64,000 nt of DNA from Phycisphaerae bacterium (GTDB lineage: Bacteria; Planctomycetota; Phycisphaerae; Sedimentisphaerales; Anaerohalosphaeraceae). The stretch lies in the NCBI GenBank assembly GCA_012729675.1, contig JAAYCR010000070.1, forward strand, positions 1 through 64,000, in the 5' to 3' direction. The position numbers were made by a program, and so were the translations under genes. Shown here piece by piece: positions 1-64,000 of the stretch. Positions within the stretch are counted from its first letter, which is position 1, and every line of letters starts with the position of its first letter. Below the pieces are notes generated by a model, which was not told the DNA's origin, ran no database searches, and saw nothing but the letters and a program-made list of their open reading frames with translations.

Positions 1-2
1 CA

Positions 3-116
3 AAACTGGCTACCAGAAAAGCGTATGGCTTTAAGAGCTTCAAAACGCTGGAATTGGCCTTGTATCACAATCTTGGTGCATTACCGGAACCGGTTGAAAC
101 CCACAAATTTTTTTGA
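3..116 (+). CDS. C-terminal end of a transposase (ISL3-like), cut by the window edge
   Basis: An open frame runs in from the left edge and stops with TGA at 114-116, giving the last 37 residues of a protein. It contains RKAYGFKSFKTLELALYH and ends LPEPVETHKFF. This resembles the C-terminus of ISL3-type (IS204/IS1001/IS1096/IS1165) transposases, where an Arg/Tyr/Gly/Phe-rich tail follows the DDE core. The catalytic core lies outside the window, so family and integrity cannot be judged. I see no clear terminal inverted repeat between the stop and the terminator at 184-222. The assignment rests on remembered family resemblance. Confidence 0.5.
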   Translation, partial: KLATRKAYGFKSFKTLELALYHNLGALPEPVETHKFF

Positions 117-183
117 AGAGGCGAAATATAAAAGCACAACGAATCTGTATTGTGCGGCGCCTCGTCTGCGACCGAGATAAAAT

Positions 184-222
184 AACGCCCTAATCGGAGT
201 GTCAAGACCCGATTAGGGCGTT
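184..222 (-). terminator. Intrinsic terminator of the sugar-oxidation cluster
   Basis: A perfect 14-bp inverted repeat (184-197 with 209-222) encloses an 11-nt loop. On the minus strand it lies about 35 nt past the stop of the last gene of the cluster and is followed by a short T-rich stretch. The T-tract is weak. On the plus strand it could also end transcription of the transposase remnant. Confidence 0.6.
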
Positions 223-256
223 CTCATTCATACGTCTAAAGGGCGTCCCGTTAGGG

Positions 257-1561
257 TTAGCTGCGGCGCTGCCTTGGCCCTGAACCCGGAATGGCGACGA
301 CATCATCGGGCGGAGCGACAACCGTTCCCTTTTCGAAGTCTTCGCCGGTCGCCGCCAAGGTCAGGTTGTACCACGGCGAGTTGAGGCTTTCATCCATCAG
401 TTCGCGCCATCGCACGTTCTGCCCGGTATAGGCGCTGATGCGCCCCATGATGCCCGACAAGGTGGATTCGGCCACATTATGCGCTTCGTTGATCGGTTTG
501 CCGTCAACGATGCTCTTGAGCAGGTCCACATGTTCCTGTACATAGGGACCGCCGAATTCCTCGAATTCGGGCAGTTGGATGGATTTCTTATACCCGCCCT
601 GTCCCGGACCGGTTCCCCATACGGCGCCATCGGTGCCGACCAAGTATTCCGAGGTGCGGTTGTAGCAGCCATCGATCTGACGGCACATACTGTGAATGTG
701 CACATCGTTACCATAGTCAAAGTCCACGCTGAAAAAATCATATTGATTGCCGGTTTGTCGTCGTGCCCGTCCGCCGAAACCCAAGGCCGATTCGGGAACA
801 CGGCCGATATACCAGTTGGCCACGTCGATGTTATGCACATGCTGTTCGACAATATGATCGCCGCTCATCTCGGTAAAGCTCACCCAGTTGCGAACCATAT
901 AGTCGGCGTCCGATTCGCCTTCGTTCCGCGTGCGGTACCACAACGCTCCGCCGCACCACCAGATTTGTCCGCCCATCAGTTTGCCGATAGCGCCGTTGGC
1001 GATGGCATGGGCGGTCTGAAGGTAGGCGGCCTGGTGACGGCGCTGGGTGCCGGCGACCACCGCCAGTTTCTTTTCCAACGCCTGTTTTCCGCTGGCCATA
1101 ATCTTTCGGGCGCCCGGGGGGTCAATCGCAACCGGTTTTTCCATAAAGACATGCTTGCCCGCGTTGACCGCGGCCTCAAAATGAATCGGACGGAAATTGG
1201 GCGGAGTGGCCATCAACACCACATCCGCGTTCGAAGCGACGACCTTTTTATAGGCGTCTGCGCCCGCATGGCAGCGGTCTTCGGGGGCGCCGACTTTTTG
1301 GGCTGTCCCCACGGCCCGCTCCATAAAGTAATCGGCCAGTGCGACGACCTCGGTGTTAAGCCCCAGATGTTTGGCGGCGGCGATGCAGTTTTCCAGCGCC
1401 CCGCTGCCGCGCCCGCCGCAGCCGATCAGGCCCAGTTTGATGGTTTCCGGCCCCGCAGCAAACACCGCGCCGGGATTGACCAGCAAGGATGACGCCGAAA
1501 TGGCGGCGGCGCCTTTGACAAACTCTCGTCGTGAGAGCGAAGTGTGAATTCCCTTGAGCAT
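257..1561 (-). CDS. Tat-exported Gfo/Idh/MocA family oxidoreductase
   Basis: Predicted NAD(P)-dependent sugar dehydrogenase of 434 residues. The N-terminus carries a twin-arginine signal (SRREFVKG, R11 R12) and a hydrophobic stretch ending near AGP at 36-38, so the protein probably folds with its cofactor before export. The Rossmann fold begins around residue 41 with GCGGRG at 47-52. The family EKP motif is at 141-143. Conserved His and Asp residues of the sugar-binding domain lie in HVHNIDVANW at 241-250. It is the last gene of a minus-strand cluster, 33 nt downstream of a DUF1080 lipoprotein. In comparable Bacteroidetes and planctomycete loci such enzymes oxidise C3 of glycosides. The substrate here is inferred from neighbours only. 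Confidence 0.85.
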   Translation of the reverse strand: MLKGIHTSLSRREFVKGAAAISASSLLVNPGAVFAAGPETIKLGLIGCGGRGSGALENCIAAAKHLGLNTEVVALADYFMERAVGTAQKVGAPEDRCHAGADAYKKVVASNADVVLMATPPNFRPIHFEAAVNAGKHVFMEKPVAIDPPGARKIMASGKQALEKKLAVVAGTQRRHQAAYLQTAHAIANGAIGKLMGGQIWWCGGALWYRTRNEGESDADYMVRNWVSFTEMSGDHIVEQHVHNIDVANWYIGRVPESALGFGGRARRQTGNQYDFFSVDFDYGNDVHIHSMCRQIDGCYNRTSEYLVGTDGAVWGTGPGQGGYKKSIQLPEFEEFGGPYVQEHVDLLKSIVDGKPINEAHNVAESTLSGIMGRISAYTGQNVRWRELMDESLNSPWYNLTLAATGEDFEKGTVVAPPDDVVAIPGSGPRQRRS

Positions 1562-1594
1562 GAAAGACTCCTTGAATAAAGTTAAAATAACGGT

Positions 1595-2242
1595 TTACGG
1601 TTTAAGCGGCGTTAAGACGATATTGCGGAACTCAATCGGACCCCCTTCAGACTGCAAGCCGATCGCACCTTCGGACGGCTGTGCATCGACCGCGCTGTTC
1701 TGATGGACGCCGTTGACATACAGGTCAATCGTATTTCCCCGGCAAACGATGTTATAGCGGTTCCAGTGTCCTTCAAATTTCTCGCTGGTCGGAAGACGCT
1801 TGTTAACGATTTTGAAAATGGAGCCTTCAGGCTGATGCATGACGCCGTTGACCGTCACGGTAGAACCGGGTTGAATGGCAACCATGTCGCCTGCGCTGAG
1901 ATGTTTAAGCTGCGCCTCGATGCACTGCGGCCAGATCTTGTCTTCCCCAGTCGCATGAAGCAGAACACCGCTGTTGGCCGGAGTGTCAGGCCACCGCCAT
2001 TCAAGCTGCAGAATGTAGTTGCTGTACGACCCTGTGGTGCGGATATAACCGTTGGGTTTTCCCTCACAGCGGAGAACCCCGTTCTGGACAGACCAGACCG
2101 TTGCAGGATTGACGGAATCATCCTGCACATACGTTGTCCAGCCGTCCAGGGTCTGCCCGTTAAATAGAGCAACCGACCGAGAACAGCCGCTCAGCAGCGC
2201 CGCCGCAGCCAGAACGCATACGCTCGCAAACATTCGCTTCAT
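1595..2242 (-). CDS. DUF1080 (3-keto-disaccharide hydrolase-like) lipoprotein
   Basis: A 215-residue protein starting at the ATG at 2242, preceded by AAAGGAGGT on the minus strand. The frame is open upstream but without a better start. The N-terminus is a lipoprotein signal with lipobox LLSGC. The mature part is a jelly-roll domain of the DUF1080 family, with the typical opening ALFNGQTLDGWT and the Trp-rich strand LQLEWRWPDTPANSGVLL. DUF1080 proteins cleave 3-keto-glycosides after a dehydrogenase oxidises the sugar. That fits the Gfo/Idh gene downstream and the TIM-barrel genes upstream. Cell-surface or periplasmic anchoring is inferred from the lipobox. Confidence 0.85.
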   Translation of the reverse strand: MKRMFASVCVLAAAALLSGCSRSVALFNGQTLDGWTTYVQDDSVNPATVWSVQNGVLRCEGKPNGYIRTTGSYSNYILQLEWRWPDTPANSGVLLHATGEDKIWPQCIEAQLKHLSAGDMVAIQPGSTVTVNGVMHQPEGSIFKIVNKRLPTSEKFEGHWNRYNIVCRGNTIDLYVNGVHQNSAVDAQPSEGAIGLQSEGGPIEFRNIVLTPLKP

Positions 2243-2276
2243 ACGTCTTGACCTCCTTTTCATTGTTTTCTGTTTG

Positions 2277-3158
2277 TTATATGTCGCACAGCTGGACCGC
2301 TTCGGCCAGTGACTTAAGCGGGTCCTTTTTCGGCACAAATTCCTGCCCGACATAGCCTGTAAATCCGGTCTCGACAATCGCCTTCATAATGGCCGGATAA
2401 TACAGTTCCTGGCCCTCGTCAAGCTCATTACGCCCCGGAACGCCGGCCGTGTGATAATGCCCGATGCAGTCCTTGTATTCGCGAATCGTCGCAATCACGT
2501 CGCCTTCCTGAACCTGCATATGATAAATGTCATACAGCAGCCGGAAATTCGGCGACCCGACTCGCCGAACCAGGGCACCGCCCCAGTGCGTCCGGTCGCA
2601 CATATAATCGCGGTGATTGCGTTTCGAATTGAGCAGTTCCATGCAAATTGTGACCTTCTTCTGCTCGGCGAATCCGACGATTTCCTTGAGGGCGATCGCG
2701 CAGTTGTCTAAGCCTTCCTCGTCGTCCATCCCAGCCCGGTTGCCCGAAAAGCAGATGATATTCGGAAAACCCGCCTCGGATGTTTTTTCTATGCTCGTAC
2801 GTATCTGCGCCAGGCATTCGGCGTGATTTTCCTTCCGGTTCAGTCCTTTGCCGATGCTGTGGCTCGGCGTCATTGCACAGATCAGCCCGTGCTTTTGGAG
2901 AACCGGCCATTCCTGCGGCTCTGCCAGTTCAATCGACTGGATCCCGATGGAGGCGCAGTACGCCGCAAACGTCTCCAGCGGCTGGTTGCCGTAACACCAC
3001 TTGCAGACGGATTGTTTAATGCGTCCTTTGCGTTCCATAGCAGCTTCCTGTGCAAATACGGCAGGCGAGTTCAGCAGCCCGGCAGCGCCCGCCGCAAGGC
3101 CCGCCGACGAACAGGCTACAAAGCCCCGGCGTGTCACCGTCTTATCGCTCAATCCCAT
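2277..3158 (-). CDS. Tat-exported hydroxypyruvate isomerase-like TIM-barrel protein
   Basis: A 293-residue member of the xylose isomerase-like / AP endonuclease 2 TIM-barrel superfamily. It begins with a twin-arginine signal (TRRGFVACSS) and a likely cleavage site at AVFAQ. The barrel carries metal- and sugar-binding features: CMELLNSKRNHRDYM, LLYDIYHMQ, GHYHTAGVPGRNELDEG and the terminal GYVGQEFVP. These resemble hydroxypyruvate isomerase (Hyi). Export with the DUF1080 lipoprotein and an oxidoreductase suggests isomerisation or epimerisation of an oxidised sugar outside the cytoplasm rather than glyoxylate metabolism. It sits 34 nt upstream of the lipoprotein and 11 nt downstream of a second TIM-barrel gene. 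Confidence 0.8.
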   Translation of the reverse strand: MGLSDKTVTRRGFVACSSAGLAAGAAGLLNSPAVFAQEAAMERKGRIKQSVCKWCYGNQPLETFAAYCASIGIQSIELAEPQEWPVLQKHGLICAMTPSHSIGKGLNRKENHAECLAQIRTSIEKTSEAGFPNIICFSGNRAGMDDEEGLDNCAIALKEIVGFAEQKKVTICMELLNSKRNHRDYMCDRTHWGGALVRRVGSPNFRLLYDIYHMQVQEGDVIATIREYKDCIGHYHTAGVPGRNELDEGQELYYPAIMKAIVETGFTGYVGQEFVPKKDPLKSLAEAVQLCDI

Positions 3159-3169
3159 CGCGGCAGTCC

Positions 3170-4084
3170 TTAAAATGCGTCACATTCACGATACGCCTTC
3201 AGCAGCGCAACTTCCCCCTCTTTTCCGTCGCGGCTGATGCCGTGTTCCATACACAGAACACCCTGGTAGCCTTTCTTGTGCAGATGTTTGAAGATGTTCC
3301 GGTAATTAATCTCGCCTGTTCCCGGTTCCCGGCGTCCCGGATTGTCGCCCAGATGAAAAGCGGCGATCTCGCTCCACGCGTTATCAATGTTGGGAATCAG
3401 GTTCCCTTCCGTAATCTGCTGGTGATACAGATCGTCCACGATCTTGCAGCACGGATGATTGACCGCCCGGCAGATGGCGTAGCTTTGCGGCATGCTCGTC
3501 AAAAACAGCCCCGGATGGTCGCGCTTGTTCAGCGGTTCCAGTACGATCACAAGTCCCGACTCTTCGCACGCCTCGGCGAAGAATCTAAGATTATCAATCA
3601 CATTCGCCGTCTGATACCCCCAATCCATGCGCTGATTGTAACGTCCCGGAACCATCAGGGCCCATTTCACCCCGGTTCGCTTGGCGGTTTCAATGCCGTT
3701 TCGAATCCGGGCCAGAAGCTCCTTGCGGATGTCCGCATCGTTGAGTACCATGCTTTCTTTCCCGAAATCCGCATACAAAACAAACGGCCCCAATTCCATA
3801 TTCCGTTCTTGTAGCGCCGTCCCGATTTTTTCCTGCAGGTCCTGAGGCTTGCCCATCAGGCCGTTGTCAAACACCGCACTGAAACCCTGCTCATGCATAA
3901 ATTTGATCCCGTCGATGGGGTCATTGCCCGCGTGCTCACGAAACCGTCCCAAATCCGGGGCATACTTGAGCTTGAAAGGGGTGGTCGGGGTGGCGGGGAC
4001 GGTCGTTTCTTCACCCTCGGCCAGTCCGGTGGATATAATCGTTCCTGCCGCCAGTGACCCTGCGATAAACCTTCGTCTGTCCAT
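3170..4084 (-). CDS. Tat-exported sugar isomerase/epimerase-like TIM-barrel protein
   Basis: A 304-residue protein starting at 4084 with an upstream GGAGGT. The N-terminus, MDRRRFIAGSLAAGTII, is a short twin-arginine signal. The rest is a xylose isomerase-like TIM barrel; recognisable segments are LVIVLEPLNKRDHPG, CKIVDDLYHQQITEGN, AAFHLGDNPGRREPGTGEIN and the terminal GVLCMEHGIS. It is probably a paralogue of the next gene, to which it is tightly linked (11 nt), and is the first gene of the four-gene cluster. The actual substrate is unknown. The 176 nt upstream, before the cimA stop, would hold the promoter; no convincing -35/-10 pair was recognised there. Confidence 0.78.
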   Translation of the reverse strand: MDRRRFIAGSLAAGTIISTGLAEGEETTVPATPTTPFKLKYAPDLGRFREHAGNDPIDGIKFMHEQGFSAVFDNGLMGKPQDLQEKIGTALQERNMELGPFVLYADFGKESMVLNDADIRKELLARIRNGIETAKRTGVKWALMVPGRYNQRMDWGYQTANVIDNLRFFAEACEESGLVIVLEPLNKRDHPGLFLTSMPQSYAICRAVNHPCCKIVDDLYHQQITEGNLIPNIDNAWSEIAAFHLGDNPGRREPGTGEINYRNIFKHLHKKGYQGVLCMEHGISRDGKEGEVALLKAYRECDAF

Positions 4085-4260
4085 AACATACCTCCAGTTT
4101 AAGACACGATGATAACAACATGACTCTACAGAGTGGATTATAAGTCCAGCGCCATAAATGTAAATCAAAAAGGAAGACGTTTTTACAGCACTGTTTTTGC
4201 ATAAACAAAGGAATCCCCGGATAAAGAGGATTCCCGATATTCCGAAGACTGTGGATAGAC

Positions 4261-5835
4261 TTACTCGTTCAGGGTCCCCGCGTCCTTCAAGAGCTTGTAT
4301 TCGACGCTGTCCACAAGGGCCAGCCAGCTTGCCTCGATGATATTCTCGGAAACACCCACTGTACCCCACATATCCTGCGCATCGCGGCTTTCGATCACAA
4401 CGCGGACACGCGCGGCTGTGCCTGCACGGGCGTTGACTACACGCACCTTGTAATCGACCAGGCTGATTTCCTTGATATTCGGGTAGAACGCCTCCATTGC
4501 CTTGCGCAGCGCGACGTCCAGCGCATTGACAGGGCCGTCGCCTTCGCTGACGACATGTTCGATCCGCCCGTCCACCGCCAGTTTGACGCTGGCCTCTGTA
4601 ACCATCCGCCCCAATTCGCTGCGTTCCACATCCACATGATACTTGATCAATTCGAAACTGGGCGTATACGATCCCATCGCCTTCTTGACCAGAATGTCAA
4701 AACTCGCCTCGGCGGTCTCGAACTGATACCCTTCATTTTCAAGGTCCTGCACTTTTTGAAGGATCACCCGCGCAACGGCCCGGTCGCTGATCATCTTTTT
4801 CTTTTCGAGCTTGTCCAGCACATTGGACGACCCGCTCAGTTCCGAAATCAAAAACCGCCGCTCATTGCCCACCAGTTCGGGAGAAATATGTTCGTACGTC
4901 TTCTGATTTTTTCGCAGCGCATCGATATGCAGGCCAGCCTTGTGCGCAAACGCGCTTTCCCCCACATACGGCATATGAGACGCAGGTGGCAGATTGGCCA
5001 CCTCATACGCAAATCGCGATAGTTCCGTCAGGCTTCGCAGATTGTCCGCTCCGACCGTTTCAAATCCCATCTTCAGCGACAAATTCGGGATGATCGTACA
5101 CAAATTGGCGTTTCCCGTCCGCTCGCCCAGGCCGTTGATTGTGCCCTGTACGTGCCGTGCCCCGGCCCGCACCGCCGCCAGCGAATTGGCCACCGCACAG
5201 TCCGAATCGTTATGGCAATGGATGCCGACCGTCACCCCCGGCAGCGCACTGACCACCGCCCGCGTGATCTGAAACACATCCTCCGGCAGTGCCCCGCCGT
5301 TGGTCTCACACAGACAGATCGTCCCCGCCCCCGCCTCGGCGGCCGCCTGCAAAACTTTCAGGGCGTAGGCCGGATTATGTTTGTAGCCGTCAAAGAAATG
5401 CTCGGCGTCAAACACCACCTCACGCCCCTGCTTTTTCAGATAAACCGTCGAATCGGCACACAGCGCAATATTCTCCTCGAGCGAACACCGCAACACATCC
5501 GTGACATGCATATCCCACGTCTTGCCCACAATCGTCACCACCGGCACATTACAGGCCAGCAGCGCCCGGATGCCCGTATCATCCTCGACCGTGTTGGCCG
5601 CGCGCCGCGTGCTGCCAAAGGCCGCAATGCGAGCATGCTTGAACGGCACCTCCTGAATACGATGAAAAAACTCTTCTTCCTTCGGATTGCTCAGCGGATA
5701 CCCGCCCTCGACATAGTCGACCCCGAATTCATCCAATCGACGGGCGATCAGCAGTTTGTCTTCCACCGAAAAGCTAACGCCCTCGGCCTGCATCCCATCC
5801 CGCAGTGTTGTATCGTAAATCTTTATTTTTTGCAT
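4261..5835 (-). CDS. cimA: (R)-citramalate synthase (2-isopropylmalate synthase family)
   Basis: A 524-residue DRE-TIM metallolyase that condenses pyruvate and acetyl-CoA to citramalate, the threonine-independent entry to isoleucine. It shows the family signature YDTTLRDGMQAEGVSFS near the N-terminus, the metal-binding GIHCHNDSDCAVANS, and the loop GTINGLGERTGNANL. The C-terminal LeuA-dimer regulatory domain is intact. Length and the YDTTLRDGMQAEG variant fit the CimA branch better than LeuA (which has DTLRDGEQ). It is divergent from the methyltransferase, and a plausible promoter pair lies in the intergenic region. Confidence 0.88.
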   Translation of the reverse strand: MQKIKIYDTTLRDGMQAEGVSFSVEDKLLIARRLDEFGVDYVEGGYPLSNPKEEEFFHRIQEVPFKHARIAAFGSTRRAANTVEDDTGIRALLACNVPVVTIVGKTWDMHVTDVLRCSLEENIALCADSTVYLKKQGREVVFDAEHFFDGYKHNPAYALKVLQAAAEAGAGTICLCETNGGALPEDVFQITRAVVSALPGVTVGIHCHNDSDCAVANSLAAVRAGARHVQGTINGLGERTGNANLCTIIPNLSLKMGFETVGADNLRSLTELSRFAYEVANLPPASHMPYVGESAFAHKAGLHIDALRKNQKTYEHISPELVGNERRFLISELSGSSNVLDKLEKKKMISDRAVARVILQKVQDLENEGYQFETAEASFDILVKKAMGSYTPSFELIKYHVDVERSELGRMVTEASVKLAVDGRIEHVVSEGDGPVNALDVALRKAMEAFYPNIKEISLVDYKVRVVNARAGTAARVRVVIESRDAQDMWGTVGVSENIIEASWLALVDSVEYKLLKDAGTLNE

Positions 5836-5872
5836 ATTTGCATTCTCTCTCGGTCATCCCGCAAAGGCTATC

Positions 5873-5900
5873 AGTATATCCGATTATCGCCGAAAGTAAA
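5873..5900 (-). promoter_or_regulatory. Putative sigma70-type promoter of cimA
   Basis: Read on the minus strand, TTTACT (5900-5895) and TATACT (5878-5873) are separated by 16 nt, about 40 nt upstream of the cimA start. Each hexamer differs from consensus by one or two bases. There is no experimental support. Confidence 0.4.
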
Positions 5901-5927
5901 CTCCAAACCAACAGAAATTCCGGGGGA

Positions 5928-5955
5928 TTGCATATCGCGCGGTTACGGCTACAAT
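5928..5955 (+). promoter_or_regulatory. Putative promoter of the methyltransferase gene
   Basis: TTGCAT (5928-5933) and TACAAT (5950-5955) with a 16-nt spacer sit just upstream of the methyltransferase start at 5978, back to back with the cimA promoter. The predicted 5' leader would be about 16 nt and contains the AAAGGAGG ribosome-binding site. Confidence 0.4.
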
Positions 5956-5977
5956 GAGACTGCGAAAGGAGGCACTT

Positions 5978-6781
5978 ATGCCCTATGTTCATGGTTATTC
6001 CGACCGCGAAACGTTGCGGTTGTACGAGCAGGCCGAGATTTTGGAAGACATCCTGCACTGCGACACCGCCTACTCCCCCGGCGCCCGGGTGCTGGAGGCC
6101 GGATGCGGTGTCGGCGCACAAACCTGCCTCCTGCGTAAACGAAGCCCACAGGCCTTCTTCACCTGCATTGACATTTCCGAAAAATCCCTCGCCTCGGCCC
6201 GCCGCCTCAAAGACACCCCCGGCTTCGAACAGGTCACATTCGAACAGGCGGACATCCATCACCTGCGCTTCCCCGATGCCGCCTTTGACCACGTATTCGT
6301 CTGCTTCGTCCTCGAACATCTGGACGACCCCGTCAAGGCCCTAAAGGAGTTAAAACGCGTTCTCCGCCCCGGCGGCACGCTGACCGTCATCGAAGGCGAC
6401 CACGGCTCCTGCTTCTGGCATCCCGAAACCCCCGACAGCCGCGCCGCATGGGCCGCCCTGATCGCCGCCCAGCAGGCCCACGGCCACGACCCCCTCATCG
6501 GACGCCGCCTCACCCCTCTCCTCACCGCCGCCGGCCTGACTGTCACCTCCTGCCGACCCGCATGGCTCTACGCCGACAGCCTCACCCCCGACCTCCGCGA
6601 CGGTATGGTCAACCACATCATTGTTCCCATGGTCCGCTCCGCACGCGACCAAATCCTCGCAGACAACATCCTCACCGCCGACACCTTCGAAAAAGGCTGC
6701 ATCGAAATCGCCCAATCCGACATCTCATCCGAAGGAACTTTCTTCTACACTTGGTTCAAAGCCGTCGCTATACGCGGATGA
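5978..6781 (+). CDS. Class I SAM-dependent methyltransferase
   Basis: A 267-residue cytosolic methyltransferase. The start at 5978 is chosen over an upstream in-frame ATG (5954) because AAAGGAGG lies just before it. The SAM-binding motif I is VLEAGCGVGAQTCLL. Motif II follows with an acidic residue in FFTCIDISEKSL. The post-motif region FDHVFVCFVLEHLDDPVKAL and RVLRPGGTLTVIEGDHGS is typical of UbiE/COQ5-like small-molecule enzymes. The C-terminal third differs from ubiquinone/menaquinone methyltransferases. The acceptor is unknown and no pathway genes adjoin it. Confidence 0.8.
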   Translation: MPYVHGYSDRETLRLYEQAEILEDILHCDTAYSPGARVLEAGCGVGAQTCLLRKRSPQAFFTCIDISEKSLASARRLKDTPGFEQVTFEQADIHHLRFPDAAFDHVFVCFVLEHLDDPVKALKELKRVLRPGGTLTVIEGDHGSCFWHPETPDSRAAWAALIAAQQAHGHDPLIGRRLTPLLTAAGLTVTSCRPAWLYADSLTPDLRDGMVNHIIVPMVRSARDQILADNILTADTFEKGCIEIAQSDISSEGTFFYTWFKAVAIRG

Positions 6782-7242
6782 AATTGTGACGGCCAGGCAG
6801 GTGGAGCTTTCGAGCATCAAAAAAGACAAGCGGCGATTGATTTCGACATATATTTTCAACGGTAGGGTTTAGATGATTATCCGAGCGCACCCTAAGAATA
6901 CATTTTTCACAAAAAACACTTGCAGTTTTGAATGGCTTCCTTATAATACCTCTCTACGAGATATTCTGCCGCACGGGGACATGTGTGGTAACGGGTTAGG
7001 GTCAGGCCGAAAAGGCCGTTTTTGACCCTAAAAATGGGGCTGACAGGTATCGCAGCAGGGTCAGCTCAAGCCTCCGGCAGAATCCGGTCGGTTCGCTTTT
7101 CAAAGCGGACACTGCGACTTTCGCTCTAAAAATTAAAAATACAAAAGAAAAAAGTAAAAATACATCTTGAAAATAAGGATAGCATCCCTATTTTATTTTT
7201 AAGTTGTCTTTTTTATCTTTACCTTTTGATTTTTTTCTTTAT
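6782..7242 (+). other. Gene-free region with a promoter, hairpins and a heptad palindrome; possible small RNA
   Basis: No convincing protein gene. A promoter-like pair lies at 6920-6947. Downstream are a hairpin at 6998-7029 (two stem blocks with a bulge), a near-perfect hairpin at 7091-7110, and a terminator-like hairpin at 7170-7194 followed by T-rich sequence. From about 7138 to 7236 the sequence is A-rich and then T-rich, forming a long imperfect palindrome with a 7-nt period. Together this could be a transcript of about 240 nt ending just before tRNA-Gln. No known RNA family was matched. Confidence 0.35.
6920..6947 (+). promoter_or_regulatory. Putative promoter in the gap before tRNA-Gln
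   Basis: A perfect TATAAT (6942-6947) is preceded by a weak -35 (TTGCAG at 6920-6925 with a 16-nt spacer, or CTTGCA with 17). It points into a region with several hairpins and no protein gene, so it may drive a small RNA or the tRNA. Confidence 0.4.
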
Positions 7243-7314
7243 TACCCGGTGGTGTAATCGGTAACACAGAGGTTTTTGGTACCTCTATTCCAGGTTCGAG
7301 TCCTGGCCGGGTAG
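7243..7314 (+). tRNA. tRNA-Gln, anticodon TTG
   Basis: A complete cloverleaf can be drawn by eye. The acceptor stem is TACCCGG / CCGGGTA (7243-7249 with 7307-7313), followed by discriminator G7314. The D stem is GTG/CAC. The anticodon stem is GAGGT/ACCTC with loop TTTTGGT, placing TTG at 7276-7278. The variable loop has 4 nt. The T stem is CCAGG/CCTGG with loop TTCGAGT. CCA is not encoded. Confidence 0.95.
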
Positions 7315-7371
7315 GTTTCAAAGTTAAAGGTTACGTTTTAAAAGCTAAAAATTAAGGAAGTTTGCTTTAAC

Positions 7372-8448
7372 ATGGTTGAGGTTGCTGCTGTCATATTGGC
7401 TGCGGGGCAAAGTACTCGGATGAACACCCGTACGGCGAAGGTGCTGCACGAGGTGTGCGGACGTCCTATGCTCGAGTGGGTCTTGACAGCGTGCCGGGAT
7501 GCGGGCGTTACAAAGCATTATGTCGTCGTGGGTTATGGAAAAGACCAGATCGTTGCACGGTACGGAAAAGATGGCGATGTGGTGTTTGTCGAGCAGGCCC
7601 AGCAGCGAGGTACCGGCCATGCGGTGATGTGCTGCCGGGAGCACTTGAGCGGGTTTTCAGGGTTGACGCTGGTGTTGTGCGGCGACGCCCCGCTGATCCG
7701 GACGGAAACCATTAAGATATTGATTGAAAAGCACTTACAGGATAAATCAGCGGTGACGCTGGCCACGGCGGTGATGCACAACCCGACCGGCTACGGCCGT
7801 ATCGTGCGTGACGGCTACGGCAACATTCAGGGCATCGTCGAGCATAACGACTGCAATTCGGCGCAATTGGAAATCTCAGAGATCAATCCGGGGTATTTTT
7901 GCTTTAATACACCGCTGCTGCTGGAGACGCTGGACAAGATCACGCCGAATAACAAGAAAAATGAGTATTATCTGACCGATGCGCTGCATATTTTACTTGC
8001 CGACGGGCACAAGGCGACGGCGGTTACGGCCGTGGCCGAACAAGACGCGATGGGCGTCAACAACCGTCGGCAACTTTCCGAGGCCGGCAAAATTATGCAG
8101 TGTCGGATACAGGACAAATTGATGACCGAGGGGGTAACGATTGTCGATCCGTTGAATACCTGGATCGATGCGCGGGCACGGATTGGCCAGGATACAGTGA
8201 TCGAGCCGTTTACCTATCTGCACGGGCCAGTGAAGATCGGGGCCAACTGCCGCATCGGGGCCGGCTGTGTCACGACCGACGCGGTCGCCGGCGCGGCGGC
8301 GGCCATTGCCATCGGCGACGGTGTTTGTGTCGGGCCGGGGTCGGTCCTTAATGCACCGGTAACAATTCCCAACGGCAAAACCATTATCCCGGGTTCTGTG
8401 ATTGGAGGCACTGCTGAAGATGGGAAAGAGGAGGCTATCCATGCTTAA
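7372..8448 (+). CDS. glmU: GlmU-type UDP-N-acetylglucosamine pyrophosphorylase with a shortened beta-helix
   Basis: A 358-residue nucleotidyltransferase. The N-terminal domain has the family signature LAAGQSTRMNTRTAKVLH, the substrate loop QQRGTGHAV and the metal site CGDAPLI. It should form UDP-GlcNAc from UTP and GlcNAc-1-phosphate. The C-terminal left-handed beta-helix (about 265-350) has only a few hexapeptide turns. Bifunctional GlmU is about 456 residues, so the acetyltransferase half is largely missing; GlcN-1-P acetylation must come from elsewhere, or the helix is structural only. It heads a glmU-prs-rplY-pth arrangement as in Firmicutes, and its last 8 nt overlap prs. Confidence 0.82.
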   Translation: MVEVAAVILAAGQSTRMNTRTAKVLHEVCGRPMLEWVLTACRDAGVTKHYVVVGYGKDQIVARYGKDGDVVFVEQAQQRGTGHAVMCCREHLSGFSGLTLVLCGDAPLIRTETIKILIEKHLQDKSAVTLATAVMHNPTGYGRIVRDGYGNIQGIVEHNDCNSAQLEISEINPGYFCFNTPLLLETLDKITPNNKKNEYYLTDALHILLADGHKATAVTAVAEQDAMGVNNRRQLSEAGKIMQCRIQDKLMTEGVTIVDPLNTWIDARARIGQDTVIEPFTYLHGPVKIGANCRIGAGCVTTDAVAGAAAAIAIGDGVCVGPGSVLNAPVTIPNGKTIIPGSVIGGTAEDGKEEAIHA

Positions 8449-9391
8449 TCATCCGATGATCGTATTTGCCGGGTCGGGCAATCCGGCGCTGACCGGCGCG
8501 GTGTGCAGTTATTTGAGCATCAATCCGGGACAGGCGACGATTGAGCGGTTTCCGGACGGCGAAAAGCATATCAAGCTGGACTCTGAAGTGCGCGGGCGGG
8601 ATTGTTTTGTCGTGCAGCCGACCAGCCATCCGGTGGACGAAAATCTGGTCGAACTGCTGATCTTTCTGGATTGTCTGCGTCGCGCCAGCGCCGATCGCGT
8701 GACGGCGGTGGTGCCGTATTTCGGCTATGCCCGTCAGGATCGTAAAGACGCCGGGCGCGTGCCGATCACGGCCAAGCTGATCGCCAATGTCATTACCGCC
8801 GCCGGGGCAGACCGGGTGCTGTCGGTGGATATGCACGCCAAGCAGCTTCAGGGATTTTTTGATATTCCTATCGACCATCTGTCGGCCGAGCCGGTGATTA
8901 TCGAGTATCTCAAGAAGAAAAATATCAAGGATTTGACGGTGGTCGCCCCGGACGTCGGCAATATCAAGACAGCCTCGCGCTACGCGACGGCACTAGACGG
9001 CGAGTTGGCGATTATCCACAAGCGCCGTCTGTCGGGCAAAGAGGTGTTGTTTGAGGAGATCATCGGCAACGTCAAGGACCGCAACGTCGTGATGGTCGAT
9101 GATATGATTTCGACCGCCGGGACGATCTGCGGGGCGGCCCAGATGGTCAAAAAGCTCGGCGCCCGCCGTATCATCGCCGGTGCGACACACGGGGTCTTTG
9201 CCCCGCCGGCGGTAGAACGCCTGCAGGCGGCGCCGATTGACGAAATCGTGGTGACCGATACGATTCCGGTGCACGAAGAATCGCTGCAAGTCAAAAATTT
9301 GAACGTACTAAGTGTGGCCGAGCTGTTGGGCGAAGCGATCCGGCGGATTCACATGAACGAATCGGTCAGCTCGATGTTCGCGCAAAGATGA
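8441..9391 (+). CDS. prs: Ribose-phosphate pyrophosphokinase (PRPP synthetase)
   Basis: A 316-residue enzyme making PRPP from ribose 5-phosphate and ATP for nucleotide, His and Trp synthesis. The start at 8441 follows AAAGAGGAGG and overlaps the glmU stop. Diagnostic features are the RFPDGE region at the N-terminus, YFGYARQDRK, the metal-binding VDMHAKQLQGFFDIP, and the PRPP-binding loop MVDDMISTAGT. Length is typical of class I enzymes. The stop codon abuts a seven-unit heptad repeat array before rplY. Confidence 0.96.
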   Translation: MLNHPMIVFAGSGNPALTGAVCSYLSINPGQATIERFPDGEKHIKLDSEVRGRDCFVVQPTSHPVDENLVELLIFLDCLRRASADRVTAVVPYFGYARQDRKDAGRVPITAKLIANVITAAGADRVLSVDMHAKQLQGFFDIPIDHLSAEPVIIEYLKKKNIKDLTVVAPDVGNIKTASRYATALDGELAIIHKRRLSGKEVLFEEIIGNVKDRNVVMVDDMISTAGTICGAAQMVKKLGARRIIAGATHGVFAPPAVERLQAAPIDEIVVTDTIPVHEESLQVKNLNVLSVAELLGEAIRRIHMNESVSSMFAQR

Positions 9392-9439
9392 ACTAAAAAC
9401 TCAAAACAAATACTTTATACTAAGAACTTAGAACTATAA
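9391..9439. repeat. Heptad repeat array between prs and rplY
   Basis: About seven degenerate 7-nt units (AACTAAA, AACTCAA, AACAAAT, then ACTAAGA, ACTTAGA, ACTATAA) fill the gap from the prs stop to just before the rplY ribosome-binding site. It belongs to a family of 7-nt-periodic junction sequences seen across the window. Confidence 0.7.
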
Positions 9440-9449
9440 AGAGGATTTT

Positions 9450-10100
9450 ATGTCAACAAATGCAGTAGTATTGAAAGCGGACGTCCGGGACAAGTGGGGG
9501 TCGAACCAGTCGATTCGTCTTCGCAAAGAAGGCAAGCTGCCCGCAGTTGTCTATGGACACAAACAGACGCCGGTATCGATTGCCGTCGACGCCCGTGAGT
9601 TTGTCACCGGGCTGCACCACGGCCATCGACTCTTCAGCGTCGATCTGGGCGGCAAAAAGGAAACCCTTTTGCTCAAGGACGTGCAGTATGATTATCTGGG
9701 TAAAGAGGTGATTCACGCGGACTTGATTCGCGTCGATCTGAGCGAGCGGGCCACGGTCCAAGTGCCGCTGGACTTTCGCGGCGTCCCTAAGGGCACGACG
9801 ATGGGCGGCATTTTTGAAGAGACGTTGACGCAGATTGAGATCGAATGCGGCGTGACGGAGATTCCGGAATTAATCGGCGTGATCATCCGCGAGTTGGGCC
9901 TTAACGAAGGGCTTTACGCCAAAGACATTGAGCTGCCGGCCGGAGTGGTGCTTAAGACCGATCCGGATGCGCTGGTTGCGATTTGCCACGAGAGCAAGGC
10001 GGCCGCATCCGTTGAGGCCGAGGGCGAGGAAGGGGCCGAAGCGGCCGCCACCGAGCCGGAAGTCATTACGGAACGCAAGAAGGATGAAGAGTCCGATTAA
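9450..10100 (+). CDS. rplY: 50S ribosomal protein L25, Ctc/TL5 type
   Basis: A 216-residue 5S-rRNA-binding protein. The N-terminal L25 domain (about 1-95) includes IRLRKEGKLPAVVYG. The C-terminal TL5/Ctc beta domain (about 100-190) includes LDFRGVPKGTTMGGIFEE. An acidic Ala/Glu-rich tail follows. Two-domain Ctc proteins are usual outside gamma-proteobacteria and are commonly encoded between prs and pth, as here. AGAGGA precedes the start. Confidence 0.93.
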   Translation: MSTNAVVLKADVRDKWGSNQSIRLRKEGKLPAVVYGHKQTPVSIAVDAREFVTGLHHGHRLFSVDLGGKKETLLLKDVQYDYLGKEVIHADLIRVDLSERATVQVPLDFRGVPKGTTMGGIFEETLTQIEIECGVTEIPELIGVIIRELGLNEGLYAKDIELPAGVVLKTDPDALVAICHESKAAASVEAEGEEGAEAAATEPEVITERKKDEESD

Positions 10101-10129
10101 GGCGGCGGCTTTTTGCCGAGGCACGAGCT

Positions 10130-10795
10130 ATGGCGGATATGGCGTCGAATCTGTGCAATGACCTGTTTGACGGGTCGGCTCTATCAAAACCGAAATCGCA
10201 CGTGCGTCTGATTGTCGGGTTGGGCAATCCGGGGCCGCAGTATGACCGGACGCGGCATAATGTCGGCTTTATGGTGCTGGATGCGCTGGCCGAACGGTTG
10301 GGCGTCAGCATCGGCCGAAAGGCGTTTAATGCCCTGACCGGCGACGGGATGCTCGGCGATGTGAAGCTGATTTTGCTCAAGCCGCAGCAGTATATGAACC
10401 GCAGTGGTCACGCCGTGGCGACCGCGGCCGGGTTTTACAAGCTGACCGGGCAGGATGTAATGGTGGCGCTGGACGATTTGGCGCTGCCGGTCGGCCAACT
10501 TCGGATTCGGGCCAAAGGCTCGGCCGGCGGGCACAAAGGACTGAAAGACATCATCGCCCGGCTGAGGACAGATACGTTTGCCCGACTGCGGGTCGGCATC
10601 GGCGACAGCGGCCGACTGGATGCGGCCGATTATGTCTTGTCGCGATTCGGCGACGAAGAGCAGGCGGCCGTCAGGCAGGCGGTCGAGAAATCGGTCGAAG
10701 CGATCCTTTGCTGGGCGCAGCACGACGTTGAGACCGCGATGAATCGGTATAACAGCCGCGGCGCAGAAGCGCCGGACGGCACGGAACAAAAATAA
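10130..10795 (+). CDS. pth: Peptidyl-tRNA hydrolase
   Basis: A 221-residue enzyme that releases peptides from stalled peptidyl-tRNA. The core starts with RLIVGLGNPGPQYDRTRHNV, containing the catalytic His of the RHN motif. It continues with KPQQYMNRSGHAV, the catalytic Asp in ALDDLALP, and GSAGGHKGLKDII. Most Pth proteins start right at the core; here about 25 extra residues precede it. A GTG at 10202 would give a normal-sized protein of about 197 residues. The ATG at 10130 has only a weak upstream GGCACGAG, so the start is uncertain. Confidence 0.93.
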   Translation: MADMASNLCNDLFDGSALSKPKSHVRLIVGLGNPGPQYDRTRHNVGFMVLDALAERLGVSIGRKAFNALTGDGMLGDVKLILLKPQQYMNRSGHAVATAAGFYKLTGQDVMVALDDLALPVGQLRIRAKGSAGGHKGLKDIIARLRTDTFARLRVGIGDSGRLDAADYVLSRFGDEEQAAVRQAVEKSVEAILCWAQHDVETAMNRYNSRGAEAPDGTEQK

Positions 10796-10870
10796 ACGGC
10801 GGCAGCAGACCGCATAAGACAATAAAAACAGAACCCTAATAGAGAATAATCTCAATCGGGAGGTACTAAT

Positions 10871-11335
10871 TTGGAAACGGCAGTAAAACGATTATACGAA
10901 GGCTTGTTTCTGGTGGATTCGGCGCTGGCGGCGTCGGACTGGCAGATGATCAACGACACGATCCAGAAGATTCTGGACAAAGTCGGCGCCGATGTGGTGT
11001 CATTCCGCAAATGGGACGAACGCAAACTGACCTATGACATCCGGCGGGTATCGCGCGGGACGTATATCCTGGTCTATTTCAACTGCGATCCGCTTCGGAT
11101 TCATGAAATCGAGCGCGACGTGCAGTTGTCCGAGACGCTGATGCGGGCAATGATCCTGCGGGCCGACCAGATGAGTTCGGCGGAGATCGAAAAGCCGACG
11201 CCGGCCATGGTCGCCGAGACACAAGCGGCCGACGCCAAAGCCTCGTCAGAGGCAGCGAATGCCGAGGACAGCGATGACTCCGAAGATGACGATCTGGATG
11301 ATGCCGACACAGCCGACGATGTTGAGTCACTTTAA
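10871..11335 (+). CDS. rpsF: 30S ribosomal protein S6
   Basis: A 154-residue S6 protein starting at a TTG (10871) that follows a good GGGAGG ribosome-binding site. The core (1-100) has the typical YEGLFLVD opening and the RKLTYDIRRVSRGTYILVYF strand. S6 binds 16S rRNA together with S18, encoded two genes later. The C-terminus is a long acidic, Ala/Asp/Glu-rich tail of about 45 residues, a natural variation in this family. It starts the rpsF-ssb-rpsR-rplI-dnaB block. Confidence 0.94.
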   Translation: METAVKRLYEGLFLVDSALAASDWQMINDTIQKILDKVGADVVSFRKWDERKLTYDIRRVSRGTYILVYFNCDPLRIHEIERDVQLSETLMRAMILRADQMSSAEIEKPTPAMVAETQAADAKASSEAANAEDSDDSEDDDLDDADTADDVESL

Positions 11336-11384
11336 CCGGCGGCAGAACGCGATAACCTGGATCTTTCCAAAAGGACGGTGAGCG

Positions 11385-11858
11385 ATGGCGAGTTTGAATA
11401 AAGTATTGCTGATGGGCAACCTGACGCGCGATCCGGAGCTTCGATTTTTGCCCGGCCCCACCCAGATGCCGGTGGTTGAGTTTGGTTTGGCCATTAACCG
11501 GCGATTTAAAAAACAGGACGGTTCACAGGGCGAAGATACGTGCTTTGTGGATTGTCAGTTGTTCGGAAAACGTGCCGAAGTGGTCAATAAATATTTCAAA
11601 AAAGGTGAGCCGATCTTTGTCGAAGGTCGCTTAAAATATGACCAGTGGCAGGCACAGGACGGCACAAAGAAAAGCAGACTTCGGATTTCCGTCGAAAACT
11701 TTGAGTTTATCGGCAAAGGCGGCGGTGGCGGACAGGGTGGAGGCCAGGGCGGCGGTTACGGCGGCGGCTACGGCGGCCAAGCGGCCCCAGCGCCCGGCGG
11801 CGACTTTGGCGGTGAGATGGACGTGCCTCTCGGCGGCGACGACGACATACCGTTTTAA
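11385..11858 (+). CDS. ssb: Single-stranded DNA-binding protein
   Basis: A 157-residue SSB. The OB-fold occupies about 1-110 (NKVLLMGNLTRDPELRFLPG at the N-terminus, KGEPIFVEGRLKYDQWQ in the middle). A Gly-rich flexible linker follows, then the acidic tip GGDDDIPF that recruits partner proteins. The canonical tip DDDIPF shows the gene is complete. Located between the partner ribosomal genes rpsF and rpsR, a very common arrangement. Confidence 0.96.
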   Translation: MASLNKVLLMGNLTRDPELRFLPGPTQMPVVEFGLAINRRFKKQDGSQGEDTCFVDCQLFGKRAEVVNKYFKKGEPIFVEGRLKYDQWQAQDGTKKSRLRISVENFEFIGKGGGGGQGGGQGGGYGGGYGGQAAPAPGGDFGGEMDVPLGGDDDIPF

Positions 11859-11893
11859 TTGACGATTGATTATTGATTAGTGACTATTGAAAC
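11859..11893. repeat. Heptad repeat array between ssb and rpsR
   Basis: Five contiguous 7-nt units (TTGACGA, TTGATTA, TTGATTA, GTGACTA, TTGAAAC) begin immediately after the ssb stop. The TTGACGA unit recurs at 14122-14135 and, inverted, at 24134-24154. Confidence 0.75.
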
Positions 11894-11913
11894 TATAACA
11901 GGGAAAAAATGTT

Positions 11914-12177
11914 ATGAGAATGATGAAGAAACCAAGTACGAATCCGCGACGGAAACGCACACTGACGACCATTCGCGAGCAGACCCAATGTCGCTTTTGC
12001 CGGGAAGGCAAAGACTACATCGATTACAAAGACCTCGATACGCTGAGCAAACTCCTGTCCAACCGCGGCAAGATCTTTTCGCGCAAGCGCAGCGGCAACT
12101 GTGCGGGCTGTCAGCGCAAGGTCAAGCGGGCGATCAAACGGGCACGGTTTATGGCGCTGCTGCCGTACACCAATTAA
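11914..12177 (+). CDS. rpsR: 30S ribosomal protein S18
   Basis: An 87-residue basic protein with the S18 core YIDYKDLDTLSKLLSNRGKI and the terminal KRAIKRARFMALLPYT. It retains two Cys pairs, CRFC near residues 26-29 and CAGC near 63-66, so it is the Cys-containing, possibly zinc-binding form of S18. It partners S6 on the 30S platform. Start at 11914, with the second Met at position 3. Confidence 0.95.
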   Translation: MRMMKKPSTNPRRKRTLTTIREQTQCRFCREGKDYIDYKDLDTLSKLLSNRGKIFSRKRSGNCAGCQRKVKRAIKRARFMALLPYTN

Positions 12178-12239
12178 CGGGTCGATACAGGTCAAACGGC
12201 GAATAATCTCAAACGGATTCAAGATACAGGAGTGTCACA

Positions 12240-12728
12240 ATGAAGTTATTGTTACGTGATGATGTCGAAAAGCTGGGGTGGCTTGGCGATATAGTCGAGG
12301 TAAAAAATGGATATGCCCGCAATTACTTGATCCCACAGGGTCTTGCGGTCGTTCCGACCGAAGGCAATATCAAGGCGCTGGCCGATGAAAAAGCCCGCCG
12401 GGCCGAGGCTCGCCGGCTGGTACGCGCCCAAATAGAGCGTCTGGTTACGGCCGTTCAGGGGGCCGAAGTGGTCATCGCGGCCAAGGCCAACGAGCAAGGC
12501 CACCTGTTCGGGTCGGTGACCGAGCATGATATTGCTGATAATTTACGCAAACAAGGCTTTGACGTTGCGGACGAAATGGTTAAAATGAGCGGTCATATCA
12601 AGGACCTTGGCGTCAGCGAGGTCACGGTTCGCGCGGCGGCCGACTTGCTGGCGACGGTTCAGGTGATGGTGGTCTCACAGGAACAGACCGTTGACGCAGC
12701 ACAAGAAAGCAATATCTCGGAAGAATGA
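12240..12728 (+). CDS. rplI: 50S ribosomal protein L9
   Basis: A 162-residue L9 with the N-terminal RNA-binding domain (MKLLLRDDVEKLGWLGDIVE, then the NGYARNYLIPQGLA signature), a long connecting helix and the C-terminal domain. A clear AGGAG precedes the start. The C-terminal coding sequence overlaps the proposed dnaB start by 38 nt. Confidence 0.96.
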   Translation: MKLLLRDDVEKLGWLGDIVEVKNGYARNYLIPQGLAVVPTEGNIKALADEKARRAEARRLVRAQIERLVTAVQGAEVVIAAKANEQGHLFGSVTEHDIADNLRKQGFDVADEMVKMSGHIKDLGVSEVTVRAAADLLATVQVMVVSQEQTVDAAQESNISEE

Positions 12729-14100
12729 GTCTCTTTCACTGAGCGATACGGCCCTGCAGGACGTTTTGGCCGGTCGCAAGATGCCGGCCTCCCCTGAGGC
12801 GGAGGCCTCGGTGCTGGCGTCGATGATTTTGGATCGCGACTGCATCGGCCCGGTGGTTGAGGTGATGCAGGCCGATTATTTCTCCCGGACCGAACACCGG
12901 TTGATTTATGAGGCGGTTCTTCGCCTGTATGAGGCCAACAGCAGCATCGATCTGGTGCTGCTTCGCAACGAACTGAAGAAGCTGGACAGTCTCGATGCAG
13001 TCGGAGGAGTGGAATATCTCGTCAAGGTGGCCGAATCGGTGCCGACGGTAGCCAATGCGGAGTATTACGCCAACATCGTACGCGAAAAGGCGATGCTGCG
13101 CGAGCTGGCGCGGACGTGTGCAGAGGTGATGCAGGACGCATGCGACGAAACGGGCGAGGTCGGCGAGAAACTCGACCGCGCCGAGCAAAAGGTCTTTGCC
13201 GTAACGGAAAAGAAGATCACCGGCGCGGCGGTTCCGATCAAGACGCTGATTACCGAGACGTTTGAGGCGATTGACGCCCGCAAAGGCTCGCATGTGACGG
13301 GGCTGCCGACGGGCTTTGAAGAGCTTAACCAGATGCTGTGCGGCCTGCAGAACGGAGAGATGATTATCATCGCCGCACGGCCCAGTATGGGCAAGACCAG
13401 CTTTGCGATCAATATGGCCGAGCATCAGGCCGCCGATGAGGACCTTGCGGTGGTCATTTTCTCTCTTGAAATGGGACGCCAGCAGTTGGTCGAGCGGATG
13501 TTGTGCAGCCGGTCGGGGGTGGATTCGCAACTGGTGCGCAAAGGGATGCTTAGCACCGAGCAGTTCGGGCAATTGCAGCAGGCCGGAGCGGAGTTGTATC
13601 AGAAACCGCTGTTTATCGACGATACGCCCGGCCTGACGCCGATGATGATCCGCGCCAAGTGCCGGCGGCTTAAGAGCCAGTACAATATTCAGGCGGTCTA
13701 TATCGATTATATGCAGTTGATGAGTCTGGGCGGTTATACAGAATCGCGACAGCAGGAAATCAGCACGATCTCGCGGCAGCTTAAGGCGCTGGCGCGGGAA
13801 CTGAACGTGCCGGTAGTGGTGCTTAGCCAGCTCAACCGCGCCGCCGAAGGCCGCGAGGGGCATCGCCCGCGGATGAGCGATCTGCGCGAAAGCGGCAGTA
13901 TCGAGCAGGACGCCGACGTGGTGATCCTGCTGCATCGCGAGGACTACTACCATCGCGGCGACACCGACTGGGAAGAAAACAATGTCGCCGAAGTGATCAT
14001 TGCCAAACAACGTAACGGTCCGACGGGCGTGGTGGAACTGATCTTTGACGGACGGTTGACGCGGTTTAAGCCGAAGTTTCACGAACCGGCGCCGTTTTAA
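12691..14100 (+). CDS. dnaB: Replicative DNA helicase
   Basis: A 469-residue (at most) hexameric helicase. The N-terminal domain begins around PASPEAEASVLASMILD. The RecA-like ATPase domain has Walker A ARPSMGKTS, then Walker B with VYIDYMQLMS, and the arginine-finger region SRQLKALARELNVPVVVLSQ. The start is unclear: the TTG at 12691 lies inside rplI behind CAGGA, while the ATG at 12781 gives 439 residues with no Shine-Dalgarno but a more usual N-terminus. Either way translation is probably coupled to rplI. Confidence 0.94.
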   Translation: MTQHKKAISRKNESLSLSDTALQDVLAGRKMPASPEAEASVLASMILDRDCIGPVVEVMQADYFSRTEHRLIYEAVLRLYEANSSIDLVLLRNELKKLDSLDAVGGVEYLVKVAESVPTVANAEYYANIVREKAMLRELARTCAEVMQDACDETGEVGEKLDRAEQKVFAVTEKKITGAAVPIKTLITETFEAIDARKGSHVTGLPTGFEELNQMLCGLQNGEMIIIAARPSMGKTSFAINMAEHQAADEDLAVVIFSLEMGRQQLVERMLCSRSGVDSQLVRKGMLSTEQFGQLQQAGAELYQKPLFIDDTPGLTPMMIRAKCRRLKSQYNIQAVYIDYMQLMSLGGYTESRQQEISTISRQLKALARELNVPVVVLSQLNRAAEGREGHRPRMSDLRESGSIEQDADVVILLHREDYYHRGDTDWEENNVAEVIIAKQRNGPTGVVELIFDGRLTRFKPKFHEPAPF

Positions 14101-14114
14101 CTGACCAGGGACGC

Positions 14115-14135
14115 TGGACAATTGACGATTGACGA
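14115..14135. repeat. Short heptad repeats after dnaB
   Basis: TGGACAA, TTGACGA, TTGACGA: three 7-nt units in the short gap between dnaB and bamA, sharing the TTGACGA unit with the ssb-rpsR junction. Confidence 0.6.
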
Positions 14136-14165
14136 AGAAAGATTCTTATGCACAGGGAGGTAACA

Positions 14166-16475
14166 ATGCGATTGATGGCGGGTTGGATGTTGACGGCGTT
14201 GTGTTTGACGTCAGGGATTTGTACGGCACAGTCGGCAACGGCGGCCGAGGCGGAGGGGTTGTCCATCGGGCGTGTGGAAGCGGCCGGTAATGTAACACTG
14301 ACGCGAAGTGAAATTCTGGCAGCGACCAGTCTTCGGCCCGGCCAGCGGTTCAGCGCCGTCGAGGCCTCGGCGGATGTCCAACGCATCGCATCCCTCGGTC
14401 CGGTCGAGACGGCCTATTATACGACCGGGATTGCCGACGGCCGGGTCACACTGACGTATGAGGTGGTGGAAAAAAATCTGGTGCGCACGCTGGTGTTGCG
14501 CGGCAACAAGGGCATCGGCGATTCACGGCTGCTCAATGAATTGACCTTTACGCAAGGCGATTATCTGGATGCTTTTGCGGTGCGGACCGGACGCGACGCC
14601 ATCGAAGCATTCTATCACAAACGCGGATACGCCTGGGCGACGGTCACGCTCAACGAGGCGGCGATGCTGGTCGGGCAGGTGGAGTATATCATCGAGGAAG
14701 GCCCCCGGCCCAAGATTAAGAAAGTGCGGTTTTCAGGCAACCAATCGTTCACAGACAGCGAATTGAAAAAGGCTGTCAATACCAAACCCCGCAAGCTGCT
14801 GATTTTTCAGGAATATTACAATATCGAACGGGTGGATGAGGACGAGCAAAAACTGATCGATGTCTATCAGAAACGAGCATTTCTGGACGTGAAGGTCTCC
14901 AGCGAGGTGGTGTTTGATGACGACAAAAAAACCGCCGAAGTGATCTTTCATATCGAAGAAGGACCGGTTTATCTGGTTGACTCGATTCGCTTTACAGGAC
15001 ATACGTTTTTTGATCAAGCCCAACTGCGTCAGGACTTGCGGCTGCGCGAGGACTTCTATTACAGTCACGATCGCGCCGAGTTTGACGCCAGAAAGATTCG
15101 CGGGCGGTATCTGGAGTTGGGCTTTGTCGAGGCGCAGGTTGAACTGAAACGAGTGTTTCTGCCCGGCGCACGGGTGGCGGTCGAGTTTGTCGTCACCGAA
15201 GGGCCGCGATTCCGCATCGGCGAGGTGATGATTACGGGCAATACATCGCTTAAAGACCATTCCATCCGCCGCGTGCTGGATGAGGAAGGGTTTGAGCCGG
15301 GGGCGTGGTATGACGCCGACGACGCTAGCGGAATCGGCAACGGTGAGTTGGAACAGATCGTTCAGCATACGATTGTGGCCGAATCGGTGGTGATTACCCC
15401 GACCGGCGACGCCCCGGACACGCGCGACGCGATGGTCAATATTCGGGAAGGACAGACCGGCTCGATTATGTTCGGCGCCGGTGTGGCAAGCGACGCCGGC
15501 ATCATCGGCAGCATCACCCTGGATCAGCGGAATTTTGACATTACTGACTGGCCCGAAAGTTTTGGCGACTTATTCACCGGTAAAGCATTTCGCGGGGCCG
15601 GCCAGAGGATGCGGATCGCCCTGAACCCCGGCACGGTCTATAGCACCTACTCGATCAATTTCACCGAACCGTATCTGTACGATCAGCCGGTGTCGCTGAA
15701 TGTGGGGGGAGCGAGTTTTTCGCGGTATCGCGAATCTTGGGACGAAGGCCGGCTGACCGGGTCGCTCAGCCTGGAACGACGCTATCGGGATGATTGGCGG
15801 AGGGGGATTGCGTTCCGGGGCGAACAGGTGCGCATCAGCAACCTTGATGCGGATGTGCCCAAGGAGATATTCGACGTTAAGGGCGACAACATACTGTACG
15901 GTACGCGGTTTTATGTCAGACGCGATCGCACCGACAGCTCCTATTTGCCGACGCAGGGCTACAATTTTGACGCCGGTTACGAACAGATCTTCGGCGACTT
16001 TACTTTCGGCATCCTCAGCGGCACACAGCGTTGGTATAAGACGCTGTATGAAGATCTGGCCGAAAACAAGACCGTACTGGAGACGAAGATTCACGCCGGT
16101 ACGGTCATCGGCACCGCGCCGATGTTTGAAAAATTCCATGCCGGCGGGCTGGGGTCGATTCGCGGGTTTCGCTATCGCGGCGTCAGCCCGCGCAAAGGGC
16201 CGGACGACGATCCGATTGGCAGCGACTGGCTGATCATGGGCAGCGCTGAAGTCGCCATCCCGCTGGGCAGCCAGACGTTTGCGTGGCTGTTTTTCGGCGA
16301 TGTGGGGATGATCGATTCCGGACCGATACGGATGTCGCTTGGCACGGGAATACAGGTGATGATTCCTCAGTTCTTCGGCCCGGTGCCGATGCGGTTTGAA
16401 CTGGCCAGCCCGCTGACCAAGGACGACAAAGATGAGACGCAGGCGTTCAGCTTCTCGGTCGGTGCGCTGTTTTAA
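14166..16475 (+). CDS. bamA: Outer membrane assembly factor BamA (Omp85)
   Basis: A 769-residue outer-membrane protein that inserts beta-barrels. Start at 14166, directly behind GGGAGG; the ATG at 14148 lacks such a site. A signal peptide (about 1-25) is followed by consecutive POTRA domains (about 30-410), each with the VRFSGNQSF / ITGNTSL type of strand. The C-terminal bacterial surface antigen barrel (about 430-769) includes the lid-lock loop motif GGLGSIRGFRYRGVSP (VRGY/F type) and ends in Phe. Skp and lipid A genes follow, forming an envelope operon. Confidence 0.95.
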   Translation: MRLMAGWMLTALCLTSGICTAQSATAAEAEGLSIGRVEAAGNVTLTRSEILAATSLRPGQRFSAVEASADVQRIASLGPVETAYYTTGIADGRVTLTYEVVEKNLVRTLVLRGNKGIGDSRLLNELTFTQGDYLDAFAVRTGRDAIEAFYHKRGYAWATVTLNEAAMLVGQVEYIIEEGPRPKIKKVRFSGNQSFTDSELKKAVNTKPRKLLIFQEYYNIERVDEDEQKLIDVYQKRAFLDVKVSSEVVFDDDKKTAEVIFHIEEGPVYLVDSIRFTGHTFFDQAQLRQDLRLREDFYYSHDRAEFDARKIRGRYLELGFVEAQVELKRVFLPGARVAVEFVVTEGPRFRIGEVMITGNTSLKDHSIRRVLDEEGFEPGAWYDADDASGIGNGELEQIVQHTIVAESVVITPTGDAPDTRDAMVNIREGQTGSIMFGAGVASDAGIIGSITLDQRNFDITDWPESFGDLFTGKAFRGAGQRMRIALNPGTVYSTYSINFTEPYLYDQPVSLNVGGASFSRYRESWDEGRLTGSLSLERRYRDDWRRGIAFRGEQVRISNLDADVPKEIFDVKGDNILYGTRFYVRRDRTDSSYLPTQGYNFDAGYEQIFGDFTFGILSGTQRWYKTLYEDLAENKTVLETKIHAGTVIGTAPMFEKFHAGGLGSIRGFRYRGVSPRKGPDDDPIGSDWLIMGSAEVAIPLGSQTFAWLFFGDVGMIDSGPIRMSLGTGIQVMIPQFFGPVPMRFELASPLTKDDKDETQAFSFSVGALF

Positions 16476-16479
16476 GAAA

Positions 16480-16625
16480 GATTAAAGTTTAAAAAGCAAA
16501 GATTAAAGATGTGGAATCGGCCGTTGGCCGAGCCATATAATCGGTATCGGGTATTGGTGTGGTATTTTAAGACTTGTATCCGGCTTCTGAAATTTGAAAT
16601 TTGAAATCTAAATTTTAAAACGAAA
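16480..16625. repeat. AT-rich heptad-periodic sequence before skp
   Basis: Two 7-nt-periodic arms flank a short unique core. The left arm (about 16480-16510) repeats AAAGATT-like units; the right arm (about 16590-16620) repeats TGAAATT-like units. The core holds a GGCCGTTGGCC hairpin. It lies in the 158-nt bamA-skp gap. Confidence 0.55.
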
Positions 16626-16633
16626 GGACTGTA

Positions 16634-17224
16634 ATGAAGACACGAATAATAATCGCAATGGCGATAGGGGCGGTTTTGATGGCGGGAGTTCGGTGGCAGG
16701 GAAATCTTCAAGCCGATGCTTTGGGCGCGGCCAAGGTGGCGGTAGTGGATGTCACGCGCGTGCTGGAAAACAGCAAGAAACATCAGGCCTGGCAGCAGAA
16801 GATGGAAACTGAGCAGAAGCAGATGCGGGCGGAATTCGACGCGATGCAAAGCGAGTTGGAAACGCTGGATCAGCAGCTTCGGGGGGGGGTGTTGCGGCGC
16901 GGCAGTGAGGACTATCTCAAATACGCCCGTCAGTTTGCCGAAAAGAAGGCCGTGCTGGATGCCCGCGTTGCCTTTTATGATGACAAGGTGACCGCCGAAA
17001 TGCAGTCCTGGACGGAAGAACTGTACAAGACGCTGATAGTCGTCGTCGATCGCGTCGCCCAACAAAAGGGCATTGATCTGGTGCTGGCGACCGAACAACT
17101 GGATCTGCCGGCGCCGAGTCTGCGGGACTTTATGCTGACGATCAAGACCAATAAGGTACTGTACAATCATTCCAATCTTGATATTACTACCGAGGTGCTG
17201 GCGGGCTTGGACAGTCAGTTGTAA
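16634..17224 (+). CDS. skp: OmpH/Skp family periplasmic chaperone
   Basis: A 196-residue secreted, helix-rich protein. The N-terminal signal MKTRIIIAMAIGAVLMAG is followed by the Skp beta segment (KVAVVDVTRVLENSK). A long charged coiled coil (about 55-130) and a second beta/helix segment (GIDLVLATEQLDLP) follow. Skp chaperones hold unfolded outer-membrane proteins for BamA, and the gene lies between bamA and lpxD as in many Gram-negatives. A run of nine G at about 16881 in the coding sequence is a possible slippage site. Confidence 0.85.
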   Translation: MKTRIIIAMAIGAVLMAGVRWQGNLQADALGAAKVAVVDVTRVLENSKKHQAWQQKMETEQKQMRAEFDAMQSELETLDQQLRGGVLRRGSEDYLKYARQFAEKKAVLDARVAFYDDKVTAEMQSWTEELYKTLIVVVDRVAQQKGIDLVLATEQLDLPAPSLRDFMLTIKTNKVLYNHSNLDITTEVLAGLDSQL

Positions 17225-17235
17225 TTTCGTCGTTC

Positions 17236-18312
17236 TTGGTTTTGAGTATAATTGTGCCAAACGGATCAGATAAAAAAATAACGCTGGCGGCGCTGGCCGA
17301 GAGGGTCGGTGCACGGCTGGTTGGCGACGACGGCCAAACTGTGATTTCCGGCGTCAACACAATTCGGGACGCCGGGGCTGACGAGATTTGTTTTCTGTCG
17401 TCATCGAAGCATCTGGCGCAGCTTGCGACAACGCGGGCGGCGGCGGTGCTGATTGGCGAGCAAACACCGGATTGTCCCACGGCACAGCTTGTTGTCGATA
17501 ATGTTAATCGGGCACTGATTGCAGCCTTGCGATACTTTGAGCCGCCCTTGCAGAGGTTATCAGGTATTGATCCAACGGCATCGGTCGATACGACCGCCCG
17601 AATCGATGCGACAGCGGCCGTTGGGCCGCGTGCGGTCATCGGGCCGGGCGTCCAAATCGGACCACAAACGGTCATCGGGCCGGGCTGTGTCATCGGCGAG
17701 GGCACGGTTATCGGCGAGCGCTGCCGCCTGGACGCCAATGTGGTCGTGTACCATCGATGCCGGATCGGCAATGACTGTATCATTCTGGCCAATTCGACAA
17801 TTGGGGCGACCGGGTTTGGGTACTCGTTTATCGATGGGCGACATCAACTGATCCCCCACAACGGCGGCGTCATCCTGGAAGACGGCGTGGAAATCGGCGC
17901 TAATAGTTGCGTCGATCGGGCTAAATTCGGCAATACGATTGTCGGGGCCGGGACAAAAATTGACAACCTCGTGCAGGTCGGTCACAATGTACGTATCGGG
18001 CGGGCCTGTCTCTTGGCCGGCACGTCGGGAATAGGCGGCAGCGCGGTATTGGGCAATGGCGTGGTATTGGCCGGAAGAGCATCCGTCGTGGACCATATTA
18101 CTATCGGCGACGGTGCGATCGCCGGTGTGCAGGCGATGGTCAGCGAAGACATCGCGCCCGGTCAAAAGGTACTGGGCTTTCCCGCGCGACCGATGCGGGA
18201 TGAAATGAAAAGCATGAGCCTGTATCAGAAACTGCCGGAACTGGCAAAAGACATAAAGACGCTTGCGAAAAAGATAGAGACGCTTGAAGCCGCAAAAAAC
18301 CATCAAGACTGA
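17236..18312 (+). CDS. lpxD: UDP-3-O-acylglucosamine N-acyltransferase
   Basis: A 358-residue lipid A enzyme adding the second acyl chain. The N-terminal uridine-binding domain (about 1-105) is followed by a long left-handed beta-helix of hexapeptide repeats (about 110-320), with the catalytic His region LVQVGHNVRIG and the family segment GATGFGYSFIDG. The end is a short helical tail. The start is not certain: TTG 17236 and GTG 17254 are possible and neither has a strong ribosome-binding site. The 3' end overlaps the next gene by 29 nt. Confidence 0.93.
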   Translation: MVLSIIVPNGSDKKITLAALAERVGARLVGDDGQTVISGVNTIRDAGADEICFLSSSKHLAQLATTRAAAVLIGEQTPDCPTAQLVVDNVNRALIAALRYFEPPLQRLSGIDPTASVDTTARIDATAAVGPRAVIGPGVQIGPQTVIGPGCVIGEGTVIGERCRLDANVVVYHRCRIGNDCIILANSTIGATGFGYSFIDGRHQLIPHNGGVILEDGVEIGANSCVDRAKFGNTIVGAGTKIDNLVQVGHNVRIGRACLLAGTSGIGGSAVLGNGVVLAGRASVVDHITIGDGAIAGVQAMVSEDIAPGQKVLGFPARPMRDEMKSMSLYQKLPELAKDIKTLAKKIETLEAAKNHQD

Positions 18313-19591
18313 AGCCAAATTGGCCGGCAAAGGGCTGTTCGGCGGTAAGGACGTAAAACTTACGTTTCGTCCCGCCGAACCGAACACCGGTGTGGTGTTT
18401 GTGCGCAAAGACTTGGACGGGCCGGCGGACATTGAGGTGCATCCGGACAACATCGTCCAGCGCGATCGACGGTCGGCCCTGCAGCACGGCGCGGCGGTCA
18501 TCGAAACGCCGGAGCATTGCCTGGCCGCCGTCAGCGCCCTGGATATCGACAACCTCCTTATCGAGGTGGAGGGGCCGGAACTGCCGGGCTTTGACGGCAG
18601 CAGCGACGAGTATTTTCGCACGCTGCAAAAATGCGGCATCGAAATGCAGGACGCCATCCAGCGGCCGATTATCATCACCGAATCGGTCTGCATCACGGAA
18701 GGCGACAAAAGCATTTACGCCCTGCCCCATCACGGCAACGGCCTGAGCCTGACGTATGACATGGATTATACACAGCACACCGGCGTCGGACGGCAGATTT
18801 ACTCCTGCGACCTGAACGAGACGACCTACGCCCAGAATCTGGCGCGGGCGCGGACGTTTGTGCTGGAGGCCGAGGCGCGGCAGATGCAGGCGATGGGCGT
18901 CGGTGCACATCTGACGCCCAAAGACATTCTGGTCATCAGCTCGGACGGCCCGATCAAAAATACGTTTCGTTTTCCCGACGAATGCGTGCGGCACAAAGTC
19001 GTCGATCTGATCGGCGATCTGCGTCTGGCCGGACGGCCCATTGTCGGACGGATCGTCGCCTACAAGACCGGCCATGCCCTTAATCAAAAGCTGGTCGTGC
19101 AGTTGATGGAATCGGCGCGGCGTATTGAGCAGAAAAAGGCGATGTCGGACAAACCCCTGCTCGACATCCGCCGCATCCAGAAGATTTTGCCGCATCGCTA
19201 TCCGTTTCTTCTGGTCGATAAGGTCATTGCCATCGAAGGCAGCCGCCGGATTCGCTGCGTCAAAAATGTGACGTTTAACGAGCAGTTTTTTCAGGGGCAC
19301 TTCCCCTCGTCGCCGGTGATGCCGGGTGTGCTGATCGTCGAGGCGATGGCGCAGGCGTCGGGTCTGCTGTTCGCCCAGACGCTGGAGCATACGGGCAAGC
19401 TGGCGGTGCTGCTGACGATGGACGGCGTCAAGATTCGCAAGTCGGTCGTGCCGGGCGATCAGTTGATTTTGATTGCCGAAACGGATAAGGTTCGCAGTCG
19501 TGCGGCCAAGTGTATTTGTACCGCGCTGGTCGGCGACGAGGTTGTGGCCGAGGCGCAGTTGAAATTTATGCTGGTGGACGACGATATGTAA
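18284..19591 (+). CDS. lpxC/fabZ: Bifunctional LpxC deacetylase / FabZ dehydratase fusion
   Basis: A 435-residue fusion. Residues about 1-285 are LpxC, the zinc deacetylase committing UDP-GlcNAc to lipid A; ligands lie in PEHCLAAVSAL and HKVVDLIGDL, and the catalytic base region is GHALNQKL. Residues about 293-435 are FabZ, the hotdog-fold 3-hydroxyacyl-ACP dehydratase, with ILPHRYPFLLVDKV and GHFPSSPVMPGVLIVEAMAQ. Such fusions are known in Bacteroidetes, Chlorobi and planctomycetes. Start is a TTG inside lpxD; the frame is fixed by LpxC homology from about residue 8. Confidence 0.95.
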   Translation: MKPQKTIKTEAKLAGKGLFGGKDVKLTFRPAEPNTGVVFVRKDLDGPADIEVHPDNIVQRDRRSALQHGAAVIETPEHCLAAVSALDIDNLLIEVEGPELPGFDGSSDEYFRTLQKCGIEMQDAIQRPIIITESVCITEGDKSIYALPHHGNGLSLTYDMDYTQHTGVGRQIYSCDLNETTYAQNLARARTFVLEAEARQMQAMGVGAHLTPKDILVISSDGPIKNTFRFPDECVRHKVVDLIGDLRLAGRPIVGRIVAYKTGHALNQKLVVQLMESARRIEQKKAMSDKPLLDIRRIQKILPHRYPFLLVDKVIAIEGSRRIRCVKNVTFNEQFFQGHFPSSPVMPGVLIVEAMAQASGLLFAQTLEHTGKLAVLLTMDGVKIRKSVVPGDQLILIAETDKVRSRAAKCICTALVGDEVVAEAQLKFMLVDDDM

Positions 19592-19644
19592 GGTCGCCGC
19601 CATGTACGTTTGAATGATCAAAGAATCGGAGGTTATTGTATTTT

Positions 19645-20454
19645 ATGAGCAGTCAGATTCATCCTACGGCGTTTGTCGCGCCCAGCGCCCAATTGGGTTC
19701 CAATGTGGTCGTCGGGCCGTTTAGTTTTGTTGATGAGGGCGCACAGATCGGCGAGGGAACCGTTCTGGATACGCATGTCGTTATCGGCAAAGATACCTGC
19801 ATCGGCAAGAACAATCGTTTGTTTGCCGGCGCGGTCATCGGTCGCCCCCCGCAGATATTGGGCATGGGCGATGAAACGCGCATCGGACGGCTGGTCATCG
19901 GCGACGGCAACACGATCCGCGAGCATGTCACTATCCATCCGAGTATGTACCCGGATGAGGAAACGCGCATCGGCAGCAACAATCTGCTGATGATCGGCGT
20001 GCATCTGGGTCACGACTGCATTCTGGGCGACAAAATCGTTATCAGCAACTATACGCAAATCAGCGGGCACTGCAAGATCGAGACCGGCGCCTGGCTGAGC
20101 GGCATGGTGGCCGTCCATCAGTTCGTCACCATCGGCAAGTGGTGCTACGCCGCCGGCTATACGGGCATCAACCACGATGTGCCGCCGTTTGTCATCGTCA
20201 GCGGCCATTATCCGGTCGAGGTGCGAGCCATCAACAAACGCGGCATGGCGAGGGCGGGGCTGAGTGTTGAACAGCAGGACAAAATTTACGAAGCGTTCAA
20301 GTTTATCTGGCGCAACGACGGCCCCGTGCTGGAGCGTGTCAAGGAACTGGCGGCGCGGGATGGGCTGGATGAAAACGTCAAGGCCATCTGCGAGGCGATG
20401 CTGCGCAGCAGTCAGCAGCGATTCGGCCGCAATTTGGAATTGCAGCGACACTAA
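19645..20454 (+). CDS. lpxA: UDP-N-acetylglucosamine acyltransferase
   Basis: A 269-residue first-step lipid A acyltransferase. A left-handed beta-helix opens with the usual SSQIHPTAFVAPSAQLG and contains the catalytic His segment MIGVHLGHDCILGD and the GHCKIETGAWLSGMVAVHQF coils. A C-terminal helical domain starts near NKRGMARAGLS. Start ATG at 19645 follows GGAGG at a rather long 12-nt distance; a TTG at 19636 is too close to it. It is the third lipid A gene in a row. Confidence 0.95.
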   Translation: MSSQIHPTAFVAPSAQLGSNVVVGPFSFVDEGAQIGEGTVLDTHVVIGKDTCIGKNNRLFAGAVIGRPPQILGMGDETRIGRLVIGDGNTIREHVTIHPSMYPDEETRIGSNNLLMIGVHLGHDCILGDKIVISNYTQISGHCKIETGAWLSGMVAVHQFVTIGKWCYAAGYTGINHDVPPFVIVSGHYPVEVRAINKRGMARAGLSVEQQDKIYEAFKFIWRNDGPVLERVKELAARDGLDENVKAICEAMLRSSQQRFGRNLELQRH

Positions 20455-20525
20455 AACAAAGTTAAAAGTCAAAAGGTAAAAGTCAGGAATTATTCTGTTT
20501 TACATTTTGCCTTGACCTGAAAGGG
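20455..20525. repeat. AT-rich heptad palindrome after lpxA
   Basis: AAAGTTA, AAAGTCA, AAAGGTA, AAAGTCA units (about 20459-20490) run into a complementary arm of TTCTGTT, TTACATT, TTGCCTT units. A roughly 25-bp imperfect hairpin can form. It fills the gap up to the TTG start of the next gene. Confidence 0.65.
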
Positions 20526-20532
20526 GTTTAGA

Positions 20533-21534
20533 TTGAAAACATTGCGAACCGCTGTTATCGGCGCCGGCAAGATGGGCAATATCCACGCCAAGGTCTATCG
20601 TCAACTGGACGGCGCCGAGCTGGTGGCGGTCGCCGACCGCGACCTTGAGCGGGCCGAGGCGCTGGCCGAGCGGCACGGCTGCACGGCCACTGACAAGCCC
20701 GAATCGCTCCTCGGCGCGGTCGATGCAGTCACGATTTCGGCGCCGACGGCGGCGCATCTGGAACTGGCCGAATTGTTCATCACCAACGGCGTACCCGTCC
20801 TCATCGAAAAGCCGCTGGCGGCCTCCGCCGAGCAGGGACGGCGCATCGTCGAGCTGTCCCAAAAGCACGGCGTCGTCGTGGCGGTCGGCCACTCCGAACG
20901 CTGCAACCCGGTCGTGCAGGCAATGAAGCGACTCAATATCGAGCCGATGTTCATCGAGGCCAATCGCGTCAGCCCCTACCCCTTCCGCTCGATGGATATC
21001 GGCGTAGTGCTGGACGTGATGATTCACGACATCGACATCATCCTGTCGCTGGCAAACAGCCGCCCCATCAAAGTTGAGGCCGTCGGGGTCAACGCCATCG
21101 CCGAGCACGAAGACATCTGCAACGCCCGGCTGACGTTTGAAAACGGCTGCATCGCCAACGTCACCGCCTCGCGGCTGGCGCTCAAGACCGAACGAAGGGT
21201 CCGCGTCTTCAGCCGGCAGGCCTACCTGAGCCTGGACTATTTCCGCAAAGAAGGTGTTGTTATCAAGACCGACCCCAACATCGACGTGGTCAAGTGGATA
21301 CGAGAACGGCAGGAAAAGCAGGACTTTGACTTTTCACAGGTCAACTGGCCGGAGTTGCTGCACATCGAAAAACTCGAAATCACCGACGCCGAGCCGCTCA
21401 AGGTCGAGCAAGAGTCATTTCTCAATGCCATCCGCAACGGCGGACGGCCGGAAGTGACCGCCGAAGACGGTCTGGCCGCCCTTGAATGTGCCGAACAAAT
21501 CCTCGCCTGTGTCCGCGCCCACAAATGGAAATAG
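20533..21534 (+). CDS. Gfo/Idh/MocA oxidoreductase linked to lipid A genes
   Basis: A 333-residue cytosolic dehydrogenase without a signal peptide. The Rossmann motif GAGKMGNIHAKVY is near the N-terminus, the EKPLA motif near residue 96, and catalytic-type residues in DVMIHDIDIILSL. Its place directly after lpxA is like gnnA, which oxidises C3 of UDP-GlcNAc so that a transaminase (GnnB) can make GlcN3N-type lipid A. No gnnB-like aminotransferase is in this window, so the role is open. Start is a TTG at 20533; GAAAGGGG lies upstream. Confidence 0.85.
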   Translation: MKTLRTAVIGAGKMGNIHAKVYRQLDGAELVAVADRDLERAEALAERHGCTATDKPESLLGAVDAVTISAPTAAHLELAELFITNGVPVLIEKPLAASAEQGRRIVELSQKHGVVVAVGHSERCNPVVQAMKRLNIEPMFIEANRVSPYPFRSMDIGVVLDVMIHDIDIILSLANSRPIKVEAVGVNAIAEHEDICNARLTFENGCIANVTASRLALKTERRVRVFSRQAYLSLDYFRKEGVVIKTDPNIDVVKWIRERQEKQDFDFSQVNWPELLHIEKLEITDAEPLKVEQESFLNAIRNGGRPEVTAEDGLAALECAEQILACVRAHKWK

Positions 21535-21561
21535 CGTTAAACGCTATACGAAGAGTCGCGT

Positions 21562-21816
21562 ATGGGCATTAAGGAACACGATGACAAATTGACGCATTGC
21601 CGGATGCTGGGGCATGAAGTGCCGTTCCGGTACTGCCGGACGGGAGCAACGGGGCAGCCATGCAGGAAGATATTTGACTGTTGGTTTCAGACGTTCGATG
21701 TGGAGGGCTTTATGAAGGTGCATTTCACCGATGAAGAGGTACAGGCTATCTTATCGCCGCCGAAGCCGAAAATGGAAACGCTGGTCGATTTGATTCGCAA
21801 ATCTAAAAATGGTTAA
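21562..21816 (+). CDS. Small Cys-rich conserved protein
   Basis: An 84-residue protein with four Cys in its first half: CRMLGHEVPFRYCR, then PCRKI and DCWF. The spacing suggests a metal or Fe-S site. The C-terminal half is amphipathic and charged (FTDEEVQAIL, LVDLIRKSK). I recall similar short proteins in planctomycetes and deltaproteobacteria, without known function. It lies between the Gfo/Idh gene and ldhA, on the same strand with 27- and 33-nt gaps, and is probably co-transcribed. Confidence 0.65.
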   Translation: MGIKEHDDKLTHCRMLGHEVPFRYCRTGATGQPCRKIFDCWFQTFDVEGFMKVHFTDEEVQAILSPPKPKMETLVDLIRKSKNG

Positions 21817-21849
21817 CAGTTGTCTGTGAACAGTGAGGGAAAGACTGCG

Positions 21850-22869
21850 ATGCTGAAAATGGCGGTGTTCAATACGAAGCCCTATGTCGAGCGGTTTTTT
21901 CGGCGTGCCAATGAGCGGTTCGGGCATGAACTGACGTTTTTTGAGCCGCGGCTATCGGACGAGACGGCCGAGATGGCGCGGGGGGCTGATGCGGTGTGCA
22001 TCTTTGTCAATGACGCCGCCGATGCGCCGGTCCTGAAGCGGTTGGCGGAGGGTGGCGTACGGCTGGTCGCGCTGCGGTGCGCGGGGTTTAACAATGTGGA
22101 CATTGCGGCCGCCGAGCGGCTGGGGCTGTCGGTTGTCCGTGTGCCGGCCTATTCGCCCTATGCGGTGGCCGAGCATACCGTGGGATTAATTTTGGCGCTA
22201 AACCGGCGGATTCATCGGGCGCATCAGCGGGTGCGCGAAGGAAATTTTTCGCTCGAAGGACTGATGGGCTTTGACCTGCACGGCACGCCCGCCGGCATCA
22301 TCGGGACGGGCAAGATCGGGGTGATTGTGGCCAAAATTCTCCACGGCTTTGGCTGCGAGCTGTATGCGTATGACGTGCAGCCGAACCCGGACTGCGTTGA
22401 AATGGGGGTCAAATACGTCAGCCTCGACAAGATGTACGAGACGTGCTATATCCTTTCGCTGCATTGTCCGCTCGTGCCCGAAACGCATCATTTGATCGAT
22501 GCGGCCGCGATTGACAAGATGCAGGATTGCGTGATGCTCATCAACACCAGCCGCGGCGCGCTGATCGATACGCAGGCGGTCATCGACGGCCTCAAGAGCC
22601 AGCGAATCGGCTACCTGGGGCTGGATGTGTATGAGGAAGAAGGGGACTTGTTCTTTGACGATCTGTCCGATCAGATCATTCAGGACGATGTCTTCGCACG
22701 GCTCCTGATGTTTCCCAACGTCATCGTTACCGGGCATCAGGCGTTCTTTACGCATAACGCCGTCACGGCGATTGCCGAAACGACGCTGGACAACCTGTCC
22801 GTGTTTGAACAGGGTCAATGCCAAAACGTCTTAACCTGCAGCCTGCACCATAAAAGCCCCGACTCCTGA
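21850..22869 (+). CDS. ldhA: D-lactate dehydrogenase (2-hydroxyacid dehydrogenase family)
   Basis: A 339-residue fermentative dehydrogenase reducing pyruvate to D-lactate with NADH. Features are the NAD-binding [16 protein letters not shown], the catalytic Arg in [12 protein letters not shown], the Glu in [15 protein letters not shown], and the catalytic His in [11 protein letters not shown]. The DVYEEE...F segment and TGHQAF are typical of LdhA rather than phosphoglycerate dehydrogenase. Start at 21850 is behind GAGGG. The stop codon lies in a heptad repeat, next to convergent ispD. Confidence 0.88.
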
Positions 22870-22886
22870 CTTCTGACTTCTGTCCT
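22866..22886. repeat. Heptad repeats across the ldhA stop
   Basis: CTGACTT, CTGACTT, CTGTCCT: three 7-nt units, the first containing the ldhA stop codon (22867-22869), filling the gap to the convergent ispD stop. Confidence 0.65.
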
Positions 22887-23623
22887 CACCACTGCGCCTC
22901 GATGTACGGCCCTAGCGGCCCATCCGGCTTGGGCTTGGGACGGCTGTTGATGATCGCCTCGGCAATCGGCACATCATTTTTCCGCGTGATCTTCAGATTG
23001 GAATGATCCGTCTCGACAATCGCCACCGGATGCCCCAGCAACTCCACCAACTGGGCGTCGTCGGTAATCGCAGACGTATCCACATTGGCCAGATTTGCAT
23101 ACGCCTTTTTCAGCAGCCCCGCCTCAAACACCTGCGGCGTCTGCGCCTCGAACAGATTCGCCCGCTCAACAGTCTTGACGATGTGTCCGTCCACAACCTG
23201 TTTCAACGTCGCCGTCACCGGACAGGCCAGCATTGCCGCCCCCGTTCTGGCCGCTTCGGCAAACACCGCCTCCAGCCAGTCGTTCGTCAGACAGCACCGC
23301 ACCGAGTCATGCACCGCGATCAGCTCCGCGTCGTCGTTGACTTTGTTGAGGGCATTGGCGACGGTCTCAAAGCGTTCCTTGCCGCCGAAGACCAGCCTGA
23401 CGCGGTTGAAACCGAGCATCGCCCCCCACTTGATCGTGACCAGTTCCTCATCTTCCGGAGCAATCGCCAGCAGAATCTGCTGCACATCGTCCCGTGCGGA
23501 AAAATACTCAATGCTCCGCAAAAACGCCGCCCGCCCGCTGACTTCCACAAACGGCTTCTTTTTATTGCCCCCGAACCGCGCCCCCGCCCCCGCCGCACAA
23601 ACAATCACCGAAATACGCTTCAT
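22886..23623 (-). CDS. ispD: 2-C-methyl-D-erythritol 4-phosphate cytidylyltransferase
   Basis: A 245-residue nucleotidyltransferase of the non-mevalonate isoprenoid pathway. The N-terminal motif AAGAGARFGGNKKKPF corresponds to the CTP-binding loop, but the usual PKQ is KKP. The GGKERFETVANAL and HDSVRCCLTNDW segments match the conserved (R)DSVxxAL and HDAARP motifs imperfectly. The terminal half has EAQTPQVFEAGLL. It is therefore a divergent IspD; another cytidylyltransferase function (e.g. TarI-like) is possible. No other pathway gene adjoins it. Confidence 0.82.
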   Translation of the reverse strand: MKRISVIVCAAGAGARFGGNKKKPFVEVSGRAAFLRSIEYFSARDDVQQILLAIAPEDEELVTIKWGAMLGFNRVRLVFGGKERFETVANALNKVNDDAELIAVHDSVRCCLTNDWLEAVFAEAARTGAAMLACPVTATLKQVVDGHIVKTVERANLFEAQTPQVFEAGLLKKAYANLANVDTSAITDDAQLVELLGHPVAIVETDHSNLKITRKNDVPIAEAIINSRPKPKPDGPLGPYIEAQW

Positions 23624-24305
23624 ACGCTGAATACCTCAAAATCAGACTGTCGTTATCTATTATCAAGTACGCTGTACGACAGTGTACAGGCGATGGAGTG
23701 CTGGAGAAAGTATTTTTTGCGATGAAAAGATACCGAATGTCACAATCCAGAAACGTGAGAATCCATGTGGTTTATTTTCCGCTCAACAAAATCGCCTGTC
23801 TCGCTCCGGGGTAACGCACCTATTCGCGTCTCTATATGATTTCCGGGTTCTGGATCACCGGGCTTTGGTTTGTATGTGACATCATCGGCGCGGCCTTCGG
23901 CATTGATCGGGTGGGATATTTTGCGTATCTGGGAGGGTCGTGGCGGGGGTGGTCAGTGCGGTTGTACTGGAGCGAACGGCATGGCTTCGAAAAGAGTGGG
24001 GGCAGCGTTCGCTGGTGGAGATACTGGACGAGTACCAGCAGCGACACAGTAAACCCAAGGAATCTGACAAACTCAAAAGACGACAATACAGGCCTCAATA
24101 ATAACCCGGGCGCGCGCTGCAAGATTGACAAATAGTCAATCGTCAATAATCAATTGATGCCACCCCAACGGGGCGATACTAATCCTCTTCTCAAATGTGC
24201 AATTTCTAATCGAATAAAAATTTCTTCATTCTTTATTCTTAATTCGTCTTGTCCATCGAACACAAAAATACCGTTGAATCATCCCCATTTTCGGGTATAA
24301 TACCG
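23624..24305 (+). other. Gene-poor region between ispD and dprA
   Basis: About 680 nt without a recognisable gene. One short frame (GTG 23940 to TAA 24101, 53 residues) has a protein-like charged composition (EWGQRSLVEILDEYQQRHS) and a GGAGGG nearby, but matches nothing I know. A second open frame at 23836-24135 overlaps it with Trp/Gly-rich sequence. Heptad units occur at 24134-24154. This may be decayed coding sequence plus the ispD and dprA promoters. Confidence 0.35.
24134..24154. repeat. Heptad repeats (inverted TTGACGA type)
   Basis: AGTCAAT, CGTCAAT, AATCAAT: the reverse complement of the TTGACGA/TTGATTA units found after ssb and dnaB. Confidence 0.6.
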
Positions 24306-24350
24306 ACTGATAACTGATAACTGATGACTAATGACTGATGACCGATGACC
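24306..24350 (+). repeat. Heptad array carrying the dprA start codon
   Basis: Six perfect-phase 7-nt units: ACTGATA, ACTGATA, ACTGATG, ACTAATG, ACTGATG, ACCGATG. The ATG of the last unit (24345-24347) is the only start available for dprA. There is no Shine-Dalgarno in the array. Confidence 0.8.
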
Positions 24351-25493
24351 CAATCCCATTCGCCCGACATCGATAAATGGCTCTCGCTGATCCGCGCCGA
24401 CGGCGTCGGCCCCGTCAATTTCCGCAAACTCGTCGCCAAGCTCGGCTCCATTGACGCCGTGCTGGGCGCGTCCGTGTCGCAACTGACGCAGGTCGAAGGC
24501 ATCGGCGACAAAACCGCCGAGCGCATCGCCCGCAGCCGCGACCGTTTCGAGGCCGCCGCCGAACTGGAACTGGCCGAAAAGCACGGCGTCGTACTCATCC
24601 ATCTGGACGACGCTCGCTACCCCGCCCCGCTTGGCCAAATCTACGACCCCCCGCCGGTGCTCTACGTCAAAGGCACACTCACCCGGCAGGATAACCTTGC
24701 CCTTGCCGTCGTCGGCAGCCGGCGCTGCAGCCACTACGGCCTCGAACAGGCAAATCGATTTGCGTATTTCCTTTCAAGCACAGGCTTTACCGTCGCAAGC
24801 GGTCTGGCCCGCGGCATCGATTCGGCCGCCCACCGCGGGGCGCTGTCCGCCAACGGCCGCACGCTGGCCATCCAGGGCTGCGGCCTGGCACACCCCTACC
24901 CGCCCGAAAACAAGACACTCTTTGCCCAAATCTCCGAAAACGGCGCCGTCCTCAGCGAACTGCCGATGGACTACAAGCCGCTGTCCGAAAACTTCCCCGG
25001 CCGCAACCGCATCATCGCCGGCCTGTCCCTCGGCACACTGGTCATCGAAGCCGGCCCCAAAAGCGGCGCCCTGATCACCGCCCAGGCCGCCCTCGAAAAC
25101 AACCGCGAAGTCATGGCCCTGCCCGGCCCCATCGACAACCCCGCCTTCATCGGCTCGCACAGACTGCTCAAACAAGGCGCACGACTGATCGACAGTGTGG
25201 AAGAATTGATGGACGCACTCGGCAGCATCGGCCACGACCTCAAAGATCACGCCGCCCAAACCGCCCTCACGGCCGAACAAACCGCCCCCAAAACACTCTT
25301 TGACCTTTCAGACTTGAAGCTCACCGAGCCGGAACGACTCGTGATGAATTGCTTTGACGGCCGCAGCCTGCACCTGGAGGAATTGATCGCCAAAACCGAC
25401 CTCCCCGCCGGAACCATCTACGCCGCCACCGTCGGCCTTCAGTTGAAAGGATTGCTCAAACAGCTTGCCGGAAATATGTTCGTCCGGCGATAA
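24345..25493 (+). CDS. dprA: DNA-processing protein DprA/Smf
   Basis: A 382-residue protein that loads RecA on incoming single-stranded DNA in natural transformation. An N-terminal helix-hairpin-helix/SAM-like region (about 10-75, VEGIGDKTAERIARS) is followed by the Rossmann-like DprA core (about 95-300) with VVGSRRCSHYG, SGLARGIDSAAHRGAL, FPGRNRIIAGLS and EAGPKSGALITAQAA. The C-terminal winged-helix (DprA_WH, about 320-382) is present. Start codon lies in the heptad repeat. Converges with the HTH regulator. Confidence 0.93.
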   Translation: MTQSHSPDIDKWLSLIRADGVGPVNFRKLVAKLGSIDAVLGASVSQLTQVEGIGDKTAERIARSRDRFEAAAELELAEKHGVVLIHLDDARYPAPLGQIYDPPPVLYVKGTLTRQDNLALAVVGSRRCSHYGLEQANRFAYFLSSTGFTVASGLARGIDSAAHRGALSANGRTLAIQGCGLAHPYPPENKTLFAQISENGAVLSELPMDYKPLSENFPGRNRIIAGLSLGTLVIEAGPKSGALITAQAALENNREVMALPGPIDNPAFIGSHRLLKQGARLIDSVEELMDALGSIGHDLKDHAAQTALTAEQTAPKTLFDLSDLKLTEPERLVMNCFDGRSLHLEELIAKTDLPAGTIYAATVGLQLKGLLKQLAGNMFVRR

Positions 25494-25505
25494 CGGCCGC
25501 CGGCA

Positions 25506-26084
25506 TCAGCCAAAGATCGAACACTGTTCCTGAATGCAGGCCAGCACCTTGTGGATATTACCCGGCTCGGTCACCACCCCGCCGAAGCCCTTCTTCAGCA
25601 GAGCTTCTGTTTCGGTACCCGACAGCCCCCCTGCCAGAGCGACCACGCAGCAGTCCTTCAGCTCTTCGCTGCCGCGTACATCGTTGCACAAATCCTGTGC
25701 GTCGATATCCGGACTCATCAGGTCGATGAGAATGACGTTGGGCCGCATCTTATGGGCCATCAGTCCCGCGTCAAAGCTGTTCTGCGCAACCTGCACATCA
25801 AAGCTGCCTTGGCTTTGCAGCTCCTGTGCAAACCGCACGGCGTATTCGGCTCGGCTGTCAATGACCAAAATGCGAAGGTGGCCTTTTTCGAGTTCGTCTG
25901 TCGGGATATCGTGAGCCTTCATAAACCGAACCAACTCGGAGGACGGAATCCGCCGGTCGCGTGAGCCGGGAATCCGGTAGCCCTTCAGCTGGCCGGAATC
26001 GAACCACTTGGTCACCGTCCGCGGCGCAACCCGACAAATTTGAGCAACTTCACCGGTTGTCAAAACATCTTTTCGTTTGATCAT
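25506..26084 (-). CDS. HTH regulator with a degenerate receiver domain
   Basis: A 192-residue protein starting at 26084 behind AAGAGGTT. Residues 7-55 are an excisionase/MerR-like helix-turn-helix (LTTGEVAQICRVAPRTVTKW). Residues 70-190 form a receiver-like domain. D121 in VILIDLMSPD aligns with the phosphoacceptor, but the acidic pocket is only ILVIDS, the switch Thr is Ala151 and the conserved Lys is Glu173 (VTEP). It should therefore not be activated by ordinary phosphotransfer. The HTH-first order is the reverse of usual response regulators. Similar proteins occur in planctomycetes; targets are unknown. Confidence 0.75.
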   Translation of the reverse strand: MIKRKDVLTTGEVAQICRVAPRTVTKWFDSGQLKGYRIPGSRDRRIPSSELVRFMKAHDIPTDELEKGHLRILVIDSRAEYAVRFAQELQSQGSFDVQVAQNSFDAGLMAHKMRPNVILIDLMSPDIDAQDLCNDVRGSEELKDCCVVALAGGLSGTETEALLKKGFGGVVTEPGNIHKVLACIQEQCSIFG

Positions 26085-26624
26085 CGTATAACCTCTTGCG
26101 GCCCTAAGGCCGATTGTGTCTTTCTGTATCCTGTTTGTGCCAAGGGCATATTTCCCAGCCCGACAGCATCCGTTTTCCGCCCACCGTATCGTCCAATCAC
26201 AGCACGAATATAATGATTGAATCGAAAAAACGGGTTTTCGCACAAATGACGACTGTCTTGTGACTTCTACGTCTGATAATCACAATGACAATCACTTCAT
26301 TTGAGCTTAACATCACTGCAGTCATCAAAAAGCCAACTGAACCAATGGAGCCGCCACGAACCTTCAACTAGGGCTGGGACATAATCCACTCGTAGAAAAA
26401 ACTGGGGTTTTCCGTCTGGGCAAAAGCAAAAGCATAACCTGTGGTTAAATCGTGCGCGAAGTCGCCGGACAACGCAGATTGTAACGCCATTTTCCTGCGT
26501 ACCGTTTTCATTGTCGTTGAGGATGCAATCACAGAACCTGCTGATGCCGGTTGGGACTTTGACCCGCAAAATGGGGACTGTGGTGGTGAAGAGGCGGCTT
26601 GCGTGTTATCGGGTGGGCGCAGGC
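26085..26624. other. Gene-free region between the HTH regulator and ftsY
   Basis: 540 nt with no supported gene. It should contain the promoter of the minus-strand regulator. Its right part holds one of two copies of a dispersed repeat (26482-26611). Short open frames across the repeat are not conserved between the copies. Confidence 0.5.
26482..26611 (+). repeat. Dispersed repeat, copy A
   Basis: About 130 nt closely resembling 31179-31305 in the same orientation. Shared blocks include GCGTACCGTTTTCATTGTCG at 26498-26517, then TTGACCCGCAA and GCTTGCGTGTTATCG. Frames differ between the copies by stops and indels, arguing for a non-coding element. Confidence 0.75.
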
Positions 26625-27548
26625 TCAGGCGAAGAGTGCCTCGACGAAGCCGTCGGGGTCGAATTCGGCGATGTCATCGGGGGTTTCTCCGAGGCCGACA
26701 AATTTGACGGGGATGTTGAGCATATCTTTGATGGCGATGACGATGCCGCCGCGGGCGGTGCCGTCGAGCTTGGCCAGAAAAATGCCGGTGACGTGAATGG
26801 ACTCGGTGAAGATTTTGGCCTGCATAATCGCGTTCTGGCCGGTGGTGGCGTCCACGACCAGCAGCACTTCGTGCGGGGCGTCGGGGATTTGCTTGACGAT
26901 GACATTGCGAATCTTGGCCAGTTCTTCCATCAGGTGCTTTTGGGTGTGCAGGCGGCCGGCGGTATCGACAATCAAGAAGTCGGCCTTGCGGGCGACGGCG
27001 GCCTGACAGGCGTCAAAGGCGACGGCGGCCGGGTCGGCGCCGGACTTGTGCTTGACGATCTGGACGCCGATGCGGTCGGCCCAGATGGAGAGCTGCTCGA
27101 CGGCGGCGGCGCGGAAGGTGTCACAGGCGGCGACGATGACGGATTTTCCGTTTTTACTGAGGCTGCCGGCCAGCTTGGCGATGCTGGTGGTCTTGCCGGA
27201 ACCGTTGATGCCGGCCACGAGAATGACGGTCGGGCCGGAGGGGGCGATGTTGAGCTGGCGATCCTGCCGGGGCCAGTGGGATTTCATCTTTTCCTTGAGG
27301 AAGGGGATGATGTCGTCGGTCTGGGCGATGTGGCCGGCTTTCCAGGCGTCCCGCAGATCGCCGATCAGTTGTTCGGTGGTCTCGACGCCGATATCGTCGC
27401 CGATGAGCGTCGCCTCAAGCTGATCCAGCAGGCTGTCGTCAATCCGGCGGCCGAGCGGCAAAATCGCGGCCAGACTCGAGGCAATCCGCGACCGCGTCTT
27501 GCCCAGATGCTCCTTGAGATACTGAACTGTCTTGGTGAAAAAACCCAT
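26625..27548 (-). CDS. ftsY: Signal recognition particle receptor FtsY
   Basis: A 307-residue SRP GTPase receptor docking ribosome-SRP complexes at the membrane. The N-terminal helical bundle (about 1-95) precedes the G domain: G1 GINGSGKTTSIAKLAG, the DTFRAAAVEQLSIWADR insertion region, G3 DTAGRLHTQ, G4 with AKLDGTARGG. The long acidic A domain of E. coli FtsY is absent, as in many bacteria. AGGAG precedes the start. The last residues are the usual GFVEALF end. Confidence 0.96.
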   Translation of the reverse strand: MGFFTKTVQYLKEHLGKTRSRIASSLAAILPLGRRIDDSLLDQLEATLIGDDIGVETTEQLIGDLRDAWKAGHIAQTDDIIPFLKEKMKSHWPRQDRQLNIAPSGPTVILVAGINGSGKTTSIAKLAGSLSKNGKSVIVAACDTFRAAAVEQLSIWADRIGVQIVKHKSGADPAAVAFDACQAAVARKADFLIVDTAGRLHTQKHLMEELAKIRNVIVKQIPDAPHEVLLVVDATTGQNAIMQAKIFTESIHVTGIFLAKLDGTARGGIVIAIKDMLNIPVKFVGLGETPDDIAEFDPDGFVEALFA

Positions 27549-27810
27549 TATAACTCCTGAAATTGATCATACCGTTCCGCAACCGCTGTAAAAGTATGCC
27601 CGATTTTCAACCGAATTGCAAGCCCCTTGGTCGAACAAACAAAATAAGGGGCTTTAGGTCCGGATTTCCAAAATAGTTAGCGACAAATAAATAAGATTTT
27701 GATAGTATAGGTGTTTTTATGCGAATTTCCAGTAATACTGTGGTGGGAAAATGATTTCTTTACTTATCATAAACATTTTGGTAGGATTTATAATGTGGTA
27801 GGAGAAAATT

Positions 27811-30027
27811 ATGTTCTTTAAGAATTTAAATGGGGAATGTCAGTTCATGGTAAGAAAAGGGAAAAAACGTCCGAAGCCGGCAACCGTCCAACGCCCGCAA
27901 ACTAGCGCCGCCAAACTCTGGCTCTTCCGGCTGCTTGCACTCATCCTTATTCCCACCCTGCTGTTGGGCGTCCTCGAAGCCGGCTTGAGATTGGCCGGAG
28001 TGGGCTATCCGACACGGGCCATCATGGAAAAAAAAATCGGCGGCAAAACCCTGTGCCTGCCCAACACCCGTTTTACGTGGCGTTATTTCCCGAGTCAAAT
28101 CGCCCGGGAATTTGACAGCAGCTTAATTTTTGAAAAAGAAAAACCGGCCCGCACTTTCCGGATTTTTACCGTGGGCGCATCGGCCGCCATGGGAATCCCG
28201 GAGCCGATGCATAATTTCGGGCGTTACCTGGAGGTGATGCTGAGCGGCTTGTATCCCGATATCCGGTTCGAAGTGAACAATGCAGCGATTACCGCTGTCA
28301 ATTCGCATGTGGTCCGGGACATTGTCCGAGATTGTGCCGGTTATGACGCGGATCTGTTTATTGTCTACCTGGGAAATAACGAAGTCGTCGGCCCGTTCGG
28401 TCCCAGCACCGTCTTTGCCCAAACTCCCCCGGCCCTGCCGCTGGTCCGAGCCCATTTAGCCGTCAAGTCAACACGCATCGGCCAGATGCTCGACGGACTG
28501 ATACGCTCGGCCGCCGATGGGGATACCCCTCCAAAATGGGAAGGATTGGCGCTGTTTATGGATAAGCAGGTGCGCCATGACGCCGATGCAATGGAAGCGG
28601 TATACCGCAACTTTGAAAAAAATCTCCGGGCCATCTGCACAACAGCCCGCGATTGCGGTTCGGCCGTTGTTTTATCCAATGTGGCCGTCAACCTGAAGGA
28701 TTGTCCGCCGTTTGCATCTCTGCATCAGGACGGTTTGAGCGAGGCGCCAATGCAGGCATGGCAGCAGGCCTGGGAACAGGGCTGCACAGACCAGGCCGCC
28801 GGCCGCTGCGAACAGGCCCTCGAACATTATCTCACCGCCGCCGTCATCGATGAAACGTATGCGGAACTGCAATACAGGATGGGGCTTTGCTATTGGAATC
28901 TGGAAGATTTTGAATCGTCGCGGGTTCACTTTCAAAAAGCAGTCCAATACGATACGCTGCGTTTTCGGGCTGATGCACGGATCAACGAAACCATCCGCCG
29001 CGTGGCCGAAGGCCGTGAGCAGGACGCCATCTATTTTGCGAACAGCGTCGCGGCCTTCGAAGCAGCCAGCCCAAACGGGACCGTCGGCGAGGAATTGTTT
29101 TATGAACATGTCCACATGAACTTCAAGGGCAACTATACACTCGCCCGGGCGCTGGTCCCGGCCGTTGAAAAAGTGCTTTCGGCAAAGGGAATGTCATCCT
29201 CGGCAGCGATTTTGACCGAGGTCCAGGTGGCCGAACGGGTGGCCTATACGGATTTTGAACACGCCTACTTCCTGGAACGCATGGTTAAGGAAATGATGAA
29301 CAAGCCGCCCTTTACCCAGCAACTGAATCATGATGAATGGATGCGGGAGACCGTCGCACAGATCAATCGTCTTCGGCAGTCGTGCGACGTCCAGGAGTGC
29401 CTTCGCCGCTACGATGCCGCCATTGAAGCACATCCCGAAGACTGGCGGCTGCTGGCCTCACAAATTCCCCTTCGCGTCCAGGCAGGAGAAAAGAGCGATT
29501 TAAAGTCGGTGGAATCGCAATTAAGGAAAATTCTTCATCTGTGCCCCGTGGATTTTGCCTACGAGGGCCTTGGACAAAATCTCTTCAATCAGGGCCGGTT
29601 GGGAGAAGCAAAGGACGTCCTGAATCAATTGCTGGACCTGAAGCCTAACGACGCTTTTGCCCACTACCTGCTGGGTGAAATTGCACGAAGACAGCACGAC
29701 TATGCGGAAGCGGAAAAACGCGGCCGCAGGGCGATTGCCCTTGCACCGACCATTCCGGTAACCTACATAATGCTGGCCAAAACCTATGACGAGACACAAG
29801 CAACGGACAAGGCGGTGCGGGTACTCAATGAAGCCCTGGAGATTTTCTCTGAGACCAAAGACGCCGGACGATTTCATCTTCAGTTGGGCAATATCTTATT
29901 CAAGGCCGGCGATTCGAAAAAGGCACTCGAACACATGGACACTGCGTTTCGGATTCAGCCGGAGTATGCGGAGAATGAGGATTATAAGATGCTCTACGAC
30001 CGAATACGGAGCGCTCTAAAACGCTAG
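27811..30027 (+). CDS. Membrane-anchored SGNH-hydrolase-like protein with TPR repeats
   Basis: A 738-residue protein. One membrane helix (about 37-57) follows a Lys/Arg-rich N-terminus, so most of it is periplasmic. An SGNH-like fold is suggested by VGASAAMG (Ser124 as nucleophile), YLGNNE (Asn189-190, block III-like) and YEHVHMNFKGNY (His433/His435 with Asn437). Tetratricopeptide repeats occur around 310-400 and 520-738 (AHYLLGEIARRQHDYAEAE). This pattern resembles planctomycete proteins annotated SGNH/GDSL hydrolase plus TPR; an O-acyl esterase or acyltransferase partner role is a guess. Start at 27811 follows TAGGAG; ATG 27850 is possible. It is monocistronic. Confidence 0.72.
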   Translation: MFFKNLNGECQFMVRKGKKRPKPATVQRPQTSAAKLWLFRLLALILIPTLLLGVLEAGLRLAGVGYPTRAIMEKKIGGKTLCLPNTRFTWRYFPSQIAREFDSSLIFEKEKPARTFRIFTVGASAAMGIPEPMHNFGRYLEVMLSGLYPDIRFEVNNAAITAVNSHVVRDIVRDCAGYDADLFIVYLGNNEVVGPFGPSTVFAQTPPALPLVRAHLAVKSTRIGQMLDGLIRSAADGDTPPKWEGLALFMDKQVRHDADAMEAVYRNFEKNLRAICTTARDCGSAVVLSNVAVNLKDCPPFASLHQDGLSEAPMQAWQQAWEQGCTDQAAGRCEQALEHYLTAAVIDETYAELQYRMGLCYWNLEDFESSRVHFQKAVQYDTLRFRADARINETIRRVAEGREQDAIYFANSVAAFEAASPNGTVGEELFYEHVHMNFKGNYTLARALVPAVEKVLSAKGMSSSAAILTEVQVAERVAYTDFEHAYFLERMVKEMMNKPPFTQQLNHDEWMRETVAQINRLRQSCDVQECLRRYDAAIEAHPEDWRLLASQIPLRVQAGEKSDLKSVESQLRKILHLCPVDFAYEGLGQNLFNQGRLGEAKDVLNQLLDLKPNDAFAHYLLGEIARRQHDYAEAEKRGRRAIALAPTIPVTYIMLAKTYDETQATDKAVRVLNEALEIFSETKDAGRFHLQLGNILFKAGDSKKALEHMDTAFRIQPEYAENEDYKMLYDRIRSALKR

Positions 30028-30309
30028 TATCGTCCGAAAGATGGTGGTCATGTCGCCTTTATACTTCTGATTGTTAGTATGACATTCCCTTGAATTCGGA
30101 GACATTTCTTCCTGCCAATAAGGGCTAAAACAAACTTAATCAAATAACGGGGAGGGTCAAATTAGACGGGATAAACAGGAAATTAAGGATGTAAATTGTA
30201 AACATCTCCCATAGAATATCCCGCCATCAATGACACTGCTTCCTTGAACGCAGTGAACCGGAAAAACAATCTTTAAATCACGTTGGGTACAACTCTTCAT
30301 ACAAAAAAA
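30028..30309. other. Intergenic region, nothing recognised
   Basis: About 280 nt between convergent genes. No gene, RNA or clear repeat was seen apart from the terminator at its right end. Confidence 0.5.
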
Positions 30310-30330
30310 AGGGCTGCACTAAGCAGCCCT
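30310..30330 (-). terminator. Intrinsic terminator of the PEP-CTERM gene
   Basis: On the minus strand an 8-bp G/C-rich stem (AGGGCTGC with GCAGCCCT) and a 5-nt loop are followed by eight T, about 35 nt past the PEP-CTERM stop. Confidence 0.9.
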
Positions 30331-30363
30331 CTGTAAAACTTTTTACTGAAGCAGCACATTCAA

Positions 30364-31023
30364 CTATTTGCGGCGTTTCAGTGCCACTAGCGAACCGAGT
30401 CCCAACAGTAGCATTGTGGCCGGTTCCGGTACTTGGGCAACAACGATATCGTCTATCCAGAAATCGAATGCTGCTGTAGGAGTTTGAGGGTCGCCAGTAT
30501 CATTGTATACAACGGGCATTTGATAGACAGACACCCTTTCAATGTAAAAATACCCATTGATACCCGCAGCACTTTCGGGCACCGTCCAATTCATTTCGAC
30601 CAATGTCCATTCAGTGCCGACATCGCCCAACCCAACCTGTACATATTCGCTCGGAAAACCGGCGGGTGTGGAATCGTACTGAATTGTGAACTTTGCTTGG
30701 ATGGGATCCGGATACCCTTCCGGCACAACCCCTTGGTATTTCATCCAGGCGGAGAAAGTATAGGTTTCTCCTGGCGTTAGCAATTGCGCGAACCCGGTCC
30801 CAGTCGTTCTGATACCTGTGTAGTCGGTGGTACCTCTGCCGGACATGTACCCAACGTGGTTATCCCCTTCCGTGGCAAGAGTCAAAGTTTCGCTCCCCCA
30901 GCCACGTTTCGTCCAGCCATTGAGCGACCCCCCGTCTGCTTCGAAATCGCCATTAGTCAACAGATTCGCATAAAGCCCAGACGACATCAAACACATTACT
31001 ACAACAATCAATAACTTTCTCAT
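30364..31023 (-). CDS. PEP-CTERM sorted exported protein
   Basis: A 219-residue secreted protein. The start at 31023 follows GTGGAGGATC. A signal peptide (MRKLLIVVVMCLMSSGLYA) precedes a beta-sandwich domain opening with NLLTNGDFE, typical of carbohydrate-binding-like modules in PEP-CTERM proteins. The C-terminus is the PEP-CTERM signal: VPEPATMLL, a hydrophobic helix and a basic end (KRRK). Such proteins are processed by an exosortase, not encoded in this window. A strong terminator follows. No operon partner. Confidence 0.88.
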   Translation of the reverse strand: MRKLLIVVVMCLMSSGLYANLLTNGDFEADGGSLNGWTKRGWGSETLTLATEGDNHVGYMSGRGTTDYTGIRTTGTGFAQLLTPGETYTFSAWMKYQGVVPEGYPDPIQAKFTIQYDSTPAGFPSEYVQVGLGDVGTEWTLVEMNWTVPESAAGINGYFYIERVSVYQMPVVYNDTGDPQTPTAAFDFWIDDIVVAQVPEPATMLLLGLGSLVALKRRK

Positions 31024-31178
31024 TTTTCGATCCTCCACAAACATTAATATTTCATTTAGTTACATTACAGCAAATCCTTTACACACACAAATTATCCCTA
31101 TCACACGTCCTAAACTGCACACATGACACGCATAATCCACTATTCGGCAATACCCTCCAAAAAAGGACCGTTTTAGTT

Positions 31179-31305
31179 TAACGCAATTTTCCAGCGTACC
31201 GTTTTCATTGTCGTTGAGGTTGCGATCACCCAACCTAATACCGGCTGAGACGTTGACCCGCAATAAGGGGTGTGTGATGGTGAAATGTCGGCTTGCGTGT
31301 TATCG
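31179..31305 (+). repeat. Dispersed repeat, copy B
   Basis: About 127 nt matching 26482-26611 in direct orientation, with shared blocks GCGTACCGTTTTCATTGTCG and GCTTGCGTGTTATCG. It lies about 155 nt upstream of the PEP-CTERM start; copy A is also upstream of a minus-strand gene. Confidence 0.75.
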
Positions 31306-31439
31306 ATTCCTTTTGCATCGATCCCTCCACGCTTCCTGACAATCAAAATACCCTCAAAATGTCTTTTCATCACTTTCACACCTTTTTCCATTTATCAGCT
31401 TAACAAAGTCCCATAGCGATGTCAAGAACAATTCTTCTA

Positions 31440-31479
31440 TTTTTTTTATTTTTTTTATTTTTTTTTTTTTAGGGGGGGG
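31440..31479. repeat. Homopolymer tract (T-rich followed by G8)
   Basis: Long T runs interrupted by single A, then A and eight G, about 130 nt before gpsA. Possibly phase-variable or an assembly-sensitive site. Confidence 0.6.
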
Positions 31480-31611
31480 TAAAGGCAATTGCCAACTTCT
31501 ATTGTCGCGATATAGGGCTTGCCTCTGTTTTCGAAGGCCAATAGGCGGTATAATGTGAAAAACGGGGTTAAAGGGTTGCAAATTGTCGATGGGGCGGGTT
31601 TAATATCGGGT

Positions 31612-32610
31612 ATGTATAAGAGAGTGACGATTATCGGCGACGGCGGGATGGGCAGCGTGTGTGCGATGCTGCTGTGCGAAAACGGTGTGCGGACGACGCT
31701 GTGGGGGTACGACCCGGCATATCTGGCCCAGATCGCCCAAAAACGCGAAAATGTGCGGTTTCTGCCGGGCTATGCGATGCCTGACGCGCTGCGGTATGAG
31801 GCCGACGACGAGCGTGCCTTTGACGGGGCGGAACTGATTGTCTCGGCGGTGCCGTGCCAGTTTTTGCGCAAGACCTGGCCGCGGCTGGCGGCATACGCAC
31901 CGGCGGGCGTGCCGGTGGTCAGCGTGACCAAGGGGATTGAGATCGGGTCGCTGCGGCGGCCGACGGAGGTCCTGCGCGAGGTGCTCGGCGACGGGCGGGC
32001 GTATGCGGTATTGAGCGGGCCGACGATTGCCGACGAGGTGGCCCAGCGGCTGCCGGCAACGGCGACGGCGGCATGCGAGGACCTGGATACGGCGCAGGCC
32101 ATCCAGCAAACGTTCAATACGGCGATGTTTCGCGTTTATACCAATGACGATGTGGCGGGAGTCGAGCTGGCCGGGGCGATGAAGAATGTGATTGCGATTG
32201 CCGCCGGGACGATTGACGGGATACGGGCTGGGGATAACGCCAAGGCGGCCCTGCTGTGCCGGGGGCTGGCAGAGATCGAGCGGCTGGGGGCGGCGATGGG
32301 GACGAACGAAAAGACCTTTACGGGGCTAAGCGGGCTGGGGGATTTGGTGACGACGTGCATCTCGCCGATGGGGCGGAATCGCTCGTTCGGCGAGCGACTG
32401 GGCAAGGGGATGAGCGCGGCGGAGGCACTGGCGGCCACACAGAGCGTGGTCGAGGGCGCCGCCACGTGCGGGGCGGTGCTGGAATTGGCACGGCGGTACG
32501 GGGTGGAGATGCCGATCACCGAGGCGATTGATGCGGTCATTCAGGGGCAAAAGGACATTCGCACTGCGATTTCCGACCTGATGGGGCGACAACTGAAGGG
32601 CGAGTTTTAG
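31612..32610 (+). CDS. gpsA: NAD(P)H-dependent glycerol-3-phosphate dehydrogenase
   Basis: A 332-residue enzyme making sn-glycerol 3-phosphate for phospholipids. The N-terminal Rossmann motif is TIIGDGGMGSVCAMLL (the usual GAG is GDG). Other features are VSVTKGIEIGS, the family motif VLSGPTIADEVAQ, catalytic Lys in GAMKNVIAIAAG and the C-terminal FTGLSGLGDLVTTC plus GRNRSFGERLGKG. The start at 31612 is set by the Rossmann fold; the ribosome-binding site is weak. Confidence 0.94.
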   Translation: MYKRVTIIGDGGMGSVCAMLLCENGVRTTLWGYDPAYLAQIAQKRENVRFLPGYAMPDALRYEADDERAFDGAELIVSAVPCQFLRKTWPRLAAYAPAGVPVVSVTKGIEIGSLRRPTEVLREVLGDGRAYAVLSGPTIADEVAQRLPATATAACEDLDTAQAIQQTFNTAMFRVYTNDDVAGVELAGAMKNVIAIAAGTIDGIRAGDNAKAALLCRGLAEIERLGAAMGTNEKTFTGLSGLGDLVTTCISPMGRNRSFGERLGKGMSAAEALAATQSVVEGAATCGAVLELARRYGVEMPITEAIDAVIQGQKDIRTAISDLMGRQLKGEF

Positions 32611-32818
32611 GGGGCGTTCGGTTTTTCCATCGGTCTGCTGCGCAGAACCGATGCCACCCTGCCACCCTGCCATACCGCGCGGCCATCCAGCGGGCTTTTG
32701 CTGGTTTTTTCCTTTTTTTCAGTAATTTTCCCGCAAACCGTAAAAATTTCATCCGTGTTTTCTGTGCGGCGGCGTCTTTATCTACAGAACACATTTGACT
32801 CTTGCGTGAGGAGATTCT

Positions 32819-34219
32819 ATGAAGAAATGGTTTGTCTTGTCTGCCGTGTTTATTGCAGTCATGTCGGCCTCGGCGGCGATTGAGATCAGGGTCTGCGATC
32901 CGAACGATCTGCGGCCGCTGGGAATCGATGAGATCATGATGGGCACGCAGGTCAGTCTGGTGGTCTCTTCGGACGCCAACGACCTGTGGAGCGGGGGACT
33001 GTTCATTCACGATGCGCATCGCGGCAGAGGGGTGTTGCGGGCACGCCATTCCGGCGATCCGAATGATCCTGCGGGTTCGAGCTGTCTGCTCGCGGCGGGC
33101 GATCGGGCGTTTGTCCGGGCGTGGAACGATTCGCTGATGAGCGGATTTGATCTGTACACCGATGATTACTCCCGCGGGACCGGCAATTGGTTCGTGCTGG
33201 ATTATACCCCGCTGGCCGAGGGCGACTGTACTCTCCATTTTTATGATCACAGCAAGTCGTTTACTGTCGCCGATCCCAATCTTCCTGTGTCGCTGCAAAA
33301 CAGTCCGACGCGGGACTGGAACGCTAACGGTACGGTTGACCTGGCTGATTATGCCGTGCTTGCCTCGCGGTGGATGGCGCAGGACTGTCGCGAGCCGGAT
33401 TGGTGCGGCGGAGTCGATCTGGACCGGGATGGAAATGTCGGCATCGTGGATTTGCTGATGTTTGCGGACTATTGGTTGTGGGGCACGCCCAATTGGCATA
33501 AGCCGACGAAACCGTCGCTGCCCCCCCCACCGCCGCAGAATCCGGATGTGTTTTATGCCGTTGTCGATCCCAATGGTCTTGCCGAAGTGTCGATTCCCGT
33601 CGGGCAGAGCATTCGTCTGTATCTGGATAAGACCACGCTGGATCGGGATGTGTATGTGTTCTCGCTGGAGGTGAACCTCTCCGATCCGAATCTCGGCTGG
33701 ATCGACCATACCGAGTACGACCCGAACGACCTGTTCGCCGGCGGTACGGCCGAAATTCTGGCGACGCCGCGAAGTACGTTCTTTGATTACTGGGGGCCGG
33801 GCTATATGCAGTTTGAAGGCATTCAGTTTGTCGCGGCCAGTTTCAACGGGCCGATCAACGACGGGGCAATCGCTTCGTTTGTCTATACGCCGACGGCCGT
33901 GGGCACGGTATCGCTGGAACTGATCGACCATCTGGAGGACAATGCCACCGAACGGCGCTCGCTGGTGCTGCATCAATACGCCGTCGAAGAGCAACAAATG
34001 ATGAAGTCAGGGACGGGTGAGGGCGGCGAGTCGATGATGTTCTCGACAGCGTCAGAAACCGAGTCGATCTCTCAGGAAACCGTCGATGAAATCGTGCTGC
34101 AGCTTGAAACGATCTACGAGGAATCGCCCGAACTTCAGGAGACAATCAACGAGAAAGACTGGCAGGAGTTTATCGACGCGGTAAAGGCCTCCGCAGACGT
34201 CGAACGTTTGGAATACTGA
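32819..34219 (+). CDS. Secreted protein with two cohesin-like domains and a dockerin-like pair
   Basis: A 466-residue exported protein with a signal peptide (about 1-19). A beta-rich domain (about 21-160) is followed by a dockerin-like pair of Asp/Asn-rich helices: DWNANGTVDLADYAVLASRW at 166-185 and DLDRDGNVGIVDLLMFADYW at 200-219. A Pro-rich linker (about 230-242) leads to a second beta-sandwich (about 245-385) resembling cohesin-type domains, then an acidic helical tail. Having both module types in one chain suggests a scaffold-like role in an extracellular complex. It starts 25 nt before the C39-like gene ends its leader gap, so the two are probably an operon. Function is inferred only. 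Confidence 0.7.
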   Translation: MKKWFVLSAVFIAVMSASAAIEIRVCDPNDLRPLGIDEIMMGTQVSLVVSSDANDLWSGGLFIHDAHRGRGVLRARHSGDPNDPAGSSCLLAAGDRAFVRAWNDSLMSGFDLYTDDYSRGTGNWFVLDYTPLAEGDCTLHFYDHSKSFTVADPNLPVSLQNSPTRDWNANGTVDLADYAVLASRWMAQDCREPDWCGGVDLDRDGNVGIVDLLMFADYWLWGTPNWHKPTKPSLPPPPPQNPDVFYAVVDPNGLAEVSIPVGQSIRLYLDKTTLDRDVYVFSLEVNLSDPNLGWIDHTEYDPNDLFAGGTAEILATPRSTFFDYWGPGYMQFEGIQFVAASFNGPINDGAIASFVYTPTAVGTVSLELIDHLEDNATERRSLVLHQYAVEEQQMMKSGTGEGGESMMFSTASETESISQETVDEIVLQLETIYEESPELQETINEKDWQEFIDAVKASADVERLEY

Positions 34220-34244
34220 CATAAGAAAATTCAGGAGAATACTC

Positions 34245-35900
34245 ATGAAAACCTTATATTGTATGATTCTTGCCGTTGTGCTGAGTGTTGTTTCGGCCGC
34301 CGAACGAACGCTTGACACTGAAGAGGTCAATGCGCTGCTGAAAACACTGACGGCTTCGCCGGCGAAAACCTGGGTTTCGAGCGGCACGATTCGGGCACGG
34401 TATCTGGAATATCGCGCCGATGAAGAGATCGCCTATGAATCGGAAGAGTTGTTCCGGTTTGACGGCCGGCGCTTTTACTGGGACATTCAGTTGCATGAAC
34501 CGCCGGCCGATACGGCGACGCCGGCCGCGGAGCGTCCCGATTATCAGGCCAACAAACACCGGATTTTTGCATACGACGGAAACGCCTACACGCGCTATTA
34601 CAAATCCGCCGACTATGCGGTGGTGGTGATGAATCAGGACGAGATGCCGATGCAGTTATTCGGGCCGTTCAGCGCCGGCGTCGTTCCGTGGGGCAGCGGC
34701 GCATTCAGTTCCAGCAATCTGCCGACGCGCAGTCCCGTCGCGGTGGAATATCAGGAAGACGGGCAAACGTTGATTCGTCTGTCGCTGACAGATGTAACCC
34801 CCGACATCACCTATGAGACAGTGATCGTCCTCGATCCTGCCAAACAATACGCGCCCCGCTCCTATACGATGCAAACATCGGTCTCGTCCATCCGGCAGCG
34901 CTATGGGGATTTTCGGCAGGTCGGTCAACGATGGATTCCCTTTGCCATTACGGTAGAGCGTTTCGATATACGGGGCGCATCGCCGGTGCTGGCATCGTAT
35001 GAAGACTGGCGATTTTTGTCGGTGGATGCCGAGTCGCCGAAGGACGGCTTTTCGGCGGTGTTTGCCAATGGAACGGTGGTCGAACTTCAGCCCAACGGCC
35101 AGACGAAGACGTTTATGTATCACGCGGCCGAAGGGGTGGATATCGCCCGTCTGCTTGAAGAAAAGATCGCAACGCTGTCGGTTCAGGGCAACGCAAAGCC
35201 CAACTGCGGGACACTGGCCGCCGTCCATATCGCCCGTCGCTTTTCAAAACAGATCTGCCCGGCCAGCACTGCCTCGTTAGCCGATTCGGAGTCGTCAATG
35301 ACCAGTCTCTTTGAGATGCGGAAGTCGCTGGAGGAGATCGGGTTGTATTGTGCGGCCGTGAAGACGGATATCGACTCGCTGACGGCGTTTTCTCAGTACG
35401 GGGTGATCCTGCATTTTCCGAAGGTCAAGCATTATGTGGTGCTGGATCGCATTGAAGACGACGCGGCCTGGATGGTCGATCTGACCAGCCGCAAATTTTA
35501 CTGGAAACGACCCGTCCGCGAGTTGCTGGCCGACTGGAAAGAAGGGGTTGCCCTGCTGGTATCGGACAGCCCGATATTGGTATCGGGACAAATCCAGTTT
35601 CTGGACGTCGATCAGCAAAAGCAGATATTCGGCGGCAGTTCCGTCGGCTACTCCTGTACCGACTTGATTCAGCAGTATGGGCATATCTTGTGTTCTCCAC
35701 CGATGGGCGGCTTGTGCGGCGGCAACTATTACAAAGTCTGGCAGCGGTACGGCTGCCGCGAAGACGAGCCGGGGAATACCTGCATCGGCCAAAAAATGGT
35801 CGGCTATGACTACAGCCATTGCATCAATCACCCCACGCAGCCCGGCTGGTGCGAGATTACCGGGCGATGGTACAGCCGTTACATCCGCGCCTGCGAATAG
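34245..35900 (+). CDS. Secreted C39 peptidase-like protein with an eight-cysteine C-terminal tail
   Basis: A 551-residue protein with a signal peptide (about 1-19). Residues about 25-290 form a beta-rich domain vaguely like LolA folds. Residues about 300-440 look like a papain-fold C39 peptidase: NCGTLAAVHIARRF supplies Cys321, HFPKVKHYVVLD gives His396, and VDLTSRKFYW gives Asp412. The last 80 residues hold eight Cys (471, 483, 491, 504, 513, 526, 536, 550) and double-glycine sites at 463-464, 488-489 and 492-493. C39 peptidases cut after Gly-Gly, so the tail may be a self-released disulfide-rich peptide; that is speculation. It lies 25 nt after the cohesin/dockerin-like gene. The cytoplasmic ABC-transporter context of classical C39 domains is missing. 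Confidence 0.65.
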   Translation: MKTLYCMILAVVLSVVSAAERTLDTEEVNALLKTLTASPAKTWVSSGTIRARYLEYRADEEIAYESEELFRFDGRRFYWDIQLHEPPADTATPAAERPDYQANKHRIFAYDGNAYTRYYKSADYAVVVMNQDEMPMQLFGPFSAGVVPWGSGAFSSSNLPTRSPVAVEYQEDGQTLIRLSLTDVTPDITYETVIVLDPAKQYAPRSYTMQTSVSSIRQRYGDFRQVGQRWIPFAITVERFDIRGASPVLASYEDWRFLSVDAESPKDGFSAVFANGTVVELQPNGQTKTFMYHAAEGVDIARLLEEKIATLSVQGNAKPNCGTLAAVHIARRFSKQICPASTASLADSESSMTSLFEMRKSLEEIGLYCAAVKTDIDSLTAFSQYGVILHFPKVKHYVVLDRIEDDAAWMVDLTSRKFYWKRPVRELLADWKEGVALLVSDSPILVSGQIQFLDVDQQKQIFGGSSVGYSCTDLIQQYGHILCSPPMGGLCGGNYYKVWQRYGCREDEPGNTCIGQKMVGYDYSHCINHPTQPGWCEITGRWYSRYIRACE

Positions 35901-35988
35901 ACGGTTTTATTCCCGTTTTTGTACCTTTCTTTGATGGGACAGTGCATCTTAAGTCCATTGAATAGTTGCCAACCATTAGATCGACGCC

Positions 35989-37104
35989 TTACCGAAGCCA
36001 CTGATCGGCAAACAGAAGCAGGTCCGAAAGCTCCACAACGCCGTCGCCGTCCAAATCCGCTGCATAACATAGCGAATCAGGAGGCAGCAGCGAGACGTTG
36101 ACAAGCCAGCACCTGCTCAGGACGGCAAAATCTTCGTTCCCGACGCCATACGGGCAGACAAAATCCGCCGCCGAAATCTGCCATTGCAGCTTGGGGTACT
36201 GGAGTCCGTCGCAGATTGTCCAGACATCTTCAAAGTCCCAGCCCGCATCAATATATAGGGCTTTCGATTGCATTTCGGCGGTCGTCTTGCCCTGGCCGCC
36301 GTTGCCGGCGCTTGTGCCGGATGTATGAATATCCCAAAAGCACCCCTCGATACTGCCTGACCAATTGACCCCGGCAAACCCGCCGACATTGTTTAATGTT
36401 CCCGAAGCCGCACCGGTGGAATAGCAGTCGATGATGTGCCCCTGATCATTGGCGCCGACCAACCCGCCGACATACGCGTAGCCGCTGACCGCTCCGACGG
36501 CATAACTGAACGAGATGGCGTCGCCGAGATTGTAGCCGACCAGCCCGCCGACATACTCACTGTTGCTGGTGACGGCAACATCCGCATAGCACGCATGAAT
36601 CGCCCCGCCCATATTGCTGCCCGCCAGGCCGCCGGTATCCCAATCGTCGCCCCGAACGACGCCGGTAACATAACAAAAATCGACGCGGCCGTGATTGCGT
36701 CCGACCAATCCGCCGACGGCTTCGCCCCCGTGAATGTCAACCTCTGCAACGCCCAGATTCCTGACATGGCCGACCGCCCCGATATATCCGAACAGACCGA
36801 TGTAATTCTGATCGGGGACACTAATCGTCGCATTCCGCACGGCATACCGACGGCCGTCAAAAACGCCGGTAAATCGTGTGGTGCTATTGCCCACCGGCGC
36901 CACATTCACCCCGGTCAAATTGATATCGTTTGTCAGGATAAATTCGGCGCGCCAGTCATCGGGCGTGCTTGTCAGTTCCTGCCAGTCGGCGGCGGTGCTT
37001 ATACGGTAAGGATTGGCTTGCGTCCCCAATCCGCCGCTGTAGGTACCTGCAAACGCCGCCAGCGACAGCGCCGCGATTTGCGCCATCATCACTCTGATCT
37101 GCAT
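35989..37104 (-). CDS. Secreted GLUG-repeat protein with a terminal dockerin-like module
   Basis: A 371-residue exported protein. The start at 37104 follows AGAGGGA and a signal peptide ends near AFAGTYSGG. About five GLUG repeats (GGLVGRNHG, GGLAGSNMG, GGLVGYNLG, GGLVGAND and GGFAGVNW types) make up the centre and probably form a beta-helix. The end is a dockerin-like unit, DLDGDGVVELSDLLLFADQW, preceded by a weaker first half. GLUG proteins are often surface adhesins. It lies 5 nt downstream of the InlB-repeat gene, so the two form an operon. Confidence 0.8.
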   Translation of the reverse strand: MQIRVMMAQIAALSLAAFAGTYSGGLGTQANPYRISTAADWQELTSTPDDWRAEFILTNDINLTGVNVAPVGNSTTRFTGVFDGRRYAVRNATISVPDQNYIGLFGYIGAVGHVRNLGVAEVDIHGGEAVGGLVGRNHGRVDFCYVTGVVRGDDWDTGGLAGSNMGGAIHACYADVAVTSNSEYVGGLVGYNLGDAISFSYAVGAVSGYAYVGGLVGANDQGHIIDCYSTGAASGTLNNVGGFAGVNWSGSIEGCFWDIHTSGTSAGNGGQGKTTAEMQSKALYIDAGWDFEDVWTICDGLQYPKLQWQISAADFVCPYGVGNEDFAVLSRCWLVNVSLLPPDSLCYAADLDGDGVVELSDLLLFADQWLR

Positions 37105-37109
37105 ATTAT

Positions 37110-38042
37110 TTATGTCCCTCTTTGTGAGCTTCGACTGTTTTCTGCAAAATTGGCGGCAACCGTTTTGTGGCCGTCGATGGTAAGCGTCAGGGGATTGGCC
37201 GTTCCGGCTGCACTGCCCGACCACCGGTCAAAAAGATATCCGTTGCGCGGCACTGCCGTCAATGTAACGATGTCGCCGTTTTGATAGGTTGGCTTGTTTG
37301 GCGAAACATCGACGCTGCCGTTGACGGCGGATACGGTCAGTGTAAAGGCTTTCTCAGACAAGACTTGATCGCCGATACGGCATACGATTGTTTTGAGCAA
37401 ATGATCACCCGCATACGATTGAACCGTCAGGGTCAGGGTAATATCATCATAATAAAAACGTGCCTCGCCGGGCCATATCCCGAACCCTACACTGACGCCT
37501 GTTCCCGCATAATCGATGAATTCAACCAGCGATGAAGACAGCGAAACGCGTGTCCCGTCGGTCAATTCCAGCGACACAATCTCGCCGAAAATCTCTGTCG
37601 TCCATGCATCTGCGTCGTGGGTACCGCTCAATCGATAGACCAGATCGCCCTGCACGTACTCTGCGTTGAGAGCACCGCACACCCCTGCAAATGGGTCGCC
37701 ATTCTGCGTCCCTGTGTTCAGCGGGAGGAACCCGTATCGCGGATTATTCAGGACATAGAGCCGCAGGCTGTCATAATTGGGCGTTTCTGAAGATGATCCC
37801 GTGCGAGACGAGCTGCGGGGATAACTGCCCGTATCCCCGACTCCCGAACGAAAATTGTGCAGGGTCAAGACCGCCTCGGTCACAATCTGATTCGGCTCAA
37901 GGGCAAGTGTTTTTTGCGGGTTGATGCCCCACGTATAGCACTGTCCCGGCTCAAGCGTCCGAATCGACATCGTGTCCGAACCCATTGCCTCTGCCGCCAA
38001 TACGATAGCGATCAACCCAACCGCCAGTCCTAATTTTTTCAT
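37110..38042 (-). CDS. Secreted protein with a C-terminal InlB/bacterial-repeat domain
   Basis: A 310-residue protein with an N-terminal signal peptide (MKKLGLAVGLIAIVLAAEA). A unique middle region is rich in Ser/Thr and Tyr. The C-terminus (about 235-300) is a bacterial repeat domain with the pattern NGDIVTLTAVPRNGYLFDRW and AANF, typical of cell-surface proteins. No catalytic motif is visible. It is the first gene of a two-gene minus-strand operon with the GLUG protein; the promoter should lie in 38043-38120. Confidence 0.72.
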   Translation of the reverse strand: MKKLGLAVGLIAIVLAAEAMGSDTMSIRTLEPGQCYTWGINPQKTLALEPNQIVTEAVLTLHNFRSGVGDTGSYPRSSSRTGSSSETPNYDSLRLYVLNNPRYGFLPLNTGTQNGDPFAGVCGALNAEYVQGDLVYRLSGTHDADAWTTEIFGEIVSLELTDGTRVSLSSSLVEFIDYAGTGVSVGFGIWPGEARFYYDDITLTLTVQSYAGDHLLKTIVCRIGDQVLSEKAFTLTVSAVNGSVDVSPNKPTYQNGDIVTLTAVPRNGYLFDRWSGSAAGTANPLTLTIDGHKTVAANFAENSRSSQRGT

Positions 38043-38407
38043 CTTATCTCTTCGTTTAATCTGCGATTAATATTCCCCTCCGAACAAACTGTACTATTGC
38101 TTGTCACATCATTACAATGTAACTTGTGATTTATAGAGTGAGATTGAAAGCATCGTCTGTGGATCGAATAAGCAAAATCCTCTCTCATGCGAAAGTCCTA
38201 TAATAGCACGTGCTGGACTGTAATGCAATGATAAAATGCATTGAGTTTGAGATTTCAAGAGAATTGACGTTTTTGAAATCTCTCTTTCACGCCATACCGT
38301 GTCGGGTTTTGATTTTATCTTGCCCTCTTGCCCTTTTGGGCCGATGGGATATAATGGTGTATTTGAACTCATAACAATAAGGATTTTATCTACTTAGGCA
38401 AGACAGG
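38043..38407. other. Divergent intergenic region before leuS
   Basis: 365 nt, AT-rich, with no supported gene. It must carry promoters for the minus-strand surface operon and for leuS. I found no strong -35/-10 pair and no T-box-like leader. Confidence 0.5.
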
Positions 38408-41005
38408 ATGGCGTGGATGCTGTACGGGTCATACGATTTTGGACAAATCGAGAAAAAATGGCAGGATTATTGGCTTGCCAACAAGACATTTCGCACGCCG
38501 GACGGATCGGACGCGGACGCGGCGGGCAAACCTAAATATTACGTGCTGGATATGTTCCCCTATCCTTCGGGGGCGGGGCTGCACGTCGGCCACCCGGAAG
38601 GCTACACCGCCAGCGATATCGTCGCCCGCTTCAAACGAATGAAAGGCTTCAACGTCCTGCACCCCATCGGCTGGGACGCCTTCGGACTGCCCGCCGAGCA
38701 GTACGCCGTCCAGACCGGCACGCACCCGGCCGCAACCACCCAGAAGAACATCGCCAACATGCGGCGGCAGATTCAGGCCCTCGGCTTTTCCTACGACTGG
38801 GACCGGCAGGTCGATACCACCGATATCGGCTACTACAAATGGACGCAGTGGATATTTCTGAAGTTCTTCAATAGCTGGTTCGACGACGCGCAGCAAAAGG
38901 CGCGGCCGATCGAAGAGTTGCCCATACCGGATGAGATCAAGGCGCAGGGCGATGAGGCCGTGCGCAATTATATCGACAGCCAGCGGCTGGCCTATGAGTC
39001 CCACGCGCCGGTCAACTGGTGTCCGGCGTTGGGGACGGTACTGGCCAACGAAGAAGTCGTCGGCGGTGTCAGCGAACGCGGCGGCCACCCAGTCATCCGA
39101 AAGCCCATGCGGCAGTGGATGCTGCGCATCACCAAATTCGCCGAGCGGCTGCTGGATGGACTCGACGAACTGGACTGGACCGAATCGATCAAAAAGCTCC
39201 AGCAGGACTGGATTGGCAAGAGCGTCGGCGCCGAAGTGGATTTTGTGATTGCCACAGAGGGCACAGAGAACACAGAGAGAAATAAAATAAGAGTGTTTAC
39301 GACACGGCCGGATACGCTGTTTGGGGCGACGTATATGGTGATGGCGCCCGAACACAAACTGGTGGATGAAATCACCACGCCGGAATACAAAGACGCTGTC
39401 AAGCGTTATCGCGATGAGGCCGCCCGCAAGAGCGACCTGGACCGCACGGATATGTCTAAAGACAAGACCGGCCAGTTCACCGGCGCTTACGCGATCAATC
39501 CGGTCAACGGCGAAAAAATCCCCATTTGGATCAGTGACTACGTCCTCATCAGCTACGGCACCGGCGCGATTATGTCCGTCCCGGCGCACGACGAGCGGGA
39601 TTTTGAATTTGCCAAAAAATTTGATCTGCCGATAATCCAGGTGGTGCGGCCTGACGATCCTGAATTGGCCAAAGAAGCAGCTGCCGAACGGTTATGCTTT
39701 TCCGGCGACGGTACAGCCATCAACTCCGGGCAATTTGACGGTCTAAGCACTCCGGAATTCAAGAAAAAAATCACGATGTGGCTCCAGGAGCAGGGGTTGG
39801 GCCAGAAGGCGGTCAATTATAAGCTGCGGGATTGGCTGTTCAGCCGGCAGCGGTACTGGGGCGAGCCGTTCCCGATTCTGCACGCCGAAGGCGGTCGTGT
39901 GTTTGCGATGGACGAAAGCGAACTGCCGTTGGGGCTGCCGGAAATGGCCGACTATAAACCCACCGACACGGGCGCCCCGCCGCTGGCCAAGGCGACCGAT
40001 TGGGTCAACGTCACACTGCCCGACGGCTCAAAGGCGCGGCGCGAAACCAACACAATGCCCCAGTGGGCGGGAAGCTGCTGGTACTATCTGCGCTACACCG
40101 ACCCGAAGAACGACAACGTTGCCTTTGACCCGGAAAAAGAAAAATACTGGCTGCCTGTCGATCTGTACATCGGCGGGGCCGAACACGCGGTCTTGCACCT
40201 GCTCTATTCGCGGTTCTGGCACAAGCTGCTGTATGACTTGGGCTATGTCGCCTCGCCGGAGCCGTTCAAGAAGCTGGTCAATCAGGGGATGATCCTCGGC
40301 GAGGACAACCAGAAGATGAGCAAGTCCCGCGGCAACGTAATTAATCCGGATGCTGTCATTGAAGAATACGGGGCCGACTCGATGCGGCTGTACGAAATGT
40401 TTATGGGACCGCTGGAAGCAACAAAACCCTGGAGCATGCAGGGCGTCGAGGGCGTACATCGCTTTTTGGGCAAGGCGTGGCGGATGGTCGTCGATACCGA
40501 AACCGGCGAATTGAACGCCGCCGTGCAGGAGGCTGTCGCCGATGAGGAAACGACGCGGCTGCTGCATCAGACGATCAAGAAAGTCGCCGGCGACATTGAG
40601 GGCTTTGGTTTCAATACCGCCATCAGTCAGATGATGATCTTTGTCAACCATTTGACCCGGCAGTCGGTCCGCCCCAAAAGCGTCATTGAGACCTTTGTGC
40701 TGCTGTTATCGCCGTTCGCCCCGCACATCGCCGAAGAACTCTGGCAGCGGCTGGGGCATTCCGAGTCGCTGGCCTATGCGCCGTGGCCGACATTTGATGA
40801 GGCGCTTTGTAAAGAAAATGAAATCGAGCTGGCCGTACAGGTTTTGGGAAAGATCAAAGACAAGATCGTCGTGCCCGCCGACGCCGACGAGGCGGCGATC
40901 CGGCAAACAGCGATGGCCTCGGAGAAAGTCCAGGCGGCGCTGGACGGCAAGACGCCCAAAAAGATCATCGTCATCAAATCGCGACTGGTCAATATTGTCG
41001 TTTAA
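38408..41005 (+). CDS. leuS: Leucyl-tRNA synthetase
   Basis: An 865-residue class I synthetase. HIGH motif is HVGHPEGY near residue 60; KMSKS is KMSKSRGN near 638. The CP1 editing domain has the [12 protein letters not shown] segment and the conserved [15 protein letters not shown]. The anticodon-binding domain and C-terminal domain are complete. Just before the TTRPDT motif is an in-frame insertion coded by a 9-nt tandem repeat (39253-39279), giving Thr-Glu-rich residues. Start at 38408; the ATG at 38417 is an alternative. Downstream genes are on the same strand with short gaps. Confidence 0.96.
39253..39279 (+). repeat. Three 9-nt tandem repeats inside leuS
   Basis: CACAGAGGG, CACAGAGAA, CACAGAGAG: three units in frame, encoding an [11 protein letters not shown] stretch in the editing domain. 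CACAGAG is a low-complexity unit found in other bacterial repeat families. Confidence 0.75.
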
Positions 41006-41021
41006 CAAAGGAGAAACAGAA

Positions 41022-41510
41022 ATGAACAATCCGTATCCTTCAGAGACGGGCTGCTGCCCGAAATTCGACCCCGCACCGTGGGACGAAAAAGAGTTTCAGT
41101 GGGACAACAAGCTGTTCATCAAAGATAAGGTGTTCTGTTTTATGTATATGCCGCTGAACTTCGGCAAGGTGATAGTGCGGTGTCTGGAGAAGATCGAAAA
41201 GGCGGGCGCCCATACCCCGCAGCCGCCGGTGTGCTTGTCGGATCATACCTCCAAGTGGAATATGGATCTGTACATCGAGGTGAGCAAGCAGGTTCCGGAG
41301 GCGGACAATGTTGCGCTGAGCGGGACATATCTGTCAAAGGTTTTCGAGGGGCCCTACAAAGATACGCCCCGCTGGTGCAAAGAAATGCAGGAGTGGGTTG
41401 TCGGCAAGGGCAAGGCGATCAAACGGCACCTGATGTACTACACGACCTGTCCGAAGTGCGCCAAGCACTACGGGAAAAATTATGTCGTCTATTTTGCCCA
41501 GATATCCTGA
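41022..41510 (+). CDS. Conserved hypothetical protein with Cys motifs
   Basis: A 162-residue cytosolic protein behind AAAGGAG. The N-terminus has a CC pair in ETGCCPKFDPAPW; the C-terminus has CPKCAKHYGKNYVVYFAQ. Similar proteins are widespread and uncharacterised to my knowledge. Paired Cys at both ends suggest metal binding. No signal peptide or membrane segment. It is followed without gap by the CYTH gene, whose ATG starts right after its stop. Confidence 0.7.
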   Translation: MNNPYPSETGCCPKFDPAPWDEKEFQWDNKLFIKDKVFCFMYMPLNFGKVIVRCLEKIEKAGAHTPQPPVCLSDHTSKWNMDLYIEVSKQVPEADNVALSGTYLSKVFEGPYKDTPRWCKEMQEWVVGKGKAIKRHLMYYTTCPKCAKHYGKNYVVYFAQIS

Positions 41511-42038
41511 ATGACGCTCGAAATCGAAGCCAAAATACAGGTTGACAGTCTTGAGCCGGTGGCCGAGCGGCTGGGAGAAATGAAGGCGAGTTTTGTCGCC
41601 GAACAGGCGCAGCGCGACGCCTATTTTCTTGACGCCGCGGGACATCTGGCACAACGCGGCTGCGGGCTGCGGCTGCGTAGCGAAACCGTCGCCGGCAAAT
41701 CGGCGTCGATCCTGACGTTCAAGGGTCCCCGCCAGAGCGGGCCGTACAAGATTCGCCTCGAATACGAAACGGCGGTTGCCGACGCCGAGGCGATGGTCAA
41801 GATTCTGGAGGGTCTGGGCTTTCGGGCCACCCTGACCGTCGTCAAGACCCGCCGGATGTGGGAATTGGGCGGCTGCCAGGTGTGTCTGGACGACGTGCCG
41901 CCGCTGGGTTTTTTTGTCGAGGTCGAAGGCCCGGATGAAGCCGCCATCAGAACCGTACTGACCCGGATAGGTCTGGCCGAGAGGCCGCTAATCACCGAAG
42001 GCTATGCGACGATGTTGTCCCGTCGTCAACAGATATGA
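41511..42038 (+). CDS. CYTH-domain protein (class IV adenylate cyclase / CyaB-like)
   Basis: A 175-residue CYTH protein. The N-terminal signature EIEAKIQVDS supplies the acidic ExExK motif, and charged beta strands (GLRLRSE, LTFKGPRQSGPYKIRLEYE, VKTRRMWELG) line the triphosphate tunnel. Members are adenylate cyclases, thiamine-triphosphatases or inorganic triphosphatases. The length and the SxRKxR-like VVKTRR motif fit CyaB, but activity cannot be told from sequence. Starts directly after the preceding stop codon. Confidence 0.8.
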   Translation: MTLEIEAKIQVDSLEPVAERLGEMKASFVAEQAQRDAYFLDAAGHLAQRGCGLRLRSETVAGKSASILTFKGPRQSGPYKIRLEYETAVADAEAMVKILEGLGFRATLTVVKTRRMWELGGCQVCLDDVPPLGFFVEVEGPDEAAIRTVLTRIGLAERPLITEGYATMLSRRQQI

Positions 42039-42051
42039 TGGAATACTGCTT

Positions 42052-42999
42052 ATGAATCCTCAGGACGGCTACATTCAATATATCGTCAACCCGAAGTCGG
42101 GCGCCAGCAGCGACAAGCGGCTCGTGTGCGGGTTTAAAGACTACCTGTCGGATCACGGCTTTGAAGTGCGGATGGCGTTCACCGAATCGCTGACCCACGC
42201 CTGCGAGCTGGCCACACAAGCCGCGGTGGATTATCAGTGCGCCCTGGTGTGTGCCGCTGGCGGTGACGGCACGCTCCGCGAGGTCATCCACGGCCTCGAA
42301 GGCTCAGACAAAACGCTGCTGCCGCTTCCCTGCGGCACGGAAAACCTGCTGGCCAACGAGTTGGGGTTTGATTTCAGCATTGACACGCTGATCCGGACAT
42401 TTGAAGGCAATTGCACGCGGCCGCTCGATTTGGGCCTGATCAACTGCAAGTGTTTTACCTCCATCGCGGGCTTTGGCTTTGACGGCGATATTATTCATCG
42501 GATGCACGCCCTCCGTAAAGGACACATCAACCATTTGGACTATTTCTGGCCGATCTGGCGGACATTTTGGGAGTACACGTTTCCGCCGATGCGCGTCGAG
42601 GCCGACGGCAAAGAAATCTTCTGCGGCCGGGGGCTGGTCTTTGTCGGTAACATCAGCCGCTACGCCATCGGCCTGAGCATTCTCAAAAACGCCGATTTCG
42701 GCGACGGGTTGCTCGATATCTGTATCTTCAAATGCGACAATCAGGGCCGATTGCTGTGGCACTCGGCCAAGACCGTCTTCAAACGCCACACCCGCGGAAA
42801 ACAGGTCGTCTATGCCCAAGCCAAAACCATCCGGGTCGAACCGCTCGGCGATGAGCCGATCTACGCCCAGATCGACGGCGACCCCGGCCCCGGCATGCCC
42901 GCCGATATCAAGATCATCCCCGAAGCCATCCGTGTGCTTGTTCCCCCCGGAGCCAAACCCGCCGGCATCCGAACCCGCCTTCGCCGGATGATCGGATAA
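42052..42999 (+). CDS. Diacylglycerol/lipid kinase family protein
   Basis: A 315-residue DAGK-catalytic-domain protein (YegS/DgkB-like). The ATP-binding segment YIVNPKSGASSDKRL and the GGDGT motif in CAAGGDGTLREVIHG are clear; LPCGTENLLANELG completes the nucleotide site. It probably phosphorylates diacylglycerol or another lipid. Start at 42052 is chosen because upstream residues are not family-like; the ribosome-binding site is weak, so translation may be coupled to the CYTH gene 13 nt before. Confidence 0.85.
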   Translation: MNPQDGYIQYIVNPKSGASSDKRLVCGFKDYLSDHGFEVRMAFTESLTHACELATQAAVDYQCALVCAAGGDGTLREVIHGLEGSDKTLLPLPCGTENLLANELGFDFSIDTLIRTFEGNCTRPLDLGLINCKCFTSIAGFGFDGDIIHRMHALRKGHINHLDYFWPIWRTFWEYTFPPMRVEADGKEIFCGRGLVFVGNISRYAIGLSILKNADFGDGLLDICIFKCDNQGRLLWHSAKTVFKRHTRGKQVVYAQAKTIRVEPLGDEPIYAQIDGDPGPGMPADIKIIPEAIRVLVPPGAKPAGIRTRLRRMIG

Positions 43000-43038
43000 T
43001 ACCGGGTTCCAAGCCGGGACTATTCAGGAGTCGTCCAA

Positions 43039-44508
43039 ATGAAAATCAGGTTTAACGACAACACAGTTGATCGCGGCCGGATCGGCCAGGCAACGTCGAT
43101 CTTTTCCAAACTGTTCACCTCGATATTCCTGCTGCTTTTCGGCAGTGCGGGGCTTTTTTTCTTTGTGTTTTTTCTTCGGGATATCCTCAACGGAAAGGCC
43201 GCGTGGCCGGCACATCTATTTCTGATCATTCCGCTGATTTTTATGCTGATCGGCTTCGGCGGCCTGTACGGCGTGTGGTTCGGCAAGGAAAAAGACGCCT
43301 CGAAATCCCCCGCATCCGCTCGCGGCAGCAACACGATGGGCAAAACCGGGATTATTCTGTTCGGACTGGTCTTTATGGCGGCGGGGCTGGGCTTTAGCTA
43401 TATGCTGCTGTTCCGCCCGCTGATTAAATGGCATCAGGCCAAAAAATGGACAGAAACGCCCTGCTCGATCATCTCGGCTGAGGTCAAACATCATTCTTCT
43501 GACGACGGAACGACGTACTCGATCCACATCACGTATGAATATGAGTTTGGCGGCTCAGTCTATCGCAACGACAAATACAATTTTGTCGGCGGTTCCAGCA
43601 GCGGCTACAAGGGCAAGAAAGACGTCGTGGAACGGTATAAGGCAATGAGCGAGCCGGTCTGTTACGTCAATCCGAACAATCCGTCCGAAGCAGTGCTCAT
43701 CCGACACTTGACGGCCCATAATGCCATTGGACTGTTTCCGCTGATATTTGTGGGCGCCGGACTGTTTATCATGATTGCGGGCATCCGGAAGAAGGAACGC
43801 ACCGGTACGTCGTGGCTGCCGCAGACGAAAGTTGATGAACGCCGAATGCCGACAAGCGACTTTGCGTTCGCCGGGCAAACCTTCGAGCCGGCCGCAGATC
43901 GGATTACGCTGAGGCCGGATGCGTCGTCGTTGGGCAAGCTGTTCGGCGTTCTGATTTTCTGCCTGATTTGGAATGGGGTAGTGCCCGCCTTTGTCTATCA
44001 GGTCGTTGAGGGGTTTCGATCCGGACGTCCTGAATGGTTTTTAACATTTTTTATGATCCCCTTTGTGCTGGTCGGACTGGGAGCTATTTTCGCCGTCTTT
44101 AACCAGATTTTGGCGTTGTTTAATCCGCGATATACCCTGACGCTTCAGCCGGGGGCGATCTATCCGGGCACCGCCGGGGTCATCGACTGGAACGCCAACG
44201 GCAGCGCCCACCGCATTCGGATGCTGACGATCAAACTGCTCGGCAAAGAAGAGGCCCGCTACCGGGTCGGCACCAATACAAAAACCGACAGCCATACTTT
44301 TTTTGAGATGGAGTTGGTGCATACTGACGACCCTTATGAGATTGCCGCCGGACAAATCGGCTTTGCGATCCCGGAGCCGACGATGCATTCCTTCACGGCC
44401 GACAACAACAAAATCATCTGGTCGATCAATATACACGGCGATATCGCCCGCTGGCCGGATGTCAAGAAGGATTATACCCTTGTCATTCACCCAACCCCCA
44501 TAGGATAG
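43039..44508 (+). CDS. DUF3592-family multi-pass membrane protein
   Basis: A 489-residue protein with about five or six membrane helices: 25-47, 60-80, 101-125, 228-250, 306-330 and 340-362. Between helices, soluble beta domains include the DUF3592 pattern: TPCSIISAEVKHHSSDDG, ITYEYEFGGSVYRND, KYKAM, then CYVNPNNPSEAVL. Function of DUF3592 is unknown; family members often sit near transporters or surface systems. The stop is 2 nt before an arrestin-like gene, which itself abuts an ATPase gene. The three are probably one functional unit. Confidence 0.75.
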   Translation: MKIRFNDNTVDRGRIGQATSIFSKLFTSIFLLLFGSAGLFFFVFFLRDILNGKAAWPAHLFLIIPLIFMLIGFGGLYGVWFGKEKDASKSPASARGSNTMGKTGIILFGLVFMAAGLGFSYMLLFRPLIKWHQAKKWTETPCSIISAEVKHHSSDDGTTYSIHITYEYEFGGSVYRNDKYNFVGGSSSGYKGKKDVVERYKAMSEPVCYVNPNNPSEAVLIRHLTAHNAIGLFPLIFVGAGLFIMIAGIRKKERTGTSWLPQTKVDERRMPTSDFAFAGQTFEPAADRITLRPDASSLGKLFGVLIFCLIWNGVVPAFVYQVVEGFRSGRPEWFLTFFMIPFVLVGLGAIFAVFNQILALFNPRYTLTLQPGAIYPGTAGVIDWNANGSAHRIRMLTIKLLGKEEARYRVGTNTKTDSHTFFEMELVHTDDPYEIAAGQIGFAIPEPTMHSFTADNNKIIWSINIHGDIARWPDVKKDYTLVIHPTPIG

Positions 44509-44510
44509 AT

Positions 44511-44876
44511 ATGGAAGAACTGACCATTCAACTCGACGACGGGCAGACTGCATTTATTCCCGGACAAACGATACGCGGGCAGGTGCGATGGTCTCGTTTA
44601 GCACCGCCCAAGAAAGCGCGTCTGTCGCTGTTCTGGTACACTCAGGGAAAAGGCGACGAGGATAAGGGGCTGGTCGAACGAATCCAATTCGAAACCCCGC
44701 AGGCGATTGACAAACGGACGTTTGAGTTTCGACTTCCCGTCGGGCCGTACAGCTTTTCGGGTCGCTTGATCTCGCTGACGTGGGCGCTGGAAGTACATCT
44801 CGATAAGGAATTCATCCGCAATGAGATAACCGTCTCACCAAGCGGACACGAAATCCTGCTGGGCGAGGTTCGGTAG
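44511..44876 (+). CDS. Small arrestin-like (SpoOM-type) protein
   Basis: A 121-residue all-beta protein resembling the arrestin/SpoOM-like fold, as in TQLDDGQTAFIPGQTIRGQVRW and LPVGPYSFSGRLISLTWALE at its start and middle. The pattern of a strand followed by F/Y-x-PGQ/G-x-V and GPxSxxGxLISLxW is typical of the fold. Stop codon directly precedes the ATPase start. Partner and ligand are unknown. Confidence 0.6.
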   Translation: MEELTIQLDDGQTAFIPGQTIRGQVRWSRLAPPKKARLSLFWYTQGKGDEDKGLVERIQFETPQAIDKRTFEFRLPVGPYSFSGRLISLTWALEVHLDKEFIRNEITVSPSGHEILLGEVR

Positions 44877-45476
44877 ATGCTTGCGGCTCGGCACAATCCG
44901 TTCGGAGCCGGCCATCTTGGCACCATCGACTATATCCCGCAGAAACTGTCATGGGAGCAGCTTCTGATTCGGCTTAAGGAGCTTGACTCCACCGCCGCGC
45001 TCGTCGGGCCGCACGGCAGCGGAAAGACGACGCTCTTGAAGAGTCTTGAAAAACGGCTGCGTGAGGCGGGAATACCAACGGCGATGCTGTTTGTCAGTCT
45101 GGATGTCGCCCTGCCGTGGCCGGTCATCCGCGAGACGGTCCAATCGCTGCCGCCCTATGGCGTCCTGTGCTTTGACGGCGCCTGCCATTTGCCGTTTATC
45201 AGATTCAGACAACTTCGCTATCTGATACGCAAACAACATGCCGGGTTGATCATCACCAGCCACGACGAAGGCCTTCTGCCGACGCTGATCCAGTGCCAGC
45301 CCCGGCTTGAACTGCTGACAGAACTGACCTGCCGCCTGCTGAAAGAAAAGGACGCCATTGCACCGTCGCATCTGGCCACACTTTTTGAGACGCACAAGGG
45401 AAATGTTCGCGATTGTCTTTGGCAGCTTTATGATGAATATGCCGATAATCTGCCGGTTTTCAGCTCGTGCCGGTGA
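44877..45476 (+). CDS. Small P-loop ATPase
   Basis: A 199-residue AAA-like NTPase. Walker A is LVGPHGSGKTTLLKS near residue 42; Walker B is GVLCFDGA near 99; a sensor-like ITSHDEG follows. The helical C-terminal part may be a lid. It is too short for full AAA+ and resembles bacterial ATPases of unknown function. It starts immediately after the arrestin-like gene's stop and precedes the trp promoter, whose own strong -35/-10 shows it is not part of the trp operon. Confidence 0.7.
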   Translation: MLAARHNPFGAGHLGTIDYIPQKLSWEQLLIRLKELDSTAALVGPHGSGKTTLLKSLEKRLREAGIPTAMLFVSLDVALPWPVIRETVQSLPPYGVLCFDGACHLPFIRFRQLRYLIRKQHAGLIITSHDEGLLPTLIQCQPRLELLTELTCRLLKEKDAIAPSHLATLFETHKGNVRDCLWQLYDEYADNLPVFSSCR

Positions 45477-45524
45477 CGTTTTGTCGGCTTTGGATAAAAA
45501 TTCAAAAAAATATTATTTTGCGGG

Positions 45525-45553
45525 TTGACACCGGGGTGTAAAATCAGTATAAT
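45525..45553 (+). promoter_or_regulatory. Consensus sigma70 promoter of the trp operon
   Basis: Perfect TTGACA (45525-45530) and perfect TATAAT (45548-45553) with a 17-nt spacer. Transcription should begin near 45560, at or next to the trpL start codon. Confidence 0.92.
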
Positions 45554-45560
45554 TGTTTCT

Positions 45561-45614
45561 ATGGATAGAAACAAAAGAGTCAATCTGGGTTGGTGGTGGC
45601 GGCCTGAAGGATAA
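45561..45614 (+). CDS. trpL: trp operon leader peptide
   Basis: A 17-codon open frame, MDRNKRVNLGWWWRPEG, with three adjacent Trp codons (45591-45599). Ribosome stalling there under Trp shortage would prevent the attenuator at 45661. The ATG begins about 7 nt after the -10 box, so the mRNA is probably leaderless or nearly so; no ribosome-binding site is possible. Too short for automatic gene callers. Confidence 0.9.
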   Translation: MDRNKRVNLGWWWRPEG

Positions 45615-45634
45615 GCCCAGGCAGCAGACCCGAT
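45582..45634 (+). promoter_or_regulatory. Probable 1:2 pause structure of the trp attenuator
   Basis: AATCTGGGT (45582-45590), next to the Trp codons, can pair with ACCCGATT downstream (about 45628-45635), bringing them into a pause-type hairpin. The exact antiterminator could not be resolved by eye. Confidence 0.5.
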
Positions 45635-45660
45635 TTGTCTTTATTCTTATCGTTTTGAAT

Positions 45661-45695
45661 GCAACCTGCGGCTCGATTCTCAGGTTGCTTTTTTT
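45661..45695 (+). terminator. trp attenuator terminator
   Basis: Stem GCAACCTG (45661-45668) with CAGGTTGC (45681-45688), 12-nt loop, then seven T. It lies between trpL and trpE, as expected for transcription attenuation. Confidence 0.92.
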
Positions 45696-45727
45696 GTACC
45701 CGGAATGCATATAAATAGGATATTCGA

Positions 45728-47353
45728 ATGTCAGATTATGAAAAAAGAATCCATCAGGCCCGGCCGGGGCAAATCATCCCGATGGTGCGGGAAATCGACA
45801 TTACTTGTCCGGTAGAGTTTTTTGCCAGGCTCAGCGACTATGGCCGTAAGAAGCACTGCTGCCTGCTCGAATCGCGGGACTACCTGACCGAGGGCGACGC
45901 GGGCGAGTTGACGTTCGGCACGACCGACCCGGCGCTGCACTTGACCGGCCGGGGTAATCGGTTCAGCATTGAGGCCCTGACGCCGACGGGACGGCGGATG
46001 CTGGCGTATTTTGCCGAGCATCGCGAGCGGTTCGCATTCTGCAAGTCGATTGCGTTCGCCCCGGAGTGCATCACAGGAGAGCTTGAGCCAAATGAAGACG
46101 TGATGGACGAGGAATCGCGGCTCAAACGTGTCAACCAGATGGACGTGCTGCGGGCGGTGGGGTTTGCGTTTGAACTGGCCAGCAAGCCCTTTCGCGTCAC
46201 GTGCGGGCTGGTGGGGGCGCTGAGCTATGACTTCATCGACCAGTTTGAAAAACTGCCGGACAACGCCCACGACGTGCTGGGCAATCCGGATTATGAGCTG
46301 TATTTTGCCGACAACATCTTTTTGATGGATCACCGCAAGGGCAAAGGCCACATCATCGTCAACGCCATCATCACCAACGGCAACCGGGATGAGATTTGCC
46401 GACAAGCGGAGGACTGCTTTGACAGCTATTTCGAACGCGCCGCGTCCCAGCGGCCTGTGCCGACCCCCCCGCCTTCGCTTTCGACCGGCCCCGGCACCGA
46501 CACGCCGCAGGCCGCGTATGAGGCGATGGTCAAAACGGCCAAGCAGCACATTCTGGACGGCGATATTTTTCAGGTGGTGCTGAGCCGGACGCTTTCCGAG
46601 CCGTGCCCGGCCGAGCCGCTGGATGTCTATCGGCAGCTTCGCAAGCTCAACCCGTCGCCCTATATGTTTTACATCAACACCCCCTCGACCGTGCTGATGG
46701 GGGCAAGCCCGGAACTGAATCTTCGCGTCAGCGGAACCAACGAGCGGACAGTGGAGATTCGCCCCATCGCCGGCACCAAGCCGCGCGGACGCATCGGCGG
46801 CAAGATCGACCCCGACACCGATATGCGCTACGAGGCCGAGCTGAAACTCGACCGCAAGGAACTGGCCGAACACATGATGCTGGTGGATTTGGCGCGGAAC
46901 GACATCGCCCGCGTGGCCAAGCCCGGCAGCCGGATTGTCAACGAAATGCTCATCACCGAGCGATATGAATCGGTGATGCACTTGGTCAGCAACGTCAGAG
47001 GCAAGCTGCGGGAGGACCTCGATGCGCTCAGCGCGTATCTGGCGACGATGAATATGGGCACGCTGACGGGCGCGCCGAAGATTGAGGCGATGAAGATTAT
47101 CCGCAGGCTGGAGAAGAATAAACGCGGCTACTACGGCGGCGCAGTGATGTATCTGACCGTGGACGGACAGTTTGACAGTTGCATCACGATTCGCAGCCTG
47201 CAAGTGCGGGATCATACCGCGTATATCCGGGCGGGGGCGGGCATCGTGCATGACAGCGTCCCGACGACGGAATTTGACGAAACCGAACACAAGGCCAACT
47301 CGTGCCTCAAGGCCATTCGTGCGGCCGCGGCGGCAGTAACGCGGCGGGAATGA
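45728..47353 (+). CDS. trpE: Anthranilate synthase component I
   Basis: A 541-residue chorismate-utilising enzyme. The N-terminal feedback-binding motif LLES lies in CCLLESRDYL near residue 46. The catalytic C-terminal domain contains DGDIFQVVLSRTL, IRPIAGTKPRGR, the metal region LVDLARNDIARVAKPGS, and GTLTGAPKIEAM. With TrpG it makes anthranilate from chorismate and glutamine. First structural gene after the attenuator. Confidence 0.97.
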   Translation: MSDYEKRIHQARPGQIIPMVREIDITCPVEFFARLSDYGRKKHCCLLESRDYLTEGDAGELTFGTTDPALHLTGRGNRFSIEALTPTGRRMLAYFAEHRERFAFCKSIAFAPECITGELEPNEDVMDEESRLKRVNQMDVLRAVGFAFELASKPFRVTCGLVGALSYDFIDQFEKLPDNAHDVLGNPDYELYFADNIFLMDHRKGKGHIIVNAIITNGNRDEICRQAEDCFDSYFERAASQRPVPTPPPSLSTGPGTDTPQAAYEAMVKTAKQHILDGDIFQVVLSRTLSEPCPAEPLDVYRQLRKLNPSPYMFYINTPSTVLMGASPELNLRVSGTNERTVEIRPIAGTKPRGRIGGKIDPDTDMRYEAELKLDRKELAEHMMLVDLARNDIARVAKPGSRIVNEMLITERYESVMHLVSNVRGKLREDLDALSAYLATMNMGTLTGAPKIEAMKIIRRLEKNKRGYYGGAVMYLTVDGQFDSCITIRSLQVRDHTAYIRAGAGIVHDSVPTTEFDETEHKANSCLKAIRAAAAAVTRRE

Positions 47354-47417
47354 AAATATCAACTATCGACCTGAATTGTATGAGATCATAAAATGAACAA
47401 AATATTCGACTTCTTTC

Positions 47418-47473
47418 GCCCCTTCGGGGCTTTTGGGTTTTGTGCCTCGATTTCCGGAGGCTTACGCCTCCGG
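47418..47473 (+). repeat. Two small hairpins between trpE and trpG
   Basis: GCCCC/GGGGC at 47418-47430 followed by TTTT, and CCGGAGGC/GCCTCCGG (47454-47461 with 47466-47473). The first could be a weak processing or termination site within the operon. Confidence 0.5.
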
Positions 47474-47514
47474 CTTACTCACTCTCGTCTCTTCGGGACT
47501 TTGGAGAATGGACT

Positions 47515-48105
47515 ATGACTGAACATGCGACCAAGGTGCTGTTTATCGACAACTTCGACTCGTTTACCTACAACCTGGTGGATGAGTTTGCCAAGCGCAA
47601 CTGCCCAACGAAGGTCTATCGCGCCGACACGCCGCTGACCGAACTGGTGCGGGCGGCTGAAGCGTTTGAGCCGAACTTACTGGTGCTCTCGCCGGGGCCG
47701 GGGAATCCCTCGACGGCCGGCGTTACGCTGGAGGCGATTGAGTATTTTCACGATAAGCTGTGCATGTTCGGCGTATGCCTGGGGCATCAGGCGATTGTGC
47801 AGTATTTCGGCGGAACCATCGGGCATGCGCCTGAGGTGATGCACGGCAAACCGTCGCGGATCACGCACGACCGCAGCGGCGTCTTTGACGGGCTGGACAA
47901 CCCCTTGCAGATCGGACGGTATCACAGCCTGTGCGCGACGCGATTACCCGTGTGCCTTCGGCAGACGGCGGCGTTTGAGTCGATTGTGATGGGCGTTGAG
48001 CACACCGCCCTGCCAATCCACGGCGTGCAGTTTCATCCGGAAAGCATCCTGACGCCCGCCGGCGGACGAATCATAGAGAATGTTCTAAAAATTGCTAAAC
48101 AATGA
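47515..48105 (+). CDS. trpG: Anthranilate synthase component II (glutamine amidotransferase)
   Basis: A 196-residue class I amidotransferase subunit. It opens with VLFIDNFDSFTYNLVDEF, has the catalytic Cys in GVCLGHQAIVQYFGG, and the His-Glu pair in HGVQFHPESILT. The start at 47515 follows GGAGAATG; the frame is open further upstream, but that sequence is repeat DNA. Could also serve as PabA. Confidence 0.96.
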   Translation: MTEHATKVLFIDNFDSFTYNLVDEFAKRNCPTKVYRADTPLTELVRAAEAFEPNLLVLSPGPGNPSTAGVTLEAIEYFHDKLCMFGVCLGHQAIVQYFGGTIGHAPEVMHGKPSRITHDRSGVFDGLDNPLQIGRYHSLCATRLPVCLRQTAAFESIVMGVEHTALPIHGVQFHPESILTPAGGRIIENVLKIAKQ

Positions 48106-48123
48106 GCCGGATAGGAGACTGTT

Positions 48124-49140
48124 ATGGCCAAGATTACGGAGTATCTGGAACTGATTCTGGAAGGACACGACCTGTCGTTTGAGCAGGCTGAGGCGCTGCT
48201 GGATGTGATTTTCGAGGGAGGCGTCTCGGAGGTGCAGATCGCGGCGTTTCTGGCGGCGATGCGCGTCAAGAAGGCAGCGGTTTCGGAGATCGCAGGGCTG
48301 GCGACCTCGCTGCGCAAGCACGCCGTGCCGGTGAAGGTCGATGTGCCACATCTGATCGACACCTGCGGTACGGGCGGCGCGGTAATGAAGACGTTCAACA
48401 TCTCGACCGCGACGGCCTTTGTGGCCGCGGGGGCGGGGGCGTATGTCGCCAAGCACGGCAACAAGGGCATCACCAGCGTCTGCGGCTCGGCGGATGTGCT
48501 GACGGCGCTGGGGGTCAATGTCGCGCCGGGGCCGGAGCGTGTGGCCGAGTGCATCGAAAAGGCGCATATCGGGTTTATGTTCGCCCCAAAGTATCACCCG
48601 GCGATGAAGCATGTCCAGCCGGTACGACAGAGCCTGGACTTTCACACGGCGTTCAACATCCTCGGCCCGCTGGCCAACCCGGCCAATGTACCCGCACAGG
48701 TGATGGGCGTCTCGGATGCATCGCTGATGGAGCGTATCATCGTGACCCTCGGCCAATTGGGACACAAACGGGCAATGGTCGTCCACAGCAACGGGCTGGA
48801 TGAGATCAGCACGATGGGGCCGACGCACATCCTGCACCTCAAAGACGGGCAGATCAGCCAAGAAACGCTGGACCCGACCCAGTACGGCTTCCGGCTGGCC
48901 GATTTTAACGAGCTATCCGGGGGCGATGCGGTGGCCAATGCGCAGATTATCCGGGCGATTCTGGCCGGTCAGGAAGGCGGAGCCAAAAAAGATATCGTGC
49001 TTTTGAACGCCGCGGCGGCTATAATGGTCGCCGGGTTGGCCGAGGATTTTGTCGAAGGCGTCAAAAAAGCCGACCAATCCATCGCCTCCGGCAGCGCGCT
49101 GGAGTGTTTGGAAAAAATAGTAGAGATGAGCAATGGATAA
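48124..49140 (+). CDS. trpD: Anthranilate phosphoribosyltransferase
   Basis: A 338-residue enzyme joining anthranilate to PRPP. The PRPP-binding motif DTCGTGG is followed by KTFNISTATAFVAAGAG and VAKHGNKGITS; MFAPKYHPAMKHVQPVR is the substrate site. AGGAG precedes the start. Next would normally be trpC, but the following gene is trpF. Confidence 0.97.
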   Translation: MAKITEYLELILEGHDLSFEQAEALLDVIFEGGVSEVQIAAFLAAMRVKKAAVSEIAGLATSLRKHAVPVKVDVPHLIDTCGTGGAVMKTFNISTATAFVAAGAGAYVAKHGNKGITSVCGSADVLTALGVNVAPGPERVAECIEKAHIGFMFAPKYHPAMKHVQPVRQSLDFHTAFNILGPLANPANVPAQVMGVSDASLMERIIVTLGQLGHKRAMVVHSNGLDEISTMGPTHILHLKDGQISQETLDPTQYGFRLADFNELSGGDAVANAQIIRAILAGQEGGAKKDIVLLNAAAAIMVAGLAEDFVEGVKKADQSIASGSALECLEKIVEMSNG

Positions 49141-49305
49141 AAAAATTCAAAATGAAAAGTCAATAATTTAAAACCAGAACTCAAAATTGAAATCTGTTTC
49201 GGCGGACAGTCATTTTGAACTTTAAACTTTGGTTTTGCATTTTGGACTTTAACTTTCAACCTTTTTGATGGGCTAAAGCCCATCCTACGAACTACGAACT
49301 AATTG
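49141..49305. repeat. AT-rich heptad palindrome between trpD and trpF
   Basis: The 167-nt gap is 7-nt-periodic: AAAAATT-like units on the left and CATTTTG, AACTTTA, AACTTTG, ATTTTGG units on the right, able to pair. A short palindrome (GATGGGCT/AGCCCATC, 49267-49284) and CTACGAA units (49285-49298) lie next to the trpF start. No trpC remnant is visible. Confidence 0.65.
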
Positions 49306-49307
49306 AA

Positions 49308-49945
49308 ATGATTATCAACATTAAAGTCAAAATTTGCGGTATCACGAATCTGGATGATGCACAGGCCGCCTTTGAGTTGGGCGCCGATATGCTCGGCTTT
49401 AACTTTTATCCCCAAAGCCCGCGTTATATCAAGCCCGAAGAGGCGATCAAAATCATCCGCAAGCTGCCGACCTTTGTCGATAGCGTCGGCCTGTTCGTGA
49501 ACGCTCCGATTGAGGAGATCAGGGACGTTGCCGAGACGGGCTATCTGAGCTGGGTTCAACTGCATGGCGATGAGACGCCGGAGTTTTGCGACAACGTGCG
49601 ATTTTCAAATATTCGCACCATCAAGGCCATCCGCGTCAAAACCGAAGAGGATGTACACGCAACCCAGGAATATTATACCTATGCCGTGCTGCTGGACGCT
49701 TTTTCGTCCAAACGGTACGGCGGCACGGGAATACAATTCAACTGGGAATGGGCGAAAAATCTGCCCAAGCGAATCTTTCTGGCCGGTGGCATTACGCCGG
49801 AAAATGTCGAACAAGCGATCCGCACCGGCGTCTATGGGATCGATATTTGCAGCGGCATTGAGTCGGCGCCGGGCGTCAAAGACCACGAAAAAATGAAGCG
49901 GCTGTTCGAGATGATACGCCGCACCACAGGATTAAAGGCTGCACG

Positions 49946-49949
<4 letters not shown>
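49308..49949 (+). CDS. trpF: Phosphoribosylanthranilate isomerase
   Basis: A 213-residue TIM-barrel isomerase. [12 protein letters not shown] carries the catalytic Cys at the first strand; the catalytic Asp is in [17 protein letters not shown], and phosphate-binding loops [14 protein letters not shown] and [16 protein letters not shown] follow. Its stop overlaps the trpB start by 4 nt. Confidence 0.96.
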
Positions 49950-51110
<1,161 letters not shown>

Positions 51111-51118
<8 letters not shown>

Positions 51119-51196
51119 AAAGTAAAAAGGCAAAAGGTAAAATTAAGGAACTTCCTTCATTTTCACTTTTGCCCTTTACCTTTTCACTTTTTATTG
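51111..51196. repeat. AT-rich heptad palindrome between trpB and trpA
   Basis: AAAAAGT, AAAAAGG, CAAAAGG, TAAAATT units (from 51117) mirrored by ATTTTCA, CTTTTGC, CCTTTAC, CTTTTCA, CTTTTTA. The arms form a hairpin of about 35 bp, unusually large for an intercistronic gap. It lies directly upstream of the trpA ribosome-binding site. Confidence 0.75.
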
Positions 51197-51204
51197 AGGA
51201 TTGT

Positions 51205-52023
51205 ATGGGACGTTATCAGGACGTGTTTGACAGCTTGAATCGGGCGGCGATGATCCCGTTTTTTGTCATCGGCGACCCGGATACCGAAACCAGTCTGCGG
51301 ATCGTCAAGACGGCCATTGACGCCGGGGCGGACATTCTGGAACTGGGCATCCCGTTTTCCGACCCCGTTGCCGACGGACCGACGATTCAGAAGGCCGACA
51401 TCCGCGCCCTAAAGGCGGGAATGACGCCACAAAAAGCCTTGGCGTTCATCGCTCAGGTCTCGGCCTACAAGCCTATCCCCATCGGCCTGTTGGTCTATTA
51501 CAATCTGATTTATCAGTACGGGGTGGACGCCTTTTACCGTGATTTCAAACAGGCTGGCGGAACCAGCGTGCTGGTGGCGGATGTGAGCATTGACGACGCC
51601 GAAGAGATCGCCCCGGCGGCGCTGCGGGCCGGGCTGGAAACCGTCTTTATGGCCACCCCCAACTGCCCTGACGAACGCCTCCAACAGGTTGTCAAATACA
51701 CCACAGGCTTTATCTATACGGTGTCCCTGCTGGGAACGACGGGGGAAAGGCAAAGATTCTCCACGTTGGCCAAACCACTCATTCAACGACTCAAACGCCT
51801 GACCCAAACCCCCGTGTGCGTGGGCTTCGGCATCAGCAGCCCCGAGCACGCCCGTCAGGTCGCCGCTGACGGCGCCAACGGCGTCATCATCGGCAGCCGA
51901 CTTGTCAAAATCATCGAAGACAATCTAAACGACAAAGACCAACTCTATTGTCAGCTTCAAGCGTTTCTGGCCGAAACCCTCAACGCCCTCAAAACCGTTC
52001 AGGATGACACTTCAGCCAACTGA
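51205..52023 (+). CDS. trpA: Tryptophan synthase alpha chain
   Basis: A 272-residue TIM barrel releasing indole from indole-glycerol phosphate. The catalytic Glu and Asp lie in LELGIPFSDPVADGPTIQ. Phosphate-binding segments VGFGISSPEHARQVA and GVIIGSRLVK are intact. The start at 51205 follows TGAGGA; the frame upstream is repeat DNA. Last gene of the operon; a terminator follows 18 nt on. Confidence 0.97.
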   Translation: MGRYQDVFDSLNRAAMIPFFVIGDPDTETSLRIVKTAIDAGADILELGIPFSDPVADGPTIQKADIRALKAGMTPQKALAFIAQVSAYKPIPIGLLVYYNLIYQYGVDAFYRDFKQAGGTSVLVADVSIDDAEEIAPAALRAGLETVFMATPNCPDERLQQVVKYTTGFIYTVSLLGTTGERQRFSTLAKPLIQRLKRLTQTPVCVGFGISSPEHARQVAADGANGVIIGSRLVKIIEDNLNDKDQLYCQLQAFLAETLNALKTVQDDTSAN

Positions 52024-52040
52024 AAACGGCGTTCGTAGTT

Positions 52041-52061
52041 CAAGCTTCAGCTTGTTTTTTT
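52041..52061 (+). terminator. Putative terminator of the trp operon
   Basis: Small stem CAAGC/GCTTG with TTCA loop followed by seven T (52055-52061), 18 nt after the trpA stop. The stem is only 5 bp. The core belongs to a common bacterial repeat type. Confidence 0.6.
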
Positions 52062-52113
52062 GAGGCGTTACACACTAAAGTGAGGACTACAAACTGTCTA
52101 ACCACATCCTGGC

Positions 52114-52134
52114 CTCTGACCTCTGATCTCAGCC
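52114..52134. repeat. Heptad repeats across a stop codon
   Basis: CTCTGAC, CTCTGAT, CTCAGCC: three units overlapping the stop (52129-52131) of the minus-strand gene. Confidence 0.6.
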
Positions 52135-52524
52135 AACCTCAACCGGCTGAAGTCTGTCTGCCTTGCGGAACGACTCCAGCGGCTGCTGCTCGGCCACTTT
52201 GCGATAGCCCAGCGCTTTGATGATTTCCAAAACCTCTGTCCATGTCGGGAAAGGTCGCTGATTGGCGCGTTTGTATTGGTCAATCGCCATCAGAAACTCG
52301 AACTGCTCGTCGGTCATCTCGCCTTCTTCGGCGGCACGGCGTTCTTCCGTGCGGCGATGGCCGGGGCCGCGACGGCGGTCGAACCCGCTGCGGCGATCCA
52401 CCATCGAACGACGTCGTTCGGCGGGCTTACGCCGTTCTTCGAACGCCCCGTCGGATTGGATGCGTCGTTCTGTCTTTGTCTCCTCAATCTCCTGCGATTC
52501 CTGCTCTTTGAGTTTGACTGTCAT
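52129..52524 (-). CDS. Small Arg-rich conserved protein
   Basis: A 131-residue soluble protein. The first half is very rich in Arg/Glu (several RRxxxDRR units); the second half is a helical domain (MTDEQFEFLMAIDQYKRANQ, then FPTWTEVLEIIKALGYRKV). It looks like planctomycete-specific hypothetical proteins with a winged-helix-like tail. A nucleic-acid-binding role is only a guess. It shares the strand with the DUF2007 gene 52 nt upstream. Confidence 0.65.
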   Translation of the reverse strand: MTVKLKEQESQEIEETKTERRIQSDGAFEERRKPAERRRSMVDRRSGFDRRRGPGHRRTEERRAAEEGEMTDEQFEFLMAIDQYKRANQRPFPTWTEVLEIIKALGYRKVAEQQPLESFRKADRLQPVEVG

Positions 52525-52576
52525 ATCATAAACCTGTCATTAAGTTTGTTATTGGGTTCTATATATGGCCTGTTTT

Positions 52577-52912
52577 TTAATACAGATCATCGTCATCGTC
52601 GTCATCAAACAACGCATCCTGTTCATCGAGACCGTGATGACCGTGTTCGCTGAACGCCGCATCAAAGAAATCGTCATACGATGCCTCCTCACTGATCAGT
52701 TCATACGCCTCGTCCAGAAACTCTTCCGGCACCATCACTGCGACCCCTGAGAACCCCCCTTCGGCCTGGTTTTTCTGGTGTTTGACCACCGCTGGAATCT
52801 CATGTTCGGCCAGCAGCCGTTCGTATTCCCGGGCCAATTCAAGGTCTTCGGCAAATGCCACGGTAACGTATTCTTTGACCATGCCCGACTGATTTTTGCT
52901 TTTCCGATTCAT
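52577..52912 (-). CDS. DUF2007-like small protein
   Basis: A 111-residue protein. VTVAFAEDLELAREYERLLAE and the VAVMVPEEFLDEAYELI segment match the DUF2007 (putative signal-transducing protein) fold. The end is strongly acidic, with seven Asp in a row near the C-terminus. Met11 may be the true start. No binding function can be deduced. Confidence 0.68.
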   Translation of the reverse strand: MNRKSKNQSGMVKEYVTVAFAEDLELAREYERLLAEHEIPAVVKHQKNQAEGGFSGVAVMVPEEFLDEAYELISEEASYDDFFDAAFSEHGHHGLDEQDALFDDDDDDDLY

Positions 52913-53236
52913 CGTTTAAGTCTCCGCGAAAAGACAACGCTCGCTGCGACAACCCCTCGACGGGCTGTGCGCTGACACGGCTCAAATCGGTCATTGCCCT
53001 GAACCGATTAACCCAAAACCCCCGAAAACATGAAAATTCCGCATCGCTGAGCCGTCGGCACGGCCCGAAAAGTGCAAAATTTAACGTTTATAGGCTCTAT
53101 AAGTGCAAATATGTGTTTTTTTTGAATTTTTTTGTTGAAATTATATCCAAACATTCTCAAAATACCCCTAAACGTCGTTTTCGGCCTGTTTGTGCCGATT
53201 TTATTGGAACATGTTTTATTACATGGAGGTGCCGCT
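52913..53236. other. Divergent intergenic region before the histone gene
   Basis: 324 nt, GC-rich on the left and AT-rich on the right. No gene. The T-rich stretch at about 53110-53150 may contain the histone promoter; no confident hexamer pair. Confidence 0.5.
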
Positions 53237-53464
53237 ATGGCAAAGAAAAAAGCTGCAAAGAAAGCAAAGGCCCCCAAGAAGGCCGCCGCAAAGGAAATGC
53301 TGGTCGTCACCAGCAAGGTCAAGGCCTACATCAAGGGCAAGGGCATGATGAGCTCGTCCGAAACCGCAGGGGCGCTGAATGACTGCCTCTACGCCATTCT
53401 GGACGCAGCTTGCGCTCGCACCGAAGCGAACCGCCGCAGCACCGTCAAGCCCCAGGATCTGTAA
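53237..53464 (+). CDS. Bacterial histone-fold protein with a Lys/Ala-rich tail
   Basis: A 75-residue basic protein behind TGGAGGT. Residues 2-19 are a Lys/Ala-rich tail (AKKKAAKKAKAPKKAAAK). Residues 21-75 are a single histone fold: helix 1 VVTSKVKAYIK, the central helix SSETAGALNDCLYAILDAAC, and the diagnostic loop NRRSTVKPQDL, matching archaeal GRKTVKAEDI (the Arg-Thr pair and Asp). Bacterial histones of this size are known in Bdellovibrio (HBb) and planctomycetes. The H1-like N-terminal tail is the unusual point. It has its own terminator. Dimerisation and DNA binding are expected, not shown. Confidence 0.75.
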   Translation: MAKKKAAKKAKAPKKAAAKEMLVVTSKVKAYIKGKGMMSSSETAGALNDCLYAILDAACARTEANRRSTVKPQDL

Positions 53465-53503
53465 CCGATCCCGGACGGGTCGGCCTTTCGCCGACGGCAA
53501 CAT

Positions 53504-53538
53504 AAAAAGCCATCCCATTACTTATGGGATGGCTTTTT
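53504..53538 (+). terminator. Strong terminator after the histone gene
   Basis: A 15-bp perfect stem (53504-53518 with 53524-53538) with a 5-nt loop; the A-rich and T-rich ends make it potentially bidirectional. Confidence 0.92.
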
Positions 53539-53643
53539 GTTTGGGGACAAGGCGCAAAAAAAGATGGGACAACATGTCCCATCTCTAAATAAACAGACCA
53601 ACAGCGCGTGCGACCCTGCCGCAAACGCCGTCTTATCGCATCC

Positions 53644-54027
53644 CTACTTCAGCGCGTCAGCGACGGCGTTGAGCAGCACTTCCGGCTTGACCGGCTTTTC
53701 GAGAATCTGGCGGACGGGCAGCCACGTTTCATCCGGCTCAAACCCGAACGGCAGGTTCATTTCTTTGCGAACGCCCGTGACCATAATTACCGGCGTATTG
53801 GCAAGCTCTTTAATACCGTGCAGTTCCCGCGCCACATTAAACCCTTCGTCTTTGGTCGTCATCATCACATCCAGCAGCACCAGATCGGGCTTTTCGCTGG
53901 CGGCCTTCTGGACGCCGTCCTTGCCGTTTGAAGCGGACGCCACTGCGTACCCCCGCGCCTCCAGCAGGTTCAGAATCGATTCTACAAAATCACTGTCGTC
54001 GTCAATGACAAGTACTTTCTTGGCCAT
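53644..54027 (-). CDS. Single-domain response regulator (CheY-like)
   Basis: A 127-residue receiver. The start at 54027 follows GGAGAA. The acidic pocket DDD (9-11), phosphoacceptor Asp53, Thr84 and Lys111 are all present, so it can be phosphorylated. There is no output domain. It lies 118 nt downstream of the hydrogenase operon, which encodes a membrane histidine kinase, so the two may form a pathway. That pairing is inference. Confidence 0.88.
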   Translation of the reverse strand: MAKKVLVIDDDSDFVESILNLLEARGYAVASASNGKDGVQKAASEKPDLVLLDVMMTTKDEGFNVARELHGIKELANTPVIMVTGVRKEMNLPFGFEPDETWLPVRQILEKPVKPEVLLNAVADALK

Positions 54028-54145
54028 CTTAATTCTCCTGCAAACATTAGGTTCATTTATCAAACAGGTCTGAGAAAACCCCTGTTGTTATACACGATTT
54101 ACGCACTTTTGTCTCGTTATTTTTGCATAAAATTCACAATAAACC

Positions 54146-54649
54146 TCATTTTTGCCCGTCGCCCTCGGCCTTTCTGATCTGGTTGATGACCTCAACGGTC
54201 TTTTTTGCATCCAGTTCGCCGTATATTTTGTCATCAATCATAATGACCGGAGCAATGCCGCAGGCCCCCAGACACCGGGCTTCCTGAAGTGTAAAGAGCC
54301 TGTCCTCGGTCGTCTGGCCGATCTGGACGCCCAACTCTTTTTTGAGGACATCCAATATCTTGGTGGCCCCTTTGACATAGCAGGCGGTTCCCATACAGAC
54401 GCTGATGACGTGCTTGCCGATCGGTTCCAGATTAAAATAATGATAGAACGTGGCAACACCCCAAATGTGGGCGGTGGGAATCTGTAGTGCTTCGGCCACT
54501 TCGTCCATTACCTGACGGGGCAAATAGCCAAACAATTCCTGAGCCTTATGCAGTACCGCAATCAAATACGATTCGGCATACTCTTTCGCAGCGGCTTCAG
54601 CAATAAATTCGTGAAGCACTGCCATTTTATCCTGTGCTAATTCTGTCAT
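54146..54649 (-). CDS. hydC: NADH-dependent hydrogenase gamma subunit (NuoE-like)
   Basis: A 167-residue thioredoxin-fold [2Fe-2S] protein of the NuoE/HndA family. Cys ligands are in VCMGTACYVKGA and ARCLGACGIAPVIMID. Its 3' neighbour is the response regulator; its start overlaps hydA by 4 nt. It would pass electrons between the flavin subunit and hydrogenase. Confidence 0.92.
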   Translation of the reverse strand: MTELAQDKMAVLHEFIAEAAAKEYAESYLIAVLHKAQELFGYLPRQVMDEVAEALQIPTAHIWGVATFYHYFNLEPIGKHVISVCMGTACYVKGATKILDVLKKELGVQIGQTTEDRLFTLQEARCLGACGIAPVIMIDDKIYGELDAKKTVEVINQIRKAEGDGQK

Positions 54650-56433
54650 GGTTTCACCTCAATCTGTTTTGCTTCTTTGGGAACGATGCCCACGGGCAGT
54701 TTGGCCTTGTAGTGGGTGTGGAGATATTTATGGGACACGGAACTGAGCGGATGCTGCAGGAATTCCTTGTACAGCTTCTGAATGTCGGGATTGTCATGGC
54801 TTCGGCGAATGGTCTTTCCTCGATCGAGGTCGTAGAGCGCCTGTGCCCGTTTCTTGAGAGCTTCGTCATCGAGGGGAATGGTGTTGATGGCTGCATAGGG
54901 CTGTCCACCGCCGCCGACGCAGCCGCCGGGGCATCCCATAATCTCGATGAAATGATAGCGGCCGGGGTCCTGTCTAACGGTTTCGAGAAGTTTGCAGGCA
55001 TTGCCCAGGCCGTGTGCGACGGCCACGCGGATTTCCTGGCCGTCCATCGTCAGGCTGCCTTCCTTGATGCCTTTGAGGCCGCGAACGCTCTCGACCTCGA
55101 TATCGACCAGCGTCTGGCCGGTGTAGAGTTCGTAGGCCGTGCGGATGGCCGCTTCCATCACGCCGCCGGTGGTGCCGAAGATCGCGCCGGCCCCGCTGGA
55201 CAAGCCCAGCGGATGGTCGGGCTGTTCGGGCTTGATGTTCACAAAGTCGATACCCGCCGACTTGATCATCCAGGCGATCTCGCGGGTCGTCACGACGATA
55301 TCCACGCCCCGCATCCCGTCAAACATCAGCTCGGGGCGGGCGGCTTCATACTTCTTGGCCGTGCAGCACATCGCCGCGACGCTGCAAATCTTCTTCGGGT
55401 CGATGCCCATCTTCTGAGCGAAGTACGTCTTGGTCATCGCGCCCTGCATCGACATCGGCGACTTGCACGTCGAGACGTTGTCGATCAGGTCGGGATAAAA
55501 CTGCTCCAGACACTTCATCCACGCGCTGGAACAGGACGTGATCATCGGCAGCTTGCCCTTGCTCTGGACGCGCTCGAGAAACTCGCTGGCCTCTTCCATA
55601 ATCGTCAAGTCCGCCGCAAACTGGGTGTCGAAGACATAATCAAAGCCCAGTTTTCGCAGCGCCGCGATCAGTTGGCCTTCCATATTCGCCCCGGCGGGAA
55701 TGCCGAACGCCTCGCCGATGGCCGCCCGGACGGAAGGAGCGAACTGCGCCACCTTGATTGTATCGGGATCGTTGAGCTGTTCGAACAATTCCTGTGTGTA
55801 GTTTTTCTCCAGAAACGCCGCGGTCGGGCAGACGTTGATGCACTGGCCGCAGGCGGTGCAGACGCTCTCGGCCATCGGCAGATCGTAGGCCGGGGTGACG
55901 ACCGTGTTGAAGCCCCGATGGGACTGGGTCAGATTATGCACCTGCTGGATTTCGGAACACATGCGTACGCATCGGCCGCAGAGAATGCATTTTTCAGGGT
56001 CCCGAATGACGGCATCGCCGGACAGGTCTTTATCGTAGCGTTTTCGTTCTCCGGCGAAATGACGGGCACGAATACCCATCGACGAGGCCAGCCGCTGCAG
56101 TTCGCAGTTGCCGTCGCGTTCGCAAACGTGACAATCCATCGGGTGATTATCGACGATCAACTCGACGATATCGCGACGGGCGCGGCGCAGTTCGGCGGTG
56201 TTGGTTTTGATTTTCATGCCGTCGCTGACGGGAAAGGCACAGGACGCGACAAAATTGCGCTGCCCTTCGACTTCGACGATGCACACGCGGCAGGCGCCCT
56301 CAATCGACAGCTTAGGGTGATAGCACAGCCGGGGGATTTTGTACCCCAGCGTGTCGGCGGCCTGCATAATCGTCTGGCCCGGCTCGACCTTGTATTCTTT
56401 ACCGTTAATATAGATCGTTATCATTTTGCTCAT
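54646..56433 (-). CDS. hydA: [FeFe]-hydrogenase catalytic subunit
   Basis: A 595-residue catalytic subunit. N-terminal [2Fe-2S] (C37, C48, C51, C65) is followed by a His-Cys3 [4Fe-4S] site (H97, C101, C104, C110) and two ferredoxin clusters (C149-C159, C192-C202). The H-cluster ligands appear as C301 (motif TSCSSAW), C356, C501 and C505 (GCPGGCVGGGGQP). The first motif has Ser where the usual TSCCP has a second Cys, so one ligand or relay position deviates. The C-terminal small-subunit domain is fused. It is the H2-forming or -consuming enzyme of a soluble, possibly electron-bifurcating complex; no membrane subunits are encoded. Confidence 0.94.
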   Translation of the reverse strand: MSKMITIYINGKEYKVEPGQTIMQAADTLGYKIPRLCYHPKLSIEGACRVCIVEVEGQRNFVASCAFPVSDGMKIKTNTAELRRARRDIVELIVDNHPMDCHVCERDGNCELQRLASSMGIRARHFAGERKRYDKDLSGDAVIRDPEKCILCGRCVRMCSEIQQVHNLTQSHRGFNTVVTPAYDLPMAESVCTACGQCINVCPTAAFLEKNYTQELFEQLNDPDTIKVAQFAPSVRAAIGEAFGIPAGANMEGQLIAALRKLGFDYVFDTQFAADLTIMEEASEFLERVQSKGKLPMITSCSSAWMKCLEQFYPDLIDNVSTCKSPMSMQGAMTKTYFAQKMGIDPKKICSVAAMCCTAKKYEAARPELMFDGMRGVDIVVTTREIAWMIKSAGIDFVNIKPEQPDHPLGLSSGAGAIFGTTGGVMEAAIRTAYELYTGQTLVDIEVESVRGLKGIKEGSLTMDGQEIRVAVAHGLGNACKLLETVRQDPGRYHFIEIMGCPGGCVGGGGQPYAAINTIPLDDEALKKRAQALYDLDRGKTIRRSHDNPDIQKLYKEFLQHPLSSVSHKYLHTHYKAKLPVGIVPKEAKQIEVKP

Positions 56434-56440
56434 AGATTCC

Positions 56441-58234
56441 TCATGCCTTTGTTATCGCATCAAATTTACAGACTTCGTAACACTGCCCGCAGCGGATGCA
56501 CTTGTCCTGAAGGATCAGGTGCTTTTCCTTGCGGGTTCCTTCCACGGCCCCGACCGGACAAATCCGCTTGCAGGCACCGCAGCCGACGCACTTGACGTTG
56601 ACCGTGTAGCTGAGCATCGCGGCACACTGACCGGCGCGGCATTTTTTGGAATGAATATGCTCTTCATACTCTTCGCGGAAGTTCTTGATTGTGCTGAGCA
56701 CCGGATTCGGCGCCGACTGCCCCAGCCCGCACAGGGAGGAGCGCTTGATCATCTCGCCGAGTCGCTCAAGTTTTTCAATATCGCCCGGCTGACCCTTCCC
56801 TTCGGTAATCCGCGTCAGAATCTCATACATTCGCTTGGTGCCTTCGCGGCACGGCGTACATTTGCCGCAGGATTCATCCTGCGTAAACTCAATGAAGAAC
56901 TTGGCCAGACCGACCATGCAGGAATCCTCGTCAATGACGATCATCCCGCCCGATCCCATAATCGAGCCGGCCTTGGCCAGCGATTCGTAATCGATCTGGG
57001 TGTCGAGGTATTTGGCCGGCAGACAGCCGCCGCTGGGGCCGCCGGTCTGGACGGCCTTGAACGTTTTGCCATTGGGAATACCGCCGCCGATATCGTAAAT
57101 GATCTCGCGGAGCGTCGTGCCCATCGGCACTTCGACCAATCCGGTATTGTGCACCTTGCCCGCCAGTGCGAAGACCTTCGTGCCTTTGCTCGTCTCGGTC
57201 CCGACGGTACTGAACCACTTGCCGCCGTCCAGCAGGATAACCGGAATACTCGCCCAGGTTTCCACGTTGTTGATCAACGTGGGCTTGCCGAACAGCCCCT
57301 TGACCGACGGATATGGCGGCCGCGGCCGCGGCATACCGCGATGGCCTTCGATCGAATGAATCAAAGCCGTTTCCTCGCCGCAGACGAACGCACCGGCGCC
57401 GAGCCGAATTTCGATATCGAATGAAAAGTCCGAACCGAGCACATTCGCCCCCAAGATGCCGTGCTCGCGTGCGGCGGCAATCGCCTTTTCCAACCGCTCG
57501 ATCGCCAGCGGGTATTCGGCGCGGATGTAGATAATACCTTTCTTGGCCCCAATGGCGTAACCGGCGATGATCATTCCTTCCAACACAGTATGCGGGTCGC
57601 CCTCGATCGCGCTGCGATCCATAAACGCCCCAGGGTCGCCTTCGTCGGCGTTGCAGATGACGTACTTATCGTCGGCGGTCTGCTTGGCGGTAAACTCCCA
57701 TTTGAGACCCGTCGGAAACCCTGCCCCGCCGCGTCCGCGAAGGCCGCTCTTTTTGACCTCGGCGATCACCTCTTCGGGCGTCATCGATTCCAGTGCCTTG
57801 GCCAGCGCCTCATAACCGCGCAACGACAGGTAGTCGTCGATATTTTCCGGGTCAATCACGCCGCAGTTACGCAGGCAAATGCGCATCTGTTTGCCGAAAA
57901 AGTCCACGTCGCCAAAGATACGGAAAAACCGGTTGTACAGATGGTCTTCGGTGATGATCAGCCGCGTGACCGCTTTGTTGCGGACCAGGTGCGACTCGAC
58001 GATTTCGGGGATATCTTCCACCTGTACCCGCCCGTACATAATATAGCCGGGGTTGACAATCAGAACCGGCCCCTTTTGGCAGATGCCCAGACACCCGCTT
58101 AAATGAATGCTGACGGACTGCCGCAGGCCGTGCTTGTCCAGTTCCGCTTCCAGCGCCTGATGCAGGACTTTGGACTGGTTTTGAATGCAGGCCGTGCCGT
58201 CACACAGGGTCAGCTTATACTTCGTTTCTTTCAC
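56441..58234 (-). CDS. hydB: NADH-dependent hydrogenase beta subunit (NuoF-like flavoprotein)
   Basis: A 597-residue protein. An N-terminal [2Fe-2S] thioredoxin-like domain (about 1-85, CDGTACIQN and SGCLGICQKGP) precedes the NuoF core: NADH-binding GRGGAGFPTGLKWEF, FMN-binding GAGAFVCGEETALIHS, and the [4Fe-4S] motif SCGKCTPCREGTKRM. Two further ferredoxin clusters end the chain (CVGCGACKRICPVGA, CIRCGQCYEVCKFDA). This is the NADH-binding subunit of trimeric hydrogenases, encoded 7 nt upstream of hydA. Confidence 0.94.
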   Translation of the reverse strand: MKETKYKLTLCDGTACIQNQSKVLHQALEAELDKHGLRQSVSIHLSGCLGICQKGPVLIVNPGYIMYGRVQVEDIPEIVESHLVRNKAVTRLIITEDHLYNRFFRIFGDVDFFGKQMRICLRNCGVIDPENIDDYLSLRGYEALAKALESMTPEEVIAEVKKSGLRGRGGAGFPTGLKWEFTAKQTADDKYVICNADEGDPGAFMDRSAIEGDPHTVLEGMIIAGYAIGAKKGIIYIRAEYPLAIERLEKAIAAAREHGILGANVLGSDFSFDIEIRLGAGAFVCGEETALIHSIEGHRGMPRPRPPYPSVKGLFGKPTLINNVETWASIPVILLDGGKWFSTVGTETSKGTKVFALAGKVHNTGLVEVPMGTTLREIIYDIGGGIPNGKTFKAVQTGGPSGGCLPAKYLDTQIDYESLAKAGSIMGSGGMIVIDEDSCMVGLAKFFIEFTQDESCGKCTPCREGTKRMYEILTRITEGKGQPGDIEKLERLGEMIKRSSLCGLGQSAPNPVLSTIKNFREEYEEHIHSKKCRAGQCAAMLSYTVNVKCVGCGACKRICPVGAVEGTRKEKHLILQDKCIRCGQCYEVCKFDAITKA

Positions 58235-58258
58235 GTTTGTATCCCTTTCTGGTTCTCG

Positions 58259-58612
58259 TTAGATCGTCCACTCGGCGATGATTTCGCCCTTTTTCAAATG
58301 CCGCTCGACAATGTCCCGTGCGCGTTGCGGCGTCACGCGGCCGTACTTGACGGGAATTTTGCCTTCTTCGACCACCTCGACCGTCGGCTCCAGGTTGCAG
58401 CGTCCCGCACAACCCTTCTGGCTTAGATACACATCCGTCAGGCCATTGGCGATGGCCTGGCGAAACACGTCCATTACGTCTTTGGAGCCGGCGGCAATTT
58501 CACAGGTCGCCATCCCCACATACACGCGCTTGGTGGACAGGTAGCCTTTGCTGATGATGCGGTTGACCGCTTCAGCACGTTTCTTTTTGATGGTTTGAAT
58601 CGGTGTTAACAC
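58259..58612 (-). CDS. Thioredoxin-like [2Fe-2S] ferredoxin (HndB-like)
   Basis: A 117-residue small ferredoxin. Cys ligands are probably in GMATCEIAAGS and QKGCAGRCNLEPTVEVV. Similar proteins accompany NADP-reducing hydrogenases (HndB). It lies 24 nt before hydB and 5 nt after the kinase gene on the same strand, so it is part of the operon. Confidence 0.85.
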   Translation of the reverse strand: MLTPIQTIKKKRAEAVNRIISKGYLSTKRVYVGMATCEIAAGSKDVMDVFRQAIANGLTDVYLSQKGCAGRCNLEPTVEVVEEGKIPVKYGRVTPQRARDIVERHLKKGEIIAEWTI

Positions 58613-58617
58613 GTTTG

Positions 58618-60525
58618 TTACTCCTTACGAATCTGAAATATAAATGAGTTTCCGTTGTCTTTCGTTTCCACGTCAATGCGACCACCGTGCGCTTCGATGA
58701 TCTGCCTGGTAATATACAGCCCCAACCCGGTGCCTTTGACTTTCTTTTTCTCGGGCACATTGAGCCGGGAAAACTTTTTAAAGAGCCTCGCTTGATTTTC
58801 GGGCGAAATCGGCCTGCCGTCATTATACACCTCAACGGACACCCTTTCGCCCTCGTCGGCGGCATGCAGGACAATCCGCCCGCCGTCAACGCCGTACTTG
58901 GCCGCGTTGCTGACCAGATTGTTGGCGACAATCATCATCAGGTCCTGATCGGCGGCGACGGTCAGTTCCGGGTCGATCTCATTGACGACTTTCATCTGCC
59001 GGTCATTGATCTGCTTGGAGAACGTCTGCACCGCATGGCCGAACACATCGCCCCACAGCTTGAAATGGGTCTTGTTGACCTCAAGGTTGTCGCGTTCGAT
59101 ACGACTCAGGTTCAAAAATTTAATGACCGTCGCCGACAGAAAATCGAGATTGCGGCAGATCGAGTCCACCGCCCGTTTCTGTTTAAAATTGATCATCCCG
59201 AGAAAACCGTCGCGGAGCGAATAGGCGTTCATAATCGCCGATGCCAGCAGCCCCTTCAGTTCGTGCGCCACAAAGCCGAGCAGATCCAGATAACTTTTGT
59301 TCAACTCTTCGAGCTTTTGATGATTTTCCTGCAGGCGGACTTCACGCTCTTCCAGCCGCACGGACATATCGTTAAACGCATGCGCCAACCGGTGCATTTC
59401 TTCGATGGTTGAATGCGGCGGCATAATCAGATGTCCCAGATCGCCATACGACAGCTTCTGGGTGCCGTCCAGCATCAGCGTCAGCGGGCGCGACACCGAC
59501 CCGGCCAGTATAAATGCCAGCACAAATGCGATGACCGACGCCAGCAGAATCACCGCCAAAAATGCCAGAAGTACACGAGCGGCACGAGCCTGAAACGGTT
59601 CTTCGAGGATCCCGACATACAGAATTCCGATGATCGTGTCGTCAAAACTATAAATCGGCTCATACGCCGCCTTGTACCAGTGCCCGACGACCAGCGCCCG
59701 ATCCCGCCAACGGCGGCCGTGTTCGACCACTTCATTATAGACCGCTTCGGAAACCCGTGTGCCGATGGCACGCTGGCCGGATTCATCCACGACATTTGTC
59801 GAAATGCGAACATCGTCCAGAAAAATCGTTACCGTGCCGACCGGCAGCCCCTGATAGGTCGCATCGCCGAAGACCAGATGACGGATCCGGTCCACAAATT
59901 CATCGTCCCGGTTGACAATGCGCCCACCAAAGACCACCTCGACGACCGCACCGGCGGCGTCTTTCAGCGGCAGGGCATATTCCTTGGCCATGGCCGAATC
60001 CAAGAGCAACTGTTGCGTGGAACGGGCTTTCGCCGTCGGCTTAATGGCGATATACGCTTGCAGACGGATGTCCTCGCGCATCTGTGCCAGTTCGACCGAG
60101 TCGATCAGACGCGTGCCGCCCGTCGGTTCCCCCTGTTGCGCCGCCCGACGGACAAGCTCGCTGGGATGGGCAAGAGCCTGTTCGACAGGAAAGCGATAAA
60201 AATAATGAAGACGCATCTTCTCACGAAGTTCGGCAATACTCCCATTCAAATCCGCAATCTCAAGGCTCATGCCGATACGGCGAATTTCTTCCTCATAAAC
60301 CGTCATAGCGCTGTCCAGCGAACGATCCGCCTCGCTTTGAATCCGCGCAAAAATATCTGTTTTAACCACATAATAACCCAACGCAAAGGTACAGACTCCC
60401 AGCACCGCGATCACTATCGCAAATGATATAAGAATCTGATTTTTAAGCGTTCGGGTTTTCTTCATGTTTGGTTTGAACCGCTTGCACAAATGACCTGTCG
60501 TTACCGGTGCAATGATCTCAATCAT
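58618..60525 (-). CDS. Membrane sensor histidine kinase with a Cache-type domain
   Basis: A 635-residue kinase. TM1 (31-53) and TM2 (317-342) enclose a periplasmic domain (54-316) resembling single Cache sensors (GTRVSEAVYNEV, YKAAYEPIYSFDDTIIGILYV). HAMP follows (about 343-400), then a dimerisation helix with His421 (FVAHELKG), the N box (NNLVSNAAKYG) and G boxes (NDGRPIS, GTGLGLYI). It is active-looking. Its location inside a Rex-hydrogenase operon is notable. ATG 60525 overlaps rex by 8 nt; ATG 60465 would give a more usual N-terminus. Confidence 0.88.
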   Translation of the reverse strand: MIEIIAPVTTGHLCKRFKPNMKKTRTLKNQILISFAIVIAVLGVCTFALGYYVVKTDIFARIQSEADRSLDSAMTVYEEEIRRIGMSLEIADLNGSIAELREKMRLHYFYRFPVEQALAHPSELVRRAAQQGEPTGGTRLIDSVELAQMREDIRLQAYIAIKPTAKARSTQQLLLDSAMAKEYALPLKDAAGAVVEVVFGGRIVNRDDEFVDRIRHLVFGDATYQGLPVGTVTIFLDDVRISTNVVDESGQRAIGTRVSEAVYNEVVEHGRRWRDRALVVGHWYKAAYEPIYSFDDTIIGILYVGILEEPFQARAARVLLAFLAVILLASVIAFVLAFILAGSVSRPLTLMLDGTQKLSYGDLGHLIMPPHSTIEEMHRLAHAFNDMSVRLEEREVRLQENHQKLEELNKSYLDLLGFVAHELKGLLASAIMNAYSLRDGFLGMINFKQKRAVDSICRNLDFLSATVIKFLNLSRIERDNLEVNKTHFKLWGDVFGHAVQTFSKQINDRQMKVVNEIDPELTVAADQDLMMIVANNLVSNAAKYGVDGGRIVLHAADEGERVSVEVYNDGRPISPENQARLFKKFSRLNVPEKKKVKGTGLGLYITRQIIEAHGGRIDVETKDNGNSFIFQIRKE

Positions 60526-61168
60526 CCTCAGTCACAAGCGCCGGTACAGATTTGTCCGCGACATTGACAAAATAGATCAGATTTTCAAGTTCCACTTCAA
60601 GATTGATATTGCTGATCACCACATCATCGGCCCCACGAAGCTGAATCGGTGCAAAATTCAAAATCCCTTTGATACCCGCGGCAATCATAATCTCCGAGAC
60701 ATGATGAGCCGCCACATCCGGAACCGCCAGAATACCGATTTTGATCTCATTGCTTTCGACATAAGAGCGAAACTCATCCAACGGCAGGATTGGAACCGGC
60801 CTCTCCGGCTGATACCGCGAAGGATCAATGTCAAATCCCGCAACAATTCGGATGCCACCCGTCTCAAATCCTTTGTACCGCAACAGGGCATTGCCAATAT
60901 TCCCAATGCCAATAATTACAACCTTGTGTATCTCGTTTTTTCCTAATATCTCTCTAATTCTTAGTACTAATTCATCCACTTTATAGCCGCCACGCCGATT
61001 ACCCGTAATCCCGAATAAGGAAAAATCCTTACGGACTTGTGAGGATGTTACTCCCGCCGCATCCGCCAAATTACCCGAAAACACCTTAACAAACCCCAGT
61101 GCTTTTAATCGTTTCAGCGCGTTCTTATAGCGAGAAAGGCGTAAAATGCATTTTCGATTCATGACCAT
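60518..61168 (-). CDS. rex: Redox-sensing transcriptional repressor Rex
   Basis: A 216-residue Rex. The N-terminal winged helix has GVTSSQVRKDFSLFGITGNR and the Rossmann domain has VVIIGIGNIGNALLRYKGF. Rex represses fermentation genes and releases DNA when NADH/NAD+ rises. It heads the hydrogenase operon, under a consensus promoter with Rex-site-like sequences. TGAGGA precedes the start. Confidence 0.95.
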   Translation of the reverse strand: MVMNRKCILRLSRYKNALKRLKALGFVKVFSGNLADAAGVTSSQVRKDFSLFGITGNRRGGYKVDELVLRIREILGKNEIHKVVIIGIGNIGNALLRYKGFETGGIRIVAGFDIDPSRYQPERPVPILPLDEFRSYVESNEIKIGILAVPDVAAHHVSEIMIAAGIKGILNFAPIQLRGADDVVISNINLEVELENLIYFVNVADKSVPALVTEDD

Positions 61169-61260
61169 AATATGCTTCCTCAGTTCTTTTTTGTTCTTTA
61201 ACGCTATTTATTTAAATGAGTAAACGCTTTTTATGTCACAACACGATCTTAATGAGATGT

Positions 61261-61289
61261 ATTATAATAGATAAAATTTTCAGTGTCAA
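61261..61289 (-). promoter_or_regulatory. Consensus promoter of the rex-hydrogenase operon
   Basis: On the minus strand TTGACA (61289-61284) and TATAAT (61266-61261), both perfect, with a 17-nt spacer. About 90 nt upstream of the rex start. Confidence 0.9.
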
Positions 61290-61295
61290 CAGCTA

Positions 61296-61313
61296 TTGAT
61301 ATATTTTTCACAA
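61296..61313 (-). promoter_or_regulatory. Candidate Rex operator
   Basis: 18 nt with half-site TTGTGA (61313-61308 on minus), a central A/T hexamer and an imperfect second half (TATCAA versus TCACAA). It lies 7 nt upstream of the -35. A further TTGTGA half-site is at 61241-61236, just downstream of the start point. Suggestive of autoregulation. Confidence 0.5.
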
Positions 61314-61479
61314 TAATTCACTCTCCCGACACAAATCAAGTATTGGATAGGCGGCAATGGACAAGGAGGCTGTCCGATATCGCCGCAGATAGGCTCTATT
61401 TTGTGTTCCGGAAGGGTTCTCACACACATTTTCACTATACATTATTTATGCTTGGTATTCATACAATAATATCATCCAT

Positions 61480-61584
61480 TGCGGCTCTGCGGACAATTGC
61501 GACGGGAGCGATCTGGACGGCAGCGGCGTTGTCGATTTGGCGGATTTTTCCATTTTGGCCGCTGGCTGGTTAAACTCCATCTGA
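61480..61584 (+). pseudogene. Orphan dockerin-like C-terminal fragment
   Basis: About 34 readable codons: CGSADNCDG, DLDGSGVVDLADFSILAAGW, then NSI and stop. The Asp-rich loop and helix match the modules of the proteins at 32819 and 35989. No start codon or upstream domain remains. Confidence 0.6.
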
Positions 61585-61620
61585 CCGAATATCTTCCAGT
61601 AAAAGATGAATTTTAGTTTC

Positions 61621-61657
61621 TTTTGAGAGATCAGCTTTTTTTGCTGTTTTCTCAAAA
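61621..61657 (+). terminator. Imperfect hairpin, possible old terminator
   Basis: A 15-nt stem (13 of 15 positions pair) around a T7 loop (61636-61642), after the dockerin fragment. The T-rich loop and following A-rich sequence give weak terminator character. Confidence 0.35.
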
Positions 61658-61671
61658 ATTCAAAAAAAAGC

Positions 61672-61700
61672 TTTACAAAGCCCCGCCAAAAGCGTATAGT
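61672..61700 (+). promoter_or_regulatory. Promoter of rplU
   Basis: TTTACA (61672-61677) and TATAGT (61695-61700), each one base from consensus, 17-nt spacer, 53 nt before rplU. Confidence 0.75.
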
Positions 61701-61753
61701 CTCACATTCTTTATATTTAATCGTGCAAGAAGCATTTTTAACAGGAGTAACAG

Positions 61754-62083
61754 ATGTACGCAGTGATTGAACAAGGCGGCAAACAATATAAGGTTTCGCA
61801 AGGTGATGTCATCAATATCGAGTTGGCCGAGGCAGCCCCGGACGCCAAGACCATTGAGTTGAGCAACGTGCTGTTTGTCAGCGACGGCCAGACCGTCAAG
61901 GTCGGTGCGCCCTATCTGGACGGCGCCAAGGTCATCGCCAGCTTCAAAGTCAGCGCCGAAGAGGCCGTCGTCAAAGGCCCCAAGGTCTTCCCGACTCACT
62001 TTCACCGCCGCAAAAACAGCAGCAAACGCATCGGCCATCGCCAGAAATATTTGCAGGTCATCATCGACAGCATCGAAGCGTAA
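61754..62083 (+). CDS. rplU: 50S ribosomal protein L21
   Basis: A 109-residue L21. It opens MYAVIEQGGKQYKVSQGD and ends with FHRRKNSSKRIGHRQKYLQV, both characteristic. AGGAG precedes the start. rpmA (L27), usually next to it, is absent; a strong terminator follows instead. Confidence 0.96.
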   Translation: MYAVIEQGGKQYKVSQGDVINIELAEAAPDAKTIELSNVLFVSDGQTVKVGAPYLDGAKVIASFKVSAEEAVVKGPKVFPTHFHRRKNSSKRIGHRQKYLQVIIDSIEA

Positions 62084-62110
62084 CCGTTGCAAACTTGTAG
62101 TGCATTTATC

Positions 62111-62146
62111 GCGTCTTTCGGTCATTCGGCCGAAAGACGCTTTTTT
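62111..62146 (+). terminator. Terminator of rplU
   Basis: An 11-bp perfect stem (62111-62121 with 62130-62140), 8-nt loop, then six T. It also lies just before the convergent aroDE stop. Confidence 0.93.
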
Positions 62147-62150
62147 GTGA

Positions 62151-63707
62151 TTAAACCCTGGCCAGAATGTCCATCACCACTTTTCGGATCGTCTTTTCAT
62201 CCGGTTCCTGCCCCACAAACACCCGATACTGCGCCATCGCCTGCCGGATAAACATCTCTGCCCCCGTCACCGTTCTGGCCCCCGCCTGCTCGGCCATCTG
62301 CAAAAGCCGCGTGCGAATCGGATTATACACCGTATCGAACACCGTCATCTCCGGCCTCATCACCTCGGCCGTCACCGCACAGCCATCAACCTCCGGATGC
62401 ATCCCCAGGCTCGTGCAGTTAATGACCACCTCCGGAGCCGCCTCGGCCAGCGCCTCCAGCGGTGCCGCCTTGCAGCGAAACTCCTCGGCCAACGAGGCCG
62501 CCTTGTTGCTCGTGCGGTTATAGACCGTCACATACGCCCCGACATCGACCAACCCGGCCACCACCGCCCGCGCCGCCCCGCCGGCCCCGATGACCGCCAC
62601 TTCCATCTGATGTAGACCGTGGGCGTCCACCCCCATCGCCGTCGTCAGCGTATCCAGCGCCCCGGCATAATCCGTATTATACCCGCACACAATCCCGTTA
62701 AACCCGACCTTGAGCGTATTAGCCGCCCCAATGGACTCGGCCAGCGTATCGACAAACTCGCCCTTGCCGTTGACATAATCCAGCGCGTGTGTCTTGTGGG
62801 GAATGGTCACGCTAAAGCCGCCGGTCCCCAGCCACGGCCGCGCCGCCATCGCATCGACAAACGCCGAAAACTGCTCCTGATCCCCCTCAACCCAAAACGG
62901 CAGATACACCGCATTGATATCGTCCTTCTCAAAGGCCGCATTAAACAGCACCGGGCTAAGCGAATGCCCCACCGGATTGCCGATCAGCCCGAAAACCTCT
63001 GTCTCTTTGTTCAGCGTGTCCCAGCGAAACAACTGTTTCATCTGCCCCACAGGTATCTGTCCCGGCGCCGTCGCGCTGTCGGCATCCAGCGACGCAAACG
63101 TCATAAACGCGCCCAGTTTTTTGGCCAGCACCCGCGTCATCAACCCCGCCTGCCCCATACAGAACACGATCATATCCTTACCCGCCCGCTGCAAAAGATC
63201 CAGCGCCTCAAAGCAGTCGTTGATATGCCGTACCGGGTACACCAGCTTGCAGATCGCCATCGGCCACCGGCTCAGCATGGTTTCATACTTGAGATTGATA
63301 TCCTCAAACCGCCCCTTCATCTGATGCGCCGACAAAATCAGTCGGCACTGGGGCGTATCTTTCAACACCTGTTTGAGCGGCTCGTACACCTCTTTTTTAG
63401 CAAAGGCCTTCAGTTCGCAATCAATAAAGTCCGCTCCCGCCTTGACACACGTCGCCAGAATCGCCGTCTTGTCCGCCGCCGTAAACGCCCGCGCCCCGCC
63501 CTCATCCTTTTCCCGGCATGTCGCGATCACCGGCAACTTGGTCTTTTTGGCCTGCGTCACCAACCCGGCGGCCATCTCCGCCGTCAGCCCGGCCAGCCCA
63601 TCCAGACGCACCTCCAGCGCTTCGGCCCCTGCCGCCTTGGCCGCGTGAAAACGCTCGTTCATCTGCTCGGCGTCGCCGCCCGAAATTGAAACCGCCAAAT
63701 AGGTCAT
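62151..63707 (-). CDS. aroDE: Bifunctional 3-dehydroquinate dehydratase / shikimate dehydrogenase
   Basis: A 518-residue fusion catalysing two shikimate-pathway steps. Residues about 1-215 are type I AroD: the catalytic His lies in LILSAHQMKGR and the Schiff-base Lys in MAICKLVYPVRH. Residues about 235-515 are AroE: GLIGNPVGHSLSPVLFNAAF, the catalytic Lys in FSVTIPHKTHALD, Asp in GYNTDYAGAL and the NADP loop VAVIGAGGAARAVVAGL. AroDE fusions are known in Chlamydiae, plants and planctomycetes. Start at 63707 is preceded by GAAAGGG; extra upstream codons are open but not family-like. It feeds chorismate to the trp operon. Confidence 0.94.
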   Translation of the reverse strand: MTYLAVSISGGDAEQMNERFHAAKAAGAEALEVRLDGLAGLTAEMAAGLVTQAKKTKLPVIATCREKDEGGARAFTAADKTAILATCVKAGADFIDCELKAFAKKEVYEPLKQVLKDTPQCRLILSAHQMKGRFEDINLKYETMLSRWPMAICKLVYPVRHINDCFEALDLLQRAGKDMIVFCMGQAGLMTRVLAKKLGAFMTFASLDADSATAPGQIPVGQMKQLFRWDTLNKETEVFGLIGNPVGHSLSPVLFNAAFEKDDINAVYLPFWVEGDQEQFSAFVDAMAARPWLGTGGFSVTIPHKTHALDYVNGKGEFVDTLAESIGAANTLKVGFNGIVCGYNTDYAGALDTLTTAMGVDAHGLHQMEVAVIGAGGAARAVVAGLVDVGAYVTVYNRTSNKAASLAEEFRCKAAPLEALAEAAPEVVINCTSLGMHPEVDGCAVTAEVMRPEMTVFDTVYNPIRTRLLQMAEQAGARTVTGAEMFIRQAMAQYRVFVGQEPDEKTIRKVVMDILARV

Positions 63708-64000
63708 ACCCTTTCTATACCCGCAAGTTCCGAGCTTATCAAGCACAAAAAAAACCGAAACGCCGCCGGTTACCAGCCTCCATTCGGCATTCGCCGCCCC
63801 CTCAAAAGGCCGGAATTCGCACCCATTTAAGGGTAACCAACACCGAAACGCAGATTTGTAACCAAACGGCACTGTATTTCTTTAATATTTGCTCACTACT
63901 GTCCGGTTATAAGTTGAATAATAACAATTGGTTATCATAATCGCTCTTTTGTGTTTTGTCGAACTCTTGTGAAAACGCTTCCGAAATGGGTGTTTTCTCG
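63708..64000 (-). other. Upstream region of aroDE, no gene seen
   Basis: 293 nt to the window edge, AT-rich beyond 63860. No supported gene, RNA or repeat; the aroDE promoter should be here, but no convincing hexamers were found. Confidence 0.45.

Follow-up and report, generated by a model that had tools for sequence, protein, structure and literature searches.

A conserved Trp-codon attenuator with a predicted leaderless leader peptide and a candidate TrpR-type operator over its start codon in Planctomycetota

Results

The trp operon and its leader region

The window (the whole analysed stretch of 64,000 nucleotides) stems from genome bin G000 (2.8 Mb, 99.9% complete) and harbours a trp operon that is preceded by a short leader region (Table 1). 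No trpC was seen between trpD and trpF (window 49141–49307). Upstream of the leader region, an ORF on the same strand ends at 45476. The leader ORF, trpL, contains three consecutive UGG codons (at 45591, 45594, and 45597), ends with a stop codon at 45612–45614, and is headed by a promoter that matches the consensus at 12 of 12 positions (TTGACA-17-TATAAT), while shuffled sequences averaged 0.5 matches of at least 9/12 per 1.2 kb. The distance from the -10 box to the trpL ATG (45561) is 7 nt. TTG and GTG codons inside the promoter (e.g. TTG 45525) were rejected as leader starts, as they are located in the -35 box. Downstream of trpL, the arms of an intrinsic terminator, GCAACCTG and CAGGTTGC (45661–45688; -12.4 kcal/mol), are followed by T7 at 45689–45695. 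Promoter and terminator are thus as described in the earlier note on this DNA, which had pointed out a perfect-consensus promoter about 7 nt before the ATG and a run of seven T. A simple consensus scan, limited to loops of 8 nt, left out this terminator with its longer loop. When the window and, separately, the leader were compared with Rfam, nothing relevant (trp leader, T-box, or riboswitch) matched at gathering threshold or E ≤ 10.

Table 1 Features of the trp leader region, the trp operon, and the TrpR-like gene (window positions unless a contig is given).
Feature	Position	Strand	Basis or remark
-35 box TTGACA	45525–45530	+	TTGACA in 64/82 relatives
-10 box TATAAT	45548–45553	+	17-bp spacer, as in 77/82 relatives
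20-bp palindrome TGTTTCTATGGATAGAAACA, candidate TrpR-type operator	45554–45573		Abuts -10 box; overlaps +1, start codon, and codons 2–5
Predicted transcription start (T45560 or A45561)	45560–45561	+	From -10 spacing
trpL leader ORF, MDRNKRVNLGWWWRPEG and stop	45561–45614	+	ORF reading; candidate leaderless start
Strand 1 (CUGGGUU)	45585–45591	+	Pairs with 45614–45620, 7 pairs by eye
Three regulatory Trp codons (WWW)	45591–45599	+	UGG triplets
Strand 2 (GCCCAGGCAGC)	45615–45625	+	Directly after stop codon; antiterminator pairing with strand 3
Strand 3 (GCAACCUGCGGC)	45661–45672	+	Pairs with strand 2 or strand 4
Strand 4 (CAGGUUGC) and U7 of intrinsic terminator	45681–45695	+	Sequence and hairpin scan
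trpE, anthranilate synthase component I	45728–47353	+	Anth_synt_I_N and Chorismate_bind; ATG 45728
trpG	47512–48105	+	Pfam
trpD	48124–49140	+	Pfam
trpF	49308–49949	+	Pfam
trpB	49946–51118	+	Pfam
trpA	51169–52023	+	Translation reading only; ORF as listed, true start probably further in
TrpR-like gene (L214)	G000:C49:25153–25440	minus	Sole PF01371 (Trp repressor family) gene of the genome

Conservation of the leader peptide and the attenuator structures

We gathered 85 non-redundant regions upstream of TrpE relatives (68–100% identical), 83 of which had enough upstream DNA; down to approximately 68% identity, the named relatives are nearly all labelled Phycisphaerae, Sedimentisphaerales, or other Planctomycetota. 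A Trp leader was present in all 83 regions, mostly with the motif WWWP. Adjacent Trp codons (WW) occur in 79/83 leaders, and four leaders (L005, L007, L009, and L045) carry one or two separate Trp codons at the same place. Among about 60 distant trpE genes, Trp leaders occurred only occasionally. A hairpin followed by at least four T was called in 81/82 regions by a scan in which a few hairpins exceed their likely true length, and the terminator of L006 is visible by eye.

The alternative, antiterminating structure is conserved as well. In the window, 45615–45625 (strand 2) can pair with 45661–45672 (strand 3) at -15.9 kcal/mol, and across the relatives the segment just after the leader stop codon, or just before it in longer leaders, pairs with the 5' arm of the terminator (mean z -3.5, 94% below -1). 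The 1:2 helix of the window adjoins the Trp codons, is weaker than that of the sister group described below, and, with a z of -0.5, is not distinguishable from shuffles. A chance ORF beside the ordinary terminator of an upstream gene, for which the same-strand ORF ending upstream of the promoter could be invoked, has next to no probability: it is refuted by the Trp leader, promoter, and antiterminator conserved before 83/83 trpE genes. The earlier note had proposed a Trp-codon attenuator and named a lack of conserved Trp codons and terminator in relatives as a refutation. This check came out in favour of the note, as leader, promoter-ATG spacing, antiterminator, and terminator all proved to be conserved across the order, and we regard it as highly likely that this is a genuine, conserved trp attenuator that acts by attenuation.

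Twenty sister sequences showed 96.9% (terminator), 95.0% (antiterminator), and 88.2% (1:2 helix) paired positions, with double changes at 2, 3, and 6 pairs, respectively. Their paired fraction and covariation score exceeded those of nearly all shuffles and of every slid version. The 1:2 helix of this group differs from that of the window in that it uses leader codons 3–6, whose pairing partner in the MRQINRKN leaders of L065, L072, L078, L110, and their relatives lies downstream of strand 2. Because these codons are paired, the conserved QINR residues of the sister leaders look like conservation at the RNA level. Four other relatives (L057, L060, L071, and L074) have longer leaders with a PTGER or PAGKR ending, in which strand 2 is part of the ORF and the stop codon follows directly; in sequence terms, this is another way for a terminating ribosome to mask strand 2.

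Promoter geometry points to a leaderless trpL

The short distance between promoter and leader ORF is a common property of the relatives. With a single -35/-10 model, the trpL ATG lies 5–11 nt after a sigma70-type -10 box in 74/82 leaders, and the remaining ones are, by eye, mostly scan artefacts, in which the -10 box reads CATAAT or a further in-frame ATG is present. The -10 model was relaxed at its second position, as the sister-group boxes TTTAAT and TCTAAT have no A there. A promoter score of at least 9.5 combined with a gap of 5–10 nt to the ATG was found for 87% of the leaders versus 0.8% of shuffles, and a promoter score of at least 9.5 at 5–10 nt for 0/78 starts of trpE itself. Shine-Dalgarno (SD)-like matches are at most 3 nt long in 77/79 leaders, compared with at least 4 nt in 56/75 trpE starts. 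L011 and L030 have a first ATG that coincides in part with the -10 box, and their next in-frame ATG is located 7 nt after the box, which fits the promoter reading. The in-frame upstream ATGs of L011, L074, L030, L028, and L064 were rejected as starts because of their position on or shortly behind the -10 box. Based on the promoter geometry and the absence of an SD sequence, initiation at trpL is very likely to be leaderless, and the leaderless message suspected in the earlier note is thereby supported as a prediction. A planctomycete examined previously displayed small SD use and a leaderless-or-S1 signature (PMC5397173).

A genuine attenuator could also be read from an unseen promoter further upstream, giving it a normal untranslated region and an SD-independent start. 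Leaders with untranslated regions of 20–40 nt do exist in the sister families f4 and f5. This explanation is nevertheless highly improbable in view of the 12/12 promoter at trpL, the promoter-ATG spacing conserved in the clade, the lack of an SD sequence, and the fact that no second conserved promoter was noticed in the upstream sequences inspected.

These leaders of families f4 and f5 (L152, L156, and L157) precede divergent trpE genes of the same order; they are Trp leaders that are not leaderless. When the class was searched for leader and promoter together, scattered matches turned up outside the order; their sequences mostly lack a Trp leader, and they were therefore treated as chance. 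Within the window's own genome, the pattern TTGAC-18-TNNNAT with an ATG 6–7 nt on marks further leaderless candidates (L123, L125, and L127), comprising one ORF of 228 aa that reads like endonuclease III and two short HTH-like proteins. This pattern plus ATG yielded 17 matches versus 1 for the reversed control, and several of the matches open very short frames.

A palindrome behind the -10 box covers the trpL start codon

A feature overlooked in the earlier note is the palindromic, TrpR-type candidate operator that overlaps the start codon. The inverted repeat is perfect over 45553–45574 (TTGTTTCTAT GG ATAGAAACAA), and its core TGTTTCT-N6-AGAAACA has its sole perfect copy in the 2.8-Mb genome at trpL. 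The genome contains two further places with one mismatch, one of which is at the sole PF01371 gene. Several relatives, including some with a different trpE type, carry TGTTTCT-N6-AGAAACA in the same position with respect to the -10 box. Beyond the order, a palindrome match (≤1 mismatch) was obtained in one of about 145 genomes. The position of the palindrome relative to the ATG is not constant: it spans the -35 box in L092 and L029, and in L156 and L152 it lies near +1, with the ATG 16–24 nt or more behind its end. At least these two f4/f5 loci keep the operator with an untranslated region of 35–40 nt, so leaderlessness and operator are separable.

Instead of serving as a DNA site, the palindrome might act under attenuation alone as a 5' RNA hairpin that masks the AUG; transcription would then have to start upstream of 45553. 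Indeed, a single-strand fold pairs 45553–45561 with 45566–45574. The left arm of the palindrome, however, abuts the -10 box and would therefore be untranscribed from the predicted start; moreover, the locations at the -35 box in L092/L029 and near +1 with a more distant ATG in L156/L152, together with the association of the palindrome with a TrpR-family gene and its occurrence at trpR, make an RNA hairpin very unlikely.

The palindrome co-occurs with a TrpR-like gene

The only PF01371 protein of the genome matches this family with an E-value of 6.8e-17 (62.8 bits; cut-off 27). It reaches 62.1 bits for TIGR01321 (TrpR) and 27 bits for YerC/YecD; as the former is below the equivalog cut-off of 67.25, we refer to the protein as TrpR-like rather than TrpR. 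In the alignment, its LTP, R, and ITRG segments are retained, and Thr44, Arg54, Arg84, and Gly85 were taken to be Trp contacts. A copy of the palindrome, TGTTTCTATGTCCAGTAACA (G000:C49:25416–25435), spans the start codon of the gene in the same register as at trpL and reads TGTTTCT ATG TCC AGT AAC A, with one mismatch to TGTTTCT-N6-AGAAACA and two to the fuller consensus. With a promoter that by eye reads TTTACT...TAAAAT-6-ATG and is weaker than that of trpL, this trpR also appears to be leaderless. In four near relatives (L211, L226, L234, and L235), the palindrome likewise lies across the trpR start codon, which accounts for the MSRNK start of the TrpR-like proteins of close relatives. In L220, L222, and L237 it is located at the trpR promoter, and the ORF starts further downstream. 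Some other trpR genes, such as L212, L216, and L228, showed no such palindrome.

Comparing 33 genomes with a trp leader locus showed that the palindrome (≤4 mismatches) is present in 15/15 genomes with a PF01371 gene, whereas 17/18 genomes without one contain only shuffle-level matches (≥6 mismatches), the exception being G021, which is 68% complete. With relatedness ignored, Fisher's exact test gave p = 1.5e-8 overall and 7e-5 within the family of the window. In families f2, f3, f6, and f7, neither a PF01371 match over the cut-off nor the palindrome was found.

Operators of the TrpR family are palindromes of 20 bp whose half-sites are specific to the lineage, such as TGTAcTnGTnnACnAgTACA for TrpR and TGTAnTArnnnnyTnTTACA for the proteobacterial HisR (PMC9413887). 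The planctomycete site TGTTTCTATnnATAGAAACA shares its length and the outer TGT/ACA with the E. coli/gammaproteobacterial TrpR consensus and differs in the inner arms. This half-site unlike that of E. coli TrpR, as well as the score below the TrpR equivalog cut-off, would suit an operator of a different DNA-binding protein. We consider such a protein unlikely, as the palindrome matches PF01371 in presence and absence, recurs at several trpR genes, and has the 20-bp TGT...ACA layout of the TrpR family. A TrpR-like operator over the start codon is thus the likely identity of 45554–45573.

Discussion

Taken together, our comparative analysis favours a two-tier control of the trp operon, with a probability of roughly 0.8, in which a TrpR-like protein would repress initiation and ribosome-mediated attenuation would operate on a leaderless message. 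In the first tier, a TrpR-family repressor, whose gene lies at a different locus of the genome, would bind 45554–45573 across +1 and the start codon and block the promoter under abundant Trp; the operator copy over trpR would confer autoregulation. In the second tier, transcription would begin at the trpL AUG or within about 1 nt of it, and 70S ribosomes would initiate on the leaderless message. When charged tRNA-Trp is scarce, a ribosome stalled at WWW (45591–45599) would leave strand 2 (45615–45625) free to form the 2:3 antiterminator, so that trpE and the genes behind it would be transcribed. When Trp is plentiful, a ribosome at the stop codon (45612–45614) would cover strand 2 and the 3:4 terminator would form. 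From established ribosome dimensions, the footprint of a ribosome at the first Trp codon would end near 45603, while that at the stop codon would cover strand 2.

We lean towards a more specific view, in which a diverged TrpR branch of the order has set its operator directly behind the -10 box, such that the operator would also constitute the start and first codons of trpL and trpR and dictate the MxRN starts of the leaders and the MSRN/MSSN starts of the repressors. Where trpR is absent, the palindrome would be gone and leaderless attenuation left alone. Candidate DNA operator and coding start use the same bases here, and this overlap would explain conserved residues of the leader peptide without a peptide function. 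TrpR-positive and TrpR-negative as well as leaderless and non-leaderless loci occur in closely related families and form a natural series in which the separate contributions of repression, attenuation, and leaderless initiation could be compared.

As in our proposal, the E. coli trp operon combines a repressor operator at the promoter with attenuation, and its trpR is autoregulated. In E. coli, trpL is preceded by an untranslated region containing an SD sequence, and the operator lies upstream of the leader ORF. Such double control of tryptophan synthesis probably exists also in Planctomycetota, which would extend two-tier trp control to this phylum with a new operator sequence. In the surveyed literature, TrpR-like regulators were mainly those of gammaproteobacteria and Chlamydia: trpR and trpE form the core TrpR regulon, and among Proteobacteria TrpR is described as a conserved feature of gammaproteobacteria that the other classes lack (PMC5343134), and a chlamydial TrpR has been described (PMC7755916). 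HisR regulons (PMC9413887) resemble the system proposed here in the PF01371 family, 20-bp palindromic operators, lineage-specific half-sites, and frequent autoregulation; HisR, however, controls his genes and responds to histidine, and by NCBIfam the planctomycete protein is nearer TrpR than YerC.

The earlier note knew of no Trp-codon attenuation described in planctomycetes. We likewise found no open-access paper on trp attenuation or TrpR in planctomycetes, but leaderless trp attenuators as such are known from two other lineages, so for this part only the lineage is new. In the alphaproteobacterium Sinorhizobium meliloti (rnTrpL/peTrpL), the trpLE(G) attenuator also has a Trp-codon leader ORF with its AUG at the RNA 5' end and controls trpE by terminator and antiterminator; unlike in our proposal, trpLE(G) is without transcriptional repression and a start-codon operator is not reported in the consulted part of PMC7298713. 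Streptomyces lividans trpL1-trpE has a leaderless WWW leader, MFAHSTRNWWWTAHPAAH, before trpE and a Rho-independent terminator. It differs from the locus described here in its actinobacterial host and monocistronic trpE, and in that the consulted part of PMC8079986 reports no TrpR-type operator. Attenuators of this kind are known; as far as we found, the novelty lies in how the elements are combined, in the lineage, and in an operator that sits within leaderless start codons.

Outside the families analysed above, further Planctomycetota trpE genes (L166, L183, L185, L186, and L133) are preceded by Trp-rich short ORFs, which by eye start 6–12 nt after -10-like boxes and suggest a broader distribution of leaderless trp leaders across the phylum. 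In another family, L168 encodes the Trp leader GWWWRH; its possible TTG start lies approximately 28 nt behind a TATAAT box, making it a candidate for a non-leaderless trp attenuator.
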